64,000 nucleotides of DNA from Buchnera aphidicola (Aphis gossypii). Lineage in GTDB: Bacteria > Pseudomonadota > Gammaproteobacteria > Enterobacterales > Enterobacteriaceae. The notes beneath the pieces are model-generated. The model did not search any database, had not been told where the DNA came from, and saw nothing but the letters and a program-made list of their open reading frames with translations. Both the position numbers and the translations under genes were made by a program. Positions within the stretch are counted from its first letter, which is position 1, and every line of letters begins with the position of its first letter. This document shows positions 1 to 64,000 of this stretch, one piece after another. Location: NCBI RefSeq assembly GCF_013394915.1, contig NZ_CP056771.1:372001-436000 (forward strand), in the 5' to 3' direction.

Positions 1-571
1 AGCAGGTACTGATTATACCATTGGTTATTTTACTGCTTTAGAAACAGTTGTTGAAGCTATTGATAGATTACGAGATACTTCTTCTTCTCACCAACGAATT
101 TCTATTGTAGAAGTGATGGGAAGATCTTGTGGTGATTTAACTTTAGCTGCTGCAATTGCAGGTGGATGCGAGTTTATCGTTCTCCCTGAAATTAAATATA
201 CTAAAGAAGAGCTAGTTTTAGAAATAAAAGCCGGTATTGAAAAAGGCAAAAAGCACGCAATAGTTGCAATTACAGAGTATATATGTGATGTAGAAGATTT
301 AGCTAAATATATTGAAAATGAAACTCATCGTGAAACTAGAGCTACTATATTGGGTCATATCCAAAGAGGAGGAGCTCCAGTTGCATACGATCGTATACTT
401 GCTTCTAGGATGGGGGCTTATTCTGTAGAACTTTTGATTCAAGGTTATGAAGGTAAATGTGTCGGTATTCAAAATGAAAAGATGATTTTTAATGATATAA
501 CAAATGCTCTGAAAAATATGAAACATTCTTTTAAAAAAGATTGGTTAATTACTGCTAAAAAACTTTATTAA
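1..571 (+). CDS. pfkA: 6-phosphofructokinase I, C-terminal 189 residues (5' end outside window)
   Basis: Phosphorylates fructose 6-phosphate with ATP in glycolysis, as a cytosolic homotetramer. Reading from base 2 gives an open frame to the TAA at 569-571. Its 189 residues match E. coli PfkA residues 132-320 with no length change, so the protein is probably 320 aa. Visible conserved parts are the QRIS segment (Arg162 region), VMGR (169-171), the ITE segment (Glu222) and [15 protein letters not shown], which carries Arg243, His249 and Arg252 of the substrate site. The catalytic TIDND motif lies just upstream of the window. E. coli MGRYCGD reads MGRSCGD here. The internal ATG at 113 is not a start. 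A GC-rich hairpin follows the stop codon. Confidence 0.97.
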
Positions 572-580
572 TATAAAATT

Positions 581-610
581 AGTGCCGGTTTTCCCGGCGC
601 TTTAAATTTT
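581..610 (+). terminator. Rho-independent terminator of pfkA
   Basis: An 8-bp stem with one G-T pair (581-588 with 594-601) and a 5-base loop is followed by TTTAAATTTT, ten bases after the pfkA stop. The GC-rich stem stands out in a very AT-rich background, which suggests it is conserved for function. Confidence 0.8.
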
Positions 611-668
611 AATTTAATTATTTAATTAAAAAATAATTTTATTATTAAATCGTATAGGTATTTAAGCA

Positions 669-1457
669 ATGAATATACGTAGTAAAAAAAATATATTTCA
701 ACAATGTATTTTTGAGTTTTTAGGAACAGGTTTAATAATATTTTTTGGAACAGGATTTTTAGCTGCGTCAAAACTAACAAATTTTTATTTTAATAAATAT
801 GAAATAAGTCTTATTTGGGGTTTTGCAGTATCTTTTTCAATTTATTTGAGCATTTCAATATCTGGAGCTCATTTAAATCCAGCTATTACCATTTTTTTTT
901 GGTTATTTTATAAATTTAATAAACATAAAGTATTTCCATATATTATTTCGCAAATTTCTGGTGCTTTTTTTTTTATAACATTAATATATTATATATATTA
1001 CAAAATATTGATATCATTTGAAAAAAAATATAATATTGTACGAGGAACCCAAGAAAGTCTTCAATTAGCTTCAATTTTTTGTGTTTATCCTCAAAAAAAT
1101 TGCATATTTGTGCGTGAATTTATAATAAATACAATCATTTCGATAATTTTTATTATTATACTCATGAAAATTAATGACAAAAAAATTTTTTTTGTTATTA
1201 AGTCAAAATTTAATCCATGTTTAATAGGAATATTAGTAATGATTATTAATATATCTTTAGGTTCTCAAAATAACATCACTTTAAATCCAGCACATGATTT
1301 AGGCGCTAGAATATTTTTAAGCTTAATAGGATGGGGGAAAGTAGCTTTTACTGGCTCAAGCAATAGTTATTTTCCATATTTTTTAATACCTATAATTTCA
1401 TCTATATTTGGTATAAATTTAGGCGGATGGATATATAAAAAATTTACAAATAATTAA
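669..1457 (+). CDS. glpF: Glycerol facilitator (aquaglyceroporin family)
   Basis: Inner-membrane channel of the MIP family, expected to pass glycerol and similar small solutes. The 262 residues form about six hydrophobic helices with two NPA half-helices: SGAHLNPAIT in the first half and ITLNPAHDLGARIF in the second. The Trp of the E. coli selectivity filter (Trp48) is retained in EISLIWG. The Arg that follows the second NPA (E. coli Arg206) is His here (codon CAT at 1293-1295, residue 209), and the E. coli Phe200 position is Ile. Selectivity may therefore be altered. No glpK is adjacent. An AGG lies about 9 bases before the ATG. The stop is one base from that of the convergent tpiA. Confidence 0.9.
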   Translation: MNIRSKKNIFQQCIFEFLGTGLIIFFGTGFLAASKLTNFYFNKYEISLIWGFAVSFSIYLSISISGAHLNPAITIFFWLFYKFNKHKVFPYIISQISGAFFFITLIYYIYYKILISFEKKYNIVRGTQESLQLASIFCVYPQKNCIFVREFIINTIISIIFIIILMKINDKKIFFVIKSKFNPCLIGILVMIINISLGSQNNITLNPAHDLGARIFLSLIGWGKVAFTGSSNSYFPYFLIPIISSIFGINLGGWIYKKFTNN

Positions 1458-1458
1458 A

Positions 1459-2229
1459 TTATTTGCATAAAATATCATTTGATATTTTAATGATTTCTAG
1501 AAATTCTTTATAATCTAACGAAGCACTACCAACAAGTAATCCATCAATATTAGGTTTTTGAAGAAAACTTTGAGCGTTTTTAGAATTAATAGAACCACCA
1601 TATTGAACAATTATTTCTTCTAAATTGTTCGAGCTATAATGATTAATATAATCTTTTATAAATTTGTTTATTGATTCTACATATACAGGATCTGCTGATA
1701 AACCCGTTCCAATAGCCCAAATAGGTTCATATGCAATTATTGAATTTATAAAAGCTTTTTCACCTAGTAATTCAAAGATGGTATTTAACTGATTTTTTAT
1801 AATCTCTTTAGTTTGATTTCTTCTTTTCTCATCTTTACTTTCTCCAACACATAAAATAGGAATTAAATATGAGTTTTTAATTAAACTAAATTTTTTTGCA
1901 ATTAATTCGTTGCTCTCATTGTGAAATAAACGTCTTTCAGAATGACCCACAATAACATATTTTACACCGACATCTTTTAGCATTAATATAGATGTTTCTC
2001 CTGTAAAAGCACCTTTTTTGTTTAGATTTACATCTTGAGCGCCAAGAAAAACATTTAAATTATTTATTTTTTTATACACTCTCTCGAGATATATCGTTGA
2101 AGGTGCAATTACAACAGTATTATATTTTAAATAAGATGATATATTTAATTTTAAATTTTTTAAAAAAATAGAAATATTTTTAATATTACTATTAAGTTTC
2201 CAATTTGCTACAATAATTTTTTTTCTCAT
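1459..2229 (-). CDS. tpiA: Triosephosphate isomerase
   Basis: Interconverts dihydroxyacetone phosphate and glyceraldehyde 3-phosphate in glycolysis, as a cytosolic TIM-barrel homodimer. The 256 residues match the usual length of about 255. Active-site elements are present: NWKLN (Asn/Lys) near the N-terminus, the catalytic His in VIVGHSERR, the catalytic Glu in AYEPIWAIGTG with the mobile lid after it, and the phosphate-binding YGGSI and GLLVGSASL segments. It is convergent with glpF with one base between the stop codons, so there is no room for a separate terminator on either strand. Confidence 0.98.
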   Translation of the reverse strand: MRKKIIVANWKLNSNIKNISIFLKNLKLNISSYLKYNTVVIAPSTIYLERVYKKINNLNVFLGAQDVNLNKKGAFTGETSILMLKDVGVKYVIVGHSERRLFHNESNELIAKKFSLIKNSYLIPILCVGESKDEKRRNQTKEIIKNQLNTIFELLGEKAFINSIIAYEPIWAIGTGLSADPVYVESINKFIKDYINHYSSNNLEEIIVQYGGSINSKNAQSFLQKPNIDGLLVGSASLDYKEFLEIIKISNDILCK

Positions 2230-2335
2230 TTTAATTTACTTTAATAATGTTTAAATCAAATATAGTGGAATATAGAAACTAAGTTTTTTTATTAAATATA
2301 TTTACTTAGTTTCTAGAATAAGATTTTAAAATATT

Positions 2336-2620
2336 TTATTTATATATATTAGCTCGATTTCGTAATTGTTTCCCCGGTTTAAAATAAGGTACATATTTTG
2401 CACTTAACTTAACTATTTCTCCAGTTTTAGGGTTTCGACCTATACGAGCATCTCGATAATGTAATGAGAAACTTCCAAAGCCTCGAATTTCAATTCGCTT
2501 CCCATTGGCCAATGCAAGAGACATATGTTCTAAAAGTTCTTTTATAGCGAGCTCTATTGTTTTGTTTTCAATATGAATTTTTTTTTTAGCAATTTTTTCG
2601 AACAATTCTGACTTTGTCAT
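2336..2620 (-). CDS. ihfB: Integration host factor, beta subunit
   Basis: DNA-bending HU/IHF-family nucleoid protein that pairs with IhfA. The start at 2620 gives [11 protein letters not shown] and 94 residues, the exact E. coli length. It is preceded by AGAGGA about 5 bases upstream; a longer reading from 2662 would add 14 residues with no counterpart in the family. The signature [15 protein letters not shown] and the beta-arm GRNPKTG with its DNA-intercalating Pro are present. It follows rpsA on the same strand, as in E. coli (rpsA-ihfB), and probably shares its transcript. Confidence 0.96.
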
Positions 2621-2699
2621 ATATCCTCTATTTGAAAAATTCATTTGCTTTAAATAGTGCAATTATAAAGATAAAAAATATATTTTATTTTTTATATAG

Positions 2700-4376
2700 T
2701 TATTCGGTGTTTTGAGCGGCTTTAAAAGCCTCTGCCATTACATTCGAGAATCTTTCATCTTTTTGTTTATTATTTAATTTATTTTTTATATCTTTTTTAT
2801 CACTATTTTCATCTATAACGTGAATATTTAAATTAATACTCCTATTTTTTCGATCAAAACTAGAAATTTTTACTGAAATATTATCATTAATTTTAAATAT
2901 TTTTATAAATTCTTCGTATTGAATAGAAGTATCAGAAAATTTCACATTTCCATCTACACCTTCTGATAAATTGATAATAACTTGCTTATTATCAAAAGAT
3001 TTAATCTTACCAAAAATGACACTATTTTTTTTATAGTTTGAAATATAAGTATTAAAAGGATCTTCTTCTAATTGTTTTATGCCTAATGAGATACGCTCCC
3101 TTTCTGCATCCACTTGTAAGACTACTGCTGAAATTTCATCGCCTTTTTTATAATTTTTAACTGCTTCTTCACCACTAATTTTCCAAGAAATATCAGATAA
3201 GTGAACTAATCCATCGATACCTCCTTTTAAACCGATAAAAATGCCAAAATCTGTAATAGATTTAATTTTTCCAGCAACATGTATTCCTTTTTTATGTGTT
3301 TCAGAAAATTCTTGCCATGGATTAATTTTGCATTGCTTTAATCCAAGTGAAATACGACGACGATCTTCATCAATATCTAAAACAATAACATCTACTATAT
3401 CATTAACGGTAACTACCTTAGAAGGATGGATGTTCTTATTTGTCCAATCCATTTCTGATACATGAACTAATCCCTCTACTCCTTCTTCAATTTCAACAAA
3501 ACAACCATAATCTGTAAGATTAGTTACACGACCACTCAATTTAATTCCTTCAGGATAACGTTTTGAAATAGCTATCCATGGATCTTCTCCTAATTGTTTT
3601 AACCCAAGAGATACACGTGTTTTTTCTTTATCAAATTTAAGGATTTTAACATTAATTTCATCGCCAACATTAACTATTTCACTAGGATGTTTCACTCTTT
3701 TCCAAGCCATATCTGTAATATGTAGTAATCCGTCTACCCCCCCTAAATCTACAAACGCTCCATAATCTGTAAGATTTTTTACAATTCCTTTAATTTTTAT
3801 GCCTTCTTGCAAGTTTGAGAGCAATTGATTTCTTTCAGCGCTATTTTCTGATTCAATCACAGCTCTGCGTGAAACAACTACATTATTTCTTTTTTGATCT
3901 AATTTTATTACTTTAAATTCTAACTCTTTACCTTCAAGATGAATAGTTTCTCTAATAGGTCTAATATCAACTAGAGAACCAGGTAAAAATGCGCGTATAT
4001 CATTTAATTCAACAGTAAATCCGCCTTTTACTTTTCCATTAATTACACCAGTTACTGTTTTGGATGTTTCATGTGCTTGTTCTAAAACTAACCATGCCTC
4101 ATGTCTTTTTGCTTTTTCACGAGATAGAAGTGTTTCTCCAAATCCATCTTCAATAGCATCTAAAGCGACATCAACATACTCTCCAACTTTTACATCAATC
4201 AATCCTTGAGAGTTTTTAAACTGCTCCAACGGAATAGCAGATTCAGATTTCAGACCAGCATCAACTAAAATTATATCTTTTTCTATAGAAACAATAAATC
4301 CTCGAATAATAGAACCAGGACGTGTTTTAATTTCTTTTAGTGATTCTTCAAATAATTGAGCAAAAGATTCATTCAT
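2700..4376 (-). CDS. rpsA: 30S ribosomal protein S1
   Basis: Binds mRNA on the small ribosomal subunit and helps start translation of leaders with weak Shine-Dalgarno sequences. The 558 residues (E. coli 557) hold six S1 OB-fold repeats. The first two are the 30S-binding type, repeats 3-5 carry the typical [20 protein letters not shown] core, and the sixth is the most diverged. The C-terminus ends in the family-typical [10 protein letters not shown]. No Shine-Dalgarno is visible before the ATG; the leader is AT-only close to the start and carries a perfect hairpin about 33 bases upstream. S1 represses its own translation in E. coli. It lies between cmk and ihfB, the conserved order. Confidence 0.98.
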
Positions 4377-4408
4377 ATTAATAATATTAACAAATTTTCA
4401 TTAATGTT

Positions 4409-4431
4409 CATTTTAGCTTCATGCTAAAATG
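4409..4431 (-). promoter_or_regulatory. Perfect hairpin in the rpsA leader
   Basis: A 9-bp perfect stem (4409-4417 with 4423-4431) and 5-base loop lies 33 bases upstream of the rpsA start. No T-run follows on the rpsA strand, so it is unlikely to be a cmk terminator. Because E. coli rpsA is translated from a structured leader without a strong Shine-Dalgarno, a translational-control role is a reasonable inference. Confidence 0.45.
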
Positions 4432-4492
4432 ATCTTGTTTTATATATCTTATAACAATCCTTATTATAGGAGTTTAAATTTTAAATTTTATA

Positions 4493-5140
4493 TTATATAT
4501 TTATTTTTTTTTTGATTTCTTTCATAGAGCATTCGATTACTTCAGAAAGCGTCATATTGGTAGAATCTAATATTATAGCATCTTTCGACGCGTATAAAGG
4601 AGAAATTAATCGATTTTGATCGCGTTCATCACGAATTTTTAATTGTTCTAATGATTTTTTATAATTAGTAGGTAATCCCATTTTTTTAAATTGTTTTATT
4701 CTTCTGAAAACACGAGTTTCTAAATTAGCTTTAAAAAAAAATTTAATAATAGCATCAGGAAAAACTACAGTTCCCATATCTCTTCCTTCTGCTATTAAAC
4801 CAGGTTTCTTACGAAAACATCTTTGCTTATAAAGTAAAATTTTTCGCGTTTCAGAGAAAGTAGCTAACTTAGAAGCAGTTTCTCCAACTATTTGTAATGG
4901 AATTACTTTAGAAATTTTGTTTTCTTTTAATAAAGAAAAATCTAAATTTTTTAAAAAAGAAATTATATTTTTTTCAATAATGGGAACGTTTCTTTGTAAG
5001 ATTAGAATTGCTAACAATCTATATATCAGACCAGATTCTAGAATACACCAATTTAATTTGTTCGCTATTATATTACATATAGTACTCTTTCCAGCAGCAC
5101 TTGGTCCGTCAATTGTAATTACGGGAATATTATTATTCAT
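4493..5140 (-). CDS. cmk: Cytidylate kinase
   Basis: Phosphorylates CMP and dCMP with ATP in pyrimidine nucleotide metabolism. The 215 residues (E. coli about 227) begin with the P-loop GPSAAGKST, where E. coli has GPSGAGKGT. The CMP-binding AEGRDMGTVVFPDA and the LID-region arginines in RRIKQFKKMG and IRDERDQNR are present. The shorter length reflects small losses and not a truncation. It sits upstream of rpsA on the same strand, as in E. coli, with a 116-bp spacer. Confidence 0.96.
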   Translation of the reverse strand: MNNNIPVITIDGPSAAGKSTICNIIANKLNWCILESGLIYRLLAILILQRNVPIIEKNIISFLKNLDFSLLKENKISKVIPLQIVGETASKLATFSETRKILLYKQRCFRKKPGLIAEGRDMGTVVFPDAIIKFFFKANLETRVFRRIKQFKKMGLPTNYKKSLEQLKIRDERDQNRLISPLYASKDAIILDSTNMTLSEVIECSMKEIKKKINI

Positions 5141-5206
5141 ATTTTATATATAAAATGTTTTCGAAAAAAAGATATTGCATTTTAGTACTTTAAAAATTTT
5201 ATTAGA

Positions 5207-6490
5207 TTAATTTTTACAAATAGTCGAAAAATCTTCAAAATATTTTGGATATGTTTTAGCTACACAATTAGGATTAATAATTCTAACACCTACATTAGAT
5301 AAGCATAACAATGAAAAACACATTGCCATACGATGATCATCATATGTATTGATTTGAGCTAATTTAAAATTATTTGGAGGAGTTATAGATAAGAAATCTT
5401 TTCCCTCTTTAACAATTGCACCAATTTTTTTTAATTCATTTTTCATAGCAGATAATCTATCTGTTTCTTTAACTCGCCAATTATATATGTTTCTAATGAT
5501 AGTAGTTCCCTTAGAAAACAAAGCTACTATGGCAATGGTCATAGCCGCGTCAGGAATATGATTCATATCTAAATCTATTGCATTCAATTCATTGCGAGTA
5601 GATATAATAAAAGAATCACTCCAGCTAATAATTGCTCCCATCTTTTCAAGAATATCTGCAAATTTTATATCACCTTGAATACTTTTTTGACCGATTCCAA
5701 GAACTTTAACTGATCCACCTTTAATTGCAGAAGCTGCAAGAAAATATGAAGCTGAAGAAGCATCTCCTTCAATAGTATAATGTCCTGGTGTTTTATATTC
5801 TTGATTTCCTGTAATATGAAAAACAGAATAATCATCATGCTTAATATGTATGCCAAATAATTTTATTAAGTTTATTGTAATATCTATGTAAGGTTTAGAT
5901 ACTAAATCTCCTTTTATTGATATAGTTGTATTTTTTATTGCTAATGGAGCTATCATCAGCAATGATGTTAAAAATTGACTAGAAATACTTCCATTTAAAA
6001 TAATTGAACCACCTTTAAATCCACCTTTAGTCAAAATTGGAGGATATCCTAAATGATTTTTATATTCAATAGTAGCACCTCCTTGCTGTAAAGCTTTAAC
6101 AAGATGTTTAATAGGTCTCTCATTCATTCTATTATTTCCAGTCAATAAAACGTTATTTTTATACAAAGAAAAAACAGAAAGAAGCGGTCTAATAGCTGTA
6201 CCTGCATTACCTAAAAACAATGAAATAGAATCTGAAACTTCAAACTTTTTACTGTTTCCTTCAATGCGACAAGTTTTATTCTGATTAGATAGTGAATAAC
6301 AAATCCCAATTTTTTTTAAAGCATCTAGCATATGTTGAGTATCTTCGCTATCTAATAAATTATTAAGAGTAGTGACACCATTAGCCAATGCTGATAATAA
6401 TAGCGCTCTATTTGAAATACTTTTTGATCCAGGTACATGAATAACACCATTTATATAAGATACTGGATCTAATTGTAAAATTTTTTGCAT
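5207..6490 (-). CDS. aroA: 3-phosphoshikimate 1-carboxyvinyltransferase (EPSP synthase)
   Basis: Joins shikimate 3-phosphate and phosphoenolpyruvate in the shikimate pathway that leads to aromatic amino acids, a core nutritional service of aphid endosymbionts. The 427 residues equal the E. coli length. Visible motifs are [13 protein letters not shown] near the N-terminus, [13 protein letters not shown] around residue 95 (PEP loop), the catalytic Asp in NHIPDAAMT, the Glu in RVKETDRL, and YDDHRMAM plus VAKTYPKYF near the C-terminus. It follows serC with a 38-bp gap, keeping the E. coli serC-aroA operon. Confidence 0.98.
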
Positions 6491-6528
6491 AACACGTTAA
6501 CACTCTTCATTTGAGAAATAAATAACAT

Positions 6529-7614
6529 TTATCCATATTTTTTTTCAAAAAATAACATAAATTTTGCTAGTTTTTTTACACCCTTCAGAGGCATAGCATT
6601 ATAAATTGAAGCTCGTATACCACCAACTATTAAATGACCTTTCAGAGCATATAAACCATTTTTTTTTGACTCTTCTAAAAATATTTTATCTAATTCTGAG
6701 TTTAATAAGTGAAAAACAACATTCATCTCAGATCTATTTTCTTTATTGATATTATTAATATAAAATTTACTATTATCGATAACTTCATATAACAAATCTG
6801 ATTTTTCTTTATTTAATTGAGCAATTTTTTTAATTCCACCTTTTTTTTTAAGCCATTTAAAAATTAATCCCGATAAATACCATGCAAATGTCGGTGGTGT
6901 ATTAAACATAGAATTATATTTGTAAAGGGTATTATAATCAAAAACAGATGGGCATAATTTAGAAGCGTATCCTATTAAATCTTGTCTAATAATAATAATT
7001 GTAATTCCTGAAGGACCAATGTTTTTTTGAGAACTAGCATAAATAAGCCCATAATTTTCAATATTAATTGATCGAGATAAAATAAATGATGAAAAATCCC
7101 CAATGACTATTTTATTGTGGAAATTCGGTTCTTCATATACAGATAATCCATCTATAGTTTCATTGGGGCAATAATGAATATATGCAGAAATATCGCTAAT
7201 ATTCCATTCTGAAGGTTTTAAAAGATAAGTTTTATTATTTTTCGTTTTTTTAATTGATATACTTTTAGGATTACAATATTTTTTCGATTCTACAAATGCA
7301 CAATTAGACCAATAACCACTATTGATATAATCAGCTCCTGAAAAATTTCTTATTAAATTCATAGGAACAGCTGAAAATTGTCCTCTAGCTCCGCTTTGAC
7401 AAAATAATATTCTATAATTATCAGGTATGTTTAATAAGTCTCTTAAATCTTTTTCCGCCTCTGTAACAACCTGATAAAACTCTTGAGTACGATGACTAAT
7501 TTCCATAATAGAACATCTTAAATTGTTCCAATTTTTCAATTCTTTTTGAGCTTTACAAAGAACATCTTTAGGAATCATCGCTGGTCCAGCACTAAAATTA
7601 TAAATTGAATTCAT
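6529..7614 (-). CDS. serC: Phosphoserine / phosphohydroxythreonine aminotransferase
   Basis: PLP-dependent transamination of 3-phosphohydroxypyruvate to phosphoserine (serine synthesis), with a second role in pyridoxal phosphate synthesis in E. coli. The 361 residues match E. coli (362). The N-terminal NFSAGPAMIP, CQSGARGQFSAVP (phosphate cup), GDFSS (PLP-ring Asp) and the PLP Schiff-base Lys in YASSQKNIGPSG are present, and the C-terminal GGIRASIYNAMP is intact. It lies between serS and aroA with short gaps, so one transcript is likely. Confidence 0.97.
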   Translation of the reverse strand: MNSIYNFSAGPAMIPKDVLCKAQKELKNWNNLRCSIMEISHRTQEFYQVVTEAEKDLRDLLNIPDNYRILFCQSGARGQFSAVPMNLIRNFSGADYINSGYWSNCAFVESKKYCNPKSISIKKTKNNKTYLLKPSEWNISDISAYIHYCPNETIDGLSVYEEPNFHNKIVIGDFSSFILSRSINIENYGLIYASSQKNIGPSGITIIIIRQDLIGYASKLCPSVFDYNTLYKYNSMFNTPPTFAWYLSGLIFKWLKKKGGIKKIAQLNKEKSDLLYEVIDNSKFYINNINKENRSEMNVVFHLLNSELDKIFLEESKKNGLYALKGHLIVGGIRASIYNAMPLKGVKKLAKFMLFFEKKYG

Positions 7615-7644
7615 TATCTCACCAACAATTAATATTAAATATAA

Positions 7645-8928
7645 TTAATTTATAAATTTCATATTTTTCATATATTTAGTTTGTAATATTTTAGGAATCT
7701 TTATTCGACCATCTGCTTGTTGGTAATTTTCTAATATCGCTGCTAGCGTTCTACCTACAGCTAAACCAGATCCATTTAATGTATGCACAAAATTGCTATT
7801 TTTTTCTAATTTTGTTCGATATCTAGTACGTATACGACGTGCTTGAAAATCGCCCATATTTGAACAAGATGAGATTTCTCTATATCTATTTTGTGAAGGA
7901 AACCATACTTCTAAATCGTATGTTTTAGTTGCAGAAAAACTCATTTCTCCTCCGCATAACAAAACTTTTCTATATGGTAATTCTAATAATTGTAAAATTT
8001 TTTCTGCATGGTTAGTTAAAATTTCTAATGTTTGCATAGATAGATCTGGTTGAACAATTTGAACAAGTTCTACTTTATCAAATTGATGCAAACGAATTAA
8101 ACCTTTACCATCACGTCCATAAGAAGAAGACTCCGATCTAAAACAGGGTGTATAAGCAGTTAACATAATAGGTAAATTTTTTTCATCTAATATTTCATCT
8201 CTAAATAAATTAGTCAAAGGAACTTCTGCAGTAGGTATTAACATATATTTTTTTCGATTTATATTACTAACATGAAATAAATCATCACTAAATTTAGGTA
8301 GTTGACCTGTACCATATAAAGCGTCATAGTTTACTAAGTAAGGAACATAGGTTTCTATATAACCATGTTGAGTAGTATGAAAATCTAGCATAAACTGACT
8401 TAAAGCTCTATATAAAAGGGCTATATTCCCCTTCATAACAACAAATCTTGAACCTGATATTTTAACTGCAGATTTCCAATCTATTTGATTAATTTTTTCA
8501 CCTATTTTTACATGATCTTGGATAGGAAAATTATATTTTTTTTTCTCACCCCAGTGTTTTATTACTTTATTATGATACGATTCAGTTCCTTCCGGAACAT
8601 CTTCAGATGGTATATTAGGTATAGAAATAGAAAAATTATAAATTTTTTCTTTTAAAATATTTAATTTATTTTTTAATATATTTAAATTTTTAATAGATTG
8701 AATAATTTTATTTTTCAAATTTTCATTACTTTCTTTTAAAATTTTTGATTTTTTAAACAAATCCGATAATAATTTATGTTGATGTTGTAAATTCTCGGTT
8801 TCAACTTGTAATATTTTTCTTTCATTTTCCATTTTAGATATAGATAAAACATCTAATTGAAAGCCTTTTTTTAACAATTTTTTTTCGACTATAGGTAATT
8901 CTTTGCGTAATAAATAAGGATTTAACAT
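7645..8928 (-). CDS. serS: Seryl-tRNA synthetase
   Basis: Class II synthetase that charges tRNA-Ser; a tRNA-Ser(UGA) gene is in this window at 26479. The 427 residues (E. coli 430) start with a long coiled-coil arm (about residues 25-105, Lys/Glu/Asn-rich) that contacts the long variable arm of tRNA-Ser. The class II core follows: TAEVPLTNL (motif 2 region), CFRSESSSYGRDGKGLIRLHQF, and motif 3 NGSGLAVGRTLAAILEN. It is the first gene of the minus-strand block serS-serC-aroA-cmk-rpsA-ihfB. The promoter should lie in the 264-bp spacer shared with trxB. Confidence 0.98.
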   Translation of the reverse strand: MLNPYLLRKELPIVEKKLLKKGFQLDVLSISKMENERKILQVETENLQHQHKLLSDLFKKSKILKESNENLKNKIIQSIKNLNILKNKLNILKEKIYNFSISIPNIPSEDVPEGTESYHNKVIKHWGEKKKYNFPIQDHVKIGEKINQIDWKSAVKISGSRFVVMKGNIALLYRALSQFMLDFHTTQHGYIETYVPYLVNYDALYGTGQLPKFSDDLFHVSNINRKKYMLIPTAEVPLTNLFRDEILDEKNLPIMLTAYTPCFRSESSSYGRDGKGLIRLHQFDKVELVQIVQPDLSMQTLEILTNHAEKILQLLELPYRKVLLCGGEMSFSATKTYDLEVWFPSQNRYREISSCSNMGDFQARRIRTRYRTKLEKNSNFVHTLNGSGLAVGRTLAAILENYQQADGRIKIPKILQTKYMKNMKFIN

Positions 8929-9192
8929 AATTTTGTATCTTTTAAAAATAATTGAAATTTTTTATTTTTTTAACTAGTAGATTATATTTTATAATCAACG
9001 ATTTAATCGTATTAATCAAATGAATATTTAAAATTTTATATTTTAAATTTTATTTTATAACTAAATTACAATAATGTTAAAATGAAATAATAAAATTTTT
9101 TAATATATTTTATGTAATAGTTTATAAAATCAAAAAAATAATTAAATTAATAAATTTAATATTTTTAATTTTGATTATAAAAAAGGAATAAT

Positions 9193-10173
9193 ATGAAAAC
9201 CAAAAAACATACCAAAGTAATTATTGTAGGATCTGGACCAGCTGGATATACAGCTGCTATATATGCAGCTCGAGCAAATTTAAAACCTTTACTAATTACC
9301 GGAGACAATAAAGGAGGTCAATTAATGAATACTAATGAGATTGAAAATTGGCCTGGAGATAAAAATAAAATTACTGGTTCGGAATTAATGAATCGCATGT
9401 ATGAACATGCAAAAAAATATCAAACAGAAATTATATCTGATAAAATTATTACAGTAAAATTTAACAAAAAACCATTTTTCTTATTAGGCGAAGAAAACAA
9501 ATACACAGCTGATTCAGTAATTATCGCTACTGGTTCAAATCCGCGTTATTTAGGATTAAATTCAGAAGAAGAATTTAAAGGAAAAGGCGTTTCTACTTGT
9601 GCAATATGTGATGGATTTTTTTACAAAAATAAAGAAATAGCAGTAGTTGGAGGAGGAAATACAGCTATAGAAGAAACATTATATTTGTCAAATTTTGCAA
9701 AAAAAATACATTTAATACATCGCAGAGAACATTTTAAAGCAGAAAAAATACTAATTAATCGACTACTAGAACTGGTAAAAAATAAAAAAGTTGTACTACA
9801 TTTAAATTATACTATAAAAGAAATATTAGGAAATAATTTAGGTGTCACACATATAATTATAAATAATTTTCACTCAATAAAAACAATTCAAAAACAAATC
9901 ATTATATCTGGACTATTTATTGCAATAGGGCATATTCCAAATACAGATATTTTTAAAGATCAATTAGAAACAGAAAATGGATATATTAAAATTAAAACAG
10001 AAAAACATGGAAATTACACACAAACAAGTATCCCGGGTATTTTTGCGGCAGGTGATGTTGCAGATCATGTATATAAACAAGCAATTACATCTTCTGCTAG
10101 TGGATGTATGGCGGCAATAGATAGCGAACGTTACTTAAATTCTTATAATGACAGATTAAATCTTTTATCTTAA
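9193..10173 (+). CDS. trxB: Thioredoxin reductase
   Basis: FAD enzyme that reduces thioredoxin with NADPH in the cytosol. The 326 residues (E. coli about 321) show the FAD Rossmann motif [14 protein letters not shown] near the N-terminus, the redox pair in CAICDG (residues around 138-141; E. coli CATCDG), the NADPH-binding GGGNTAIEE, and the C-terminal FAD segment [16 protein letters not shown] lies about 5 bases before the ATG. In E. coli cydDC and aat separate trxB from infA; here infA follows directly after an 84-bp spacer with a hairpin. Confidence 0.97.
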
Positions 10174-10180
10174 GCAAAAC

Positions 10181-10203
10181 ATACTAGTCAAAATGACTAG
10201 TAT
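10181..10203 (+). terminator. Perfect hairpin after trxB
   Basis: A 10-bp perfect stem (10181-10190 with 10194-10203) closes a 3-base AAA loop, seven bases after the trxB stop. No uninterrupted T-run follows directly, so it may end transcription weakly or protect the trxB mRNA 3' end. The next gene, infA, begins 54 bases later. Confidence 0.55.
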
Positions 10204-10257
10204 CAGTTATAATTAAAACATAAAATTTTTTATAATTTATTATTTTAGAGAAAAATA

Positions 10258-10476
10258 ATGCCTAAAGAAGACAATATTGAAATGCAAGGAATAGTTATAG
10301 ACACATTACCAAATACAATGTTTCGTGTAGAGTTAGAAAACAAACATGTTATTACCGCTCATATTTCAGGAAAGATGCGTAAAAATTATATTAGAATATT
10401 GACAGGTGATAAAGTTACCATTGAATTAACACCATATGATTTAACAAAAGGTAGAATTATTTTTAGAAGTCGTTAA
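10258..10476 (+). CDS. infA: Translation initiation factor IF-1
   Basis: Single OB-fold protein that binds the 30S A site during initiation. The 72 residues equal the E. coli length and align throughout: KEDNIEMQG at the N-terminus, the RNA-binding [15 protein letters not shown], and KGRI-FRSR at the C-terminus. AGAGA lies about 5-9 bases before the ATG. It stands alone between trxB and aspS, and a 201-bp spacer before aspS suggests separate transcription. Confidence 0.98.
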
Positions 10477-10677
10477 TTTGTAAAGTCATAATAATAATTT
10501 AATAAATCTCAAAAAAGTGAATTTTAAAAATATACTACTTTATTAAACGTCATAAAAATTAAAAATTTCTAATTAATTTTTTCAATTATTTTTTCTAAAA
10601 ATTGATTTCATAAAAAATTAAAAATAAAAACTATATTTTAATAAAATATTATTAAAATAAATTTTGATAGAGAATTT

Positions 10678-12438
10678 ATGCGCACTAAATACTGTGGAAA
10701 TATTAGAATAATTGATGTATATAAATCCGTAATTTTATCTGGTTGGGTAAATAAAATAAGAAATTTTGGTCAATTTATTTTTTTAGATCTGAGAGATTGT
10801 ACAGGTATTGTTCAAGTAATTTTTGAATCAAATGATCATTTTATCTTTAAAAAAGCATCAACTTTGAAAAATGAATCATGTATTCAAATTCAAGGTGTGG
10901 TACAAAAGAGAAGCATTAAGAATAAAAATTTAAAATTAAACACCGGAGAAATAGAAATATTAGCTAAAAAAATAAATATTTTTAATATTTCAGATCCACT
11001 TCCATTGGATTATTTAAATAATAATAGTGATGATTTAAGATTAAAATACCGTTATTTAGATCTTCGAAAATTTGCTTTAATTGAAAATTTAAAAGTTAGA
11101 AACCAAGTTACTTATTTAGTAAGAAATTTTATGAATAAAAAAAATTTCTTAGATATTGAAACACCATTTTTAACAAAGTCTACTCCCGAAGGAGCTAGAG
11201 ATTATCTAATTCCAAGTAGAAACTATCCAGGAAAATTTTATGCTTTACCACAATCACCGCAGTTATTTAAGCAGTTATTAATGATTTCTGGAGTCGATAA
11301 GTATTATCAAATAGTTAAATGTTTTCGCGATGAAGATCTAAGATCTGATCGACAACCTGAATTTACGCAAATTGATATTGAAGTTTCTTTTATGAGTAGT
11401 AAAAAAATTCGAAATATTGTAGAAAAATTAATAAAAAAAATTTGGTTTAAAATATTAAACTATAATTTAAATAAATTCCCTACAATATCTTTTAATGAAG
11501 CAATGAACCGATATGGATGCGATAAACCCGATTTACGTAATCCAATGGAAATAATTGATATATTAAAAATTTTTAATAAAAAAAAATTTTTTGATTTTTT
11601 TAAAATTAATTCAGAAAAAAAAAATAGAATGGGTTTATTATCTTTTTCTGAAGGTGAAAAAATAAGTCGAAAAAAAATTGAAAAATATTGTAATTATGTA
11701 AATCAATTTGGTGCAAAAAATTTGTTTTATATAAAAATTAAACAACATGAAATTGGATTAGATGGTATTCAAAGCTCAATAAAAAGTATTTTAAATGAAA
11801 AAATATTAAATAAAATTGTAAATCAAACAAAAGCTAAAAATGGAGATATTTTATTCATTATAGCTGATACAGAAAAAATTGTAAATAAATCATTAGGAAT
11901 GTTACGTATAAAATTAGGAGATGATTTTAAAATTTTTGAAAAAAATGTTTGGAAACCATTATGGGTAATAAACTTCCCTATGTTTAAAAAAGATAAATTT
12001 GGAAATTTTTCATCTGTTCATCATCCTTTTACTGCATATAAAAAAAACCGTAACAAAAAAATTGTTAATAATTTAGAAAATTCTATATCAGATAGTTATG
12101 ATTTAGTAATTAATGGATATGAAATTGGTGGTGGTTCAGTCAGAATTCACGATGCTAAAATACAAAAAAAAATTTTTAATATTATTGGATTAGATGAAAA
12201 AGATCAAAAAGAGAAGTTTGGATTTTTAATAGAAGCATTAAAATATGGAGCCCCACCTCATGCAGGAATAGCTTTAGGATTAGATAGAATAATAATGCTA
12301 TTAAGACAAACAAACAACATTAGAGATGTCATTGCTTTTCCTAAAACAACATCAGCTTCATGTCTTATGACTAAGGCTCCAAGCCAAGTGAAAAACAAAG
12401 ATTTAAATGATTTAGGTATAAATATTTCTGTAGAATAA
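10678..12438 (+). CDS. aspS: Aspartyl-tRNA synthetase
   Basis: Class IIb synthetase for tRNA-Asp. The 586 residues (E. coli 590) have an N-terminal OB anticodon-binding domain (about 1-105, SGWVNKIRNFGQFIFLDLRD), class II motif 1, motif 2 FRDEDLRSDRQPEFTQID, the bacterial GAD insertion, the EIGGGSVRIHD segment and motif 3 GIALGLDRIIMLL. The inner part is Lys-rich from AT drift. An in-frame A10 run (11615-11624) is a potential slippage site. The gene is convergent with znuB with only 3 bases between stops. In E. coli nudB-yebC-ruvC lie next to aspS; they are absent here. Confidence 0.97.
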   Translation: MRTKYCGNIRIIDVYKSVILSGWVNKIRNFGQFIFLDLRDCTGIVQVIFESNDHFIFKKASTLKNESCIQIQGVVQKRSIKNKNLKLNTGEIEILAKKINIFNISDPLPLDYLNNNSDDLRLKYRYLDLRKFALIENLKVRNQVTYLVRNFMNKKNFLDIETPFLTKSTPEGARDYLIPSRNYPGKFYALPQSPQLFKQLLMISGVDKYYQIVKCFRDEDLRSDRQPEFTQIDIEVSFMSSKKIRNIVEKLIKKIWFKILNYNLNKFPTISFNEAMNRYGCDKPDLRNPMEIIDILKIFNKKKFFDFFKINSEKKNRMGLLSFSEGEKISRKKIEKYCNYVNQFGAKNLFYIKIKQHEIGLDGIQSSIKSILNEKILNKIVNQTKAKNGDILFIIADTEKIVNKSLGMLRIKLGDDFKIFEKNVWKPLWVINFPMFKKDKFGNFSSVHHPFTAYKKNRNKKIVNNLENSISDSYDLVINGYEIGGGSVRIHDAKIQKKIFNIIGLDEKDQKEKFGFLIEALKYGAPPHAGIALGLDRIIMLLRQTNNIRDVIAFPKTTSASCLMTKAPSQVKNKDLNDLGINISVE

Positions 12439-12441
12439 ATA

Positions 12442-13239
12442 TTATAATTTTTCACAAAAAAAATTTTTTATAGCACTTGATAAATAAAGCAAAGAAGCAA
12501 ACAAAACAATAGATGGACTTGTAGGAATATGAAAAAATATAGATGAAATTACTCCTCCTGTAATAGATAAGATACTTATTAAAATTCCTATGATTACCAT
12601 TTTTTCTGGAGAATTAGAAAAATATTGTGCAGTAGCAGGAGGAATAACTAATAAAGAAGTTATTAGCAATGCACCTACAAACTTAATTGCAATAGAAATA
12701 GTTAAAGCAGTTGTTAGCATTAAAGTCAATCGTACATAAAAAAGATTTATGCCATCAATTTGAGCTAATTCAGGATTAATTGTAACCAATAAAATTGAAT
12801 TCCAACGAATAATTAAAACCATTAGAACTATGATGCTTCCTAAAAAAATAGAAAATAAATCAGATATTTTAATAGATAACAAATCACCAAATAAATAATT
12901 ATTGAAATTAATTTGTTTAGAATTAGACACAAGACTAATTAACACCATTCCCAAAGATAGTGAACTATGTGATATTATCGTCAATATAGTTTCTAATGAA
13001 ATTGGTAATATTTTTTCTAACCAAGCCAGACAAAGAGCAAGTAAACTTATAAAAACTAAAATAATATAAAATGAATTAGTTTGTAATATTATAGAAATTG
13101 CTAATCCAAGTAAAGATGAATGCGATAATGTGTCGCCAAAAGATGACATACGACGCCAAACTATAAAAGCACCTAAAGGACCTGTAGCAAAAGACAAAAA
13201 AACTCCAGACAACCAGCCAGGAAAAATTAGTTCAAACAT
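12442..13239 (-). CDS. znuB: Zinc ABC transporter, membrane subunit
   Basis: Inner-membrane permease of the ABC-3 family that passes zinc into the cytosol with ZnuC. The 265 residues (E. coli 261) form about seven to eight hydrophobic helices. The family-typical GAFIVWRRMSSFGDTLSHSSLLG near the N-terminus (contact with the ATPase) and LITSLLVIPPATAQYFS in the second half are present. It lies 34 bp after znuC in the same direction, so one operon. The periplasmic partner znuA is not in this window. Confidence 0.95.
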   Translation of the reverse strand: MFELIFPGWLSGVFLSFATGPLGAFIVWRRMSSFGDTLSHSSLLGLAISIILQTNSFYIILVFISLLALCLAWLEKILPISLETILTIISHSSLSLGMVLISLVSNSKQINFNNYLFGDLLSIKISDLFSIFLGSIIVLMVLIIRWNSILLVTINPELAQIDGINLFYVRLTLMLTTALTISIAIKFVGALLITSLLVIPPATAQYFSNSPEKMVIIGILISILSITGGVISSIFFHIPTSPSIVLFASLLYLSSAIKNFFCEKL

Positions 13240-13273
13240 AATATAAAAATCTCTAAAATTTTATTTAATAGCT

Positions 13274-13990
13274 TTAATATTGATGAATATGATCGTGATG
13301 ATGATGATAAATTGCTATCTCTTTGATGCGTTCTGAACCAAATATTGAAATAAATTCTAAATTTTTAAATACCGTTTTAGGACTACCAGAACAACAAATG
13401 TGTTTATTTAAACAAATAACATGATCGGTTCGAGCCATAACAAAATTTAAATCATGAGAAACTATTAATATAGTACAATTCAACTCATCACGTATGGAAT
13501 AAATTAAATTATACAAGTCTAATTGACCCATTACATCAATTCCTTGTGTTGGCTCGTCTAATACAAGTAAATTAGGATTATTCAATAAAGCTCTAGCTAA
13601 CAAAACGCGTTGCATTTCACCGCCAGATAACGTTTTTAATAAGGCATATCTAAAAGATTCTGCTTTTACGCGTTTTAATATTTTTAAGATATTTATGTTT
13701 TTTTTTCGACAAGATAATTGCATAAATCGTTCTACTGTAATAGGTAGTAAATTATTAAGATGCAATTTTTGAGGCACATAACCAATAGATATATATGGAG
13801 ATCGAAATACTGTTCCTAAATTAGGTTTTATCAAACCCAATATAACACGTATTAAAGTAGACTTACCAGCTCCGTTTGGACCAATTAATGTAATTATACA
13901 ATTAGAGTGTAAAGATAATGATATATTATGAAGAATAGATCGATTGGATAAATTAACACAGATGTTTTTTAAAACAATAAATTCTAACAT
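13274..13990 (-). CDS. znuC: Zinc ABC transporter, ATPase subunit
   Basis: Cytosolic ATPase that powers ZnuB. The 238 residues show Walker A GPNGAGKST, Q-loop GYVPQ, signature LSGGEMQRVLLARA, Walker B LLVLDEPTQG and the H-loop IVSHD. The C-terminus carries a His cluster (YHHHHDHIH), as in E. coli ZnuC (RHHHNHRH), a likely zinc-responsive tail. In E. coli znuA diverges from znuC; here a 540-bp spacer stands at that position and mepM follows. Confidence 0.95.
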   Translation of the reverse strand: MLEFIVLKNICVNLSNRSILHNISLSLHSNCIITLIGPNGAGKSTLIRVILGLIKPNLGTVFRSPYISIGYVPQKLHLNNLLPITVERFMQLSCRKKNINILKILKRVKAESFRYALLKTLSGGEMQRVLLARALLNNPNLLVLDEPTQGIDVMGQLDLYNLIYSIRDELNCTILIVSHDLNFVMARTDHVICLNKHICCSGSPKTVFKNLEFISIFGSERIKEIAIYHHHHDHIHQY

Positions 13991-14530
13991 AATAAAATAA
14001 ACTTTGTATATTATATTGTAATTTTTTATATTATAAAATATTTTTTTAAAAATGAATATATATTTTATTTTAAAAATATAAATTATAATTTTTTATTTTA
14101 TGTTATTCAACATATAAAATATTATTTAATAGTATACTTTTAAGGTTGTTTTCATATATAAATTTTTAAAAACAATTTTAAAAAGAGTTCGTAATACGTA
14201 TTTTATATATTATATATTTAAAATCAAACATTTAAATTTAAATAAAATTTATCGACTTTTAAATTAATTTATATAATTTTAAAATATATTCCTTAAAAAT
14301 TTTGATAAATTAAAAGATTTAATTTTTTTATAAAACATTCAGTAAAAAGTAAAATCATTAAAAAATTGATAATATAGAAAAATGTTCTAATAGTTATTTT
14401 AAATATAAAATTAAATATTTTTCATTTTAGATTTTTATATTATCAATTTTTTTATTTAATTATATTTTTATATTTATTATACTTTCCAATTAACATATTA
14501 TCTGGTAAAAATTACTCGAGGAAATCAAAA
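13991..14530. other. 540-bp gene-free spacer at the expected znuA position
   Basis: Divergent spacer between znuC and mepM. In E. coli znuA stands here, next to mepM and opposite znuC. The sequence is almost pure A/T and I see no residual reading frame of ZnuA, so erosion is essentially complete. It must hold the promoters of znuCB and mepM. One strong structure, an inverted repeat at 14360-14452, is listed separately. Confidence 0.7.
14360..14452. repeat. 17-bp perfect inverted repeat with 59-base loop
   Basis: The arms 14360-14376 and 14436-14452 are perfectly complementary over 17 bp (core TTGATAATATA). Just inside them, AAAATG and CATTTT can extend the pairing after small bulges. The plus strand has a T7 at the end of the right arm. 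It lies about 80 bp upstream of mepM and belongs to no gene. It could be an operator, an attenuator in the mepM leader, or the terminator of a small RNA or lost gene. Confidence 0.6.
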
Positions 14531-15622
14531 GTGCAGTACGTTTATAAAAAAATTTCTTTATTTTTAAAATATTTATATTTAAATTATATATTTAATTTTT
14601 ATAATATGTTTATATTTTTTATAAAAACTATTATTTTGACTTTGATATTATCAAGTTGCAGCATTTTGCTAAAAGAAAAAAAAATATTTTCTAATCAACT
14701 TTTTAATCTTAAAAAACATGACCAATTAATAAATAATTCAAAAGACAGCACTAAATCTGAAAAAAATAAGCATATTAATTCTTCATTTTTTAAAAATTTT
14801 ATGACATGTAAAAATGAATCTAGTTTTATTTCGTTCTTATCAAATAACACATTATTTAAAAAAAGAATTTATATTCAGAAAAATTCTAATTTTTTTAGAA
14901 GCGCACGTAAAAAAGGATTAAATTCATTTGATATTAATACTATTATTAAGGCTATAGAATGGCAAATTAGTTTCCGAAAAATAAATCCTCATAGTACGTT
15001 TGATTTAATTTTTTTAAGAGAAAAAATAAATTCAAAAAAAAATAAAAACATATTACTAGCTATAAAATTAAATAATATAGGAAAAACGTATTACGCTATA
15101 AGAGCTATGAATGGAAACTTTTATGATATTAACGGTTTCAATAAATCAAATATGATTATGAATTTTGCATTGTTAAAAAAATATCGAATTTCTTCTTCTT
15201 TTAATTTGCATCGTATTCATCCAATTACGCATCGTATAAGTCGTCATTTAGGGGTGGATTTAGCAATGCCACAAGGAACTTTAGTTTTAGCTACTAGTAA
15301 TGGGAAAATAATAAAAACAGGATTTAATAAAATCTCAGGTTTTTATATAGTTTTAAAAAATTTCAATCAATGCATAACTAAATATATGCATCTTAAAAAA
15401 ATCTTAGTTAAAACAGATCAAAATATCAAAATTAATCAAAAAATTGCGTTATCTGGAAATTCTGGAAGAACAACTGGACCACATTTACATTATGAAATAT
15501 GGATGAATAAACATGCAATTAATCCAGCAGATGCTCGATTTAGTTTTATAGAACCACTTACACCAAAAGAATTAATTTTATATTTCAAAACATCTAAAAT
15601 CATTTTATCCAAGTTAAAATGA
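14531..15622 (+). CDS. mepM: Murein endopeptidase of the M23 family (MepM/YebA-like)
   Basis: Zinc endopeptidase expected to cut peptidoglycan cross-links in the periplasm so that new wall can be inserted. The C-terminal LytM domain (about residues 230-335) carries the zinc ligands His and Asp in HLGVDLAMP and His in HLHYEIW, with the catalytic His in KYMHLKK. The N-terminal half is poorly conserved apart from a membrane segment. The start is GTG at 14531, with AGGA about 10 bases before it. An internal ATG at 14606 would place a lipobox-like LSSC (Cys43) after a hydrophobic stretch, but has no ribosome site. The length of 363 is below the E. coli 440. Confidence 0.92.
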
Positions 15623-15660
15623 TTTTTTAAATATATTTAAATTATTAGCATGCATTAAAA

Positions 15661-17106
15661 CTAACAAATAACTTTTAAAATTCTGCTAGTATTTGTTTTC
15701 CCTGTTTTTCCCATTACGTCTCCTTGAGTAACAATCACTAAATCGTTATTAAATAAAAAACCTTTTTTACATAATAACATTATAGCTTCATTAGCAGCTT
15801 TCACTCCATCATGTTGACTATCAAAATAAATAGGAACTACACCTCTGTATAAAGTAGATAAATTTAAAGTCTTTTTATGCTTTGATAAAGCAAAAATAGG
15901 TAATCCAGATGTAATTCGAGAAGTCATTAAAGCAGTTTTACCGGATTCTGTCATGGTAATAATTGCTGTAATTCCATTTAAATGATTCGCCGCATACATA
16001 GCTGACATAGCAATAGTTTCTTCTATATCATTAAATTTTATATTGATGCGATGTCTAGATACATTAATACTAGGTATTTTTTCAGCTCCCATACAAACCT
16101 TTGACATATTTAAAACAGTTTCTGAAGGATATTTACCAGAGGCGGTTTCAGCAGATAACATAACTGCATCACTCCCATCTAATACAGCGTTTGCAACATC
16201 CATTACTTCCGCACGAGTAGGTGATGGATTTAAAATCATAGATTCCATCATCTGAGTTGCTGTAATAACTACTTTATTTAATTTTCTAGCACTTCTAATT
16301 AAATTTTTCTGAATACCGACAAGTTCTGCATCTCCAATTTCTACCCCTAAATCTCCTCTAGCAATCATAATAGCGTCTGAAGATAGTATTATATCTTCTA
16401 TTGAATTTTGACTACTTACAGCTTCTGCCCTCTCTATTTTTGCGATAATTTTAGCTTGACTACCTGCTTTCTTTAATAAATATCTTGCTTTTTTTAAATC
16501 TTCTCCGCATCTAGGAAAAGATACAGCTAAATAATCCACATCTATTTCAGATGCGAGTATTATATCTTTTCTATCTTTTTCTGTTAAAGAATGAGCTGAT
16601 AATCCACCACCTAACTTATTAATACCTTTATTATTTGATAAAACTCCCCCCACAATAACTATAGTATATATTTCAAAATCTGTAACTTTTAACACTTTTA
16701 GTTGTATTTTACCATCATCTAACAGTAAAATATCATTAATATTTAAATCATATGGCAATTGCTTATAATCAATTCCAACTCTTTCTTGATTACCATCAGT
16801 ATCATGCAAATTTGAATCTAATATAAAAATTTCATTTTTCTGAAGCAAAACACTATTTTTTTTAAATTTAGAAATTCTAATTTTAGGTCCTTGCAAATCA
16901 CCGAGTAAGGCAATATTACAATTTAAATTTAACATTATTTCTCTTGCTTTTTTAGCTCTTTCAACATGTTCATCAGGAGAACCATGAGAAAAATTTAAAC
17001 GAAGAACGTTGGCTCCAGATTCAATAATTTTTTTAAGATTATCATTTTTATCTGTAGCAGGACCCAAAGTAGCAACAATTTTAGTTCTTCTTAAACGAGT
17101 TAACAT
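15661..17106 (-). CDS. pykA: Pyruvate kinase II
   Basis: Converts phosphoenolpyruvate and ADP to pyruvate and ATP, the last step of glycolysis. The start at 17106 gives [19 protein letters not shown] and 481 residues (E. coli PykA 480), with AGAGGT about 5 bases upstream; a longer reading from 17121 adds five residues without family support. The N-terminal RLRRTKIV matches PykA better than PykF. Active-site elements are NFSHG, the catalytic Lys in [22 protein letters not shown] (metal site), and the ATQMMESM and [17 protein letters not shown] segments. It is convergent with mepM. In E. coli lpxM stands on one side and hexR-zwf on the other; lpxM and hexR are absent here. Confidence 0.97.
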
Positions 17107-17384
17107 GAATACCTCTAGCAATTTATTTTATTATAATATTTTAAGTGCATTTTATTTTCAAAATTAATTTGAAAAATAAAATATAAAAAGTACCAAACGT
17201 TTATTTATGCTTATTTATTTAGTAAAATTGATAAAAAAATTTTAGATTTAATATTAATAATAGATGATATTAAATAAAAAATCTTAAAAATATATTTTAA
17301 TACCTAATTATTTCTAAAAATAGTTTATTAATTTTTTATGTTTTTAACAATATAAAATATTTTATTTTAAAAAAGAGAATTTTT

Positions 17385-18854
17385 ATGATCGAAACTATTC
17401 AATCTTGCGATTTAGTTATTTTCGGAGCTAAGGGAGATTTAGCTCAAAGAAAATTGTTACCTGCTTTATATAAGTTAGAAGAATGTAAAAAAATACATCC
17501 TGAAACACGCATCATTGGAGCAGGACGTGCCAATTGGACTAAAGAAGAATATATAAAAGTAGTAAAAACAGCAATTAAAAAATTTTTGATAAACAAAATC
17601 GATGAAAATATTTGGAATAAATTAAGCGCACGTTTATATTTTTTAAATCTTGATATTTTCAAAGAACTATGTTTTATAAAATTAAAAAAAATATTAAATC
17701 AAACAAAAAACATAACTATTTACTATTGTGCTGTTCCTCCAAGTGTGTTTAATACTATTTTTGAAAGATTAGGAAAAATTAATTTAAATTTATTTCCTGC
17801 AAGAATAATCATAGAAAAACCATTAGGAGTATGCTTAAAGACATGTAAAGCAATTAATGATCAAATATCTAAATATTTTTTAGAATCACAAATTTTTAGA
17901 ATTGACCACTATCTAGGTAAAGAATCAATACTAAATTTACTTTCTTTGCGATTCGCTAATTCATTATTTTTTAATAATTGGAATAATAAAATCATTGATC
18001 ATGTACAAATTACTGTTTCTGAACAAGTAGGCGTTGAAAATAGATGGAACTATTTTGATGAAATGGGACAAACAAAAGATATGGTTCAAAACCATCTTTT
18101 ACAAATATTAACTATAATTGCAATGGATCAACCGAAAAATATTTCACCAGAAAGCATTAGAAATGAAAAAATAAAAATTTTACGTACATTAAGATCTATT
18201 AACATAGAAAACGTAAATGTTAAAACTATAAGAGGTCAATATACCGCAGGTAATATTCAGGGGAAAAAGGTTCCCTCATATTTAGAAGAAAATGGAGCAA
18301 ATTTAAAAAGTCAAACTGAAACATTTGTATGTATTAAGGTAGATCTTAAGAATGATCAGTGGTTAGGTACGCCTTTTTATTTAAGGACTGGTAAAAGATT
18401 AGCAGAAAAATATTCAGAGATAGTAATTGTATTCAAAAAAATGCCAATTAATTTATTCAAAGATCATAATGATGATTTATCTCGAAATAAACTAATTATA
18501 CGATTAGATCCCAACGAAAACATTAAAATAGATTTTTTAAAAAGAATATCAGGATTAAGTGAAACATATCAATTGAAAAATGAAAGAATTCAATCAAATT
18601 TATTGACAAATAAACATCAAAATTATATTGATGCTTATGAAAGACTTTTATTGGCAGCTATGAAAGGAGATCAATCTTTCTTTGTATGTCGTGAAGAAGT
18701 AGAAGAAGCATGGAAGTGGATTGATCCTATTATAGAAGGTTGGAAAAAAAACAAAAAAAGTACCCTTGAATTATATTCCGCAGGTACATGGGGGCCAAAA
18801 AACGCAAATAAAATTATTATGAAAGATGGGAGATATTGGCATAAATTTGATTGA
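17385..18854 (+). CDS. zwf: Glucose-6-phosphate 1-dehydrogenase
   Basis: NADP-dependent first step of the oxidative pentose phosphate pathway. The 489 residues (E. coli 491) show the coenzyme motif GAKGDLAQRKLLPALY (E. coli GASGDLARRKLMPSLY), IEKPLG, and the active-site RIDHYLGKE with its substrate-binding Lys and catalytic His nearby. The C-terminal domain ends with SAGTWGP, as in the family. AAGAGA lies about 9 bases upstream of the ATG. The regulator hexR, adjacent in E. coli, is absent; the 278-bp spacer before zwf shows no recognisable remains of it. Confidence 0.97.
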   Translation: MIETIQSCDLVIFGAKGDLAQRKLLPALYKLEECKKIHPETRIIGAGRANWTKEEYIKVVKTAIKKFLINKIDENIWNKLSARLYFLNLDIFKELCFIKLKKILNQTKNITIYYCAVPPSVFNTIFERLGKINLNLFPARIIIEKPLGVCLKTCKAINDQISKYFLESQIFRIDHYLGKESILNLLSLRFANSLFFNNWNNKIIDHVQITVSEQVGVENRWNYFDEMGQTKDMVQNHLLQILTIIAMDQPKNISPESIRNEKIKILRTLRSINIENVNVKTIRGQYTAGNIQGKKVPSYLEENGANLKSQTETFVCIKVDLKNDQWLGTPFYLRTGKRLAEKYSEIVIVFKKMPINLFKDHNDDLSRNKLIIRLDPNENIKIDFLKRISGLSETYQLKNERIQSNLLTNKHQNYIDAYERLLLAAMKGDQSFFVCREEVEEAWKWIDPIIEGWKKNKKSTLELYSAGTWGPKNANKIIMKDGRYWHKFD

Positions 18855-19012
18855 AATATAATAAATTGATCTATCTTGAATTTTTTAACAAAAACATGTT
18901 ATTATAAAAATATTTTTACATATTTAATTTAAAAATTAAATTTTTTATATAACTACTATTTAAAAATTAATTTTAAAATACTATTTGGCTGAATTGAGGA
19001 AGATAATACCTT

Positions 19013-19888
19013 ATGATACGTATCATTCTTTTCTTAATAACTAACTTAGCAGTTACATCAATATTTGCTTTAATTCTTGCATTAACGGGAATTGCTTCGG
19101 ATAGTATTTATGGTATATTTATTATCTCTAGTTTGTTTGGTTTTAGTGGATCTCTTGTATCGCTACTTATATCTAAATGGATCGCACTGCGCTCAGTAAA
19201 TGGAAGAGTAATCAGATCTCCTAGTAATGATATAGAAAAATGGCTAATTGAAACTGTACATAAACAATCAGTTCAAAAAGGAATAAAAACACCTCAAATT
19301 GCAACATATGATGCTATTGATATAAATGCATTTGCAACAGGTCCTCGAAGAAACTCAGCATTAATTGCAGTATCATCCGGACTATTAGAAAAAATGACTA
19401 AAAATGAAGCAGAAGCAGTTATCGGTCACGAAATTAGTCATATCGCTAACGGAGATATGATTACCATGAGTTTAATACAAGGAGTAGTTAATACTTTTGT
19501 TATTTTTATATCTCGTATTGTTTCACAAATATTAAATAGTTTTCTATCGAGTAATAATGATGAAAATGATACGAACGAAAGAAATTCATTTGTTTTTTTT
19601 ATAATTTCAACAATGTTAGAAATAACATTTGGTATGTTCGCAACTATCATTACCATGTGGTTTTCTAGGCATCGAGAATTTTACGCAGATGCTAGTGCTG
19701 CTAAATTAGTTGGACGTAAAAAAATGATTGCAGCGTTAAATAAATTAAAATCAAGCTACGAAGCGCAAGAATCACAGAGTATCATTACACTTTGTATTAA
19801 TGGTAGGTCTAAATCAGTAGAATTGTTTGCATCTCATCCTTCTTTAGATAAAAGAATACAAGCATTAAATAATAGAAAATATATGTAA
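19013..19888 (+). CDS. htpX: Membrane zinc protease HtpX
   Basis: M48-family integral-membrane metalloprotease involved in quality control of inner-membrane proteins. The 291 residues (E. coli 293) have two N-terminal membrane helices, the catalytic HEISH (HExxH) in [13 protein letters not shown], a second hydrophobic pair after it, and the third zinc ligand Glu in [12 protein letters not shown]. The C-terminal [14 protein letters not shown] is family-typical. AGGAAG lies about 10 bases upstream. The start MIRIILFL is the E. coli-like one. Confidence 0.96.
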
Positions 19889-19905
19889 AATAAATTGCAT
19901 AAAAA

Positions 19906-19939
19906 TTTCTCTTAGTAGAAATATATCTATTAAGAGAAA
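19906..19939 (+). terminator. 14-bp hairpin after htpX
   Basis: Stem 19906-19919 with 19926-19939, 14 bp with one G-T pair and a 6-base loop, 17 bases after the htpX stop. On the plus strand an A-run follows the hairpin, not a T-run; the T-run is on the minus strand. It may act as an mRNA 3' stabiliser for htpX or as a terminator in the opposite direction. Confidence 0.55.
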
Positions 19940-20648
19940 AAATAAATACAAATTTATTCTTTATTAAATTTTTTTAAGCTTGTATTTTAACGTAAAAACG
20001 TTTATAATCAATTGCAAATATAGTTTAAAAAAGCAACAATTTTATTTTTAATTTTAAAATTAAAAAATTTTTTTAAATATCTGAAATCTATAACCTACTC
20101 AATTACTCTATATAGTAATATTTTTAATTTCTAAATATAATTAAAAAATTAAAAATTTTTCAAAACGAAAAAATGAGTAAAATTAAAAATTTAGTTAAGT
20201 AATTTAAAAAATCTTAAAATTTTAGTTTTATTAATTAATTAAATAAAAAAATATATTTATATACTCTTCATTTATTCAAAGTAACGTTTTTAAAATACTA
20301 TAAAAAGATAAAATATTGAGCTTAAAATTCAAGAAAAAATCCTTTTGTAATTAACATATATTATATATAAAAATAAAAAAAATTTTTATAAAATATTTTT
20401 GTTAAAAATCAGAGAAATTTTTTTAAGTATGCAGTTAAAAAATATAAAATATCAAAAATTAATAATCTAAAAAATTAATTAAAAATATTTTAACTTCACA
20501 GATAAATTCTCTCAAAATCTGTTTTATTCAAATATAGATCTAGATATATCTAAATTATTTTTCATCTTCTCGAAAATAAAATATGTAATATTTATATAAA
20601 ATACATTAAATACTATGCTGTCCTATTTTTTTTTACGGAGTTTTTCTG
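19940..20648. other. Gene-free spacer between htpX and yoaE, probable erosion scar
   Basis: About 700 bp of A/T-rich sequence with no supported reading frame on either strand. From memory, other Buchnera genomes carry a cold-shock gene (cspC) between htpX and yoaE, and E. coli has about a dozen genes in the interval. I see no trace of a cold-shock RNA-binding motif here. A small hairpin (20102-20107 with 20114-20119) followed by T5 could be a leftover terminator. The last 60 bases should hold the yoaE promoter, and ACGGAG is its ribosome site. Confidence 0.6.
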
Positions 20649-22202
20649 ATGGATTTTTTTTTAGAACCGTCAACTTGGGCCGGCTTATTAACGCTAGTAG
20701 TTTTAGAAGTAGTACTAGGAATTGATAATTTAATTTTTGTAGCAATTTTATCAGAAAAATTACCTCCTAATCAACGAGATAAAGCGCGATTAATTGGTTT
20801 AGGATTAGCGCTGATAATGAGATTAGGGTTATTATCATTTATATCTTGGATAGTAACTTTAACTACTCCTATTATTAACAATAGATTTTTTGTCTTATCA
20901 GTTCGTGACTTGATTTTACTTATTGGTGGTTTATTTTTGTTATTTAAAGCTACAATTGAATTACATGAGCGATTAGAAAATGAAGATCATGATAGTACAG
21001 AAAATAAAAATTATGCTGGTTTCTGGGCTGTAGTGATTCAAATTGTTGTTTTAGATGCAGTTTTTTCATTAGATGCTATTATTACAGCAGTTGGGATGGT
21101 AAATCAACTATTAATTATGATGATTGCAGTTATATTAGCTACGATACTTATGTTATTAGCTTCGAAAGCACTAACTAATTTCATTAATTTACATCAAACA
21201 GTTGTAGTATTGTGTCTTAGTTTTTTGTTAATGATTGGATTTAGTTTAGTTTCAGAAGCATTGAAGTTTTATATCCCAAAGGGATATTTATACACAGCTA
21301 TAGGATTTTCTATTTTAATCGAAATATTTAATCAAATAGCTCGGCATAATTTTATGAAAAATCAATCTAGAAAACCTATGAGACAAAGAGCTGCCGAAGC
21401 AATTCTGCGATTAATGATAAGGGAAAAAAATAAAAACAAAAATATCGCTAATACACAATTGAATAAAAATGAAAAAATAACTATTACCCCCCCATTAGAA
21501 ACAGAAACATTTCAAGATGAAGAAAAGTATATGATTAACGGAGTTCTTACATTAGCTGGTCGATCAATTAAAAGTATTATGACACCAAGAAGTAATATAT
21601 CTTGGGTTAATACAGAGAAAAACACTAATGAAATCCGTGCTCAATTATTAGATACGCCTCATAGTTTGTTTCCAGTTTGCAAAGGTGAATTAGATGAAAT
21701 TATCGGTATTGTGCGTGCTAAAGAATTACTGGTAGCGATTGAAAAAAATATAGATGTTTATAAATTTTCTTCTCAAATACCACCTATCATTATACCTGAT
21801 ACTCTTGATCCTATAAATCTTTTAGGTGTTCTTCGTCGCGCTCAAGGAAGCTTTGTAATTGTTAGTAATGAATTTGGAGTAGTACAAGGATTAATTACCC
21901 CATTAGATGTTTTAGAAGCTATAGCTGGAGAATTCCCAGATGCTGATGAAACACCAGATATCATAAAGGAGCAGAATAGTTGGTTAGTAAAAGGAGAAAC
22001 AGATTTACATTCATTACAACAATTACTTAATACAAAAGAACTTATTAAAGAAGATGATTGTGCTTCCTTGGGAGGGTTACTAATAGCTCAAAATGGACAA
22101 TTACCTACCCCAGGAGAAACAATTCATATTAATTCTTTTTCATTTCATATTGTTAAAGCAACAGAATATCGTATTGATTTAGTTCGTATTACTAAAAAAT
22201 AA
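20649..22202 (+). CDS. yoaE: TerC/CBS/CorC-domain membrane protein
   Basis: Inner-membrane protein of unknown exact role; its domains suggest metal-ion homeostasis or export. The 517 residues (E. coli YoaE 518) hold an N-terminal TerC-type domain of about seven helices (1-230) with paired acidic residues in the helices ([10 protein letters not shown] and [10 protein letters not shown], as in TerC proteins), a pair of CBS domains (about 290-425, [13 protein letters not shown] and [20 protein letters not shown]), and a C-terminal CorC/HlyC transporter-associated domain. ACGGAG lies about 9 bases upstream. It stands alone, upstream of tsaB, with an 83-bp gap. Confidence 0.93.
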
Positions 22203-22285
22203 AATATTTATAAAATTTAAATAATTGTAATTTTAAAAATATTTACTAGTAATAAAATAAATAAATTTTTAATTTTGAGAAAAGT

Positions 22286-22948
22286 ATGTCTAACATAATT
22301 TTAGCGATTGATACTTCGATGAATTATTGCTCAGTAGCTGTATATAAAAAAAAAATATATTCGTTATCAGATTACTGTAATAAAGAGCATACTATAAAAA
22401 TATTACCAATGATTAAAAAAATACTATTACTTGCGAAAATAACATTTAAAGACATTAATTATGTAATCTTTTCAAAAGGTCCAGGAAATTTTACTGGAAT
22501 ACGAATTGCTATAGGAGTCGCTCAAAGTTTATCTTTAAGCTTGAATATTCCTATCTTAGGAATTTCTACTCTAGCTATAATGGCAGAAAAAGCCTGGAGG
22601 AAATATCATCAAAAAAAAATATTAGTTGCTATTGCAGCTGGAATTGATAAAATATATTTATCTAAATATATTAAAGATAGTAGATTATTATGGATCGGAA
22701 ATAAAACAGAAGTTCTAATACATTCTGATGACATTAAAGAAGAAACAAAGAATTTGGATAATGATTGGTTTTTCGTCGGTAACGGATTAGAAAAATTTAA
22801 TTCAAAAAATTTTTTTAACTATGAAAAAATAAAAAATATATCGCCTAATGCAAAAGATTTAATTCCATTTTCTTTGTTAAATATAAAAAACAAGAATTTT
22901 TTACATTTTACTAAATTAGAACCTAATTATTTAAATAATATTTTTTAA
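22286..22948 (+). CDS. tsaB: tRNA threonylcarbamoyladenosine synthesis protein TsaB
   Basis: Partner of TsaD, TsaE and TsaC in making t6A at position 37 of ANN-decoding tRNAs. The 220 residues (E. coli YeaZ 231) have the ASKHA fold start ILAIDTSMNYCSVAVY and the conserved SKGPGNFTGIRIAIGVAQSL. The usual deletion relative to TsaD leaves no complete metal site, as is normal for TsaB. An in-frame A10 run lies at 22346-22355. The C-terminus (KLEPNYLNN) resembles the family ending EPVYLRN. It is convergent with minE across a hairpin. Confidence 0.94.
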   Translation: MSNIILAIDTSMNYCSVAVYKKKIYSLSDYCNKEHTIKILPMIKKILLLAKITFKDINYVIFSKGPGNFTGIRIAIGVAQSLSLSLNIPILGISTLAIMAEKAWRKYHQKKILVAIAAGIDKIYLSKYIKDSRLLWIGNKTEVLIHSDDIKEETKNLDNDWFFVGNGLEKFNSKNFFNYEKIKNISPNAKDLIPFSLLNIKNKNFLHFTKLEPNYLNNIF

Positions 22949-22959
22949 ATATAAAAATT

Positions 22960-22993
22960 TCAATACTGAAATACTAAAATACTTCAGTATTGA
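22960..22993. terminator. Bidirectional hairpin between tsaB and minE
   Basis: An 11-bp perfect stem (22960-22970 with 22983-22993) with a 12-base loop sits in the 98-bp gap between two convergent genes, 11 bases after the tsaB stop. Its position suits a shared terminator, although the flanking T/A runs are short. Confidence 0.65.
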
Positions 22994-23046
22994 TCTAATT
23001 GTTATTAACTACAATATAAATTAAATTTGATAAAATATTTTAGTTA

Positions 23047-23298
23047 TTAATCCGGTAAAACAACATTTAATTCTAATATAGAAATATCTTTATTTTTTTG
23101 TTCTAACTGTATTGTTACCATGTTAGGATCTATGTTTACATATTTACAAATTACAGAAAGTATTTCACGTTTTAATTGCGGGAAATAATCTGGTTCATTT
23201 TGAAATTTTCTTCGTTCTGCGACAATAATTTGCAATCTTTCTTTAGCCACATGAGCTGTATTTTTGTTCCGGGATAAAAAAAAATCTAACAAAGCCAT
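23047..23298 (-). CDS. minE: Cell division topological specificity factor MinE
   Basis: Drives the pole-to-pole oscillation of MinCD by stimulating the MinD ATPase, which keeps the division ring at mid-cell. The 83 residues (E. coli 88) start [28 protein letters not shown], matching the membrane-binding N-terminus and the MinD-contact helix, followed by the dimerisation domain ([13 protein letters not shown], then VTIQLEQ). It lies 2 bp after minD in the operon minC-minD-minE. Confidence 0.97.
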
Positions 23299-23300
23299 AT

Positions 23301-24113
23301 CTATCTCCCGAATAAACGTCGTAAAAAACTTTTTTTTTCTTCTTCAATAAAACGAAACTTATGATTTTCACCTAATAATCGGTTAACCGTATCAAAATAA
23401 GCATGTCCTGCATTAGAATTATTATCTAAAATCACAGATTCTCCTTGATTTGATGCTCGCAATACAGATGCATCTTCAGGAATTACACCAATAATTGGTA
23501 TACGAAGTATATCTAAAACATCATTCATGCTTAGCATCTCGCCGTTTTTAACGCGTGTTGGATTATAACGTGTTAATAAGAGATGTTCTTTGATAGGGAT
23601 ATTATTATCTTCAGATCTTTTTGATTTTGATGATATAATTCCTAATATTCGATCGGAATCTCGAACTGAAGAAACTTCTGGATTTGTAGTAATAATAGCT
23701 TCATCTGCAAAATACAATGATAAAATAGCTCCTTTTTCAATTCCAGCAGGCGAATCACAAATAATAAAATCAAAATTCATTTTAATTAGTTCATTTAAAA
23801 CTTTTTCAACTCCCAAATATGTTAGAGCTTCTTTATCTCTAGTTTGAGATGCCGGTAAAATAAATAGATTCTTTGTTTTTTTATCTTTGATTAAAGCTTG
23901 ATTAATTTTTGCTTCACCTTGAATCACATTAACAAAATCATATACTACTCTGCGCTCACATCCCATAATTAAATCTAAATTTCTTAAACCTATATCAAAA
24001 TCTATTACAACAGTTTTTTTTCCTTTTTTTGCTAGACCGGTTGCAATAGCGGCACTTGAAGTAGTTTTACCTACACCTCCTTTCCCTGAAGTAACTACAA
24101 TAATCCGTGTCAT
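23301..24113 (-). CDS. minD: Septum site-determining ATPase MinD
   Basis: ParA/MinD ATPase that binds the inner membrane when ATP-loaded, recruits MinC and is released by MinE. The 270 residues equal E. coli. The deviant Walker [20 protein letters not shown] is at the N-terminus, with switch I region [18 protein letters not shown] and Walker [12 protein letters not shown]. The C-terminal amphipathic membrane anchor (about 256-270, [11 protein letters not shown]) is preserved, so membrane binding is probably intact. Confidence 0.98.
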
Positions 24114-24138
24114 ATAGAAAGTTCCTAAACATGCACTT

Positions 24139-24879
24139 TTAACTAAGAGAATTTATAGTTAAAATTTTATTACGTAAATAAATTTGCGCTGATTTTCCAA
24201 TAAACTTCAATGGTATTTGATCTGACAACCAATATTCACCAGATATTGACAATAATTCAGCAAATAATGCTGTACAAAATATGTTACTTGTAATATCTCC
24301 GTTGGCACCTGCAAGAACTCTTCCTCTAACCGATCCATAGACATGGATGTTACCATCAGCAACTAATTCTGCTCCTGCGCTAACATTATTTGTGACTATT
24401 AAATCAGAATATTTGGCATATATTTTTTGCCCTGAACGCACAGGTGTATTGATGATATGTGTTTTTTCTATTTTTTTCTTGATATCTTTATTAATTACAT
24501 TTTCAATATTATGCGTTTTATAAAAAAAACTAATTTTTTGATTTATATTATTTTCTATATTTTCTAATTTCTTTCCTTCTAATAAAACAGGTAATCCTGA
24601 ATTAACAATAATTTTTTTAAGATAGTTATCTTTACAACCAGTTACGCCTACAATAAAAAAACTATGCGAAATAATAACTTCTTGTATTTTTCTCCAATTT
24701 TTTTGGTTTAATGATAAATGTGATATATTAAGAATAATAGGCGCATTTTTAAAAAATTGAGGATATTCCTGAGTTTTTTTATATAATGACTTATCAATTA
24801 AGTCTATATTATCACTTTTTAGGTATAATACTAATAATGTAAAATTACTGCCTTTTATTTCAATAGACGTTTTTTGCAT
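24139..24879 (-). CDS. minC: Septum site-determining protein MinC
   Basis: Inhibitor of FtsZ polymerisation, positioned by MinD. The 246 residues (E. coli 231) have an N-terminal FtsZ-inhibiting domain (IEIKGSNFTLLVLYL ... GVTGCKD), a longer Lys/Asn-rich linker (about 100-140) and a conserved C-terminal beta-helix domain that binds MinD (TPVRSGQKIYA, VSAGAELVADGNIHVYGSVRGR, ISGEYWLSDQIP). First gene of minCDE, with a 246-bp divergent spacer to rsmC. Confidence 0.96.
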   Translation of the reverse strand: MQKTSIEIKGSNFTLLVLYLKSDNIDLIDKSLYKKTQEYPQFFKNAPIILNISHLSLNQKNWRKIQEVIISHSFFIVGVTGCKDNYLKKIIVNSGLPVLLEGKKLENIENNINQKISFFYKTHNIENVINKDIKKKIEKTHIINTPVRSGQKIYAKYSDLIVTNNVSAGAELVADGNIHVYGSVRGRVLAGANGDITSNIFCTALFAELLSISGEYWLSDQIPLKFIGKSAQIYLRNKILTINSLS

Positions 24880-25125
24880 ATATATTGCTCAATAATTTAT
24901 ATTTATATGCATATTAAATGTACATGTATTGTTTTTTAAAAACTAATACAAATTAATTTAGTTAAATTATAATATAAATATCATTTGATAACAATTTCTA
25001 TTTTTTAGAGTTTCAGATCATTTAAAGTATTTTAAAATGAAATTAATATAGAATTTATATCAAATTTCTAATTAATGAAATATTAAATTTTTTTAACTAT
25101 AAAGTTCATAAGGACGATCAAAATT

Positions 25126-26139
25126 TTGTTATTTTCTCAGAATAGTCAGCTTATATTACGTTATCAAAATATTTTTAAAAACAAAAAAATTTTTTTTTCA
25201 GGAAACATACAAGACGAATTACCAAGATATTTATCTAGTATAAAAACAAGTTTACATCTTAATGTAAAAAATGATTTCTATGAAAAGAAAACATATTATC
25301 TTAAAAAAATTCATATATATTACAATTTACTTGTCTCAAAAAAAGCTGTTGAAAATTATAATACGCTTATTTACTATTGGCCTAAAAGTAAATCAGAAGC
25401 AAAATTCCAATTATATAATTTATTATCTTGTTTCTCTATAGGAACCGAAATTTTTATTGTAGGAAATAATTCATGCGGAGTAAAAAGTGCAACAAAAATA
25501 TTAAAAAAATGGATACATATAAATAAATTAGAAAGTGCAAAACATTCTATTTTATTTGCGGGTATTCTTAAACATAAAACAAAATTTATATTAAAAGATT
25601 TTTTTAAAACACATATTTGGGAAAATTTATATATCAAATGTTTGCCAGGAGTATTTGGTTATAAAAAAATAGATTTAGGTAGTCAATTACTTGCTTCTAC
25701 TTTTTCTAAAAATATTCATGGTGAAATATTAGATATAGGATGTGGATCAGGTTTTTTATCAGTATGTTTACTTAAAAATTCACCAAATTCTATAGTTACT
25801 ATGATAGATAATAAAGAATCTGCAATAATATCTAGTCAAGAAACGCTTGTCTCTAATCAATTATCCGCAAAAGTACTATCTAGCAATCTTTATTCAAATG
25901 TATTTAATAAATTTAATTTAATTATATCAAATCCACCATTTCACAATGATTTAAAAGTAAATTTTAATATCATTCAGAATATTATAATTATGGGATCGAA
26001 ATACTTAAAAAAAAAAGGAGAACTTAGATTTGTTGTAAATAGTTGTTTTAATTATGATTTTATTTTGAAAAAAAATTTTAAAAAATTTAATATTATAAGA
26101 AAAACAAAGCTATATAAAGTTTATCAGGCTTTATTATAA
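25126..26139 (+). CDS. rsmC: 16S rRNA m2G1207 methyltransferase RsmC
   Basis: SAM-dependent methylation of G1207 in 16S rRNA. The 337 residues (E. coli about 343) have a degenerate N-terminal methyltransferase-like domain (DTLIYYWPKNKPEAQF-like region conserved as NTLIYYWPKSKSEAQF) and an active C-terminal domain with the SAM motif ILDIGCGSGFLSV and the catalytic IISNPPF. No ATG or GTG fits the N-terminus. A TTG at 25126 follows AGGA by 11 bases, and an in-frame ATT at 25123 follows it by 8. I chose TTG, but the exact start is uncertain. Confidence 0.9.
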   Translation: MLFSQNSQLILRYQNIFKNKKIFFSGNIQDELPRYLSSIKTSLHLNVKNDFYEKKTYYLKKIHIYYNLLVSKKAVENYNTLIYYWPKSKSEAKFQLYNLLSCFSIGTEIFIVGNNSCGVKSATKILKKWIHINKLESAKHSILFAGILKHKTKFILKDFFKTHIWENLYIKCLPGVFGYKKIDLGSQLLASTFSKNIHGEILDIGCGSGFLSVCLLKNSPNSIVTMIDNKESAIISSQETLVSNQLSAKVLSSNLYSNVFNKFNLIISNPPFHNDLKVNFNIIQNIIIMGSKYLKKKGELRFVVNSCFNYDFILKKNFKKFNIIRKTKLYKVYQALL

Positions 26140-26150
26140 TAAATCTAATA

Positions 26151-26238
26151 TGGTACCCGGAGCGGGACTTGAACCCGCAAAGCTTTTAAAGCCGAGGGAT
26201 TTTAAGTCCCTTGTGTCTACCAATTTCACCATCCGGGC
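26151..26238 (-). tRNA. leuZ: tRNA-Leu (anticodon UAA)
   Basis: An 88-nt class II tRNA read on the minus strand, starting GCCCGGATGG and ending in an encoded CCA. The anticodon loop ACTTAAAAT gives UAA. The long variable arm (CGGCTTTAAAAGCTTTG region) and the T arm GGGTTCAAGTCCC are intact. The G1-U72 acceptor pair is also found in the E. coli leuZ gene. It follows cysT by six bases, as in the E. coli glyW-cysT-leuZ unit without glyW. Confidence 0.97.
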
Positions 26239-26244
26239 TTTTAG

Positions 26245-26315
26245 AGGCGTATCCCGGAATCGAACCGGGTTATACGGATTTGCAGTCCGCTACATAACCA
26301 ATCTGTCAACACGCC
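26245..26315 (-). tRNA. cysT: tRNA-Cys (anticodon GCA)
   Basis: A 71-nt tRNA on the minus strand (GGCGTGTTGAC ... ATACGCC, discriminator U). The anticodon stem-loop GGACTGCAAATCC gives GCA. All four arms can be drawn, and the acceptor stem has one G-U pair. The bases after the discriminator read CTA, so CCA must be added after transcription, in contrast to the neighbouring leuZ. Confidence 0.97.
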
Positions 26316-26327
26316 TATAATTTTTAT

Positions 26328-26333
26328 ATTATA
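26328..26333 (-). promoter_or_regulatory. -10 box of the cysT-leuZ tRNA unit
   Basis: A perfect TATAAT on the minus strand ends 12 bases before the first base of tRNA-Cys. A weak -35 (TATTGT with 17-bp spacing) lies upstream. Its spacing suits a short tRNA precursor leader. Confidence 0.5.
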
Positions 26334-26478
26334 GGAAAAAAAATAAAATTACAATAAAATTTTATAAATATAAAACTATTTATATAAAATTCTGATAAAA
26401 TAAAAAATTGTCTTTACATTTATCAATAGAATGTTTTAACATTATCAATGTTTCATAATTAAAACATTATATTTTTAA

Positions 26479-26563
26479 GGAGAGGTGGCCGAGTGGTTTA
26501 AGGCAGCGGTCTTGAAAACCGCCGATGAGAAATCATCCGAGAGTTCGAATCTCTCTCTCTCCG
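26479..26563 (+). tRNA. serT: tRNA-Ser (anticodon UGA)
   Basis: An 85-nt class II tRNA on the plus strand, GGAGAGGTGGCCGAG to TCTCTCC with discriminator G. The anticodon loop TCTTGAAAA gives UGA. The variable arm CGATGAGAAATCATCC and the T arm GAGTTCGAATCTC are intact. CCA is not encoded; an A-run follows directly. It diverges from the cysT-leuZ pair and is convergent with ompA. Its charging enzyme SerS is encoded at 7645-8928. Confidence 0.97.
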
Positions 26564-26603
26564 AAAAAAATCAAAAAAATTAAAATTTTTATCCTCAAAA
26601 AAA

Positions 26604-27629
26604 TTACTGATCAGCAGAAACTTCAATTTCTACACGACGATCAGGAGCTAAACAACTAATTAACAAAGGCCGACTTTCTATATCTTTACATACCTGATCA
26701 GTTAAAGGATACTGATTTCCCATTCCTTGAATATTAATTTGATTTTCAGATATTCCATGAGAAATAAAATAATTTTTAATACTATATGCGCGATCTTCAG
26801 ATAACTTCTGATTATATTCTTTGTTTCCTATTCTATCTGTATGACCTGATAGTGTAATATAAATTTTTTTCGATTTAATATTATTTATTTCATTATTTAT
26901 CTTTCTTAATTTATCATATGAAACAGGCCGCAATTCTGTGCTATTGAAAGGAAAATTAATATTTTCATTCAGTGCAACATATTGTTGATTGGACATTTCT
27001 GGTGAGTATGGTGTAAACATATCATTAATTTTAGACTTTCCAAATTTCCATGCAAAAGAAACAACTGCATCTCCCAAAGTAGGTTTTGATAAATTTATTA
27101 TGTTTTCAACGCTACTTTTCCATGTATAATCAAATCTAGTAATAAACTCATCATTAAAAATGTATTCAGCACCCAAAGATAAACTAGGAAATAAACAACT
27201 ACTTTTAGTAAAAGTTTTTTTCAAGTCTTCTTTAGAAACTAAATTTTCCCAAAACATCATTCCTCCTAAGCGCGTATATAATCGAAAATCATCTGTAATA
27301 GGATAGGATAATTTTGTTGAAATTTGCACATTATTGTCTTGCAGACGTTCCTTTGATTTTTGAAACATCAGATGAGGAGAAAATCCAGTTGTATTATTTT
27401 CTATTTCTAAACCAAAATATGGATTAAATTCATACCCCAGAAATAATCCAAAGACAGGAGAGTTTGTACTGCTATTATGCTTTAAATCTAGGTTTTTTTT
27501 ATGGTGTAAAAGATGAAAATTTGACCATCCAATTTTAGTACCTAAGTACCATCCATCGTTACTTTTTGATTGAACATTACTGACTAAGCTTACTAATAAA
27601 ATTAGAATAGTAAGAGCTCTTTTTTTCAT
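26604..27629 (-). CDS. ompA: Outer membrane protein OmpA
   Basis: Eight-stranded outer-membrane beta-barrel with a periplasmic peptidoglycan-binding domain. The 341 residues (E. coli 346) begin with a signal peptide ([21 protein letters not shown]) and then mature [12 protein letters not shown]. The barrel strands are diverged but keep alternating aromatic patterns. The C-terminal OmpA_C domain (about 215-338) is well kept: [30 protein letters not shown], and the paired Cys near the end (VCKDIESR ... [13 protein letters not shown]). TGGAG lies about 7 bases before the ATG. This is one of the few outer-membrane proteins in the window. Confidence 0.95.
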
Positions 27630-27831
27630 TTGAAAACTCCATTTTGAGGTAAATTGCCAATAAATAAAAAAATTTAGAAATCTGAATTATTTTATAAAAA
27701 ATTATAATACAGTCTATTATATAATAAATATTATATTAATAAAATAAGTGAATATATTTATATTATTTATATAATATTTATATATATCTAACTAACGAAA
27801 TTAACAGTTATCGAAAATATACATATAGGTC

Positions 27832-29385
27832 TTAATTAATAATTTTATTTTTTTTGTTATTATTAAGATTATACAAAAAGGATACACCTAAAAAATGTAG
27901 ACAAGTTAAATAAATCATTCCAGAAAAAAATAATATTGTAAATAGACGTATTATTTTAGTAAAAAAAGAACTGACATTATATAGAGGTATAAAATATAAC
28001 ATAAAAATTAAAAAAAATATCATAGAAAACGCCGAAATTAATAAACGAAAAATAAAAATTAATTCATTAATATTAAAAGAAATTAACTTTTTTTGATATA
28101 GTTTCCAATATAATATAGAAAAATTTATCCATCCAAATATACTAAAAGATAAAGCTAAACCTGCATGTTGTAAATAATAAATTAAACATGGATTTAATAT
28201 TTGCGTCATAGATAAAGTGAATAGTGCAACTCGCGTTGGAAAATTTATTTCTTGAGATGCATAAAAAGCTGAAGATAGAATTTTGACTAAAACTAACGCA
28301 ATCAAACCAATAGAATATAATTTTAATGCTCTTTGTGTCATTAAAACATCGAAATCTGTAAATTTTCCATATTGAAATAATATTACAACTAATGGTTTCG
28401 CAAGAATAAACAACATAATAGAAGTGGGTAACGATAAAATTAAGGCTATTCTAAAACCCCAATGAAGTAATTTTTTATAATCTTCTAGTTTATGTTTAGA
28501 ATAACTTTTCGATAGCGATGTAAATAAAATTGTACTCAAAGAAGTACCTAACATGCCTATTGGAAATTCAATTAATCTATCAGCATAATACATCCAGGAT
28601 ATAGAACCTGAATTCAACAAAGAAATGAAAATAGTGTTAAAAATTAAAGAAATTTGATTTGCCGAAGCACCAATAAGACATGGTCCTATTTTTTTTAAAA
28701 CTTTTAAAAGACCAATATTTTTAAAATTAAATTTCGGCATCATTAGCATATTTATTTTTAATAAATATGGAAACTGATATATTAATTGAATAAATCCACC
28801 TATAATAACGGACCAAGCTAATATTAAAATTGGCGGTGTAAAAAAATTATTCAAAAAAATAGAACAAATAATCATAGTAATATTGAGAAAAATAGGTGAA
28901 ATAGCAGGAACAGCAAAGTAATTCCAACTATTCAAAATAGAAGAATATAACGATGATAAAGAAATTAATAAAACATAAGGAAACATAATTTCTAATAAAG
29001 TAGAGGATACTTGAAATTTTTTTAAACAATCAGAAAAACCTGGTGCAGTGAACTTAATCAAATAATCAGAAAATATTATTCCCAATATTACTATGATAGA
29101 TAAAGCACAAATAATAAAACCTAATAAACATGCAACAAAATCTTTTATATGATGCATTTTTTTATTTGATTTATAATCTATTAAAATAGGAGTAAAAGAT
29201 TGTGAAAAAGCACCCTCAAAAAATAATCGACGTAATAAATTAGGAATTTTAAAAGCTATAAAAAAAGCATCAGTATAAATAGAAACACCAAAAATACGAG
29301 CAATTATAAGATCCCTAAAAAAACCTAATATACGTGAAATTAATGTCATAAAACTCAGAGAAAATAAAGATTTCAAAAGATTCAT
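27832..29385 (-). CDS. murJ: Lipid II flippase MurJ
   Basis: Moves lipid II across the inner membrane for peptidoglycan synthesis. The 517 residues (E. coli 511) form about 14 membrane helices. N-terminal SRILGFFRDLIIARIFG carries the conserved Arg residues of the central cavity, and FKIPNLLRRLFFEGAFSQSFTP is the MurJ signature. The later half is more diverged and Phe/Ile-rich. It agrees with MepM and MinCDE in showing that a peptidoglycan wall is still made. It diverges from pyrC. Confidence 0.95.
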   Translation of the reverse strand: MNLLKSLFSLSFMTLISRILGFFRDLIIARIFGVSIYTDAFFIAFKIPNLLRRLFFEGAFSQSFTPILIDYKSNKKMHHIKDFVACLLGFIICALSIIVILGIIFSDYLIKFTAPGFSDCLKKFQVSSTLLEIMFPYVLLISLSSLYSSILNSWNYFAVPAISPIFLNITMIICSIFLNNFFTPPILILAWSVIIGGFIQLIYQFPYLLKINMLMMPKFNFKNIGLLKVLKKIGPCLIGASANQISLIFNTIFISLLNSGSISWMYYADRLIEFPIGMLGTSLSTILFTSLSKSYSKHKLEDYKKLLHWGFRIALILSLPTSIMLFILAKPLVVILFQYGKFTDFDVLMTQRALKLYSIGLIALVLVKILSSAFYASQEINFPTRVALFTLSMTQILNPCLIYYLQHAGLALSFSIFGWINFSILYWKLYQKKLISFNINELIFIFRLLISAFSMIFFLIFMLYFIPLYNVSSFFTKIIRLFTILFFSGMIYLTCLHFLGVSFLYNLNNNKKNKIIN

Positions 29386-29533
29386 ATTAAACTAACCTAA
29401 ACAAGTTAAATATCACGTTTAAGAATGTTTTATTAAAATTTCAATAAAATTTTCTTGCTCATAAAATACTTAACATGTTATAAAAGAAAATTATCTCTAA
29501 AAAAATTTATTACTTAAAATAAATTTCAAAACA

Positions 29534-30580
29534 ATGTCTTCTTTAAAGAAAATAAAAATAATTAAACCTGATGATTGGCACGTTCATCTTAGAGACAAGA
29601 AGATTTTAAAAAAGGTTCTAAGATATACTGAAATGTTTTATCAACGCGCAATAATCATGCCTAATCTTAATAAACCGATTACAAATTGTAAGAGAGCCAT
29701 TGCATACAAACATAGAATTTTACAAGCAACGCAAATCAATCATACTCAATTTGAACCATTAATGACTTGCTATTTAACAAAAGAGACTTCTTTAAAAGAA
29801 TTAAAATATGGTTTCTTACAAAAAATATTTATAGGAGCAAAATTATACCCGAATAAATGTACAACAAATTCAGAAACAGGTATAAATAAAATCAGTGAAA
29901 TTTTTCATATATTGGAATTAATGCAAAAAATAAAAATGCCGTTATTAATCCATGCTGAAGATAATAATGTTGATGTTGATATTTATGATAGAGAAGCAAA
30001 TTTTCTTGAAACCACGCTAATACCATTACGTAAAAAATTTCCAGAATTAAAAATAGTATTAGAACATATTACTACTAAAGAAGCTGTTGCTTATATTGAA
30101 GAAAGCAATCCTTTATATTTAGCAGGTACTATAACACCGCATCATTTAATGTTAAATAGAAATAACATGTTTATCAACGGAATTCAACCTAATCTATATT
30201 GTTTACCTATTTTAAAGAGAAAAAAACATCAAAACGCTTTAAGACAAGCTATATCTAATGGTAGTATGAATTTTTTTTTAGGAAGCGATAGCGCTCCACA
30301 TATTTACAGAAATAAAATTAGTCTATTTGGATGTGCAGGAATATTTAATGCTCCATCATCTTTATTATGCTATATTACTATTTTTGAAGAAATGAAAGCA
30401 TTAAAATATTTTGAATCTTTTTGTTCAAAAAATGGTCCTAATTTCTATAATTTACCAATTAATCAAAACACTATCACATTAATAAAAAAACCTTGTAAAA
30501 TTTTAAAAAAAATAAATCTTGGAAAAGATTCTATCTTACCTTTTTTATCTGGTGAAACATTGAAATGGTCTATTCTTTAA
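29534..30580 (+). CDS. pyrC: Dihydroorotase
   Basis: Zinc enzyme that cyclises carbamoyl aspartate to dihydroorotate in pyrimidine synthesis. The 348 residues equal E. coli. Metal ligands are visible: HVHLRD near residue 16, the carbamylated Lys in FIGAKLYP near 103, His in LIHAEDN and VLEHITT, and the catalytic Asp in GSDSAPH. No good Shine-Dalgarno precedes the ATG. The next enzyme of the pathway, PyrD, is frameshifted at 55574-56586. Confidence 0.97.
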   Translation: MSSLKKIKIIKPDDWHVHLRDKKILKKVLRYTEMFYQRAIIMPNLNKPITNCKRAIAYKHRILQATQINHTQFEPLMTCYLTKETSLKELKYGFLQKIFIGAKLYPNKCTTNSETGINKISEIFHILELMQKIKMPLLIHAEDNNVDVDIYDREANFLETTLIPLRKKFPELKIVLEHITTKEAVAYIEESNPLYLAGTITPHHLMLNRNNMFINGIQPNLYCLPILKRKKHQNALRQAISNGSMNFFLGSDSAPHIYRNKISLFGCAGIFNAPSSLLCYITIFEEMKALKYFESFCSKNGPNFYNLPINQNTITLIKKPCKILKKINLGKDSILPFLSGETLKWSIL

Positions 30581-30619
30581 ATATTACTGTTATATTTTTG
30601 AACTTTAGCGATATTAATT

Positions 30620-31021
30620 TTATAGTTTTCCATTAATGTCGTAAATAGTATTATTATTAAAAGATTTATAAAAATTTAAAAATTTTTGATTTAAGTAAAA
30701 TTTATGTTTTATTAATTTTTTGTTTTTAAGGTTTATTTTTTTTAAAGATACACATTTATCTTTTATTTTATTTGAATAATAATTTAGTTCATCAATTTTT
30801 AAAGCAGAAAAAATAGTGTTATACTTTTTTTCAAGAGATATCTGTGTTTTTTTTGCGCAATCTAATTGGTTTAATAAAGCATGCTTTTTTTCTATGATAA
30901 AATACAATTCTTTCATATCACTTTTTGAATTCAATAAATTTATATATTCTTGATTCATAACTTTATCTAATAGAAATAATATATTATCTATTTTTTTAAT
31001 AATATCGATTAATTTTTTCAT
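30620..31021 (-). CDS. flgN: Flagellar export chaperone FlgN (diverged)
   Basis: In E. coli FlgN guards the hook-filament junction proteins FlgK and FlgL before export. The 133 residues are all-helical and Lys/Asn/Leu-rich, with little sequence identity left. The call rests mainly on length (E. coli 138), helical character and position after flgA at the edge of the flagellar cluster. The anti-sigma gene flgM, which lies between flgN and flgA in E. coli, is missing; only 53 bp remain there. Confidence 0.75.
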   Translation of the reverse strand: MKKLIDIIKKIDNILFLLDKVMNQEYINLLNSKSDMKELYFIIEKKHALLNQLDCAKKTQISLEKKYNTIFSALKIDELNYYSNKIKDKCVSLKKINLKNKKLIKHKFYLNQKFLNFYKSFNNNTIYDINGKL

Positions 31022-31074
31022 ATTTTCTGTCTATTTCTTAATTAATATCATTGACAATGATAATATTATTAAAT

Positions 31075-31731
31075 CTATAAAACAACTATTACTTGTCCAT
31101 CATTATTAATTATTCCAGTAATAATTTTCCCACTTTTAATTTGTACACGTATTTTTTCTTTAGCACCGCCATTATCGAGTGCTTTTCCAGTGGTAATAAT
31201 TTCAAAATTATTTCCTTTAAATTTGATAGTAACCTCTTTATTTGATGTGACTATCCAAAAAGCGCGCGTCATAAAAGATGTAATAGGTTGAAAAGGAAGA
31301 ATATCTCGTACATTTACTCTATTGATAACATCTTGTTTATTAAAATAAGTGCCATTAGGTAACTTATCTAAACGTCCTGTTATAGATTTTAGATCTGATG
31401 CGCTTATTTTTGTACCTCGAAAAATTTTTTTCTTTGCTATAATGTACTGCCCTTGAATTTGTAATTCTAATTTTAAAAATTGATGTTGACGCCCACAAAT
31501 GTATAAAATATCAAATAGTCCAACGCTGTGAAAATGATGTGATAATAAAAAATGTTGTTTTTTACAAATTTTATTTTTTTCTAGAGGTGCATGTAATAAT
31601 ATTTTAAAATTTTTTGTATCAAGAGAATATTCTTGTTTAAAAAATTCATTTAAATGATTTGTTAAATCATTAGCATTAATTTCAAAAGACAGAAAAAACA
31701 ATAAAATAAAAAAAAATTTTAATAATTTCAT
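31075..31731 (-). CDS. flgA: Flagellar P-ring assembly chaperone FlgA
   Basis: Periplasmic protein that helps FlgI form the P ring. The 218 residues (E. coli 219) start with a signal peptide (MKLLKFFFILLFFLSFEINA). The SAF-type domain is clear in the second half: ITGRLDKLPNGTYF, RDILPFQPITSFM and the C-terminal GGAKEKIRVQIKSGKIITG. It diverges from flgB, as in E. coli, with a 301-bp spacer. Confidence 0.93.
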   Translation of the reverse strand: MKLLKFFFILLFFLSFEINANDLTNHLNEFFKQEYSLDTKNFKILLHAPLEKNKICKKQHFLLSHHFHSVGLFDILYICGRQHQFLKLELQIQGQYIIAKKKIFRGTKISASDLKSITGRLDKLPNGTYFNKQDVINRVNVRDILPFQPITSFMTRAFWIVTSNKEVTIKFKGNNFEIITTGKALDNGGAKEKIRVQIKSGKIITGIINNDGQVIVVL

Positions 31732-32032
31732 TTGTTTCCTTATTAATTGATAAAAATTAAAACTTGATTTATTAAGATAAATTAATAGATATAATTTATT
31801 AAAAAATTTTTATAAATTTTATTTTAACCTAAAAAGATTTAACAAAAAAAATTCAACATAATTCTATTTTAAATTTAAATTTTTTAAAAATTTATAATAT
31901 AATTATATTTGAAAAATAAACTTTTCTAAATTAACTAAGAATAGTTAAAAATATATTTTCAATATTGTTTTAATTTTATAAAATATAATGTAATAACATT
32001 ATTAAATGAATAAAAAATAAAAAGGTATAAAT
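31732..32032. promoter_or_regulatory. Divergent flgA/flgB spacer
   Basis: A 301-bp A/T-rich region that must drive both flgA(N) and the flgB-H operon. A perfect TATAAT at 31984-31989 lies 43 bases before the flgB start, without a convincing -35. No FlhDC-type site can be recognised by eye. AAGG at about 32021 is the flgB ribosome site. Confidence 0.45.
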
Positions 32033-32449
32033 ATGTTTGAAAAAATAAATAACATGTTTAATTTAAATCAAAATTTATTAAATTTATATGCTACAAGAAG
32101 TGAAATTTTATCATCAAATATAGCCAATTCTGAAACACCAAAATATCAAGCAATGGATATTAACTTTAAAGATGCTTTCGAAAAAATATTAAAAGAAAAA
32201 AAAAATCATTCTTTAAAAATTACACTAAAAAAAACTTCAGAAAAACATTTAACACAAAAACTAAAAAGAAATAGCGTTTCTTTATTTTCAGTTAAACCTA
32301 TTAAAACTAAAAATATTAAAATTAATGGTAATACAGTAGATATGAATCGAGAGCGTGTCGAATTTCTAAAAAACACTTTAAAATACGAAGAAAATTTAAC
32401 ATTCATAAAAAATGAAATTAGAAATATGATGCATGTATTAAAAGGATAA
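32033..32449 (+). CDS. flgB: Flagellar rod protein FlgB
   Basis: Proximal rod subunit of the flagellar basal body, exported through the type III apparatus. The 138 residues equal E. coli. The N-terminal rod motif [31 protein letters not shown] and the C-terminal [21 protein letters not shown] helix are present. First gene of flgBCDEFGH; flgC follows after 5 bp. Confidence 0.96.
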
Positions 32450-32454
32450 AAAAT

Positions 32455-32865
32455 ATGTCTTTATTTACTATACTTAATATTGCAGGTTCAGCTATAACTG
32501 CGCAATCAGAAAAAATAAATGTTATTGCTACAAATTTAGCAAATGCAGATAGCGTAATATATAAAAATGGAAAATATTATCCATATATTGCAAAAAGAGT
32601 TATTTTTAAACCGTTTAATTTAAATCAAAAAGGAGCAAAAGGAGTTAAGGTAGCTTCAATAATAAACGATAAAAATCCAATACAAATGATATACGATCCT
32701 AACCATCCGCTTTCTAACTCAAATGGATATGTTCTAAAATCTAATATTAATCCTATTACAGAAACAATAGATCATATTACTGCTTCACGGTCTTATCAAG
32801 CGAATATAGAAGTTTTAAAAACTGCTAAAAACATGATATTAAAAACATTATCTATTGGAGAATAA
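32455..32865 (+). CDS. flgC: Flagellar rod protein FlgC
   Basis: Proximal rod subunit. The 136 residues (E. coli 134) keep the N-terminal NVIATNLANADSV motif and the C-terminal ITASRSYQANIEVLKTAK helix that form the coiled-coil D0 domain. The stop codon lies 10 bases before the flgD start, so translational coupling is likely. Confidence 0.96.
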   Translation: MSLFTILNIAGSAITAQSEKINVIATNLANADSVIYKNGKYYPYIAKRVIFKPFNLNQKGAKGVKVASIINDKNPIQMIYDPNHPLSNSNGYVLKSNINPITETIDHITASRSYQANIEVLKTAKNMILKTLSIGE

Positions 32866-32875
32866 GGAAGAAGGA

Positions 32876-33553
32876 ATGAACAATATTAATGTAAATTCTT
32901 CTATCAATAACAACGTTAATGATAAAACTACTAGTGATTTTAATAATGCTACTAATCCATTGGATCTACAAAATAATTTTTTAAGCTTGTTAATTGCTCA
33001 AATTAAAAACCAAGATCCTACTGATCCTATTAAAAATACTGAGTTAACATCGCAGTTAGCTCAAATTAATACAGCCACTGGAATTGAAAGATTAAATAAT
33101 ACTGTAGGAAAATTTTCTGATAAAATAAATCAAAATCAAAATATTCAAATATCTTCATTAATTGGTCATCGAGTGATGATACCTAGCTCACAAATTGTTC
33201 ATACTGAAAATATGAATACAGAATTTGGAATAGATTTAATTGGTTATGCAACGTCAGCTGAAATAAAAATATTAGATGGAAACGGTAAAGTGTTGCATGT
33301 AAAAACAATAAAAGATGCAAAACCTGGAATATATAGTTTTACGTGGGATGGTTTAGATTTAGACAAAAAAACTGTTCCTACTGGAAAATATAATGTCAAT
33401 ATAATAGCTAAAAATAAAGAAAAAGATATTCCTGTAGAAATTTTATGCGAAGCATTAGTACATAGTATTATTACTTCTTCTAGAGATCCTATAATAGATT
33501 TAGGAGCAATGGGCACCACAACATTATCAAAAATTCGTAAAATTTTTAAATAA
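32876..33553 (+). CDS. flgD: Flagellar hook cap FlgD
   Basis: Scaffold that caps the growing hook and promotes FlgE polymerisation. The start at 32876, directly after an AAGGAAGAAGGA purine tract, gives 225 residues (E. coli 231); a frame start at 32855 would overlap flgC and add seven residues with no counterpart. The N-terminal export and cap motif LQNNFLSLLIAQIKNQDPTDP and the C-terminal Ig-like domain (YSFTWDGLDLDKKTVPTGKY) are conserved. Confidence 0.95.
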   Translation: MNNINVNSSINNNVNDKTTSDFNNATNPLDLQNNFLSLLIAQIKNQDPTDPIKNTELTSQLAQINTATGIERLNNTVGKFSDKINQNQNIQISSLIGHRVMIPSSQIVHTENMNTEFGIDLIGYATSAEIKILDGNGKVLHVKTIKDAKPGIYSFTWDGLDLDKKTVPTGKYNVNIIAKNKEKDIPVEILCEALVHSIITSSRDPIIDLGAMGTTTLSKIRKIFK

Positions 33554-33606
33554 AATATTTTTATGTATTTAAAAAATTTTAAGATTAATTATTTAAGGAA
33601 TAAATT

Positions 33607-34821
33607 ATGTCAACGATGGAAGCTATTGGTGGATTAATGGCCAACAGTAATAATATAGATGTTGTATCGAATAATATAGCAAATGCTTCTACTATTGGTT
33701 TTAAATCTAGTACTCTTTCTTTTTTTGATATAGTATCTAGCTCATTTTGCTCTAACAAAGTTATCGGTTCTGGTGTTGGAGTTTCCAATATGAGACAAAA
33801 TTTTAGTAACGGAATATTAATGCAAACAGGAAGAGATTTAGACTTAGGTATTGTACAAGATGGTTTTTTCAGAGTACTGAACTCTAAAGGTTACGTATAT
33901 TATACACGAAATGGACAATTTTTATTGGACAAAGATAAAAATATTATCAATATGGATGGAATGTATTTAACTGGTCAAAACCAATTTGACTTGAAAAACA
34001 ATTTAAATAATATATCTAAATTAGAACCTATTAATTTAAAAAAATCTGACATTCTTAAATCTAAGCAAACAAATATAATTAAATTGCATGCAGATTTAGT
34101 CGAGAATAATCATCCGTCGACTAATACTATTACAGGTTCTAATGATGATATATCAAATTCAGAAATAAATAATATTACTGTATATGATAAAAATGGACAA
34201 GCTGAAAACATAAATATTTTTATTAATAAAGATGAAAACGAATGGACTATTAAAATTGAGTCAAATGATATTAATAATTTAAATGATGAAAAAATTGATG
34301 ATACTATTCATTTAAAATTTGACTCCGAAGGTAAATTAAATTCTGATTCAAATATACAGATCAAATCAAAAAAATTTAAAAACCTAACTTTAAATCTAGA
34401 GTGTACATTAAAAAAATCAAATGATGGTAATAATACAATACAGCTTTCTCAAGATGGATATCCAGAAGGTCATTTAACATCTTTCGAGATCTTAAATAAT
34501 GGTGAAATTATAGGTCAATATACAAATCAAAAAGTAGAAAAAATTGGACAAATATTTTTATCTAAATTTGTTAATCCGGAAAAACTCAAGCCTGAAAGTG
34601 GAAATGTTTGGTCTGCAACTCAAGAAGCTGGTAATGAAAATATTGGAATAGCAGGAGATAGGGGATTCGGAACGATAATTTCGAAAACTTTAGAATCATC
34701 TAATGTTAATTTAAATAAAGAACTAATTAATATGATTGTAGCACAGCGTAATTATCAATCTAGTGCACAAGCTTTTAAAACAGAAGATAAAATAATTAAC
34801 ACATTAATAAATTTAAGATAA
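33607..34821 (+). CDS. flgE: Flagellar hook protein FlgE
   Basis: Subunit of the flexible hook. The 404 residues (E. coli 402) show the N-terminal [20 protein letters not shown] rod/hook motif, the FlgE/F/G central domain ([21 protein letters not shown]) and the C-terminal [27 protein letters not shown] helix. The surface domain (about 140-290) is Asn/Asp/Lys-rich and diverged, as expected for an exposed part free of motility selection. Confidence 0.95.
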
Positions 34822-34842
34822 TTTTAAAAATTAGGTGTTTTA

Positions 34843-35583
34843 ATGGATAACACAATTTATCAATCAATGAAAGCAGCTGTTCAATTGTTAGAAAATCAAA
34901 ATATTATTGCAAATAATTTAGCAAATATATCTACTAATGGTTTTAAAGAAGCATTTAATGTTTTTATACAAGATAAGAACATAAATAATGTATATAAAAC
35001 TCAAACAAAAAAATACTATAATTTTTCAGAAGGTGTAATAACTCACACAAAAAGAAAGCTTGATTTAGTTGTTAAAAATAATGGCTGGTTGGTAATCAAA
35101 GATTCAAATGGAAAAGACGCATATACAAAAAACGGACACTTACAAATAAATGCACAAGGAAAACTTACTATTCAAAATTATAAAGTAGTTGGAAACCAAG
35201 GAGATATAAAAATACCAAGTCATATAAATATAAAAATTTTATCTAATGGAACTATTAAAGAAATAGAAGATAAGCAAAATAGCATTTCTGAAAAAACAAT
35301 AGGATCATTAAAATTAGTACGTTTCAAAAAAAATGATCTTATTCAAAAAGATAATGGATTATTTTACTTAAAAAAGAACAAATTGAATGAAAACTTAAAA
35401 GTACTACATGATAATACTGTTCGTGTGCAATCAGAAATGTTAGAAAATAGCAATGTTAATCCAACTAAAAATATAGTAGATATGATATCAAATGCTCGAC
35501 AATTTGAAATGAATATGAAAATGATATCAATGTATGATCAAAACATAGAACGTGCCAATCAACTATTTAATGTAAATAATTAA
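34843..35583 (+). CDS. flgF: Flagellar rod protein FlgF
   Basis: Rod subunit between the proximal rod and FlgG. The 246 residues (E. coli 251) keep [21 protein letters not shown] at the N-terminus and [26 protein letters not shown] at the C-terminus. The middle is more diverged than in FlgG. It begins 21 bp after flgE. Confidence 0.95.
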
Positions 35584-35595
35584 AAGGATAAAAAT

Positions 35596-36378
35596 ATGAT
35601 TCCTTCTTTATGGATTTCTAAAACAGGTCTTGATGCACAACAAATTAATATGAATGTAATTTCAAATAACTTAGCAAATGTTAGTACCAATGGATTTAAA
35701 AGATCTAGAGCAGTTTTTGAAGATTTAATGTATCAAACTATACGACAAGCAGGAACAAATTCCTCTATTGATACCACTTTACCTTCTGGATTACAAATAG
35801 GGACAGGAGTAAGACCTGTAGCTACTGAAAGAATTCACAGCCAAGGAAATTTATCTAAAACAGACTCCTCTAAAGATGTAGCTATTAATGGTCCGGGTTT
35901 TTTTCAAGTACAACTACCAGATGGTAATATAGCATATACAAGAGATGGATCATTTCAATTAGATCAAAACGGTCAACTAGTAACTAATAGTGGATTTGCA
36001 GTAGTACCTGAAATAAACATCCCTCCTAATTCTACAAATATTAATATAGCAAGAGATGGTATTGTTAGTGTTACTATACAAGGTCAAACACAACCAATTT
36101 CTATTGGTCAATTAAACTTGACTAATTTTATTAATGACTCTGGATTAGAAAGTCTAGGAGAAAACTTATACCAAGAAACACAAGCATCTGGTAGCCCAAT
36201 AGATACTACACCAGGTTTAAATGGAACAGGTTTGTTATACCAAGGATATGTTGAAACATCAAATGTTAATGTTGCTGAGGAATTAGTCAATATGATTCAA
36301 ACTCAACGAGCCTACGAAATTAACAGTAAATCTATAAATACTTCAGATCAAATGTTACAAAAATTATCTCAACTATAA
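35596..36378 (+). CDS. flgG: Flagellar distal rod protein FlgG
   Basis: Forms the distal rod that crosses the periplasm through the P and L rings. The 260 residues equal E. coli and this is the best conserved protein of the cluster: [19 protein letters not shown] at the start, [35 protein letters not shown] and the C-terminal [34 protein letters not shown] lies directly upstream. Strong conservation implies continued selection on basal-body structure. Confidence 0.97.
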
Positions 36379-36449
36379 AAATTGATTTTAATACTAAAAT
36401 AAATTTAACATTTATATATTAAAATTTTTTTATTAAGGATTATTTTTCC

Positions 36450-37166
36450 GTGGTAAAGTTATTTATTTATACAATTAAATATTATTTAACTTTTCTTGTT
36501 TTATTAGTTATTCAAAGTTGTTCGTCTATTGAACACCAACCTTTAGTTAAGGGAATTACTACTTCTATAGCTCCAAATGTTTTTCCTAAAACTACAAATG
36601 GATCAATATTTCAAGAAACTACACCTATTAACTATGGATATCAACCCCTATTTGAGGATCATCGATCTCATAATATCGGAGATATAATTACTGTTGTATT
36701 ACAAGAAAACATCAGCGCGAGTAATAGCTCATCTTCTAATATAACTCGCAATGGCACAGCTAATTTAGGCATGACAATCACACCAGGACAATTAAATCCT
36801 ATATTAGGATTTAATATTAATGAAAGTAAAACAGGATTTGATAGCATAGGAAAAAATGACTTTTACGGAAAAGGTAGTCATTCAGCTGAAAATACATTCA
36901 CAGGACTTATCACTGTGACTGTAAAAAGAGTACTACCGAACGGGAATTTACAAGTAGTTGGAGAAAAACAAGTTGCTATTAATGAAGGAATAGAATTTAT
37001 TCGGTTTTCAGGGGTAGTAAACCCTCATAATATTAACAAAAACAATTTAGTTGCTTCGACTCAAATTGCGGATACACGCATTGAATATGTAAGTAATAGT
37101 CGTATTAATGAAACTCAGAAAATGGGTTGGTTACAACGATTATTATTAAAAATTTCTCCGATTTAA
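36450..37166 (+). CDS. flgH: Flagellar L-ring lipoprotein FlgH
   Basis: Outer-membrane L-ring subunit. The GTG start at 36450 follows AAGGAT by about 9 bases. The 238 residues (E. coli 232) have a hydrophobic leader ending LLVIQSC, so Cys24 is the likely lipidated residue, with Gln where a small residue is usual. Conserved parts are [44 protein letters not shown] and [11 protein letters not shown] strong hairpin terminator follows, separating it from flgI. Confidence 0.94.
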
Positions 37167-37208
37167 TATTAAAAATTAAAAAAAAATAAAATTCTTAGTA
37201 TCATTTAA

Positions 37209-37250
37209 ACTCATAAAGGATCAAAAAATCCTTTATGAGTAAAGATTTTT
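37209..37250 (+). terminator. Strong terminator between flgH and flgI
   Basis: A 13-bp perfect stem (37209-37221 with 37228-37240) has a 6-base loop and is followed after AAAGA by a T6. It lies 42 bases after flgH. It would split the flagellar plus-strand genes into flgBCDEFGH and flgIJK units. Confidence 0.75.
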
Positions 37251-37273
37251 TATGAAATTAAAATTATTCATAA

Positions 37274-37301
37274 ATGACATATTGTATATTTTGTATATAA
37301 T
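37274..37301 (+). promoter_or_regulatory. Sigma-70-type promoter for flgIJK
   Basis: ATGACA at 37274-37279 (one mismatch to TTGACA), a 16-bp spacer and a perfect TATAAT at 37296-37301, about 47 bases before the flgI ATG and downstream of the flgH terminator. The housekeeping form fits the loss of flagellar sigma control inferred from the missing flgM. Confidence 0.6.
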
Positions 37302-37348
37302 ATATATTAAAAAAATGAAATCAATAAAATAAATGTATAAGGTATTTT

Positions 37349-38458
37349 ATGTTTAAGATCATATCGTTATTAAAATTTATTATTTGTATTTTAATAAGTT
37401 TTTATTCTTTTGCTTATGCTGAAAAAATACGTGATTTAACTAGCATTGAAGGCATAAGAGAAAATCAACTCATTGGTTACGGTTTAATCGTTGGATTAGA
37501 TGGAACAGGTGACCAGTCAACGCAAGCTCCATTTACTAATCAATCATTATACAATATGCTTTCTCAATTGGGCGTGACTATACCCCCAGATACTAATATG
37601 CATTTAAAAAATGTAGCAGCTGTAATAGTTACAGCAAAATTACCTCCCTTTAGTCACACAGGAGAAAAAATAGATGTAGTAGTTTCTTCTATGGGTAATG
37701 CAAAAAGTCTTAAAGGAGGAACTCTATTAATGACTCCATTAAAAGGCGCTGATAATCAAATTTACGCGATTGCTCAAGGCAACATATTAGTATCTGAAAA
37801 AATTAATTCTCAAAAAAGAAATAATTATATTATATTTAATCAAGTAAATTCAGGAAGAATTAATCATGGAGCGACTATTGAAAAAGAAATAAATACTGAT
37901 TTTGGTAGAAAAAAAATAATTAATCTGCAGTTAAATCAAGAAGATTTTAGCATTGCACAAAAAATAAGTGATATGATTAACATAAAGTATCCAGATACAG
38001 CTATAGCTATAAATTCTAAAACAGTACAATTAAATACGTATCCGAATAATACAATACAAGTTCATATGCTCTCTAATATTCAAGATATAGATATCTCTAT
38101 ACCATCACAAGAAGCTAAAGTAATAGTTAATCCTAGAACGGGTTCAGTTGTAATGAATAAAGAAGTAAGATTAGGGACATGTATTGTTGCGCATAAAAAT
38201 TTGTCTGTAATAATTAATAAAACAATTAATAAAAACAATTATTTAAACTTATTAAAACCAGAGCCAAATAACCAATCAGATTTATTAAAAAATATTAACA
38301 GTAAAAATTATTTAGAATATGAACAACATAACAATGAAAGTTTAAACAACATTATACGAGCATTAAATTCTCTAGGAACAAAACCGGATGAATTAATTTC
38401 TATTCTTCAATCAATGAAAAGCGCAGGTTGTCTTTACGCTAAATTGGAAATTATTTAA
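37349..38458 (+). CDS. flgI: Flagellar P-ring protein FlgI
   Basis: Periplasmic P-ring subunit exported by Sec. The 369 residues (E. coli 365) start with a signal peptide (about 1-24, ending SFAYA). Conserved segments are RDLTSIEGIRENQLIGYGLIVGLDGTGD, NVAAVIVTAKLPPFSHTGEKIDVVVSS, GGTLLMTPLKGAD and the C-terminal LGTKPDELISILQSMKSAGCL. The stop overlaps the flgJ start by one base (TAATG). Its chaperone FlgA is encoded at 31075. Confidence 0.96.
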   Translation: MFKIISLLKFIICILISFYSFAYAEKIRDLTSIEGIRENQLIGYGLIVGLDGTGDQSTQAPFTNQSLYNMLSQLGVTIPPDTNMHLKNVAAVIVTAKLPPFSHTGEKIDVVVSSMGNAKSLKGGTLLMTPLKGADNQIYAIAQGNILVSEKINSQKRNNYIIFNQVNSGRINHGATIEKEINTDFGRKKIINLQLNQEDFSIAQKISDMINIKYPDTAIAINSKTVQLNTYPNNTIQVHMLSNIQDIDISIPSQEAKVIVNPRTGSVVMNKEVRLGTCIVAHKNLSVIINKTINKNNYLNLLKPEPNNQSDLLKNINSKNYLEYEQHNNESLNNIIRALNSLGTKPDELISILQSMKSAGCLYAKLEII

Positions 38459-38772
38459 TGGAAAATCACTTATCTTTATTTAACATAACAAACTATCGTG
38501 CTAAATTAATTGATAGTTTAAAACATCAAGTAAAAACTAACCCTAAAAAATATGCATTAGAAACAGCTAAGCAAGTTGAAGGTATTTTTATTCATATGTT
38601 ACTAAAAAGCATGAGATGTTCCTTGACAGAAGGAAATTTATTAGAAAATAATCAAAGTCGTTTATATACTGAAATATATGATGAACAAATTTCAAAAGAA
38701 TTAACTAAAAAAGGCATTGGTCTAACAAATATTATTTTAAAACAAATTGAACAAAAAAAGTCATATATATAA
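38458..38772 (+). CDS. flgJ: FlgJ rod-assembly domain only, muramidase domain missing
   Basis: In E. coli FlgJ is about 313 aa, with an N-terminal rod-cap domain and a C-terminal glucosaminidase that opens peptidoglycan. Here only 104 residues remain, covering the rod-cap domain: AKQVEGIFIHMLLKSMR, then SRLYTEIYDEQISKELTKKGIGL. The reading frame ends in a clean stop and flgK starts 22 bases later, so the hydrolase part has been deleted. Wall opening must come from another enzyme; MepM is one candidate in the window. Confidence 0.92.
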   Translation: MENHLSLFNITNYRAKLIDSLKHQVKTNPKKYALETAKQVEGIFIHMLLKSMRCSLTEGNLLENNQSRLYTEIYDEQISKELTKKGIGLTNIILKQIEQKKSYI

Positions 38773-38793
38773 CGATTTTTTAAGGGGGGCTAT

Positions 38794-40425
38794 ATGAGTT
38801 CTATACTGAATTCTACTATTTCAAGTATTGATGCTATTCAAATATTAATTGATAATACATCAGAAAAAGTTTTAAATCCAAGTTATAGAGATTCATCAGA
38901 ACGTATTTCGATAGAAAATAATATAGATGAATCTAATGCTAATGCAGGAGTAAAAATACAAAAAGTATATGATGAATATAATAATTTTATTGAAGAAGAA
39001 AAACGAAGAACTAGTGAGCGCGTGCAAGATGAACAGACAAGAATTGAAGAATATATAAAACTAGAAGATTTATTTATTGAAAAAATACATATTTTTAATG
39101 ACCTAATGAACAAATTGTTTTCTTCTATTCAAGAAAATATTTCAAATAAAAATCAGAATGTATTCAATGAAGAAATAGAAAAAAATTTAAAAAATGTTGT
39201 TACTGGATTGAAAAATTTTAATGAAAAACTCACATTTATAGAAAATGACGTTAGAAATACTATATCAGAGAAAATAAAAAAAGCAAATATCTTAATTAAT
39301 AAAATTTATAATCTTAACGTAACCATTCGTTATTTTCCAGTTAAACAAGTTCCTAATGGAATTTACAAATATATCGACGAAAGAGATCGATTAGTTGATG
39401 AGCTAAATGATATTATTGGCGTGACAGTAATTAAAGATAATAATAACTTTGAAGTCCGCTTAAATAGTGGTATGTGCCTTGTTAACAATGATAAAAAGAA
39501 AAATTTAATGATTTTAACATCTGACACTGATAAAAGATATATTAGTGTTGGATATTGGGATGATCATGAAAAAACACTTAAAAAAATAGAACATATGATT
39601 CCCAGTGGATCTTTAGGTGCTCTCCTTTCATTTCGCAAGGAAGAACTAAAAAACGCTAGAAATAAGCTTGGACAGTTAACTGTCAATTTTGCTGATAGTA
39701 TCAATGAAAATCATACATTAGGATATGATATGCTTGGTAACCTTGGAAAACAAGTGTTTAACATTAGTACACCTGAAATTATATCTAGCTCAAATAACAA
39801 ATCAAATCCCTTTACATCTATTCAATGGATATCTACAAGTAACGCACAAGACACTGATTACATAGTATATATGCAAAATAATCATTGGACAGTTCAAAGA
39901 TTACGAGATAAAACAACATTTGAACCAGAAATATATCACAATAACAATAATGTATATCTTACTTTCGATGGTATGGAATTAAAAATTGAAGGGAACAATA
40001 ATGAAGGTAATATGTATATGATTAAACCATATGATAAAACATTAGATGAGCTAGAACTTTTAATTGTAGAAAATACTCCATTTGCATTTTCTTCAACAAA
40101 TGACATAAATCAACAAAACAGAAATAATGAAATTATTATATACAACTTAAACAAAGATAAATTAGTAAATAAAAAAGATACATTAGGTATGTCTTATCTC
40201 AAATTTTTAAAATCTATTTCTTACAAATGTAATGATCTTGAGGAAAAAGTTCCTTTTAAACGTCAAATGATTAGAATATTAAATAATAAAAAATTATCAA
40301 TGTCTGATGATATAAATGAAGATTATCAAAATCTTAGTTACGAACAAAAATGTTATATTGCAAATGTGAAAATTTTAAAAATGGCAGAAAGTATTTTTAA
40401 TGATATTATTGACTGTTATAGTTAA
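38794..40425 (+). CDS. flgK: Hook-associated protein FlgK (diverged)
   Basis: First hook-filament junction protein in motile bacteria. The 543 residues (E. coli 547) align through the middle (ERDRLVDELNDIIGVTVI, PSGSLGALLSFRKEELKNARNKLGQL). The terminal D0 helices are poorly kept: the N-terminal NNI-GYTR motif of axial proteins is replaced by a less similar stretch, and a highly charged helix (about 65-95, Glu/Arg-rich) follows. Ribosome site AAGGGGGG. No flgL or fliC follows; rne is next, convergent. Its chaperone FlgN is retained. Confidence 0.9.
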   Translation: MSSILNSTISSIDAIQILIDNTSEKVLNPSYRDSSERISIENNIDESNANAGVKIQKVYDEYNNFIEEEKRRTSERVQDEQTRIEEYIKLEDLFIEKIHIFNDLMNKLFSSIQENISNKNQNVFNEEIEKNLKNVVTGLKNFNEKLTFIENDVRNTISEKIKKANILINKIYNLNVTIRYFPVKQVPNGIYKYIDERDRLVDELNDIIGVTVIKDNNNFEVRLNSGMCLVNNDKKKNLMILTSDTDKRYISVGYWDDHEKTLKKIEHMIPSGSLGALLSFRKEELKNARNKLGQLTVNFADSINENHTLGYDMLGNLGKQVFNISTPEIISSSNNKSNPFTSIQWISTSNAQDTDYIVYMQNNHWTVQRLRDKTTFEPEIYHNNNNVYLTFDGMELKIEGNNNEGNMYMIKPYDKTLDELELLIVENTPFAFSSTNDINQQNRNNEIIIYNLNKDKLVNKKDTLGMSYLKFLKSISYKCNDLEEKVPFKRQMIRILNNKKLSMSDDINEDYQNLSYEQKCYIANVKILKMAESIFNDIIDCYS

Positions 40426-40447
40426 TATTTATAAAAATTTTCACAAT

Positions 40448-40474
40448 AAAAACTTACTTTTAAAGTAAGTTTTT
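40448..40474. terminator. Bidirectional terminator between flgK and rne
   Basis: A 12-bp perfect stem with a 3-base loop (40448-40459 with 40463-40474), flanked by an A-run on the left and a T-run on the right. It sits between two convergent genes and can end transcription in both directions. Confidence 0.8.
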
Positions 40475-40539
40475 ATTTTCTATATATAATTGTTTAAGTA
40501 AAAAATAATTTTTTAAAAATATTAAGCAGAAAAATAGTT

Positions 40540-43236
40540 TTATTCGGTTTTAGTAATAGGTGAAGTAGAAAAATTAGTTGCAGAATGCGCTCCAGCAGCA
40601 CTCTTATTTTTATTTAATTGTGTTAAAAAAATTGAGGATTTTATTGTTTTTCTATGTATTCCGGAATATGAACTATTAAAAATTTTGGTAATAGGTGCAT
40701 AAGCTTGTGTTTTATTTTTTTCTTTTCTAAAATTTTGATTATTGAAAATTTTTTCTTGATTTGATACTAATACATTATTTTTCTTAAAAGATAGATGTAA
40801 TTTTTTTCTTTCTTGAATTATATTAGGACTTTTAAAAATTTTTTTAATTTTATAAGAATGATTTTTTTTATTTTCTTTTAAATAATTATGTTTTTTTAAC
40901 GATGTACTTTTTTTAATGATTTGATCATTTACATAAATAGATGAGATATTTATTTTTTTTTTAGTATTAAAAGTATGATTTTTATTTGTTGCGTTTATTT
41001 TTATTAATGAATTTTTAAACCAAACTCTCCCTAATGCTAATTCTAATGAAAAAACAATACCAGTAACTTTTTGGAGAGAATTAGTAGAGTATAAATTGAT
41101 AAATTTATTTTTCAAAGAAGTAATATTTTTACTATTAAACTTTTGTTTAGCTGGTAAAACAATAAAATTTTCATTTTTAATGACGTTGATATATTGATTG
41201 CGATTATCAAAAACATTATTTTTTGTATTATATGCATTTAATTTAAAAAAATTAAATTGTTCTATGTAATTAATAAAATTATTTTTTTTGAAATGCTTAT
41301 TTCTAGAAGATAAATTACGTCTTTTATTTAACAAATCAAATTCATTTTCAAAAGTTTTTTTATTATCTATATTTCTTCTAATTTTATTATTTTTAGATAT
41401 AATTGTGATATTACTTTTCGTGTCATTTGTAGAAAAATTCTTTTCTTTTTTTAAAAAAATGTTATTTTTACAATGAAAAATATTTTTTTTTAATATTTCA
41501 CTTTTAATAAAAATATTTTTTATTAGAAAATATTTTTTTATCCAAGATATAAAATTAATAAAAAAGTTATTTTTAACATTTTTTTTAGAAAATCTTTTTT
41601 GAATAATATTTTTTGAATTAATAGAATAATGAAATAATTTATTATTTTTTAAAAATGGTTTAGATTTATTTTTTTTATCTATCATTTCCTTTTTATTATT
41701 TTTTAAATTTTTATTACTTTTAACACCAGAAAGATAATAACTCATTGATGGTATTTGTTCTCCTTTTCTAATTCTAGAAACAAGATAATGAGGAGTTTTC
41801 ATATTTTTATTGGGAACAATAATTGTTTTTCCACCTGCTTGTCGTTTTTCAATTGCATGTACTGCATCTCTTTTTTCATTTAATAAATAACAAGCGATTT
41901 CTATAGGAACAATCGCATGTACTTCATATGTATTTTCTTTTAATGCTTCCTCTTCAATTAAACGTAAAATTGATAAAGATAAAGATTCGTTATCTCTAAT
42001 GGTACCTGTTCCTGTGCATCTAGGACAAATATGATGACTAGATTCACCTAAAGATGAACTTAATCTTTGTCTTGACATTTCTAAAAGACCAAATCTAGAA
42101 ATATTACCAATTTGAACACGCGCTCGATCTTCACGAACAATTTCTCGAAGTTTATTTTCAATGGCTTTCTGATTACTCAAAGGAGTCATATCTATGAAAT
42201 CGATTACTATTAACCCCCCCAAATCTCGTAATCTTAATTGTCTTGAAATTTCCTCAACTGCTTCCAGATTTGTGTTAAAAGCGGTTGATTCGATATCTAC
42301 ACCACGTGTAGAGCGAGCAGAATTAATATCAATAGCTGTCAAAGCTTCTGTACTGTCTACCATAATAGAACCGCCAGAAGGTAACCTTACTTTTCTTTGA
42401 AAAGCAGAATTTATTTGAGATTCAATTTGATAATAACTAAATAAAGGGATATCGCCAGTATAAAGTTTAATTTTATTAATGAAATCAGGACGACCTAAAG
42501 CGGAAATATGTTCTCGAGCTACGTTCAGTATTTCAGGGTTATCAATTAAAATTTCACCAATATCTTGGCGTAAATAATCCCTAAAAGCACGAAAAATTAC
42601 ATTGCTTTCTTGATGGATTAAAAATGGTGCAGCTTTATTTTCTGAAGCTTTTTGAATTGCATCCCAGTGTTTTAATCTAAGTGATAAATCCCATTGCAAC
42701 GATTTTGTTGGTTTTCCGACTCCTGCTGTTCTAATTATTAAACCCATATTTTTAGGTAATTTTAAAGATAGCAGAGATTCTTTTAATTCAACGCGATCAT
42801 TTCCTTCGATTCTTCTTGATATACCAGTAATATTTGGACTGTTAGGCATTAAAACTAAATAACTTCCCGCTAAGGTAACAAAAGTTGTTAAAGCTGCGCC
42901 CTTAGTACCTCTCTCTTCTTTATTTATTTGGACTATAAGTTCTTGTCCTTCTTGCAAAATATTTTTAATATTTAAACGAATATTTTTATTGTAATTTTTT
43001 GGAAAATATTTTTTAGAAATTTCCTTTAAGGGTAAAAAACCATGTTTTTCCATTCCATAATCGACAAAAGCAGCTTCTAAACTAGGTTCTATTCGAGTAA
43101 TTTTTCCTTTATATATATTTGACTTTTTTTGTTCTGATCCAGAATTTTCTATATCAAGATCATATAAACGTTGACCATCAACAAGAGCTACGCGCAACTC
43201 TTCCTGCTGAGTTGCGTTAATTAACATTCTTTTCAT
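40540..43236 (-). CDS. rne: Ribonuclease E
   Basis: Endoribonuclease for mRNA decay and rRNA/tRNA processing, scaffold of the degradosome. The start at 43236 gives [22 protein letters not shown] and 898 residues (E. coli 1061); a longer reading from 43281 adds 15 unsupported residues. The catalytic half (1-about 510) is well conserved: S1 domain, 5' sensor IIRTAGVGK (Arg/Thr near 169-170), catalytic Asp in [12 protein letters not shown] and [10 protein letters not shown], and zinc link CPRCTGTG. The rest is Lys/Asn-rich, with islands at 558-572 (amphipathic, [15 protein letters not shown]), about 725-746 (RVWFKN) and 877-898 ([10 protein letters not shown]) resembling membrane, enolase and PNPase contact sites. 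Confidence 0.96.
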
Positions 43237-43522
43237 TATAACATTTTCTCTCTTATTTTTATAAATAAGTAAATGTATCAACAGGAAATATATATTTTTA
43301 AAAAATTAATATTTTATTATCTAACTATGATTTTTATTTAAAATATATATAAAAATAAGTTGTTTTAAAAGACTATAAAAATAACTTAAAAATTAATAAA
43401 TAAAAGTTTTTATAATTTGAAATTATTAACAATTCAATCATTGATACTAATATATTTATATATTTAATTATATTATAATTAATAAAAATTAAAAAAATTA
43501 CATAATTATAGAGATTTTTTTA

Positions 43523-44467
43523 ATGACATATAAAATATTATCTGCATCTATTATATATATTAATGAAGACATGATAAATCAGCGAATTGATAATTTTTTG
43601 AAAAAAAAATTTAAAAATATACCAAAAAGCATGATTTATCGTATTATTAGAACAGGAAAGATTCGAGTTAATAAAAAAAGAATTAAACCAAATTATAAAT
43701 TAAAAATTGGAGACAACCTAAAAGTTCCTCCAATAAAGATTTTCGTAGAGGAAAAAAAATACTGTAATATTCATCATTATCAAACAAATCTATCAAATAA
43801 TATACTTTATGAAGATAACTATTTATTAATAATTAATAAACCTTCTGGCATTGCAGTTCATGGTGGTAGTGGTATTAATTTTGGGGTTATAGAATATTTT
43901 CGAAAAATTCGTCCGTTAGAAAAATTCCTTGAACTTGTACATCGTATTGATCGAGATACATCAGGTATATTAATTTTAGCAAAAAAAAGAACATCTCTTA
44001 TATCTATGCATCAACAAATAAGAGAAAAAAAAATAAAAAAAGAATATATTGCATTAGTACATGGATTATGGCCTTATGATTTGCAAAAAATATCAAAACC
44101 TTTATTAAAAATTAATTTTAAAAATAAACAAAAAAAAATGTTTATTAATAATTATGGAAAAGTTTCTGAAACTTATTTTAAAATAAAAAAACAATATTCT
44201 TGTACCACATTAATGTCTATTTTCCCAAAAACAGGAAGAACACATCAAATTAGAGCACATACATCATATGCAGGACATCCAATATTATTTGATAAGCGTT
44301 ATGGAAATTTAAATTTAGATCAATTAATAAAAAATAAAATAAACTCTAGTAGACTTTTATTACATGCTATTTCGATTGATTTTGTACATCCAAACAACAA
44401 TAAGATATTGCATATACAAGCACCATTAGATATGAATATTAGAAATTTTTTACAAAATCTTGTATGA
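43523..44467 (+). CDS. rluC: 23S rRNA pseudouridine synthase RluC
   Basis: Makes pseudouridines at 955, 2504 and 2580 of 23S rRNA in E. coli. The 314 residues (E. coli 319) have an N-terminal S4 RNA-binding domain (about 15-75, [30 protein letters not shown]) and the RluA-type catalytic motif [15 protein letters not shown] with its active Asp, plus [12 protein letters not shown]. It diverges from rne across a 286-bp spacer, as in E. coli, and is followed by rpmF after 55 bp (yceD is absent). Confidence 0.96.
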
Positions 44468-44522
44468 TATATTAAACAAGAAATTTGTTTTAATTAAAAA
44501 ATATTTACAGAGAAAAAATTAT

Positions 44523-44687
44523 ATGGCCGTTCAAAAAAATAAACCTACTCGCTCTAAAAGAGGGATGCGTCGCTCACATGATAGTTTAAAAAAAATAACG
44601 TTATCTATAGATAAAACATCTGGAGAGACACATATTCGACATCACATCACTCAAAAGGGATTTTATAAAGGTAAAAAAGTTATTTAA
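44523..44687 (+). CDS. rpmF: 50S ribosomal protein L32
   Basis: Small ribosomal protein. The start at 44523 gives [21 protein letters not shown] and 54 residues (E. coli 57), aligned throughout ([14 protein letters not shown]). An upstream reading frame start at 44460 overlaps rluC and is not the start. In E. coli rpmF is followed by plsX and fabH before fabD; here fabD comes next, after 122 bp with a hairpin. Confidence 0.97.
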
Positions 44688-44698
44688 AAAAATATAAT

Positions 44699-44721
44699 AA
44701 CGGTATTTAAAAAATACCGTT
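44699..44721 (+). terminator. Hairpin after rpmF
   Basis: A 9-bp perfect stem (44699-44707 with 44713-44721) and 5-base loop, 11 bases after the rpmF stop, followed by a short T stretch. It probably separates the rpmF transcript from the fab genes. Confidence 0.6.
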
Positions 44722-44809
44722 TGATAAAAGAATGAATTATTAAATTTTATTTATAAAATTTAATTATTTGTTTAAATAAATCTTTTATTTGAATAAAAAG
44801 GTTATTTGA

Positions 44810-45739
44810 ATGTACTTGTTTGCTATGTTATTTCCAGGACAAGGCGTCCAATATATAAATATGTTATCTAGTTTTTTAAAAAAAGAGAAAATTTTTCAAG
44901 ATATTTTCGAAGAAGCGTCAGAATGTCTAGGATATAATTTACTAAAATTGATAAGAGAAGGTCCGTTAGACAAAATAAATCATAGTAAATATACACAACC
45001 AACAATATTAACTGCATCAGTTGCAATTTATAAATTTTGGAGAAAATGTAATGGAATAAATCCATCATTTATGTCTGGCCATAGTTTAGGTGAATATTCT
45101 GCATTAGTTTGTTCTAAAGCTTTAAAGTTTACAGATGCGTTAAAAATTGTTTCTTTGCGCGGAAAATATATGCAAAAAATAATTTTAAATGAATCATATT
45201 TAGTAAAAGCTATAATTGGTTTAAACAAAAAAATCATTAAAAAAATTTGTGATAAATATACATCTAATACTGTTTCTATTGCAAGCATCAACTCAGATAA
45301 TCAAATAATTATTTCAGGAAATAAGTTGGATGTATACCAAGCGAGTTTAGATTGTAAAAAATATGGAGCTAAATTTATTTTTGATGTCAATCTTAACATA
45401 CCAGTGCATAGCTATTTAATGAAACCAGTATCTAAAAAAATTGAAAGTATACTAAAAAACATTAAAATTAAAAAACCTACAATACCTGTTATTAATAATG
45501 TAGATGTAAAATGTGAAAATGATAGTCAAAACATTAAAAAAGCATTAGTAAAACAAGTATATAAAACTGTAAGATGGAAAGAAATAATAGACTTTATACA
45601 ATCAAAAAATATTTTTACCATGCTAGAAGTTGGACCAAATAATATTTTAACTAATTTAAATAAAAATAATGTTAATTTAATTTCTTTTAATACAAGTAAT
45701 AAAAAATGTTTTTTTCATGCTTTTCAACAAATCAACTAA
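44810..45739 (+). CDS. fabD: Malonyl-CoA:ACP transacylase
   Basis: Loads malonate onto acyl carrier protein for fatty-acid synthesis. The 309 residues equal E. coli. FPGQGVQ near the N-terminus, the nucleophile Ser in GHSLGEYSALVCSKAL (around residue 91), a conserved active-site His in the NIPVHSYLM region and the C-terminal EVGPNNILTNL are visible. AAGG lies about 7 bases before the ATG. It starts the run fabD-fabG-acpP-tmk-holB-tatD. Confidence 0.96.
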   Translation: MYLFAMLFPGQGVQYINMLSSFLKKEKIFQDIFEEASECLGYNLLKLIREGPLDKINHSKYTQPTILTASVAIYKFWRKCNGINPSFMSGHSLGEYSALVCSKALKFTDALKIVSLRGKYMQKIILNESYLVKAIIGLNKKIIKKICDKYTSNTVSIASINSDNQIIISGNKLDVYQASLDCKKYGAKFIFDVNLNIPVHSYLMKPVSKKIESILKNIKIKKPTIPVINNVDVKCENDSQNIKKALVKQVYKTVRWKEIIDFIQSKNIFTMLEVGPNNILTNLNKNNVNLISFNTSNKKCFFHAFQQIN

Positions 45740-45743
45740 AACA

Positions 45744-46475
45744 ATGAAAAATTTAAAAAAAACAGCTTTAGTAACAGGCGCAAATAAAGGTATTGGAAAA
45801 GCAATAGCTATAAAATTGATAGAACAAGGGATAAAAGTTATTGGCACATCTACTACTCAATATGGAGTTCAAGTAATAAATACATATTTAAAAAAAAACG
45901 GTTTTGGTTTAATTTTAGATTTAAAAGATACTCATTCTATTTCAGAAAAAATTAAAGAAATTTATAAAAAAGAATGTTCTATTGATATATTAATTAATAA
46001 TGCTGGAGCAAAATCAGACAAACTATTAATTAATATGAGCAATGAAGCATGGGAAGATATAATAAAAATTAATTTAACATCTATATTTTACACTTCTAAA
46101 GCAGTTATTCGTTCAATGATCAAAAAAAAAGAAGGGCGTATAATCACAATTAGCTCTATTATTGGTTATACAGGAAATAAAGGCCAAATTAACTATAGTT
46201 CTGCAAAAGCAGGTCTTATTGGGTTTCATAAAACATTAGCATTAGAAGTTGCGTCAAAAGGAATCACTGTCAATATTATTGCCCCAGGACTTATTCAAAC
46301 AGAATTTATTAAAGATTTAAATATATTTCAATATAAGAATTATTTATCTAAAATTCCAATGAAACGATTAGGTACAGTAGAAGAAATAGCAGATGCTGTT
46401 ATATTTTTGTCTTCTAAAAAAGCCTCTTATATTACTGGTCAAACGTTGCATATCAATGGTGGTATGTACATGTAA
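45744..46475 (+). CDS. fabG: 3-oxoacyl-ACP reductase
   Basis: NADPH-dependent reduction of the beta-keto group in each fatty-acid cycle; short-chain dehydrogenase, usually a tetramer. The start at 45744 (MKNLKKTALVTGANKGIGKAIA) lies 4 bases after the fabD stop and gives 243 residues (E. coli 244); an in-frame GTG/ATG reading from 45717 would overlap fabD. The cofactor motif TGANKGIG, the NNAG segment, the catalytic Ser in TISSIIG and the Tyr-Lys pair in NYSSAKAG are present. The C-terminus VNGGMYM is here INGGMYM. Confidence 0.96.
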   Translation: MKNLKKTALVTGANKGIGKAIAIKLIEQGIKVIGTSTTQYGVQVINTYLKKNGFGLILDLKDTHSISEKIKEIYKKECSIDILINNAGAKSDKLLINMSNEAWEDIIKINLTSIFYTSKAVIRSMIKKKEGRIITISSIIGYTGNKGQINYSSAKAGLIGFHKTLALEVASKGITVNIIAPGLIQTEFIKDLNIFQYKNYLSKIPMKRLGTVEEIADAVIFLSSKKASYITGQTLHINGGMYM

Positions 46476-46516
46476 ATTTTATATTACGTAAAATAAAACA
46501 TTTAAAAGTGAATAAC

Positions 46517-46756
46517 ATGAAAAACATTGAAAAGAAAATAAAGACCATTATTTCTAAAAAATTAGATATAAAAACAGATAATATTACTAAAAATTCTTCA
46601 TTTTTAGAGGATCTTGGAGCGGATTCATTAGATGTTGTTGAATTAATTATGACTTTGGAAGAAGATTTTAGTATAGAAATATCTGATAATGAAGCAGAAA
46701 AAATTAAAACAGTACAAAACGCTGTGGATTTTATTAATAATAAACTAAAAAATTAA
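46517..46756 (+). CDS. acpP: Acyl carrier protein
   Basis: Carries growing acyl chains on a phosphopantetheine arm. The ATG at 46517 gives MKNIEKKIKTI and 79 residues (E. coli 78). A GTG three codons upstream (46508) is possible but adds residues without a counterpart. The attachment Ser is in LEDLGADSLDVVELIM. The protein is acidic, as usual. No strong Shine-Dalgarno is visible, so coupling to fabG or a weak site must suffice. Confidence 0.96.
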   Translation: MKNIEKKIKTIISKKLDIKTDNITKNSSFLEDLGADSLDVVELIMTLEEDFSIEISDNEAEKIKTVQNAVDFINNKLKN

Positions 46757-46808
46757 AATTATTAAATACCACTTAAAATGAATTTATATTAGATATCTAA
46801 AAAAAATA

Positions 46809-47444
46809 ATGATAAAAAATAAATTTATTGTAATTGAAGGATTAGAAGGCGCAGGAAAAACCAATGCATGTCTTTATGTGCAGAAAACTTTAAAAAAAAA
46901 TAATATTAAAAATGTTGTATTAGTTCGTCAACCAGGTAGCACACCTATCGCAGAAAAAATAAGAAAATTAATTAAAACATATTATACAGAAAAAATTACT
47001 AGAGAAACAGAATTACTATTAGTATATGCAGCAAGAATGCAGCTAGTTGAAACAATTATAAAACCTGCATTACAACGAGGAGATTGGGTTATTTCAGATC
47101 GTCACGACTTATCTTCTTTAGCTTATCAAGGTGGAGGTTTAGGTATTAGTGAACATATTATTAATCAGTTGAAAAATTTATTATTGAAAGATTTCACTCC
47201 TGATTTAACTTTATATTTAGACGTCAAACCTGAAACTGGTTTAAAAAGAATATTAAAAAGAAGTCCATTAGATAGAATAGAAAATCGGTCTTTAACATTT
47301 TTTAAAAAAACAAGAAAAAGCTATTTAAACAATATAAAATGTAATAAAAAAATTATTAAAATTGATGCTAATTTAGATATTAAAAACGTTACTCATAATA
47401 TCAAAAAACAACTATTAAAATGGCTTCAAAAACAATTCATATGA
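46809..47444 (+). CDS. tmk: Thymidylate kinase
   Basis: Phosphorylates dTMP to dTDP. The 211 residues (E. coli 213) start with KFIVIEGLEGAGKTNA (P-loop), then the SDRHDLSSLAYQGGG substrate motif and the LID region LKRSPLDRIE. The stop overlaps the holB start in ATGA. In E. coli pabC and yceG lie between acpP/fabF and tmk; here these and fabF are absent. Confidence 0.96.
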   Translation: MIKNKFIVIEGLEGAGKTNACLYVQKTLKKNNIKNVVLVRQPGSTPIAEKIRKLIKTYYTEKITRETELLLVYAARMQLVETIIKPALQRGDWVISDRHDLSSLAYQGGGLGISEHIINQLKNLLLKDFTPDLTLYLDVKPETGLKRILKRSPLDRIENRSLTFFKKTRKSYLNNIKCNKKIIKIDANLDIKNVTHNIKKQLLKWLQKQFI

Positions 47445-48424
47445 AATACTACCCTTGGTTAGTGAACCCGTATAAAATAATTATCAAACAACATCAAACT
47501 AAAAAAACACATCATGCATTTTTAATAAAAACTATAAAAGGACTGGGAGTATGTGAATTAATTTTAAAAATTAGTAAATGGTTGTTATGCAATCAAAAAA
47601 ATGGAATTAAATATTGTAAGAAATGTCATAGTTGCCAATTAATGCTATGTGGAAACCATCCAGACTGGCACCAATGTATTAAAAATAAAGATGATATAAT
47701 TACCATTGACCATATTCGAAAAATCAATGAAAAAATATTTAAATATCCCAATCAAGGAAAAAATAAAATAATATTTTTATCCAATATTCAAAAAATGACA
47801 GAATCTGCAAAAAATGCATTGCTGAAAACATTAGAAGAACCACCAAAAAAAACTTGGTTTTTTTTAATAGATTATAATAATTTAAGAGTAAATTCTACAC
47901 TACATAGTCGTTGTTTGATATATACATTGTTTCCTCCGCTAGAAAAAAAAAGTTTAAATTGGCTAAAAAATCAAAATTTATCAAATAAAATACTAAATTT
48001 AATTTCATTACGGATTAATCAAGGATCGCCAATATCTGCTAAAAAATTTATTAATAATGGTCTTTTAGAAGAAAGAAAAAATTTATTTTTATATTTTTTA
48101 AAATCTATTAAAAATCAAAATCTACTAAGAATGTTACCAATTTTATCTGTAAAGAATACTATATTAAAAATAGATTGGATCTGTTTATTGTTATTTGATG
48201 CTATACAATTATATTTTAATCAAAAAAAAAAATTAACTAATTTTGATCAATTTGAATTAATTCAATTTTTTTCTAGTAATTATCATTATTTGACTTTGCA
48301 TCACAGTATTTATACATGGACTAAATGTAGATATAGGTTATTAAATGTACCTGGTATTAATAGCGAACTATTATTATTAGAACAATTACTTAAATGGGAA
48401 AAAATTTTAAGTTTTGTTATTTAA
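47441..48424 (+). CDS. holB: DNA polymerase III delta-prime subunit
   Basis: Clamp-loader subunit. The start at 47441 (MKYYPWLVNPY, compare E. coli MRWYPWL) overlaps the tmk stop by four bases and gives 327 residues (E. coli 334). The zinc-binding Cys cluster CNQKNGIKYCKKCHSCQL, the SRC-like hinge (LHSRCLIYTL) and NALLKTLEEPPKKTWFFL are present. No functional Walker A is seen, as normal for delta-prime. Diverged but clearly related. Confidence 0.94.
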   Translation: MKYYPWLVNPYKIIIKQHQTKKTHHAFLIKTIKGLGVCELILKISKWLLCNQKNGIKYCKKCHSCQLMLCGNHPDWHQCIKNKDDIITIDHIRKINEKIFKYPNQGKNKIIFLSNIQKMTESAKNALLKTLEEPPKKTWFFLIDYNNLRVNSTLHSRCLIYTLFPPLEKKSLNWLKNQNLSNKILNLISLRINQGSPISAKKFINNGLLEERKNLFLYFLKSIKNQNLLRMLPILSVKNTILKIDWICLLLFDAIQLYFNQKKKLTNFDQFELIQFFSSNYHYLTLHHSIYTWTKCRYRLLNVPGINSELLLLEQLLKWEKILSFVI

Positions 48425-48466
48425 TTTTAATTGTTGCATAATTTTTAAATGAAAAGAGATAAAATC

Positions 48467-49240
48467 ATGTTTCTAATTGACTCTCATTGTCATCTTGACC
48501 AATTAAATTATGATTCATTACATGAAAATATAGAAGATATGTTAAAAAAATCAAATCAAAGTTATGTAAAAAAATTTTTAACAGTGTCTACTTCTATTAA
48601 TAATTTTTATAACATAAAAAAATTATTTGATAAATATAATTCTATTTTTTATTCCTGCGGTGTACATCCTATATATTGTCAAAAAGAAATAAAAAATTTT
48701 AAGAAATTAGAGTCACTATCAATAGACAAACGTGTAATTGCCTTAGGTGAAACAGGATTAGATTATTATTACTCACATGAAACAAAAAAAATACAGCAAT
48801 ATTTTTTTCGAAAACATATACAAATTGCAATAAATTTAAAAAAACCTATCATAGTTCACACACGAAATGCTATAAACGACACAATAAAGATATTAAAAGA
48901 GGAACATGCAGAAAAATGTGGAGGTATTATACATTCATTTACTGAAAATTACACAACAGCATTTAAATTATTAGACTTAGGATTTTATATTTCTTTTTCC
49001 GGAATCATTACTTTTAAAAATTCAATTGAATTAAGAAATACGTTAAAAAAAATACCATTAAAAAATTTACTAATTGAAACAGATTCTCCATACTTATCAC
49101 CGACTCCACATAGAGGAAAAGAAAATCAACCAGCTTATTTAATTGATATAGCAAAACATATTTGTTTAATAAAAGAAATACATTTAAAAAAATTTTCTGA
49201 AATTATAAAAAATAATTTTTATACATTATTTAGATTTTAA
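48467..49240 (+). CDS. ycfH: TatD-family metal-dependent hydrolase (YcfH)
   Basis: Predicted metal-dependent nuclease or deoxyribonuclease of the amidohydrolase superfamily; precise role uncertain. The start at 48467 gives [19 protein letters not shown] (E. coli YcfH MFLVDSHCHLDGLDYESLH) and 257 residues (E. coli 265). An upstream start at 48449 adds six residues. Metal ligands: HxH at the N-terminus, [11 protein letters not shown] (Glu), IVHTRNA (His), GGIIHSFTE (His) and [19 protein letters not shown] (Asp). It follows holB, as in E. coli. Confidence 0.95.
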
Positions 49241-49297
49241 AATAAAATATATTATTTGATTAATTTTATATTTTATATATACTTAGGAGTTTTTAAT

Positions 49298-50734
49298 ATG
49301 TTTAAAAATGTATTTTCAAGCCTTCAAAAAATTGGCAAATCACTTATGTTACCTGTTTCAGTATTACCAATAGCAGGAATATTGCTCGGTATAGGATCGG
49401 CTCATTTTAGCTTATTACCAGATACTATTTCTGAAATTATGGCTCAAACAGGAGGGTCTGTTTTTTCAAATATGCCACTAATTTTTGCAATCGGGGTCGC
49501 TTTAGGTTTTAGTAACAACGATGGTGTAGCAGCATTAGCAGCAGTAGTAGCATATAGCATATTGATTAAAACATTATCTGTAATAGAACCTAATACTATA
49601 TTACATACAAAAATCGATGTAACAAAAAGTAAAAATTTTTCTGACATAGGGATATTAGGTGGTATTATAGCAGGAGGAATTTCTGCGTATATGTTTAATA
49701 AATTCTATAAAATTCAATTACCTGAATATTTAGGATTTTTTGCAGGAAAAAGATTTGTTCCTATTATCTCGGGATTATTTGCAATATTTATAGGATTAGT
49801 ATTGTCTTTAATTTGGCCGTCAATTGCTATAAAAATTCAAATATTTTCTCAATGGGCTGCTTATCAAAATCCAATTTTTGCTTTTTCTTTATATGGTTTA
49901 GTAGAAAGAGCTTTAGTTCCATTTGGTTTACATCATATATGGAATGTTCCATTTCAAATGCAAATTGGAGAGTATACTAATTCTATTGGACAAGTATTTC
50001 ATGGTGATATTGCAAGATATATAGCTGGAGATAGAACTGCTGGAAACTTATCAGGAGGATTTATTTTCAAGATGTATGGTCTTCCAGGAGCAGCTTTAGC
50101 AATTTGGCATGCAGCAAAAAAAGAAAATAAAAAAAAAATAGGAAGTATTATGATTTCTGCTGCATTAACAGCTTTTTTAACTGGAATTACAGAACCGATT
50201 GAATTTTCATTTATATTAGTTGCTCCAATATTATATGTTATTCACGCTTTCTTGGCAGGGTTATCTTTTCCATTATGTATTTTTTTAAATATGCGAGCAG
50301 GAACAAGTTTTTCACACGGATTTATAGATTTTATAGTACTAAGCGGACATAGCAGTAAATTATTTCTTTTTCCTATCGTTGGCATTTTATATGGTGCTTT
50401 ATATTATATTATATTTTATTTTTTAATAATTACATTTGACTTGCAAACCCCAGGAAGAGAGAATAAAAGCAACAATGCTATAACAAAAAATAATGATGAG
50501 ATAGCACCTGATATTGTTTATGCCTTAGGAGGAAAAGAAAATATTAAAAATTTAGATGCTTGCATTACAAGGTTACGTATTACAGTATTAGAAGTGTCAA
50601 AAGTTAATAAAGTTGCTTTAAAAGATTTAGGAGCAGCAGGGGTGGTAATATCAGGGTTAGGAGTACAAGCGGTTTTCGGAACTAGATCTGAAAATATTAA
50701 GACAGCGATAGATGAATATATAAAAAATAAATAA
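49298..50734 (+). CDS. ptsG: Glucose-specific PTS enzyme IIBC
   Basis: Imports and phosphorylates glucose, with phosphate passed from EIIA-Glc. The start at 49298 follows TAGGAG by 8 bases and gives [27 protein letters not shown] and 478 residues (E. coli 477). The IIC membrane domain (about 1-385) keeps [36 protein letters not shown] and [11 protein letters not shown]. The C-terminal IIB domain has the phosphorylated Cys in [10 protein letters not shown]. Order tatD-ptsG-hinT equals E. coli ycfH-ptsG, with fhuE missing before hinT. A GC-containing hairpin follows. Confidence 0.97.
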
Positions 50735-50741
50735 AAAAATA

Positions 50742-50765
50742 GGGTGAGTAAAACGTAACTCGCCC
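50742..50765 (+). terminator. Hairpin after ptsG
   Basis: An 8-bp stem with one T-G pair (50742-50749 with 50758-50765) and an 8-base loop, 7 bases after the ptsG stop. Relatively GC-rich for this genome. No T-run follows, so termination would depend on the stem or the hairpin may stabilise ptsG mRNA. Confidence 0.55.
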
Positions 50766-50812
50766 AATAATTGACGTATTTTATAAAAACATTTAAATAT
50801 AAATATTTTATT

Positions 50813-51157
50813 ATGAATAATGACTTAATTTTCCAAAAAATCATAAAAAAAGAAATTTCATCAAATATTTTGTATCAAGATAATATAGTCACGGCTTTTG
50901 ATGATATAAATCCAAAAGCTCCTATACATATATTAATTGTACCAAATTGTGTAATAAAAACAGCAAATGAAATAAATAAAAAAAATAAGAACATTATTGC
51001 ACATATGTTTTATATTGCAGTTAAAATTGCTAAAAAGAGAAATATTAGTGAAGATGGATATAAAATTATTATTAATTGCAATAAAAATGGAGGGCAAGAA
51101 ATTAATTATTTACATATGCATTTATTAGGTGGAACTAAGTTAAAAACATTATATTAA
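50813..51157 (+). CDS. hinT: HIT-family purine nucleoside phosphoramidase HinT
   Basis: Hydrolyses AMP-phosphoramidates such as AMP-lysine; dimeric. The start at 50813 ([15 protein letters not shown]) gives 114 residues (E. coli 119, whose C-terminal tail is a little longer). The family motif His-x-His-x-His-x-x reads YLHMHLLGG here: the second and third His remain, including the nucleophile position 101, but residue 99 (codon TAT, 51107-51109) is Tyr instead of His. [11 protein letters not shown] before it is conserved. No Shine-Dalgarno is visible. A TTG-initiated frame from 50771 is not supported. Confidence 0.93.
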
Positions 51158-51463
51158 ATATAATTCTTTTGAAAAGGTAATTATTTAAATAGTAATTGAA
51201 TATTTGCATATATTATTTTATTTTCACCTATAGCTGTTTATTTTTTAAAAAAGAAGTTTTCTAAAAAATATATTAATTATAAATAATTATGAAAATTTTT
51301 AATAAAGTAGAACTTTCTACTAAAATGTACAGTATAAAATATATATTTTATATTGAAAAAAAATATATTTTACTTCTTATAAATCAGTAGAAAGTTCTAA
51401 ACTTTACTTTTTATATAAAAATTTTTTCAAAAAATTTATTTAAAAAAATTACTTAACGTAAAA
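51158..51463. other. Convergent hinT/porin spacer with a large nested inverted repeat
   Basis: A 306-bp A/T-rich gap between two convergent genes. Apart from the inverted repeat at 51304-51405, which is listed separately, I see no gene, tRNA or other site. Confidence 0.6.
51304..51405. repeat. Nested inverted repeat, probable bidirectional terminator
   Basis: Outer arms 51308-51321 and 51386-51399 are perfectly complementary over 14 bp; AAAG (51304-51307) and CTTT (51402-51405) extend this after a 2-base bulge. The 64-base loop holds a perfect 20-base palindrome (51333-51352). The left arm region can also fold on itself (AGTAGA with TCTACT, 51306-51321), so alternative structures compete. 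The site lies between convergent genes. Confidence 0.65.
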
Positions 51464-52570
51464 TTAAAATTGGTAAACTAATCCAGCACCAATAATATTA
51501 TCTGTAGAAATTTTATTTGTTTTAATAAAATCATTTTCTTTTAACAAATTAATTTTATAATTCATATATGTTGAAATATTTTTATTAAACTCATAACGAG
51601 TAGAAATGTTAATTTGTTTAGCTAGACCTAGTTCACTTTTTTTAGAACTATGCATATTATAACCTTTAGAATCTAGATAACTTAAAGAAGGACGAAATCC
51701 AGATTTAAAAGTATATTCCGCGATGGCTTCAATATTTTGCGTTTCATTTATATAACTACTGCCATGAATGTTATGAGGTGTTAAATTTCTTGCAGCACCA
51801 TAAAAAGCAGCAACATATATATTATTAGCATCATATTTAAAACCTAGTCCATACGAATTAACAGATTCATTCATTAAACTTTTACCTGTTGAAGAATGAG
51901 TTCTTTTAGATGTAAAACAGGATCCGATAGCAGTTAATCCTGAATCACTTTCATATTTTAAAGACGCACCCCAACCTGAATTATTTTTTTGACTTGGATG
52001 TCTATTTTTAGTTGCATCTTGATATTGTAATGCAAAACTAATACCATCAATTAAACCAAAAAAATTATCATTTCTATAAGTTAACAAGCTTCCATTTCTA
52101 CCTACCATATAATTATCATTATATGCAAAAACACTATTATTTATAATATATGGAGCACGATTAATCAAAGACTCGACGTCATGAATAACACCATAATTTC
52201 TACCATAATCTATGGATCCTAAATTGCCATATTTCAAACCAGCATATCCTAAACGTATAGTATTATTTTGTTGTTGATTCATTAATTCTTCAGGCATAAA
52301 AAAATCAGTTTTATATTCAATTTTTGCATAACTAGAAAGTTTATTAGTAATATTAACTTTCCCAGATAACCCTAAAACAGCATTAGTGTTATCTTCCTTG
52401 GATGTAATTTTAGTAGATAAAAAACTATTAGAAAATTCATGATTAGGGTTTATAATTCCATATAACTCTAACTTATTACCATTTTTGTTAAAAATTTCCG
52501 CGGCTTTAACTGCACTGCTAGTCGCAAATAATATCGGTATTAAAATTGATAAAGATTTTTTTTTGTTCAT
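51464..52570 (-). CDS. ompF: General porin (OmpF/OmpC family)
   Basis: Trimeric 16-strand outer-membrane channel for small solutes. The 368 residues have a signal peptide (about 1-23, ending VKAAEI), then NKLELYGIINPNHEF, equivalent to the NKVDLYGK start of enteric porins. GNLGSIDYGRNYGVIHDVES and SFALQYQDATKNR are family segments, and the C-terminus ends in aromatic Phe (GLVYQF), the assembly signal. OmpF and OmpC cannot be told apart at this divergence; position next to asnS, as E. coli ompF-asnS-pncB, favours ompF. Confidence 0.93.
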   Translation of the reverse strand: MNKKKSLSILIPILFATSSAVKAAEIFNKNGNKLELYGIINPNHEFSNSFLSTKITSKEDNTNAVLGLSGKVNITNKLSSYAKIEYKTDFFMPEELMNQQQNNTIRLGYAGLKYGNLGSIDYGRNYGVIHDVESLINRAPYIINNSVFAYNDNYMVGRNGSLLTYRNDNFFGLIDGISFALQYQDATKNRHPSQKNNSGWGASLKYESDSGLTAIGSCFTSKRTHSSTGKSLMNESVNSYGLGFKYDANNIYVAAFYGAARNLTPHNIHGSSYINETQNIEAIAEYTFKSGFRPSLSYLDSKGYNMHSSKKSELGLAKQINISTRYEFNKNISTYMNYKINLLKENDFIKTNKISTDNIIGAGLVYQF

Positions 52571-52640
52571 ATTTTTTAAATTACCTTGTTAGTAAATATA
52601 AATTAAACAATTATAAAAATAATTTGATATAAAAATTTAT

Positions 52641-54041
52641 TTAAAAACGAGAGCTTTTGACAGTACGAGGAAATGGTATTATGTCTCTTACATTAGATAC
52701 TCCAGTAATATAAGAAATAAATCGTTCAAAACCCATACCAAAACCTGAATGTTGAACAGTTCCATAACGCCTCAGATCTCGATACCACCAATACTCTTCT
52801 TTTTTAAGACCTAACTCTAATAAACGTAAATCTAATATTTCAATACGTTCTTCACGTTGAGATCCACCTATTAATTCACCAATACCTGGTACTAAGAGAT
52901 CCATTGCAGCAACAGTTTTTTTGTCATCGTTTAGCCTCATATAAAATGCTTTTAATTCTTTTGGATAATCAGTTATTATTACAGGTCTTTTAAAGTGTTT
53001 CTCAACAAGAAAACGTTCATGTTCAGAATTTAGATCAGTTCCTGGATAAATGATTTTATCAAATTTATTTTGAGAATTTATTAAAATATTTATAGCTTCA
53101 GTGTACTTTATACGTATAAAATCTAATGATAAGAACTGTTCAAGACGATTAATTATATCACTATCGATATAATTTTTAAGAAATTTAATATCTGTCATAC
53201 AGTCTTTTAAAACATATTTACAAATATGCTTCAACATTTCTTCAGAGAATTTAGATATTTCATCTAAATTTAAAAAAGATGATTCAATTTCTAACATCCA
53301 AAATTCTGCTAAATGACGAACAGTATTTGAATTTTCAGCTCTAAAAGTGGGTCCAAAAGTATATACTTTAGACATGGAGCAAGCATATGCTTCTAAGTTA
53401 AGCTGTCCCGAAACAGTTAAAAAAGACTCTTTTCCAAAAAAGTCTTTTTTAAAATCAACGGAGCCATTATCTTTTTTAGGAATATTTTTCATATTTAATG
53501 TTGAAACATTAAACATTTCCCCAGCACCTTCAGTGTTTAAATTAGTAATAATAGGTGTCGGAATCCAATAATATCCTTTTTTATTTAAAAATTGATGTAA
53601 TAATTGAAATACATAGTTTCGTATTCTTACTATGACCCCAATTAAATTTGTTCTACCGCGCAAGTGTGCTACTTCTCGTAAATATTCTAAACTATGTTTT
53701 TTAGAAGAAATTGGATAAGTATCTGGATTTTCTATCCATCCTAATACTTGAACTTCTGTGGCTTTGATTTCATATTCTTGTTTTCTACCGGGAGACAAAA
53801 CAAGATTGCCTTTAATTAATATAGAGCATCCAATAGTCAAACGAATTATTTCTTTATCATAGTTATATAAAGTATTATTAGCAATAACTTGTATAGAATG
53901 AAAGCATGATCCATCATATACTGTAATAAAAGAAAACCCAGATTTTGAACTTCTACGACTCTTAACCCATCCACATATACTAATTGCATCATTTAACATA
54001 GTATCATTTTTATATATTTTTGATATTGATACTGTATTCAT
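52641..54041 (-). CDS. asnS: Asparaginyl-tRNA synthetase
   Basis: Class IIb synthetase for tRNA-Asn. The 466 residues equal E. coli. N-terminal OB domain with CGWVKSRRSSKSGFSFITVYDGS; class II motifs follow: TPIITNLNTEGAGEMF, SGQLNLEAYACSMSKVYTFGPTFRAENSNT (motif 2), ELIGGSQREERI, and motif 3 GFGMGFERFISYITG ending in RDIIPFPR. It lies between pncB and the porin on the same strand, the E. coli order. Confidence 0.97.
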   Translation of the reverse strand: MNTVSISKIYKNDTMLNDAISICGWVKSRRSSKSGFSFITVYDGSCFHSIQVIANNTLYNYDKEIIRLTIGCSILIKGNLVLSPGRKQEYEIKATEVQVLGWIENPDTYPISSKKHSLEYLREVAHLRGRTNLIGVIVRIRNYVFQLLHQFLNKKGYYWIPTPIITNLNTEGAGEMFNVSTLNMKNIPKKDNGSVDFKKDFFGKESFLTVSGQLNLEAYACSMSKVYTFGPTFRAENSNTVRHLAEFWMLEIESSFLNLDEISKFSEEMLKHICKYVLKDCMTDIKFLKNYIDSDIINRLEQFLSLDFIRIKYTEAINILINSQNKFDKIIYPGTDLNSEHERFLVEKHFKRPVIITDYPKELKAFYMRLNDDKKTVAAMDLLVPGIGELIGGSQREERIEILDLRLLELGLKKEEYWWYRDLRRYGTVQHSGFGMGFERFISYITGVSNVRDIIPFPRTVKSSRF

Positions 54042-54110
54042 AATTTTTTCCTTTATACTTCATCTCTTAAATAATATTTTTAGAAACAAATTTAATCAAA
54101 ATCATTAATA

Positions 54111-55313
54111 TTATTTTATATTTTTTAAAGGCAAATCAAATGCTTTAAACAACGATTGCATAAACGATTTATCTAAACAAAACATTTTACCAGGACTATC
54201 AGATATTTTTGCTACAGGTTTCCCATTACATTTAACTAGCTTGATTACAATATTTAATGGTTTTACATGTGGAATATCACAAGTTAATTTTGTTCCAATA
54301 CCAAATATAATATTAATTTTCTTATTAAATTTTTTATATAAAGTTATAATTTTTTTAAAATTTAAATTATCCGAAAATAATAAAGTCTTACTAGAAGGAT
54401 CAATGCCTAAACTTTGATAATGGTTTAAAGCTTTTTTAGCCCATTGTATTGGATCGCCTGAATCATGTCTCATTCCTTGATAAGATTTAGATAAAAATAA
54501 ATTAAAATCGCGTAAAAAAGAATCCATTGTAATGCAATCTGTTAAAGCAATTCCTAGATGTTTTTTATATTGACACAACCATATTTTTAAAGCTAACGAT
54601 TGACTATATTTTAAATTAGAACTAATTTGCTGGTGTGCTTGAAACCATTCATGTGCTTGAGTGCCTACTGGAGATAATTTTAAAACACGAGAGATATGAT
54701 AGTTACTGGATCCAACTAAAAAAGGAAATTGTTGCTTCAATCTTTTTACAATAGAATATTGTACATTATACGAAAATCTGCGTCTTGTCCCAAAATCAAT
54801 AATTTTTAAACGAGATAAATCTAAATTTTTAGTATAGTTAAAAAATTTTTTTAATTTTAAGTTTAAATAATCTACCGCAATGTTTGGTGTTACTTCAGGA
54901 TAATTATTTTTGTGAAAAATCTCACTAATTAAAGACAAAATAGGGACTTCCCATAAAATTACTTCTTTCCATAACCCAGCAATTCGAATGCGCAATTGAC
55001 CATAATAATTATTTACTTTGACTTGAGTTATATTATATCGAAAATTTTTTAACCAATGTAAATATTCTTTTTTAAAGAATGGAAACGAATTCATATATAG
55101 ATATTCTTCATGACTTAGAGATAAAGATTCCATCATATTAATTTGATCTAGTAAAGCATGTGAATAAGACCCTAGTATATTAGGACCTCTGCAAATAAAT
55201 TCTGCAACAACATCAACATTTTTATAGAAAAAAAACACTGCTTGTTGCATATGAAGTTTATATGCGTCATTATCGAGTAATGTTTTTACTATTGGATAAT
55301 TATATTTTTTCAT
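54111..55313 (-). CDS. pncB: Nicotinate phosphoribosyltransferase
   Basis: Makes nicotinate mononucleotide from nicotinate and PRPP with ATP, a salvage entry to NAD that depends on an outside nicotinate supply. The 400 residues equal E. coli. [15 protein letters not shown] at the N-terminus, [14 protein letters not shown], the autophosphorylated His in [12 protein letters not shown] and [15 protein letters not shown] are conserved. It diverges from pyrD. Confidence 0.96.
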
Positions 55314-55573
55314 AGTATATCTATTTTAGAGTACTTTTTTTGTATTATGTTAATTACTATATAATTTTTAATATTAAATTATTTATAAAATTCATATAAA
55401 AATATAGCATAAATAAGAAAGTTATCAATTTTGAAACATCTACTTATTATAGCTTAATAATAATGTAAAAATTTTAATGTTGATTAGAATTATAATAAAA
55501 CAATTATATTTTTTAAAATTAAAAAAATATTTGAAAAATACATATTTTATGTAGCAATTAAAAAGGAATTATA

Positions 55574-56586
55574 ATGTTTTACTATTTAATACGTAAACTT
55601 TTATTTTTAATAGATCCTGAAAAATCGCATACATTAATGTTAAAATGTCTCAACCTTAAACACATAAAAATATTAATAAATTTATTTTTAAAACCCATTC
55701 CATCAGTTCCGATTAAATGTATGGGATTAAAATTTCCTAATAAAGTTGGTTTGGCTGCTGGAATGGATAAAAATGGTGAATATATAGACTTTTTTTCTAA
55801 ACTAGGCTTTGGTTTTATTGAATTAGGAACAGTTACTTTATTGCCTCAAACAGGAAACTTAAAACCAAGAATGTTTCGAATAATTCAATCAGAAGCAATT
55901 ATTAATAATATGGGATTCAATAATCTTGGTATAGAAAATCTTATCTATAATATCAAAAAATCAACATTTAAAGGGATAATCGGAGTTAATATAGGAAAGA
56001 ATAAAAATACTTCTATTAATAATGCAATCAACGACTATTTAATATGTATAGAAAAAATATATTGTTATACTCACTATATAACTATTAATATTTCTTCTCC
56101 CAATACAAAAAATCTAAGAAAGTTACAATATGGAGCATTATTTGAAAATTTACTAAAAAATATTAAAATAAAACAAGAGGAAATGCATAAAAAATATTCT
56201 AAATATGTACCAATAGCTATTAAAATTTCACCAGATTTATTAAAAAATGAAATAATTTATATTGCCAAACAGTTAATTAAATTTAATATAGATGCAGTTA
56301 TCGCAACTAATACAACTACCAATCATTTTTCTATATATAAAAAAATAAAAGGTAAAAAAATTAAAGGAGGTCTCAGTGGCTTACCTTTACAAAAAAAAAG
56401 TAATGATGTAGTTTCAATATTACATCAACAACTTAAAAAAAAATTCCTATAATTGGAGTAGGTGGAATTAATTCTTTAAATGCAGCAAAAGAAAAAATAA
56501 ATTTAGGAGCTGATTTAATACAAATATATTCTGGGCTTATATATCACGGCCCAAAATTTATTAGAAATATAATTAAAAAATTATAA
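55574..56586 (+). pseudogene. pyrD: Dihydroorotate dehydrogenase, frameshifted in an A9 tract
   Basis: Class 2 quinone-linked enzyme that oxidises dihydroorotate at the inner membrane. The first frame runs to a stop at 56450-56452 (292 residues): [10 protein letters not shown], the catalytic Ser in [11 protein letters not shown] and ATNTTTNH are intact. The last part of the protein continues in the next frame from about 56443 to the TAA at 56584-56586, with [16 protein letters not shown] and [15 protein letters not shown], the conserved FMN-phosphate and C-terminal region. One extra A in the A9 run (56435-56443) restores a 337-residue protein (E. coli 336). It may be a recent lesion, a sequencing error, or a gene rescued by polymerase slippage. 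Confidence 0.9.
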
Positions 56587-56705
56587 AATATTTCATATTT
56601 ATAAAAATTTTGATTTAAAAAATAAACAGTATTAATTATTTTAAATCAAATATTTAAAAAATATATTTTCGAAAATAATTTACATTATAAAACATAAAAA
56701 AGATT

Positions 56706-58802
56706 ATGAACTATTTATATGCAAGCACAAATTTAGGATGTGAAAAATTATTAAAAAACGAACTTATTTTTTTAGGAGCAAAAAATTTACATATTATTAA
56801 AGGAGGTATTTATTATGAAGGTGAGGATTTACTATTATACCGAAGTTTAATATGGAGTCGAATTGCTTCTAAGATTTATATATGTATTAAAAAATTTATT
56901 ATTAATAGTAATCATGATTTATATACTAATACTTATCAGATTGATTGGGATAAAATTTTATATTTCAACAATACATTTTTAGTAAAATTTAAAGGAAACA
57001 ACGATATTATTAAAAATAGTTTATTTGGAGCGTTAACTATAAAAAATGCAATTTTAGATCAATTTTATGAAAAATATTCTATATATCCTAATATTAATCT
57101 TATTAATCCTGATATTAGTGTTCAAGCATTATTAACTAACAACAGAATAAATATTATGTTAAATTTATCTGGTAATTCTTTAAGTCAAAGAGGTTACCGA
57201 AAATTTTCAAATATTACATCATTAAAAGAAAACTTAAGCGCAGCAATTGTATTAAGTTCCGCATGGAAAAAAAATATTCCTTTAATAGACCCTATGTGTG
57301 GTTCTGGGACTTTTTTAATTGAAGCAGCTATGATTTACTCTAACAGAGCGCCAGGATTAAAAAGAAATAAGTGGGGTTTTCAATTTTGGAAAGGATATAA
57401 CAATTTTTTATGGAATGAAGTTCTTAATGAAGCAAATAAAAAATTTGAAATGAGCATAAAAAAATGTCATAAAAATTTATTTATTGGATTTGATTATAAT
57501 CAAAAAATTATAGAACAAGCAAAAGAAAATGCATTTAATGCAAACGTATTAGAAATTATTCAATTTTCAAAATCTAATTTAAATAACATTACCAACCCAT
57601 ACAAAAATAAAGAAATGGGAGTATTATTAAGTAATCCACCGTATGAAGAAAAAGAAAATACTGAAAGCGAGCTAGTAGCATTATATATTCAAATTAGTTT
57701 TATGTTTGAAAAACATTTTAAAAATTGGAAACTATCAATATTTACTGCATCAGAATTTTTGTCAAGTTTTTTACAAATACAAGCTTATGAAACATTTTCT
57801 TTTAAAAGTGGTTCATTAAACTGCTTTTTAAAAAATTATAAAATATTGTCAGAAAGACTAAATCATAAAAACAAAGAATATGAAAACAGATTAAAAAAGA
57901 ATATTAAAAAATTAAAAAAATGGAATGACTGGAAAAAAATAGACTGTTTTCGCATATATGATCAAGATATACCAAGTTATAAAATTGTTGTAGATATGTA
58001 CAAAAATTGGTTAGTAATTCAAGAATATCAAGCTCCAAAAGAAATAAACATACATGATTCTTATAAAAGATTATGTCATGCAATTTATTATACAAAAGAA
58101 ATATTATCTATTCCAATTAATAATATAGTATTTAAAACAAGAAAAAAACAAAAAAAAAAATTACAATATCAAAAACTTTTTAATAGCAAAAAATTTTTTA
58201 TAATCCAAGAATATCATGCAAAACTATTAGTAAATTTATTTGATTATGTAGATACTGGATTATTTTTAGAGCATCGACGTGTAAGAAAGCTTATAAGTAC
58301 AATGTCATACGGTAAAGATTTTTTAAATTTATTTGCATATACCGGTAGTGCAACTGTTTTTGCCGGATTAGGAGGTGCCAAAAGTACAACTACTATCGAT
58401 ATATCTAATACATATATACAATGGTCTATGAGAAACATGTCAATTAACAATATCATTGGAATACAACATTCTTTTATTCAATCAAACTGTTTGGAATGGA
58501 TTAGATCAACTTATCAAAAATTTGATTTAATATTTATTAATCCACCAACTTTCTCAAATTCAAAAAAAATGAAACAAGTTTTTGAATTGAAAAAAGATTA
58601 TCTTGACTTATTAAATATTTTAAAAAAAAATTTACGAGAAAATGGCTATATTATTTTTTCAAGTTCTACAAACAATTTTAAATTAAATTTTGATAAAATC
58701 CATCAAATGAAACTATATGTGAAAAATATTACTCATTTAGTGCAATCAAAAGATTTTTTAAATAAAAAATATTACTCCTGGCTAATACAACATATACAAT
58801 GA
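56706..58802 (+). CDS. rlmL: Bifunctional 23S rRNA methyltransferase RlmKL
   Basis: Makes m2G2445 (RlmL half) and m7G2069 (RlmK half) in 23S rRNA in E. coli. The 698 residues (E. coli 702) comprise an N-terminal THUMP domain (about 45-155), a first methyltransferase domain with DPMCGSGTFLIEAAM and LLSNPPYEE, and a second with FLNLFAYTGSATVFAGLGGA and FINPPTFSNS. Both catalytic units look intact. An in-frame A11 run at 58150-58160 is the longest homopolymer noted in a coding region here. Followed by uup, as in E. coli. Confidence 0.95.
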   Translation: MNYLYASTNLGCEKLLKNELIFLGAKNLHIIKGGIYYEGEDLLLYRSLIWSRIASKIYICIKKFIINSNHDLYTNTYQIDWDKILYFNNTFLVKFKGNNDIIKNSLFGALTIKNAILDQFYEKYSIYPNINLINPDISVQALLTNNRINIMLNLSGNSLSQRGYRKFSNITSLKENLSAAIVLSSAWKKNIPLIDPMCGSGTFLIEAAMIYSNRAPGLKRNKWGFQFWKGYNNFLWNEVLNEANKKFEMSIKKCHKNLFIGFDYNQKIIEQAKENAFNANVLEIIQFSKSNLNNITNPYKNKEMGVLLSNPPYEEKENTESELVALYIQISFMFEKHFKNWKLSIFTASEFLSSFLQIQAYETFSFKSGSLNCFLKNYKILSERLNHKNKEYENRLKKNIKKLKKWNDWKKIDCFRIYDQDIPSYKIVVDMYKNWLVIQEYQAPKEINIHDSYKRLCHAIYYTKEILSIPINNIVFKTRKKQKKKLQYQKLFNSKKFFIIQEYHAKLLVNLFDYVDTGLFLEHRRVRKLISTMSYGKDFLNLFAYTGSATVFAGLGGAKSTTTIDISNTYIQWSMRNMSINNIIGIQHSFIQSNCLEWIRSTYQKFDLIFINPPTFSNSKKMKQVFELKKDYLDLLNILKKNLRENGYIIFSSSTNNFKLNFDKIHQMKLYVKNITHLVQSKDFLNKKYYSWLIQHIQ

Positions 58803-58820
58803 ATTTTAAATGAGAAAACT

Positions 58821-60593
58821 ATGAATTTCATTAGCATAAAAGATGCTTCTTTATCATTTAGCAATTTAGAAATACTAAAAAATACTTCTTTTTATTTAAA
58901 TAAAAATGAACGTGTTTGTTTAACTGGAAAAAATGGAGCGGGAAAGTCAACTTTATTAAAAGTCATTAATAAAAAACAAGATTTAGATTCGGGTTTTGTT
59001 ATCTATAGAAAAAATATTAAAATATCATATTTATCTCAAAAAAATTTAGATCATTTTAATATTTCAATTTTCGAATTTATTAAAAAAAAATTTAAAAAAA
59101 TTAATCCTTATGAGATTCTAAAAATAGAAAAAATCATTGAAATATTAGATCTTAAAAAAAATACTTTACTTTCAGAATTATCTGGTGGATCATTAAGAAA
59201 AATTGCATTAGGCGCTGCATTAGTACATGAACCTGATATATTACTATTGGATGAACCCACTAATCACCTGGATATCAATACAGTAAGATGGTTAGAAAAT
59301 TTTTTAAAAAAATTTTCTGGAAGTATTGTATTTATATCACATGATAGATTTTTTATTGACAATATATGCACAAGAATCGTTAATCTTGATCGAGGGAAAC
59401 TCACATCATTTCCAGGGGATTATAAAAAATTTGTTATATTAAAAAATAAAAATTATGAAATCGAAAAAATTCAAAAAAAGTTGTTTGATCAAAAATTAGA
59501 AAAAGAAGAAATTTGGATTAAACAGGGAATTAAAGCACGAAGCACAAGAAATGAAGGTAGAGTCAAGAATTTAGAAAAGTTAAGGAAAGAAAATGAAAAT
59601 TATAAAAAAATAGAAAAATTTGAAAATATTTTAATTAATGAAATCAAAGATTATTCGGGAAAAATAATGTTTGATTTAAAAAATATAAATTTTTGCATAG
59701 AAAACAGAAATATTATTCAAAATTTTTCTTCAACAATACGATATGGTGATAAAATAGGATTCATTGGAAATAGTGGTTCCGGTAAGAGTACTATGATAAA
59801 AATACTGATAGGAGAAAATAAAGTTCAAACAGGATATTTTTATGCAAATAAAAAGCTAAAAATCGGATATTTTGATCAAAATCGAACAATATTAAATCCT
59901 AAAAAATCTATTTTAGATAATATTAATGAAGGACAAAATAAAATAGTAATCAATGGGAAAGAACAATATTTAATAGGATACTTAAAAAAATTTTTGTTTC
60001 AACCATATGAATTACAACGATTAGTAAAAACTTTATCCGGCGGAGAATGCAATAGATTGCTTTTAGCTAAATTATTTTTAAAAAAAAATAACATATTAAT
60101 TCTTGATGAACCTACAAATGATTTAGATTTAGATACATTAAAATTATTAGAGAAAATTATTATTCAATATTCTGGAACTGTTTTGATAGTAAGTCATGAT
60201 AGAAAATTTATTCAAAATACAGTCAATAAATATTGGATATTCAAAGGAGATGGATTTATCACTAAACACTTAGGTATATATAATGACTTAATAGATAAAC
60301 AAATCAAAAAAGATAAAAGTAAAAAAAATATACATATATTAAATAAAAAATTAAAATCACCAAGTAAAAATAAGCTAAAAAATGAAACAGAAAAAATATT
60401 AAATCAAATCGAAAAAATAGAAAAAAATATTAAAATTCTACAAAATAAAATAAATCAACCTGAATTTTTTAAGAAAAATTTTATCAATCAATTACCTGTA
60501 TTAAAAGAGTTAAATTTAGAAGAAAAAAAATTAGAAAAAAAAATAACATATTGGGAAAATTTAGAAAAAAATATAAATAATTTAAATAATTAA
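58821..60593 (+). CDS. uup: ABC-F ATPase Uup
   Basis: Cytosolic ATPase with two nucleotide-binding domains and no membrane part; ABC-F proteins act on the ribosome, and Uup also affects excision of mobile elements in E. coli. The 590 residues (E. coli 635) show NBD1 GKNGAGKST, LSGGSLRKIALGAAL, LLLDEPTNHLD and NBD2 GNSGSGKST, LSGGECNRLLLAKL, LILDEPTNDLD, with the linker helices between (about 215-285). The C-terminal coiled coil (about 520-590, Lys/Glu/Asn-rich) is retained but shortened. It starts 18 bases after rlmL. Confidence 0.95.
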   Translation: MNFISIKDASLSFSNLEILKNTSFYLNKNERVCLTGKNGAGKSTLLKVINKKQDLDSGFVIYRKNIKISYLSQKNLDHFNISIFEFIKKKFKKINPYEILKIEKIIEILDLKKNTLLSELSGGSLRKIALGAALVHEPDILLLDEPTNHLDINTVRWLENFLKKFSGSIVFISHDRFFIDNICTRIVNLDRGKLTSFPGDYKKFVILKNKNYEIEKIQKKLFDQKLEKEEIWIKQGIKARSTRNEGRVKNLEKLRKENENYKKIEKFENILINEIKDYSGKIMFDLKNINFCIENRNIIQNFSSTIRYGDKIGFIGNSGSGKSTMIKILIGENKVQTGYFYANKKLKIGYFDQNRTILNPKKSILDNINEGQNKIVINGKEQYLIGYLKKFLFQPYELQRLVKTLSGGECNRLLLAKLFLKKNNILILDEPTNDLDLDTLKLLEKIIIQYSGTVLIVSHDRKFIQNTVNKYWIFKGDGFITKHLGIYNDLIDKQIKKDKSKKNIHILNKKLKSPSKNKLKNETEKILNQIEKIEKNIKILQNKINQPEFFKKNFINQLPVLKELNLEEKKLEKKITYWENLEKNINNLNN

Positions 60594-60611
60594 TTTAAAA
60601 TTAAATATTAT

Positions 60612-61565
60612 TTATCTTAATGAAATATTATATCTTTTCATACAGTTAAAAGAGCAACAATTTCTAAAATTGATTTCACAGTTATGACATTGAATAAATA
60701 ATAGATGACATAAATTAAAAGCACAATTTACATAATTATCTGAAGGCTTATTGCATTGCTTACAAAGAGATAAAACATCTTCTGATATCTTTTCACTCAT
60801 TCGATTATCAAATACAAAGTTTTTTCCTTTAAATAAAATAGGTAATCTATTTTTTTTCGCTTGGTTCACATACCCAATAATTCCACCTTTTATATGATAA
60901 ACGTTCTTAAAACCATTAAAGATCATCCAAGATGTCGCTTTTTCACAGCGAATTCCACCTGTACAATACATTACTATATTTTTATCTTTAGCATAACTCA
61001 TAGTTTTTATTACATTTTTTAACTGTTCTCGAAAAGTGTTGCTTTTAATTTCTATAGCATTAGGAAATCGACCTATTTTGTATTCGTAAGAATTTCTCAT
61101 ATCAATAAATATGATTTCTTTATTTTTCAGCATTAAATTAACTTTTTCTGCATTAATATATATTCCAACATTTTTAAATTTAAATAAAGGATCCTGAATG
61201 CCATCATTTACAATCTTTTTTTTAACCTTTACAGAAAAAACCCAAAATGCATATACATTATTCAAATGAAATGTTTTGTTAATATGTAAATTATTTAGTT
61301 CTGGATCAAATTGATATAAAAACTTTTTAAAATTCGAATACATATAAATAGGGATACTAATTTGAGCATTTATTCCTTCATAAGCGATATACACTCTACC
61401 TAATATTTGATATTTCAGAAAATTTTTATAAATTTGATCTCTATAACTTTTGGGATCTTGAACATAAAAATATTTGTAAAATGAAAGAATCAAACGCGGT
61501 TCTTTTTTCAAAAAAATATCATTTCTTAATGCTTTTTTAGAACTATAATTATGTAAAATTGACAT
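60612..61565 (-). CDS. trhO: tRNA uridine-34 hydroxylase TrhO (YceA), rhodanese family
   Basis: In E. coli makes 5-hydroxyuridine at tRNA position 34 in an oxygen-dependent way. The 317 residues (E. coli 350) have an N-terminal acylphosphatase-like part (GRVYIAYEGINAQISI), a rhodanese domain with the active Cys in MYCTGGIRCEKATSWM, and a C-terminal Cys-rich stretch (about 265-312) with CxxC pairs (CKQC, CHNC). It is convergent with uup with 18 bp between the stops, leaving no room for two terminators. Confidence 0.93.
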   Translation of the reverse strand: MSILHNYSSKKALRNDIFLKKEPRLILSFYKYFYVQDPKSYRDQIYKNFLKYQILGRVYIAYEGINAQISIPIYMYSNFKKFLYQFDPELNNLHINKTFHLNNVYAFWVFSVKVKKKIVNDGIQDPLFKFKNVGIYINAEKVNLMLKNKEIIFIDMRNSYEYKIGRFPNAIEIKSNTFREQLKNVIKTMSYAKDKNIVMYCTGGIRCEKATSWMIFNGFKNVYHIKGGIIGYVNQAKKNRLPILFKGKNFVFDNRMSEKISEDVLSLCKQCNKPSDNYVNCAFNLCHLLFIQCHNCEINFRNCCSFNCMKRYNISLR

Positions 61566-61594
61566 AATAAACCTATACTATTTAGAAATAAATC

Positions 61595-64000
61595 CTATAT
61601 TTTTTCACGAGACGAATTATTTTTATTTAAAAAATTATTAAAAATTTTTATTTGAGAAGATAACTTAGAATATATTTGATTTAAATTTTTTAATTTTTCC
61701 TGTTCTTTTATTATAATATTTCGAGGGGCATGACGTAAAAAATCTTTATTTAATATTTTTTCTTTTACAGATACAATTTTTAATGTGATATTTTTTATTT
61801 CTTTATTTAATCTTTTCAATTCAATTTTTTTATCTATTATATTAAATATAGGAATTAAAATTTCTACGCCATCAATAATTTTTTTAATAGATAATACAGG
61901 TTCTTTATATTTTTTAGAAACAACTTCAATTTTATCTAAATGAACTATATTTTTTAATAACAAAAAGTTTTCTTGAATAATTTTTTCTTGATCAAAAGAA
62001 ACATTTTTCAGAAATAATGATAATAATGTTTTTGTGGAAATGTTCATCTCGGCTCTAATATTTCTTAGAGAAATTATTATTTTTTTTATCCAACTCATAT
62101 CTGATAAAATTTTTTCATTGAAAAATAAATGATTATATTTTGGGAACGGTTGAAGCATAATTGTTTTTTCTTTAATATTTTTAATTTTTTTAATACGCTG
62201 CCAAATAGTTTCAGTAATAAAAGGTATAATGGGATGTAGCAATTTCAAAAGTTGCTCTAAAATATCAACTAAAATATTTTTAGTGTAATATACATCCTGA
62301 GATGAACCAAATTTTATAATTAGTTTAACAAATTCTAAATACCAATCACAAAAAGTATTCCAAGTAAAATCATATAAAATATTTGCTGAAACATCAAATC
62401 GATAACTATCTAATGAATTTCTATATAATTTTACTACTTTGTTAAATTCTATTAAAATCCATTTATTTATAAAAAGCATGTTATCATTTATTTTAAATGA
62501 AAAAAAATGATGATTTTTTGTATTTATTAAAACAAATCGACTAGCATTCCAAAGTTTATTACAAAAGTTTCGATAGCCTTTCAATCTGCTCATATCCCAT
62601 TTTATATCACGTGTATTAGAAGCTAAAGCGCAAAATGTAAAACGTAATGCATCTGTACCTGTCGGACTAATTCCATTAGGAAATTGCTTTATAGTACGTT
62701 CTTTAATTTTACGGGATAACTGTGGTCGTAATAAATTATTTGTTCTTTTTTTAATTAAGTTATTCAAAGTAATACCGTCTATCATATCTAATGGGTCAAT
62801 AACATTTCCTTTTGATTTCGACATTTTTTGACCTTCTTCATCACGTATTAAACCTGTAATATAAACATTTTTAAAAGGTATCTGAGATATACCAAAATTA
62901 TCTTTAACAAGATACATAGTCAACATAATCATTCTAGCAATCCAGAAAAAAATAATATCAAAACCACTGACTAAAACATCAGTTGAATGAAAAATTTTTA
63001 AAAATTTTGTTTTTTTAGGCCAACCTAATGTAGAAAAAGTCCATAATCCAGATGAAAACCAGGTATCTAAAACATCTTCATCTTGAGTTAATTTTATATC
63101 ATTTGATATATTGTAATTTTTTCTTATTTCACTCTCATTGTGTCCAACATATATGTTTTTTTTGCAATCATACCAAACTGGAATACGGTGACCCCACCAT
63201 AATTGACGTGAAATACACCAGTCTTCAATATTATTCATCCAAGATAAATACATAGTTTCATATTGTGGTGGGATAAAATTAATTTTTTTTTCTTTGACCA
63301 CAGAAATAGCTAAATTAGCTAATTTTGATGTTTTCAAATACCATTGATTAGTTAACATAGGTTGAATAATTACGCCGCTTCTATCACTATGAGGTGTCAG
63401 AATATCACATTCTTCAACTTTTTCTAGCAGCCCTATTTTTTCTATTTCCTTAATCACTTTGATTCTCGCGGAAATAATATCTAAATTTTGAAATTTACTT
63501 GGAACTAATGAACTATGTATATCAGATATTTGACCTTTATAATTGTAAATATCAAAATTTTTTTTAATCTTACCATCAAATGTAAAAATATTAATCATTG
63601 GTAACTGATGACGTAATCCTACTTTATAATCATTAAAATCGTGTGCGGGTGTAATTTTGACACAACCTGTTCCTTTTGTTAAATCTGCATATTTATCTGC
63701 AACAATAGGTATGATTCTATTTACTAACGGGCATATAACAAATTGACCAATAAACTGGTTATAGTTTTCATCTTTGGGATTAACAGCTAAAGCTGTATCT
63801 CCTAGCAATGTTTCAGGTCTAGTTGTGGAAACTGTTAAATATTTAATCTGATGATTATTTTTTTTTTGATTAAAAAAAATAGGATATCGAATAAACCATT
63901 TTTTACTTTTTATTAAACGATGCTCTACTTCTAAATCAGAAATAACTGTTTCTAATTTTGAATCCCAATGTACTAATCTTTTTTTTTGGTATATTAAATT
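61595..64000 (-). CDS. valS: Valyl-tRNA synthetase, C-terminal 801 residues (5' end outside window)
   Basis: Class Ia synthetase for tRNA-Val with editing. The frame stays open to the window edge; TTG at 63808 is internal, since RLVHWDSKL, SDLEVEHR and STTRPETLLGD are encoded upstream of it. About 150 N-terminal residues with the HIGH motif lie outside. Visible are the CP1 editing domain (TTRPETLLGD, TPAHDFNDY), WWGHRIPVWYD, DVLDTWFSSGLW, KMSKS in EGQKMSKSKGNVIDP, the anticodon domain and the C-terminal coiled coil. T10 (63858-63867) and T9 (63979-63987) runs, A-runs on the coding strand, are in frame. In E. coli holC-pepA flank valS; trhO here. Confidence 0.97.
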   Translation of the reverse strand, partial: NLIYQKKRLVHWDSKLETVISDLEVEHRLIKSKKWFIRYPIFFNQKKNNHQIKYLTVSTTRPETLLGDTALAVNPKDENYNQFIGQFVICPLVNRIIPIVADKYADLTKGTGCVKITPAHDFNDYKVGLRHQLPMINIFTFDGKIKKNFDIYNYKGQISDIHSSLVPSKFQNLDIISARIKVIKEIEKIGLLEKVEECDILTPHSDRSGVIIQPMLTNQWYLKTSKLANLAISVVKEKKINFIPPQYETMYLSWMNNIEDWCISRQLWWGHRIPVWYDCKKNIYVGHNESEIRKNYNISNDIKLTQDEDVLDTWFSSGLWTFSTLGWPKKTKFLKIFHSTDVLVSGFDIIFFWIARMIMLTMYLVKDNFGISQIPFKNVYITGLIRDEEGQKMSKSKGNVIDPLDMIDGITLNNLIKKRTNNLLRPQLSRKIKERTIKQFPNGISPTGTDALRFTFCALASNTRDIKWDMSRLKGYRNFCNKLWNASRFVLINTKNHHFFSFKINDNMLFINKWILIEFNKVVKLYRNSLDSYRFDVSANILYDFTWNTFCDWYLEFVKLIIKFGSSQDVYYTKNILVDILEQLLKLLHPIIPFITETIWQRIKKIKNIKEKTIMLQPFPKYNHLFFNEKILSDMSWIKKIIISLRNIRAEMNISTKTLLSLFLKNVSFDQEKIIQENFLLLKNIVHLDKIEVVSKKYKEPVLSIKKIIDGVEILIPIFNIIDKKIELKRLNKEIKNITLKIVSVKEKILNKDFLRHAPRNIIIKEQEKLKNLNQIYSKLSSQIKIFNNFLNKNNSSREKI

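Follow-up and report, generated by a model that had tools for sequence, protein, structure and literature searches.

A pyrD gene one base short in two sister Buchnera genomes and its probable rescue by RNA-polymerase slippage

Genes of Buchnera and Blochmannia are reportedly rescued by polymerase slippage at poly(A) tracts, as described by Tamas et al. in 2008, and Wernegreen et al. are said to have found in 2010 that ancient frameshifts are kept in Blochmannia homopolymers. The pyrD gene of Buchnera aphidicola from Aphis gossypii, which we analyzed within a stretch of 64,000 nucleotides (here called the window), resembles the genes described by Tamas et al. in having a single one-base frameshift in an A/T run, an otherwise conserved sequence and an AT-rich insect endosymbiont as its carrier. 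It differs from them in that transcripts were measured there, whereas the evidence on pyrD is purely comparative, and pyrD is not named among those genes in the descriptions contained in the available portions of PMC3017870 and PMC3164680. Like the Blochmannia frameshifts, as characterized in an excerpt of PMC3017870, the pyrD break is shared between species and leaves a gene without detectable decay; unlike them, it belongs to another genus, and Buchnera lineages differ in which of two runs carries the pyrD break. Gene models of the Buchnera of Myzus persicae that were merged over poly(A) indels provide another parallel, since conserved flanks were regarded there as the sign of a working two-frame gene, although pyrD is not named in the accessible text of that work (PMC3890641). 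In Buchnera transcripts, 151 of 157 insertions fell within homopolymers, and their rate increased exponentially as runs lengthened to 11 (PMC5574713, in part), and for frameshifted genes earlier work put the full-length transcripts at ∼30% (PMC3017870, in part).

Slippage rescue is already known in Buchnera, and pyrD, judged from its sequence and that of its relatives, is most likely a new example of it. In full-text searches on Buchnera together with pyrD or dihydroorotate dehydrogenase, we came upon no description of a shared break or of its recurrence in this gene; supplementary tables, which lie outside those searches, may list pyrD. We consider it likely (with a probability of roughly 0.7) that pyrD is a working gene one A short, from which RNA-polymerase slippage would still yield some full-length PyrD. 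RNA polymerase would slip backward on the A9 run, so that a minority of the mRNAs gain one A. These mRNAs would encode a quinone-dependent dihydroorotate dehydrogenase of 337 residues, and the remaining mRNAs would give a 292-residue product minus the C-terminal 47 residues. The cost of the break would probably be less PyrD. An initial annotation of the sequence had raised slippage rescue of the A9 frameshift as a possibility; rescue as such is now the reading best supported by comparison, through the sharing of the break, the constraint, the lack of other damage and the whole pathway, while slippage itself is what we infer. The features concerned are listed in the table.

Features of the window that bear on pyrD (window coordinates)
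Feature	Position	Strand	Remarks
pyrD frame 1	55574..56452	+	ATG at 55574; 292 codons plus stop TAA (56450-56452); residues 1-287 precede the run
A9 run of pyrD	56435..56443	+	lacks one base relative to the frame read in intact relatives; contains the heptamer A_AAA_AAA
pyrD tail, -1 frame	56443..56586	+	47 codons; stop TAA (56584-56586); contains IGVGGI and a second segment of 11 residues
Second A9 run of pyrD	56391..56399	+	in frame here
pyrC match	29549..30574	+	whole (G000:C1:401549-402574)
pncB	54111..55313	-	intact neighbor; source of neutral branch lengths and, with pyrD, of the tree
rlmL (RlmK/RlmL)	56706..58802	+	intact here, decayed in the sister genome G034; control gene

The A9 run, the stop of frame 1 and the extent of the tail were all confirmed in the sequence as first annotated. 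The tail had been assigned to the +1 frame, which proved wrong: its distance from the start codon (56443 - 55574 = 869) leaves a remainder of 2, placing it in the -1 frame with one base missing. Restoring a tenth A does produce the 337 residues that had been predicted, made up of 287 + 3 + 47 with three lysines at the junction. The same protein results from one mRNA base gained or from a -1 ribosomal step. The second A9 run, which is interrupted in G034, was rejected as a rescue site, since one additional base there leads to an immediate stop in the shifted frame.

Of the 336 positions in the NCBIfam profile for quinone-dependent dihydroorotate dehydrogenases (NF003644), the first 292 residues match 1-289; the tail (56443-56583, 47 aa), searched by itself, accounts for 290-335 at an E value of 3e-19. 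Given this match of its own, the tail is real coding sequence and no chance open frame. By itself, the first piece reaches 412 bits versus the NF003644 cutoff of 418, and 326.9 versus 200 for TIGR01036; taken together, the two pieces are identified by the profiles as PyrD, a quinone-dependent (class 2) dihydroorotate dehydrogenase whose quinone activity is predicted. The class 2 N-terminal extension is present, with 75.7% identity of residues 1-37 to the PyrD of G007. The nearest named PyrD proteins belong to the Buchnera of Aphis urticata, A. fabae, A. aurantii and A. helianthi, and the intact protein of the A. fabae symbiont (P0004) aligns from residue 1 with E. coli PyrD (1f76, class 2) over positions 1-334 of 336. 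One continuous frame including the C-terminal part is absent from pyrD here, being broken at the A9 run, so that two frames encode what E. coli encodes in one. The FMN contacts of E. coli PyrD, which we take to lie near residues 297 and 318-319, fall within the tail, and the 292-residue product is for this reason predicted to be inactive. It is highly improbable that this protein is active alone or that the tail forms a separate peptide joining it: continued constraint on the tail would agree with such an arrangement, but the presumed position of the FMN contacts speaks against an active short protein, and in intact relatives and in 1f76 the tail belongs to one chain.

Our comparison covered 36 Buchnera genomes, namely, that of the window (628098 b, single contig) and 35 congeners. 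Comparison of the tract among relatives, as the annotation had suggested, placed the identical A9 run and the identical break in the nearest congener, G034 (89% identity over the first pyrD part). Four other genomes (G022, G010, G007 and G032) have an in-frame stretch of ten bases, uninterrupted in G032 and containing a different base in the other three. In a tree of 32 genomes based on the pncB and pyrD proteins, with the run left out, the window genome and G034 are sisters (support of 100/99), and G022, whose pyrD is intact, joins next (100/97). The A9 state requires one change by parsimony, and we infer a single origin of the break in the common ancestor of the window genome and G034, both of which would have kept it since; separate one-base losses in both lineages are possible, since run lengths change easily. 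The chance of an error of sequencing or assembly, to which homopolymer runs are prone, is next to nothing, given the same A9 run in the DNA of G034 and the 292-aa proteins on several contigs: cluster P0001 (292 aa) is found on 10 contigs, the longest of 628060 b versus 628098 b here, and P0002, a 292-aa protein with 89% identity, comes from a relative's separate contig of 30466 b.

Protein-level constraint on the rest of pyrD, which the annotation had claimed, was upheld by omega tests for both tips, and dN/dS on the two sides of the tract pointed to purifying selection before the run as well as in the tail. With the two tips as foreground, omega before the run (270 of 287 codons) was 0.091, with a background of 0.091 and omega = 1 rejected (2dL = 85); in the tail (47 codons) it was 0.069 versus a background of 0.080, and omega = 1 was again rejected (2dL = 9.8). 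Under free branch lengths, the window genome alone gave an omega of 0.047 (omega = 1 rejected, 2dL = 47.8). A second omega test used neutral branch lengths shared with pncB. Here, both tips together gave an omega of 0.077, with rejection of both omega = 1 (2dL = 224) and omega = 0.15 (2dL = 12.7), and the single tips gave 0.051 for the window genome (2dL = 122 for omega = 1) and 0.118 for G034 (2dL = 48.7). For G034 taken singly, omega = 1 is rejected only with these pncB-shared lengths, and a tail test confined to the G034 branch is without power, its estimate lying at the bound (2dL = 0.03).

Besides the A9 break, no further stops or frameshifts were found in pyrD of either the window genome or G034. 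Neutral simulation with the lengths of the joint fit led us to expect 15.8 stops in the window genome and 13.9 in G034, against none observed in either; with the much shorter lengths of the omega = 1 fit to G034 only, 2.2 stops were expected and the probability of none was 0.105. A decaying pseudogene was thus rejected for the pair, since further lesions are lacking and the joint test of the two tips excludes omega = 1. Read from the sequences, pyrD carries the signs of a slippage-rescued gene, i.e., a single frameshift in an A/T run, its sharing and purifying selection on both sides.

A recent inactivation, perhaps separate in the window genome and in G034, would leave pyrD at the first step of decay, with orotate or dihydroorotate supplied by the aphid. 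We regard this as unlikely. The lability of run lengths (six changes for the T-run state described below) is in its favor, as is the estimate for G034 alone under free branch lengths, where omega is 0.219 and omega = 1 stands (2dL = 3.23). However, it needs two losses at the same run, each within about the last 6% of its branch according to our arithmetic from the rejection of omega = 0.15. The neighboring gene rlmL illustrates what decay looks like at this locus. Whole in the window genome and in G022, it is broken among the three nearest genomes solely in G034. There, its matches comprise six pieces spread over three frames and contain 17 stops, although overlaps may count twice (L004, L049). 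Having died after the split, rlmL shows visible decay; pyrD does not, although its break, if inherited by both genomes from their ancestor, is no younger than the death of rlmL. A break found in two species and adjoining a gene that died after their split is thus a clean comparison.

The state of the pathway across Buchnera bears on both readings. Among the 36 genomes, 21 (including G028) have an intact pyrD and 10 a copy that is one base short; two (G012 and G027) have a decayed copy, and three (G016, G020 and G035) yielded no match. The respective cutoffs are exceeded by pyrF and pyrE in 36/36 genomes, by pyrB in 33/36 and by pyrC in 32/36. In the three genomes without pyrD, pyrC is missing as well, and no pyrB exceeds the cutoff. 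In G012 (L045), decay of pyrD (3 stops) is accompanied by a kept pyrC and by a pyrB match that starts from position 27 in a 290-aa frame; in G027 (L046), pyrC, pyrD and pncB are all decayed, and its 4-kb stretch contains no rlmL match. Loss of pyrC, pyrD and pyrBI has been reported for Buchnera-Ua (PMC3164680, in part). To judge from the 5/36 genomes with decayed or no pyrD, PyrD is dispensable in some hosts, and the persistence of pyrE and pyrF in these genomes is consistent with recent inactivation. That reading is opposed by pyrB and pyrC being whole in 10/10 one-base-short genomes; pyrB, pyrC, pyrE and pyrF are without stops in all ten, including the window genome and G034. In addition, undecayed one-short alleles are twice as numerous as decayed and absent ones (ten versus two plus three), whereas alleles dead on arrival should be in the minority. 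The annotation had anticipated that loss of PyrD would cut the pyrimidine route right after an intact PyrC. An intact PyrC is indeed encoded, but the cut now appears less likely, with the break shared, both of its sides constrained and the other pyrimidine enzymes that were searched found whole.

In the pyrD locus, a slippery A run and a tail in the -1 frame are shared with dnaX-type -1 ribosomal frameshifting. In contrast to the dnaX type, the pyrD heptamer ends in AAA, no downstream structure was found, and the product would be the only full enzyme rather than an alternative one. A ribosomal -1 step on A_AAA_AAA, in which tRNA-Lys re-pairs one base back, would make the 337 residues from unedited mRNA, and the evidence for a working gene fits this scheme equally well. 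It nevertheless seems improbable to us. The fold downstream of the run is no better than that of shuffled sequences (z = -0.05), leaving the heptamer without a folded stimulator on its downstream side; A_AAA_AAA is ranked well below A_AAA_AAG in E. coli in the portion of a review that was available (PMC5009743), and it is RNA slippage that has been measured in such runs in Buchnera, as far as the accessible text of PMC5574713 goes. Slippage of RNA polymerase is the reading that we prefer for the shared break.

The A9 run itself is ordinary, the window holding 48 A/T runs of at least 9 bases, of which 42 lie within open reading frames (ORFs) of at least 100 aa. Seen from G022 (34 ORFs of at least 100 aa) and G010 (35 ORFs), pyrD is the only gene of 40 kb that lies in two frames in the window; in this comparison, stops occurred in two G022 ORFs and one G010 ORF of the minus strand, and two G010 ORFs were without a match of >50% identity. 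We also surveyed 32 genes in 32 genomes over the 40 kb around pyrD, using as queries the window ORFs (for pyrD, the G007 protein), so that the survey is blind to genes broken in the window itself. It excludes G027 and the three pyrD-less genomes, and ∼8 short or missing cells stand outside its count. Clean single frameshifts were found in pyrD (10 genomes), in fabD (9 genomes), in rluC of G017 and in gene 30623- of G022, and this state is thus concentrated in two genes, despite the 42 long runs that ORFs of the window contain. Rows dropped from this clean count were pyrD in G012 (3 stops), 30623- in G003 (6 stops) and rlmL in G017 (N run). Of 29 survey cells with stops, 28 have them ∼13 residues or less from an end, as over-extended matches do. 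The counterpart of window gene 31078-31731 in G005 (31078-, L081) contains five stops at residues 25-38 in an otherwise matching gene. Homopolymeric frameshifts per Buchnera genome have been tabulated as 8 to 18 in 6/8 genomes and as 1 and 3 in the others, in a table whose column heads are not visible in the available version (PMC3164680).

A second class of pyrD breaks concerns a T9-T10 run near codon 40, which is one base short in 8 genomes (G001, G002, G004, G008, G009, G013, G018 and G026; loci L026-L032 and L044). The database pyrD entries of this class are 287-aa proteins starting after the run, and the PyrD records of the pea aphid and A. kondoi symbionts are 287 aa long. In the 33 codons before the run, omega of the T-run tips was 0.121 versus a background of 0.320, and omega = 1 was rejected (2dL = 37); for the lower value of the foreground than of the background (2dL = 5.3) we offer no cause. 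This constraint, as estimated from the sequences, argues against plain initiation at an inner start, provided that the breaks are not recent. On the tree, the T-run state takes six changes, with several weak inner branches.

The other gene concerned, fabD (window 44810-45736, intact here), is frameshifted at an A10-A12 run in 9/32 genomes (within L051-L110). Seven of these breaks are one short and two are one long or two short, and the break in G005 is at a different run. No stops were found in the flanking parts of the nine out-of-frame fabD copies. In pyrD, 10/10 breaks are one short, as are the two other clean cells (rluC and 30623-). An excess of one-short states is compatible with insertions rescuing the frame; DNA replication biased toward deletions would produce the same excess, and we give it little weight.

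It is doubtful, though conceivable, that selection holds pyrD one short, the state recurring at the A9 run near codon 288 and the T9-T10 run near codon 40 and limiting an enzyme linked to respiration to the small amount that suits a host which makes pyrimidines as well. If so, the length of the run would act as a heritable control of expression, with its end point in those other lineages that have lost pyrB, pyrC and pyrD. With the recurrence in pyrD and fabD, whether and why some genes tend to slippage-dependent expression becomes testable. More generally, the metabolism ascribed to such genomes depends on whether one-base-short symbiont genes still work or are on their way out. Protein databases hold the 292-aa form for the clade of the window genome and the 287-aa form for the T-run class, so that part of the enzyme is silently dropped. 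Elsewhere in the window, the genes at 669-1454 and 22286-22945, which occupy one frame each here, lie in two frames each in G034 (L047-L048).
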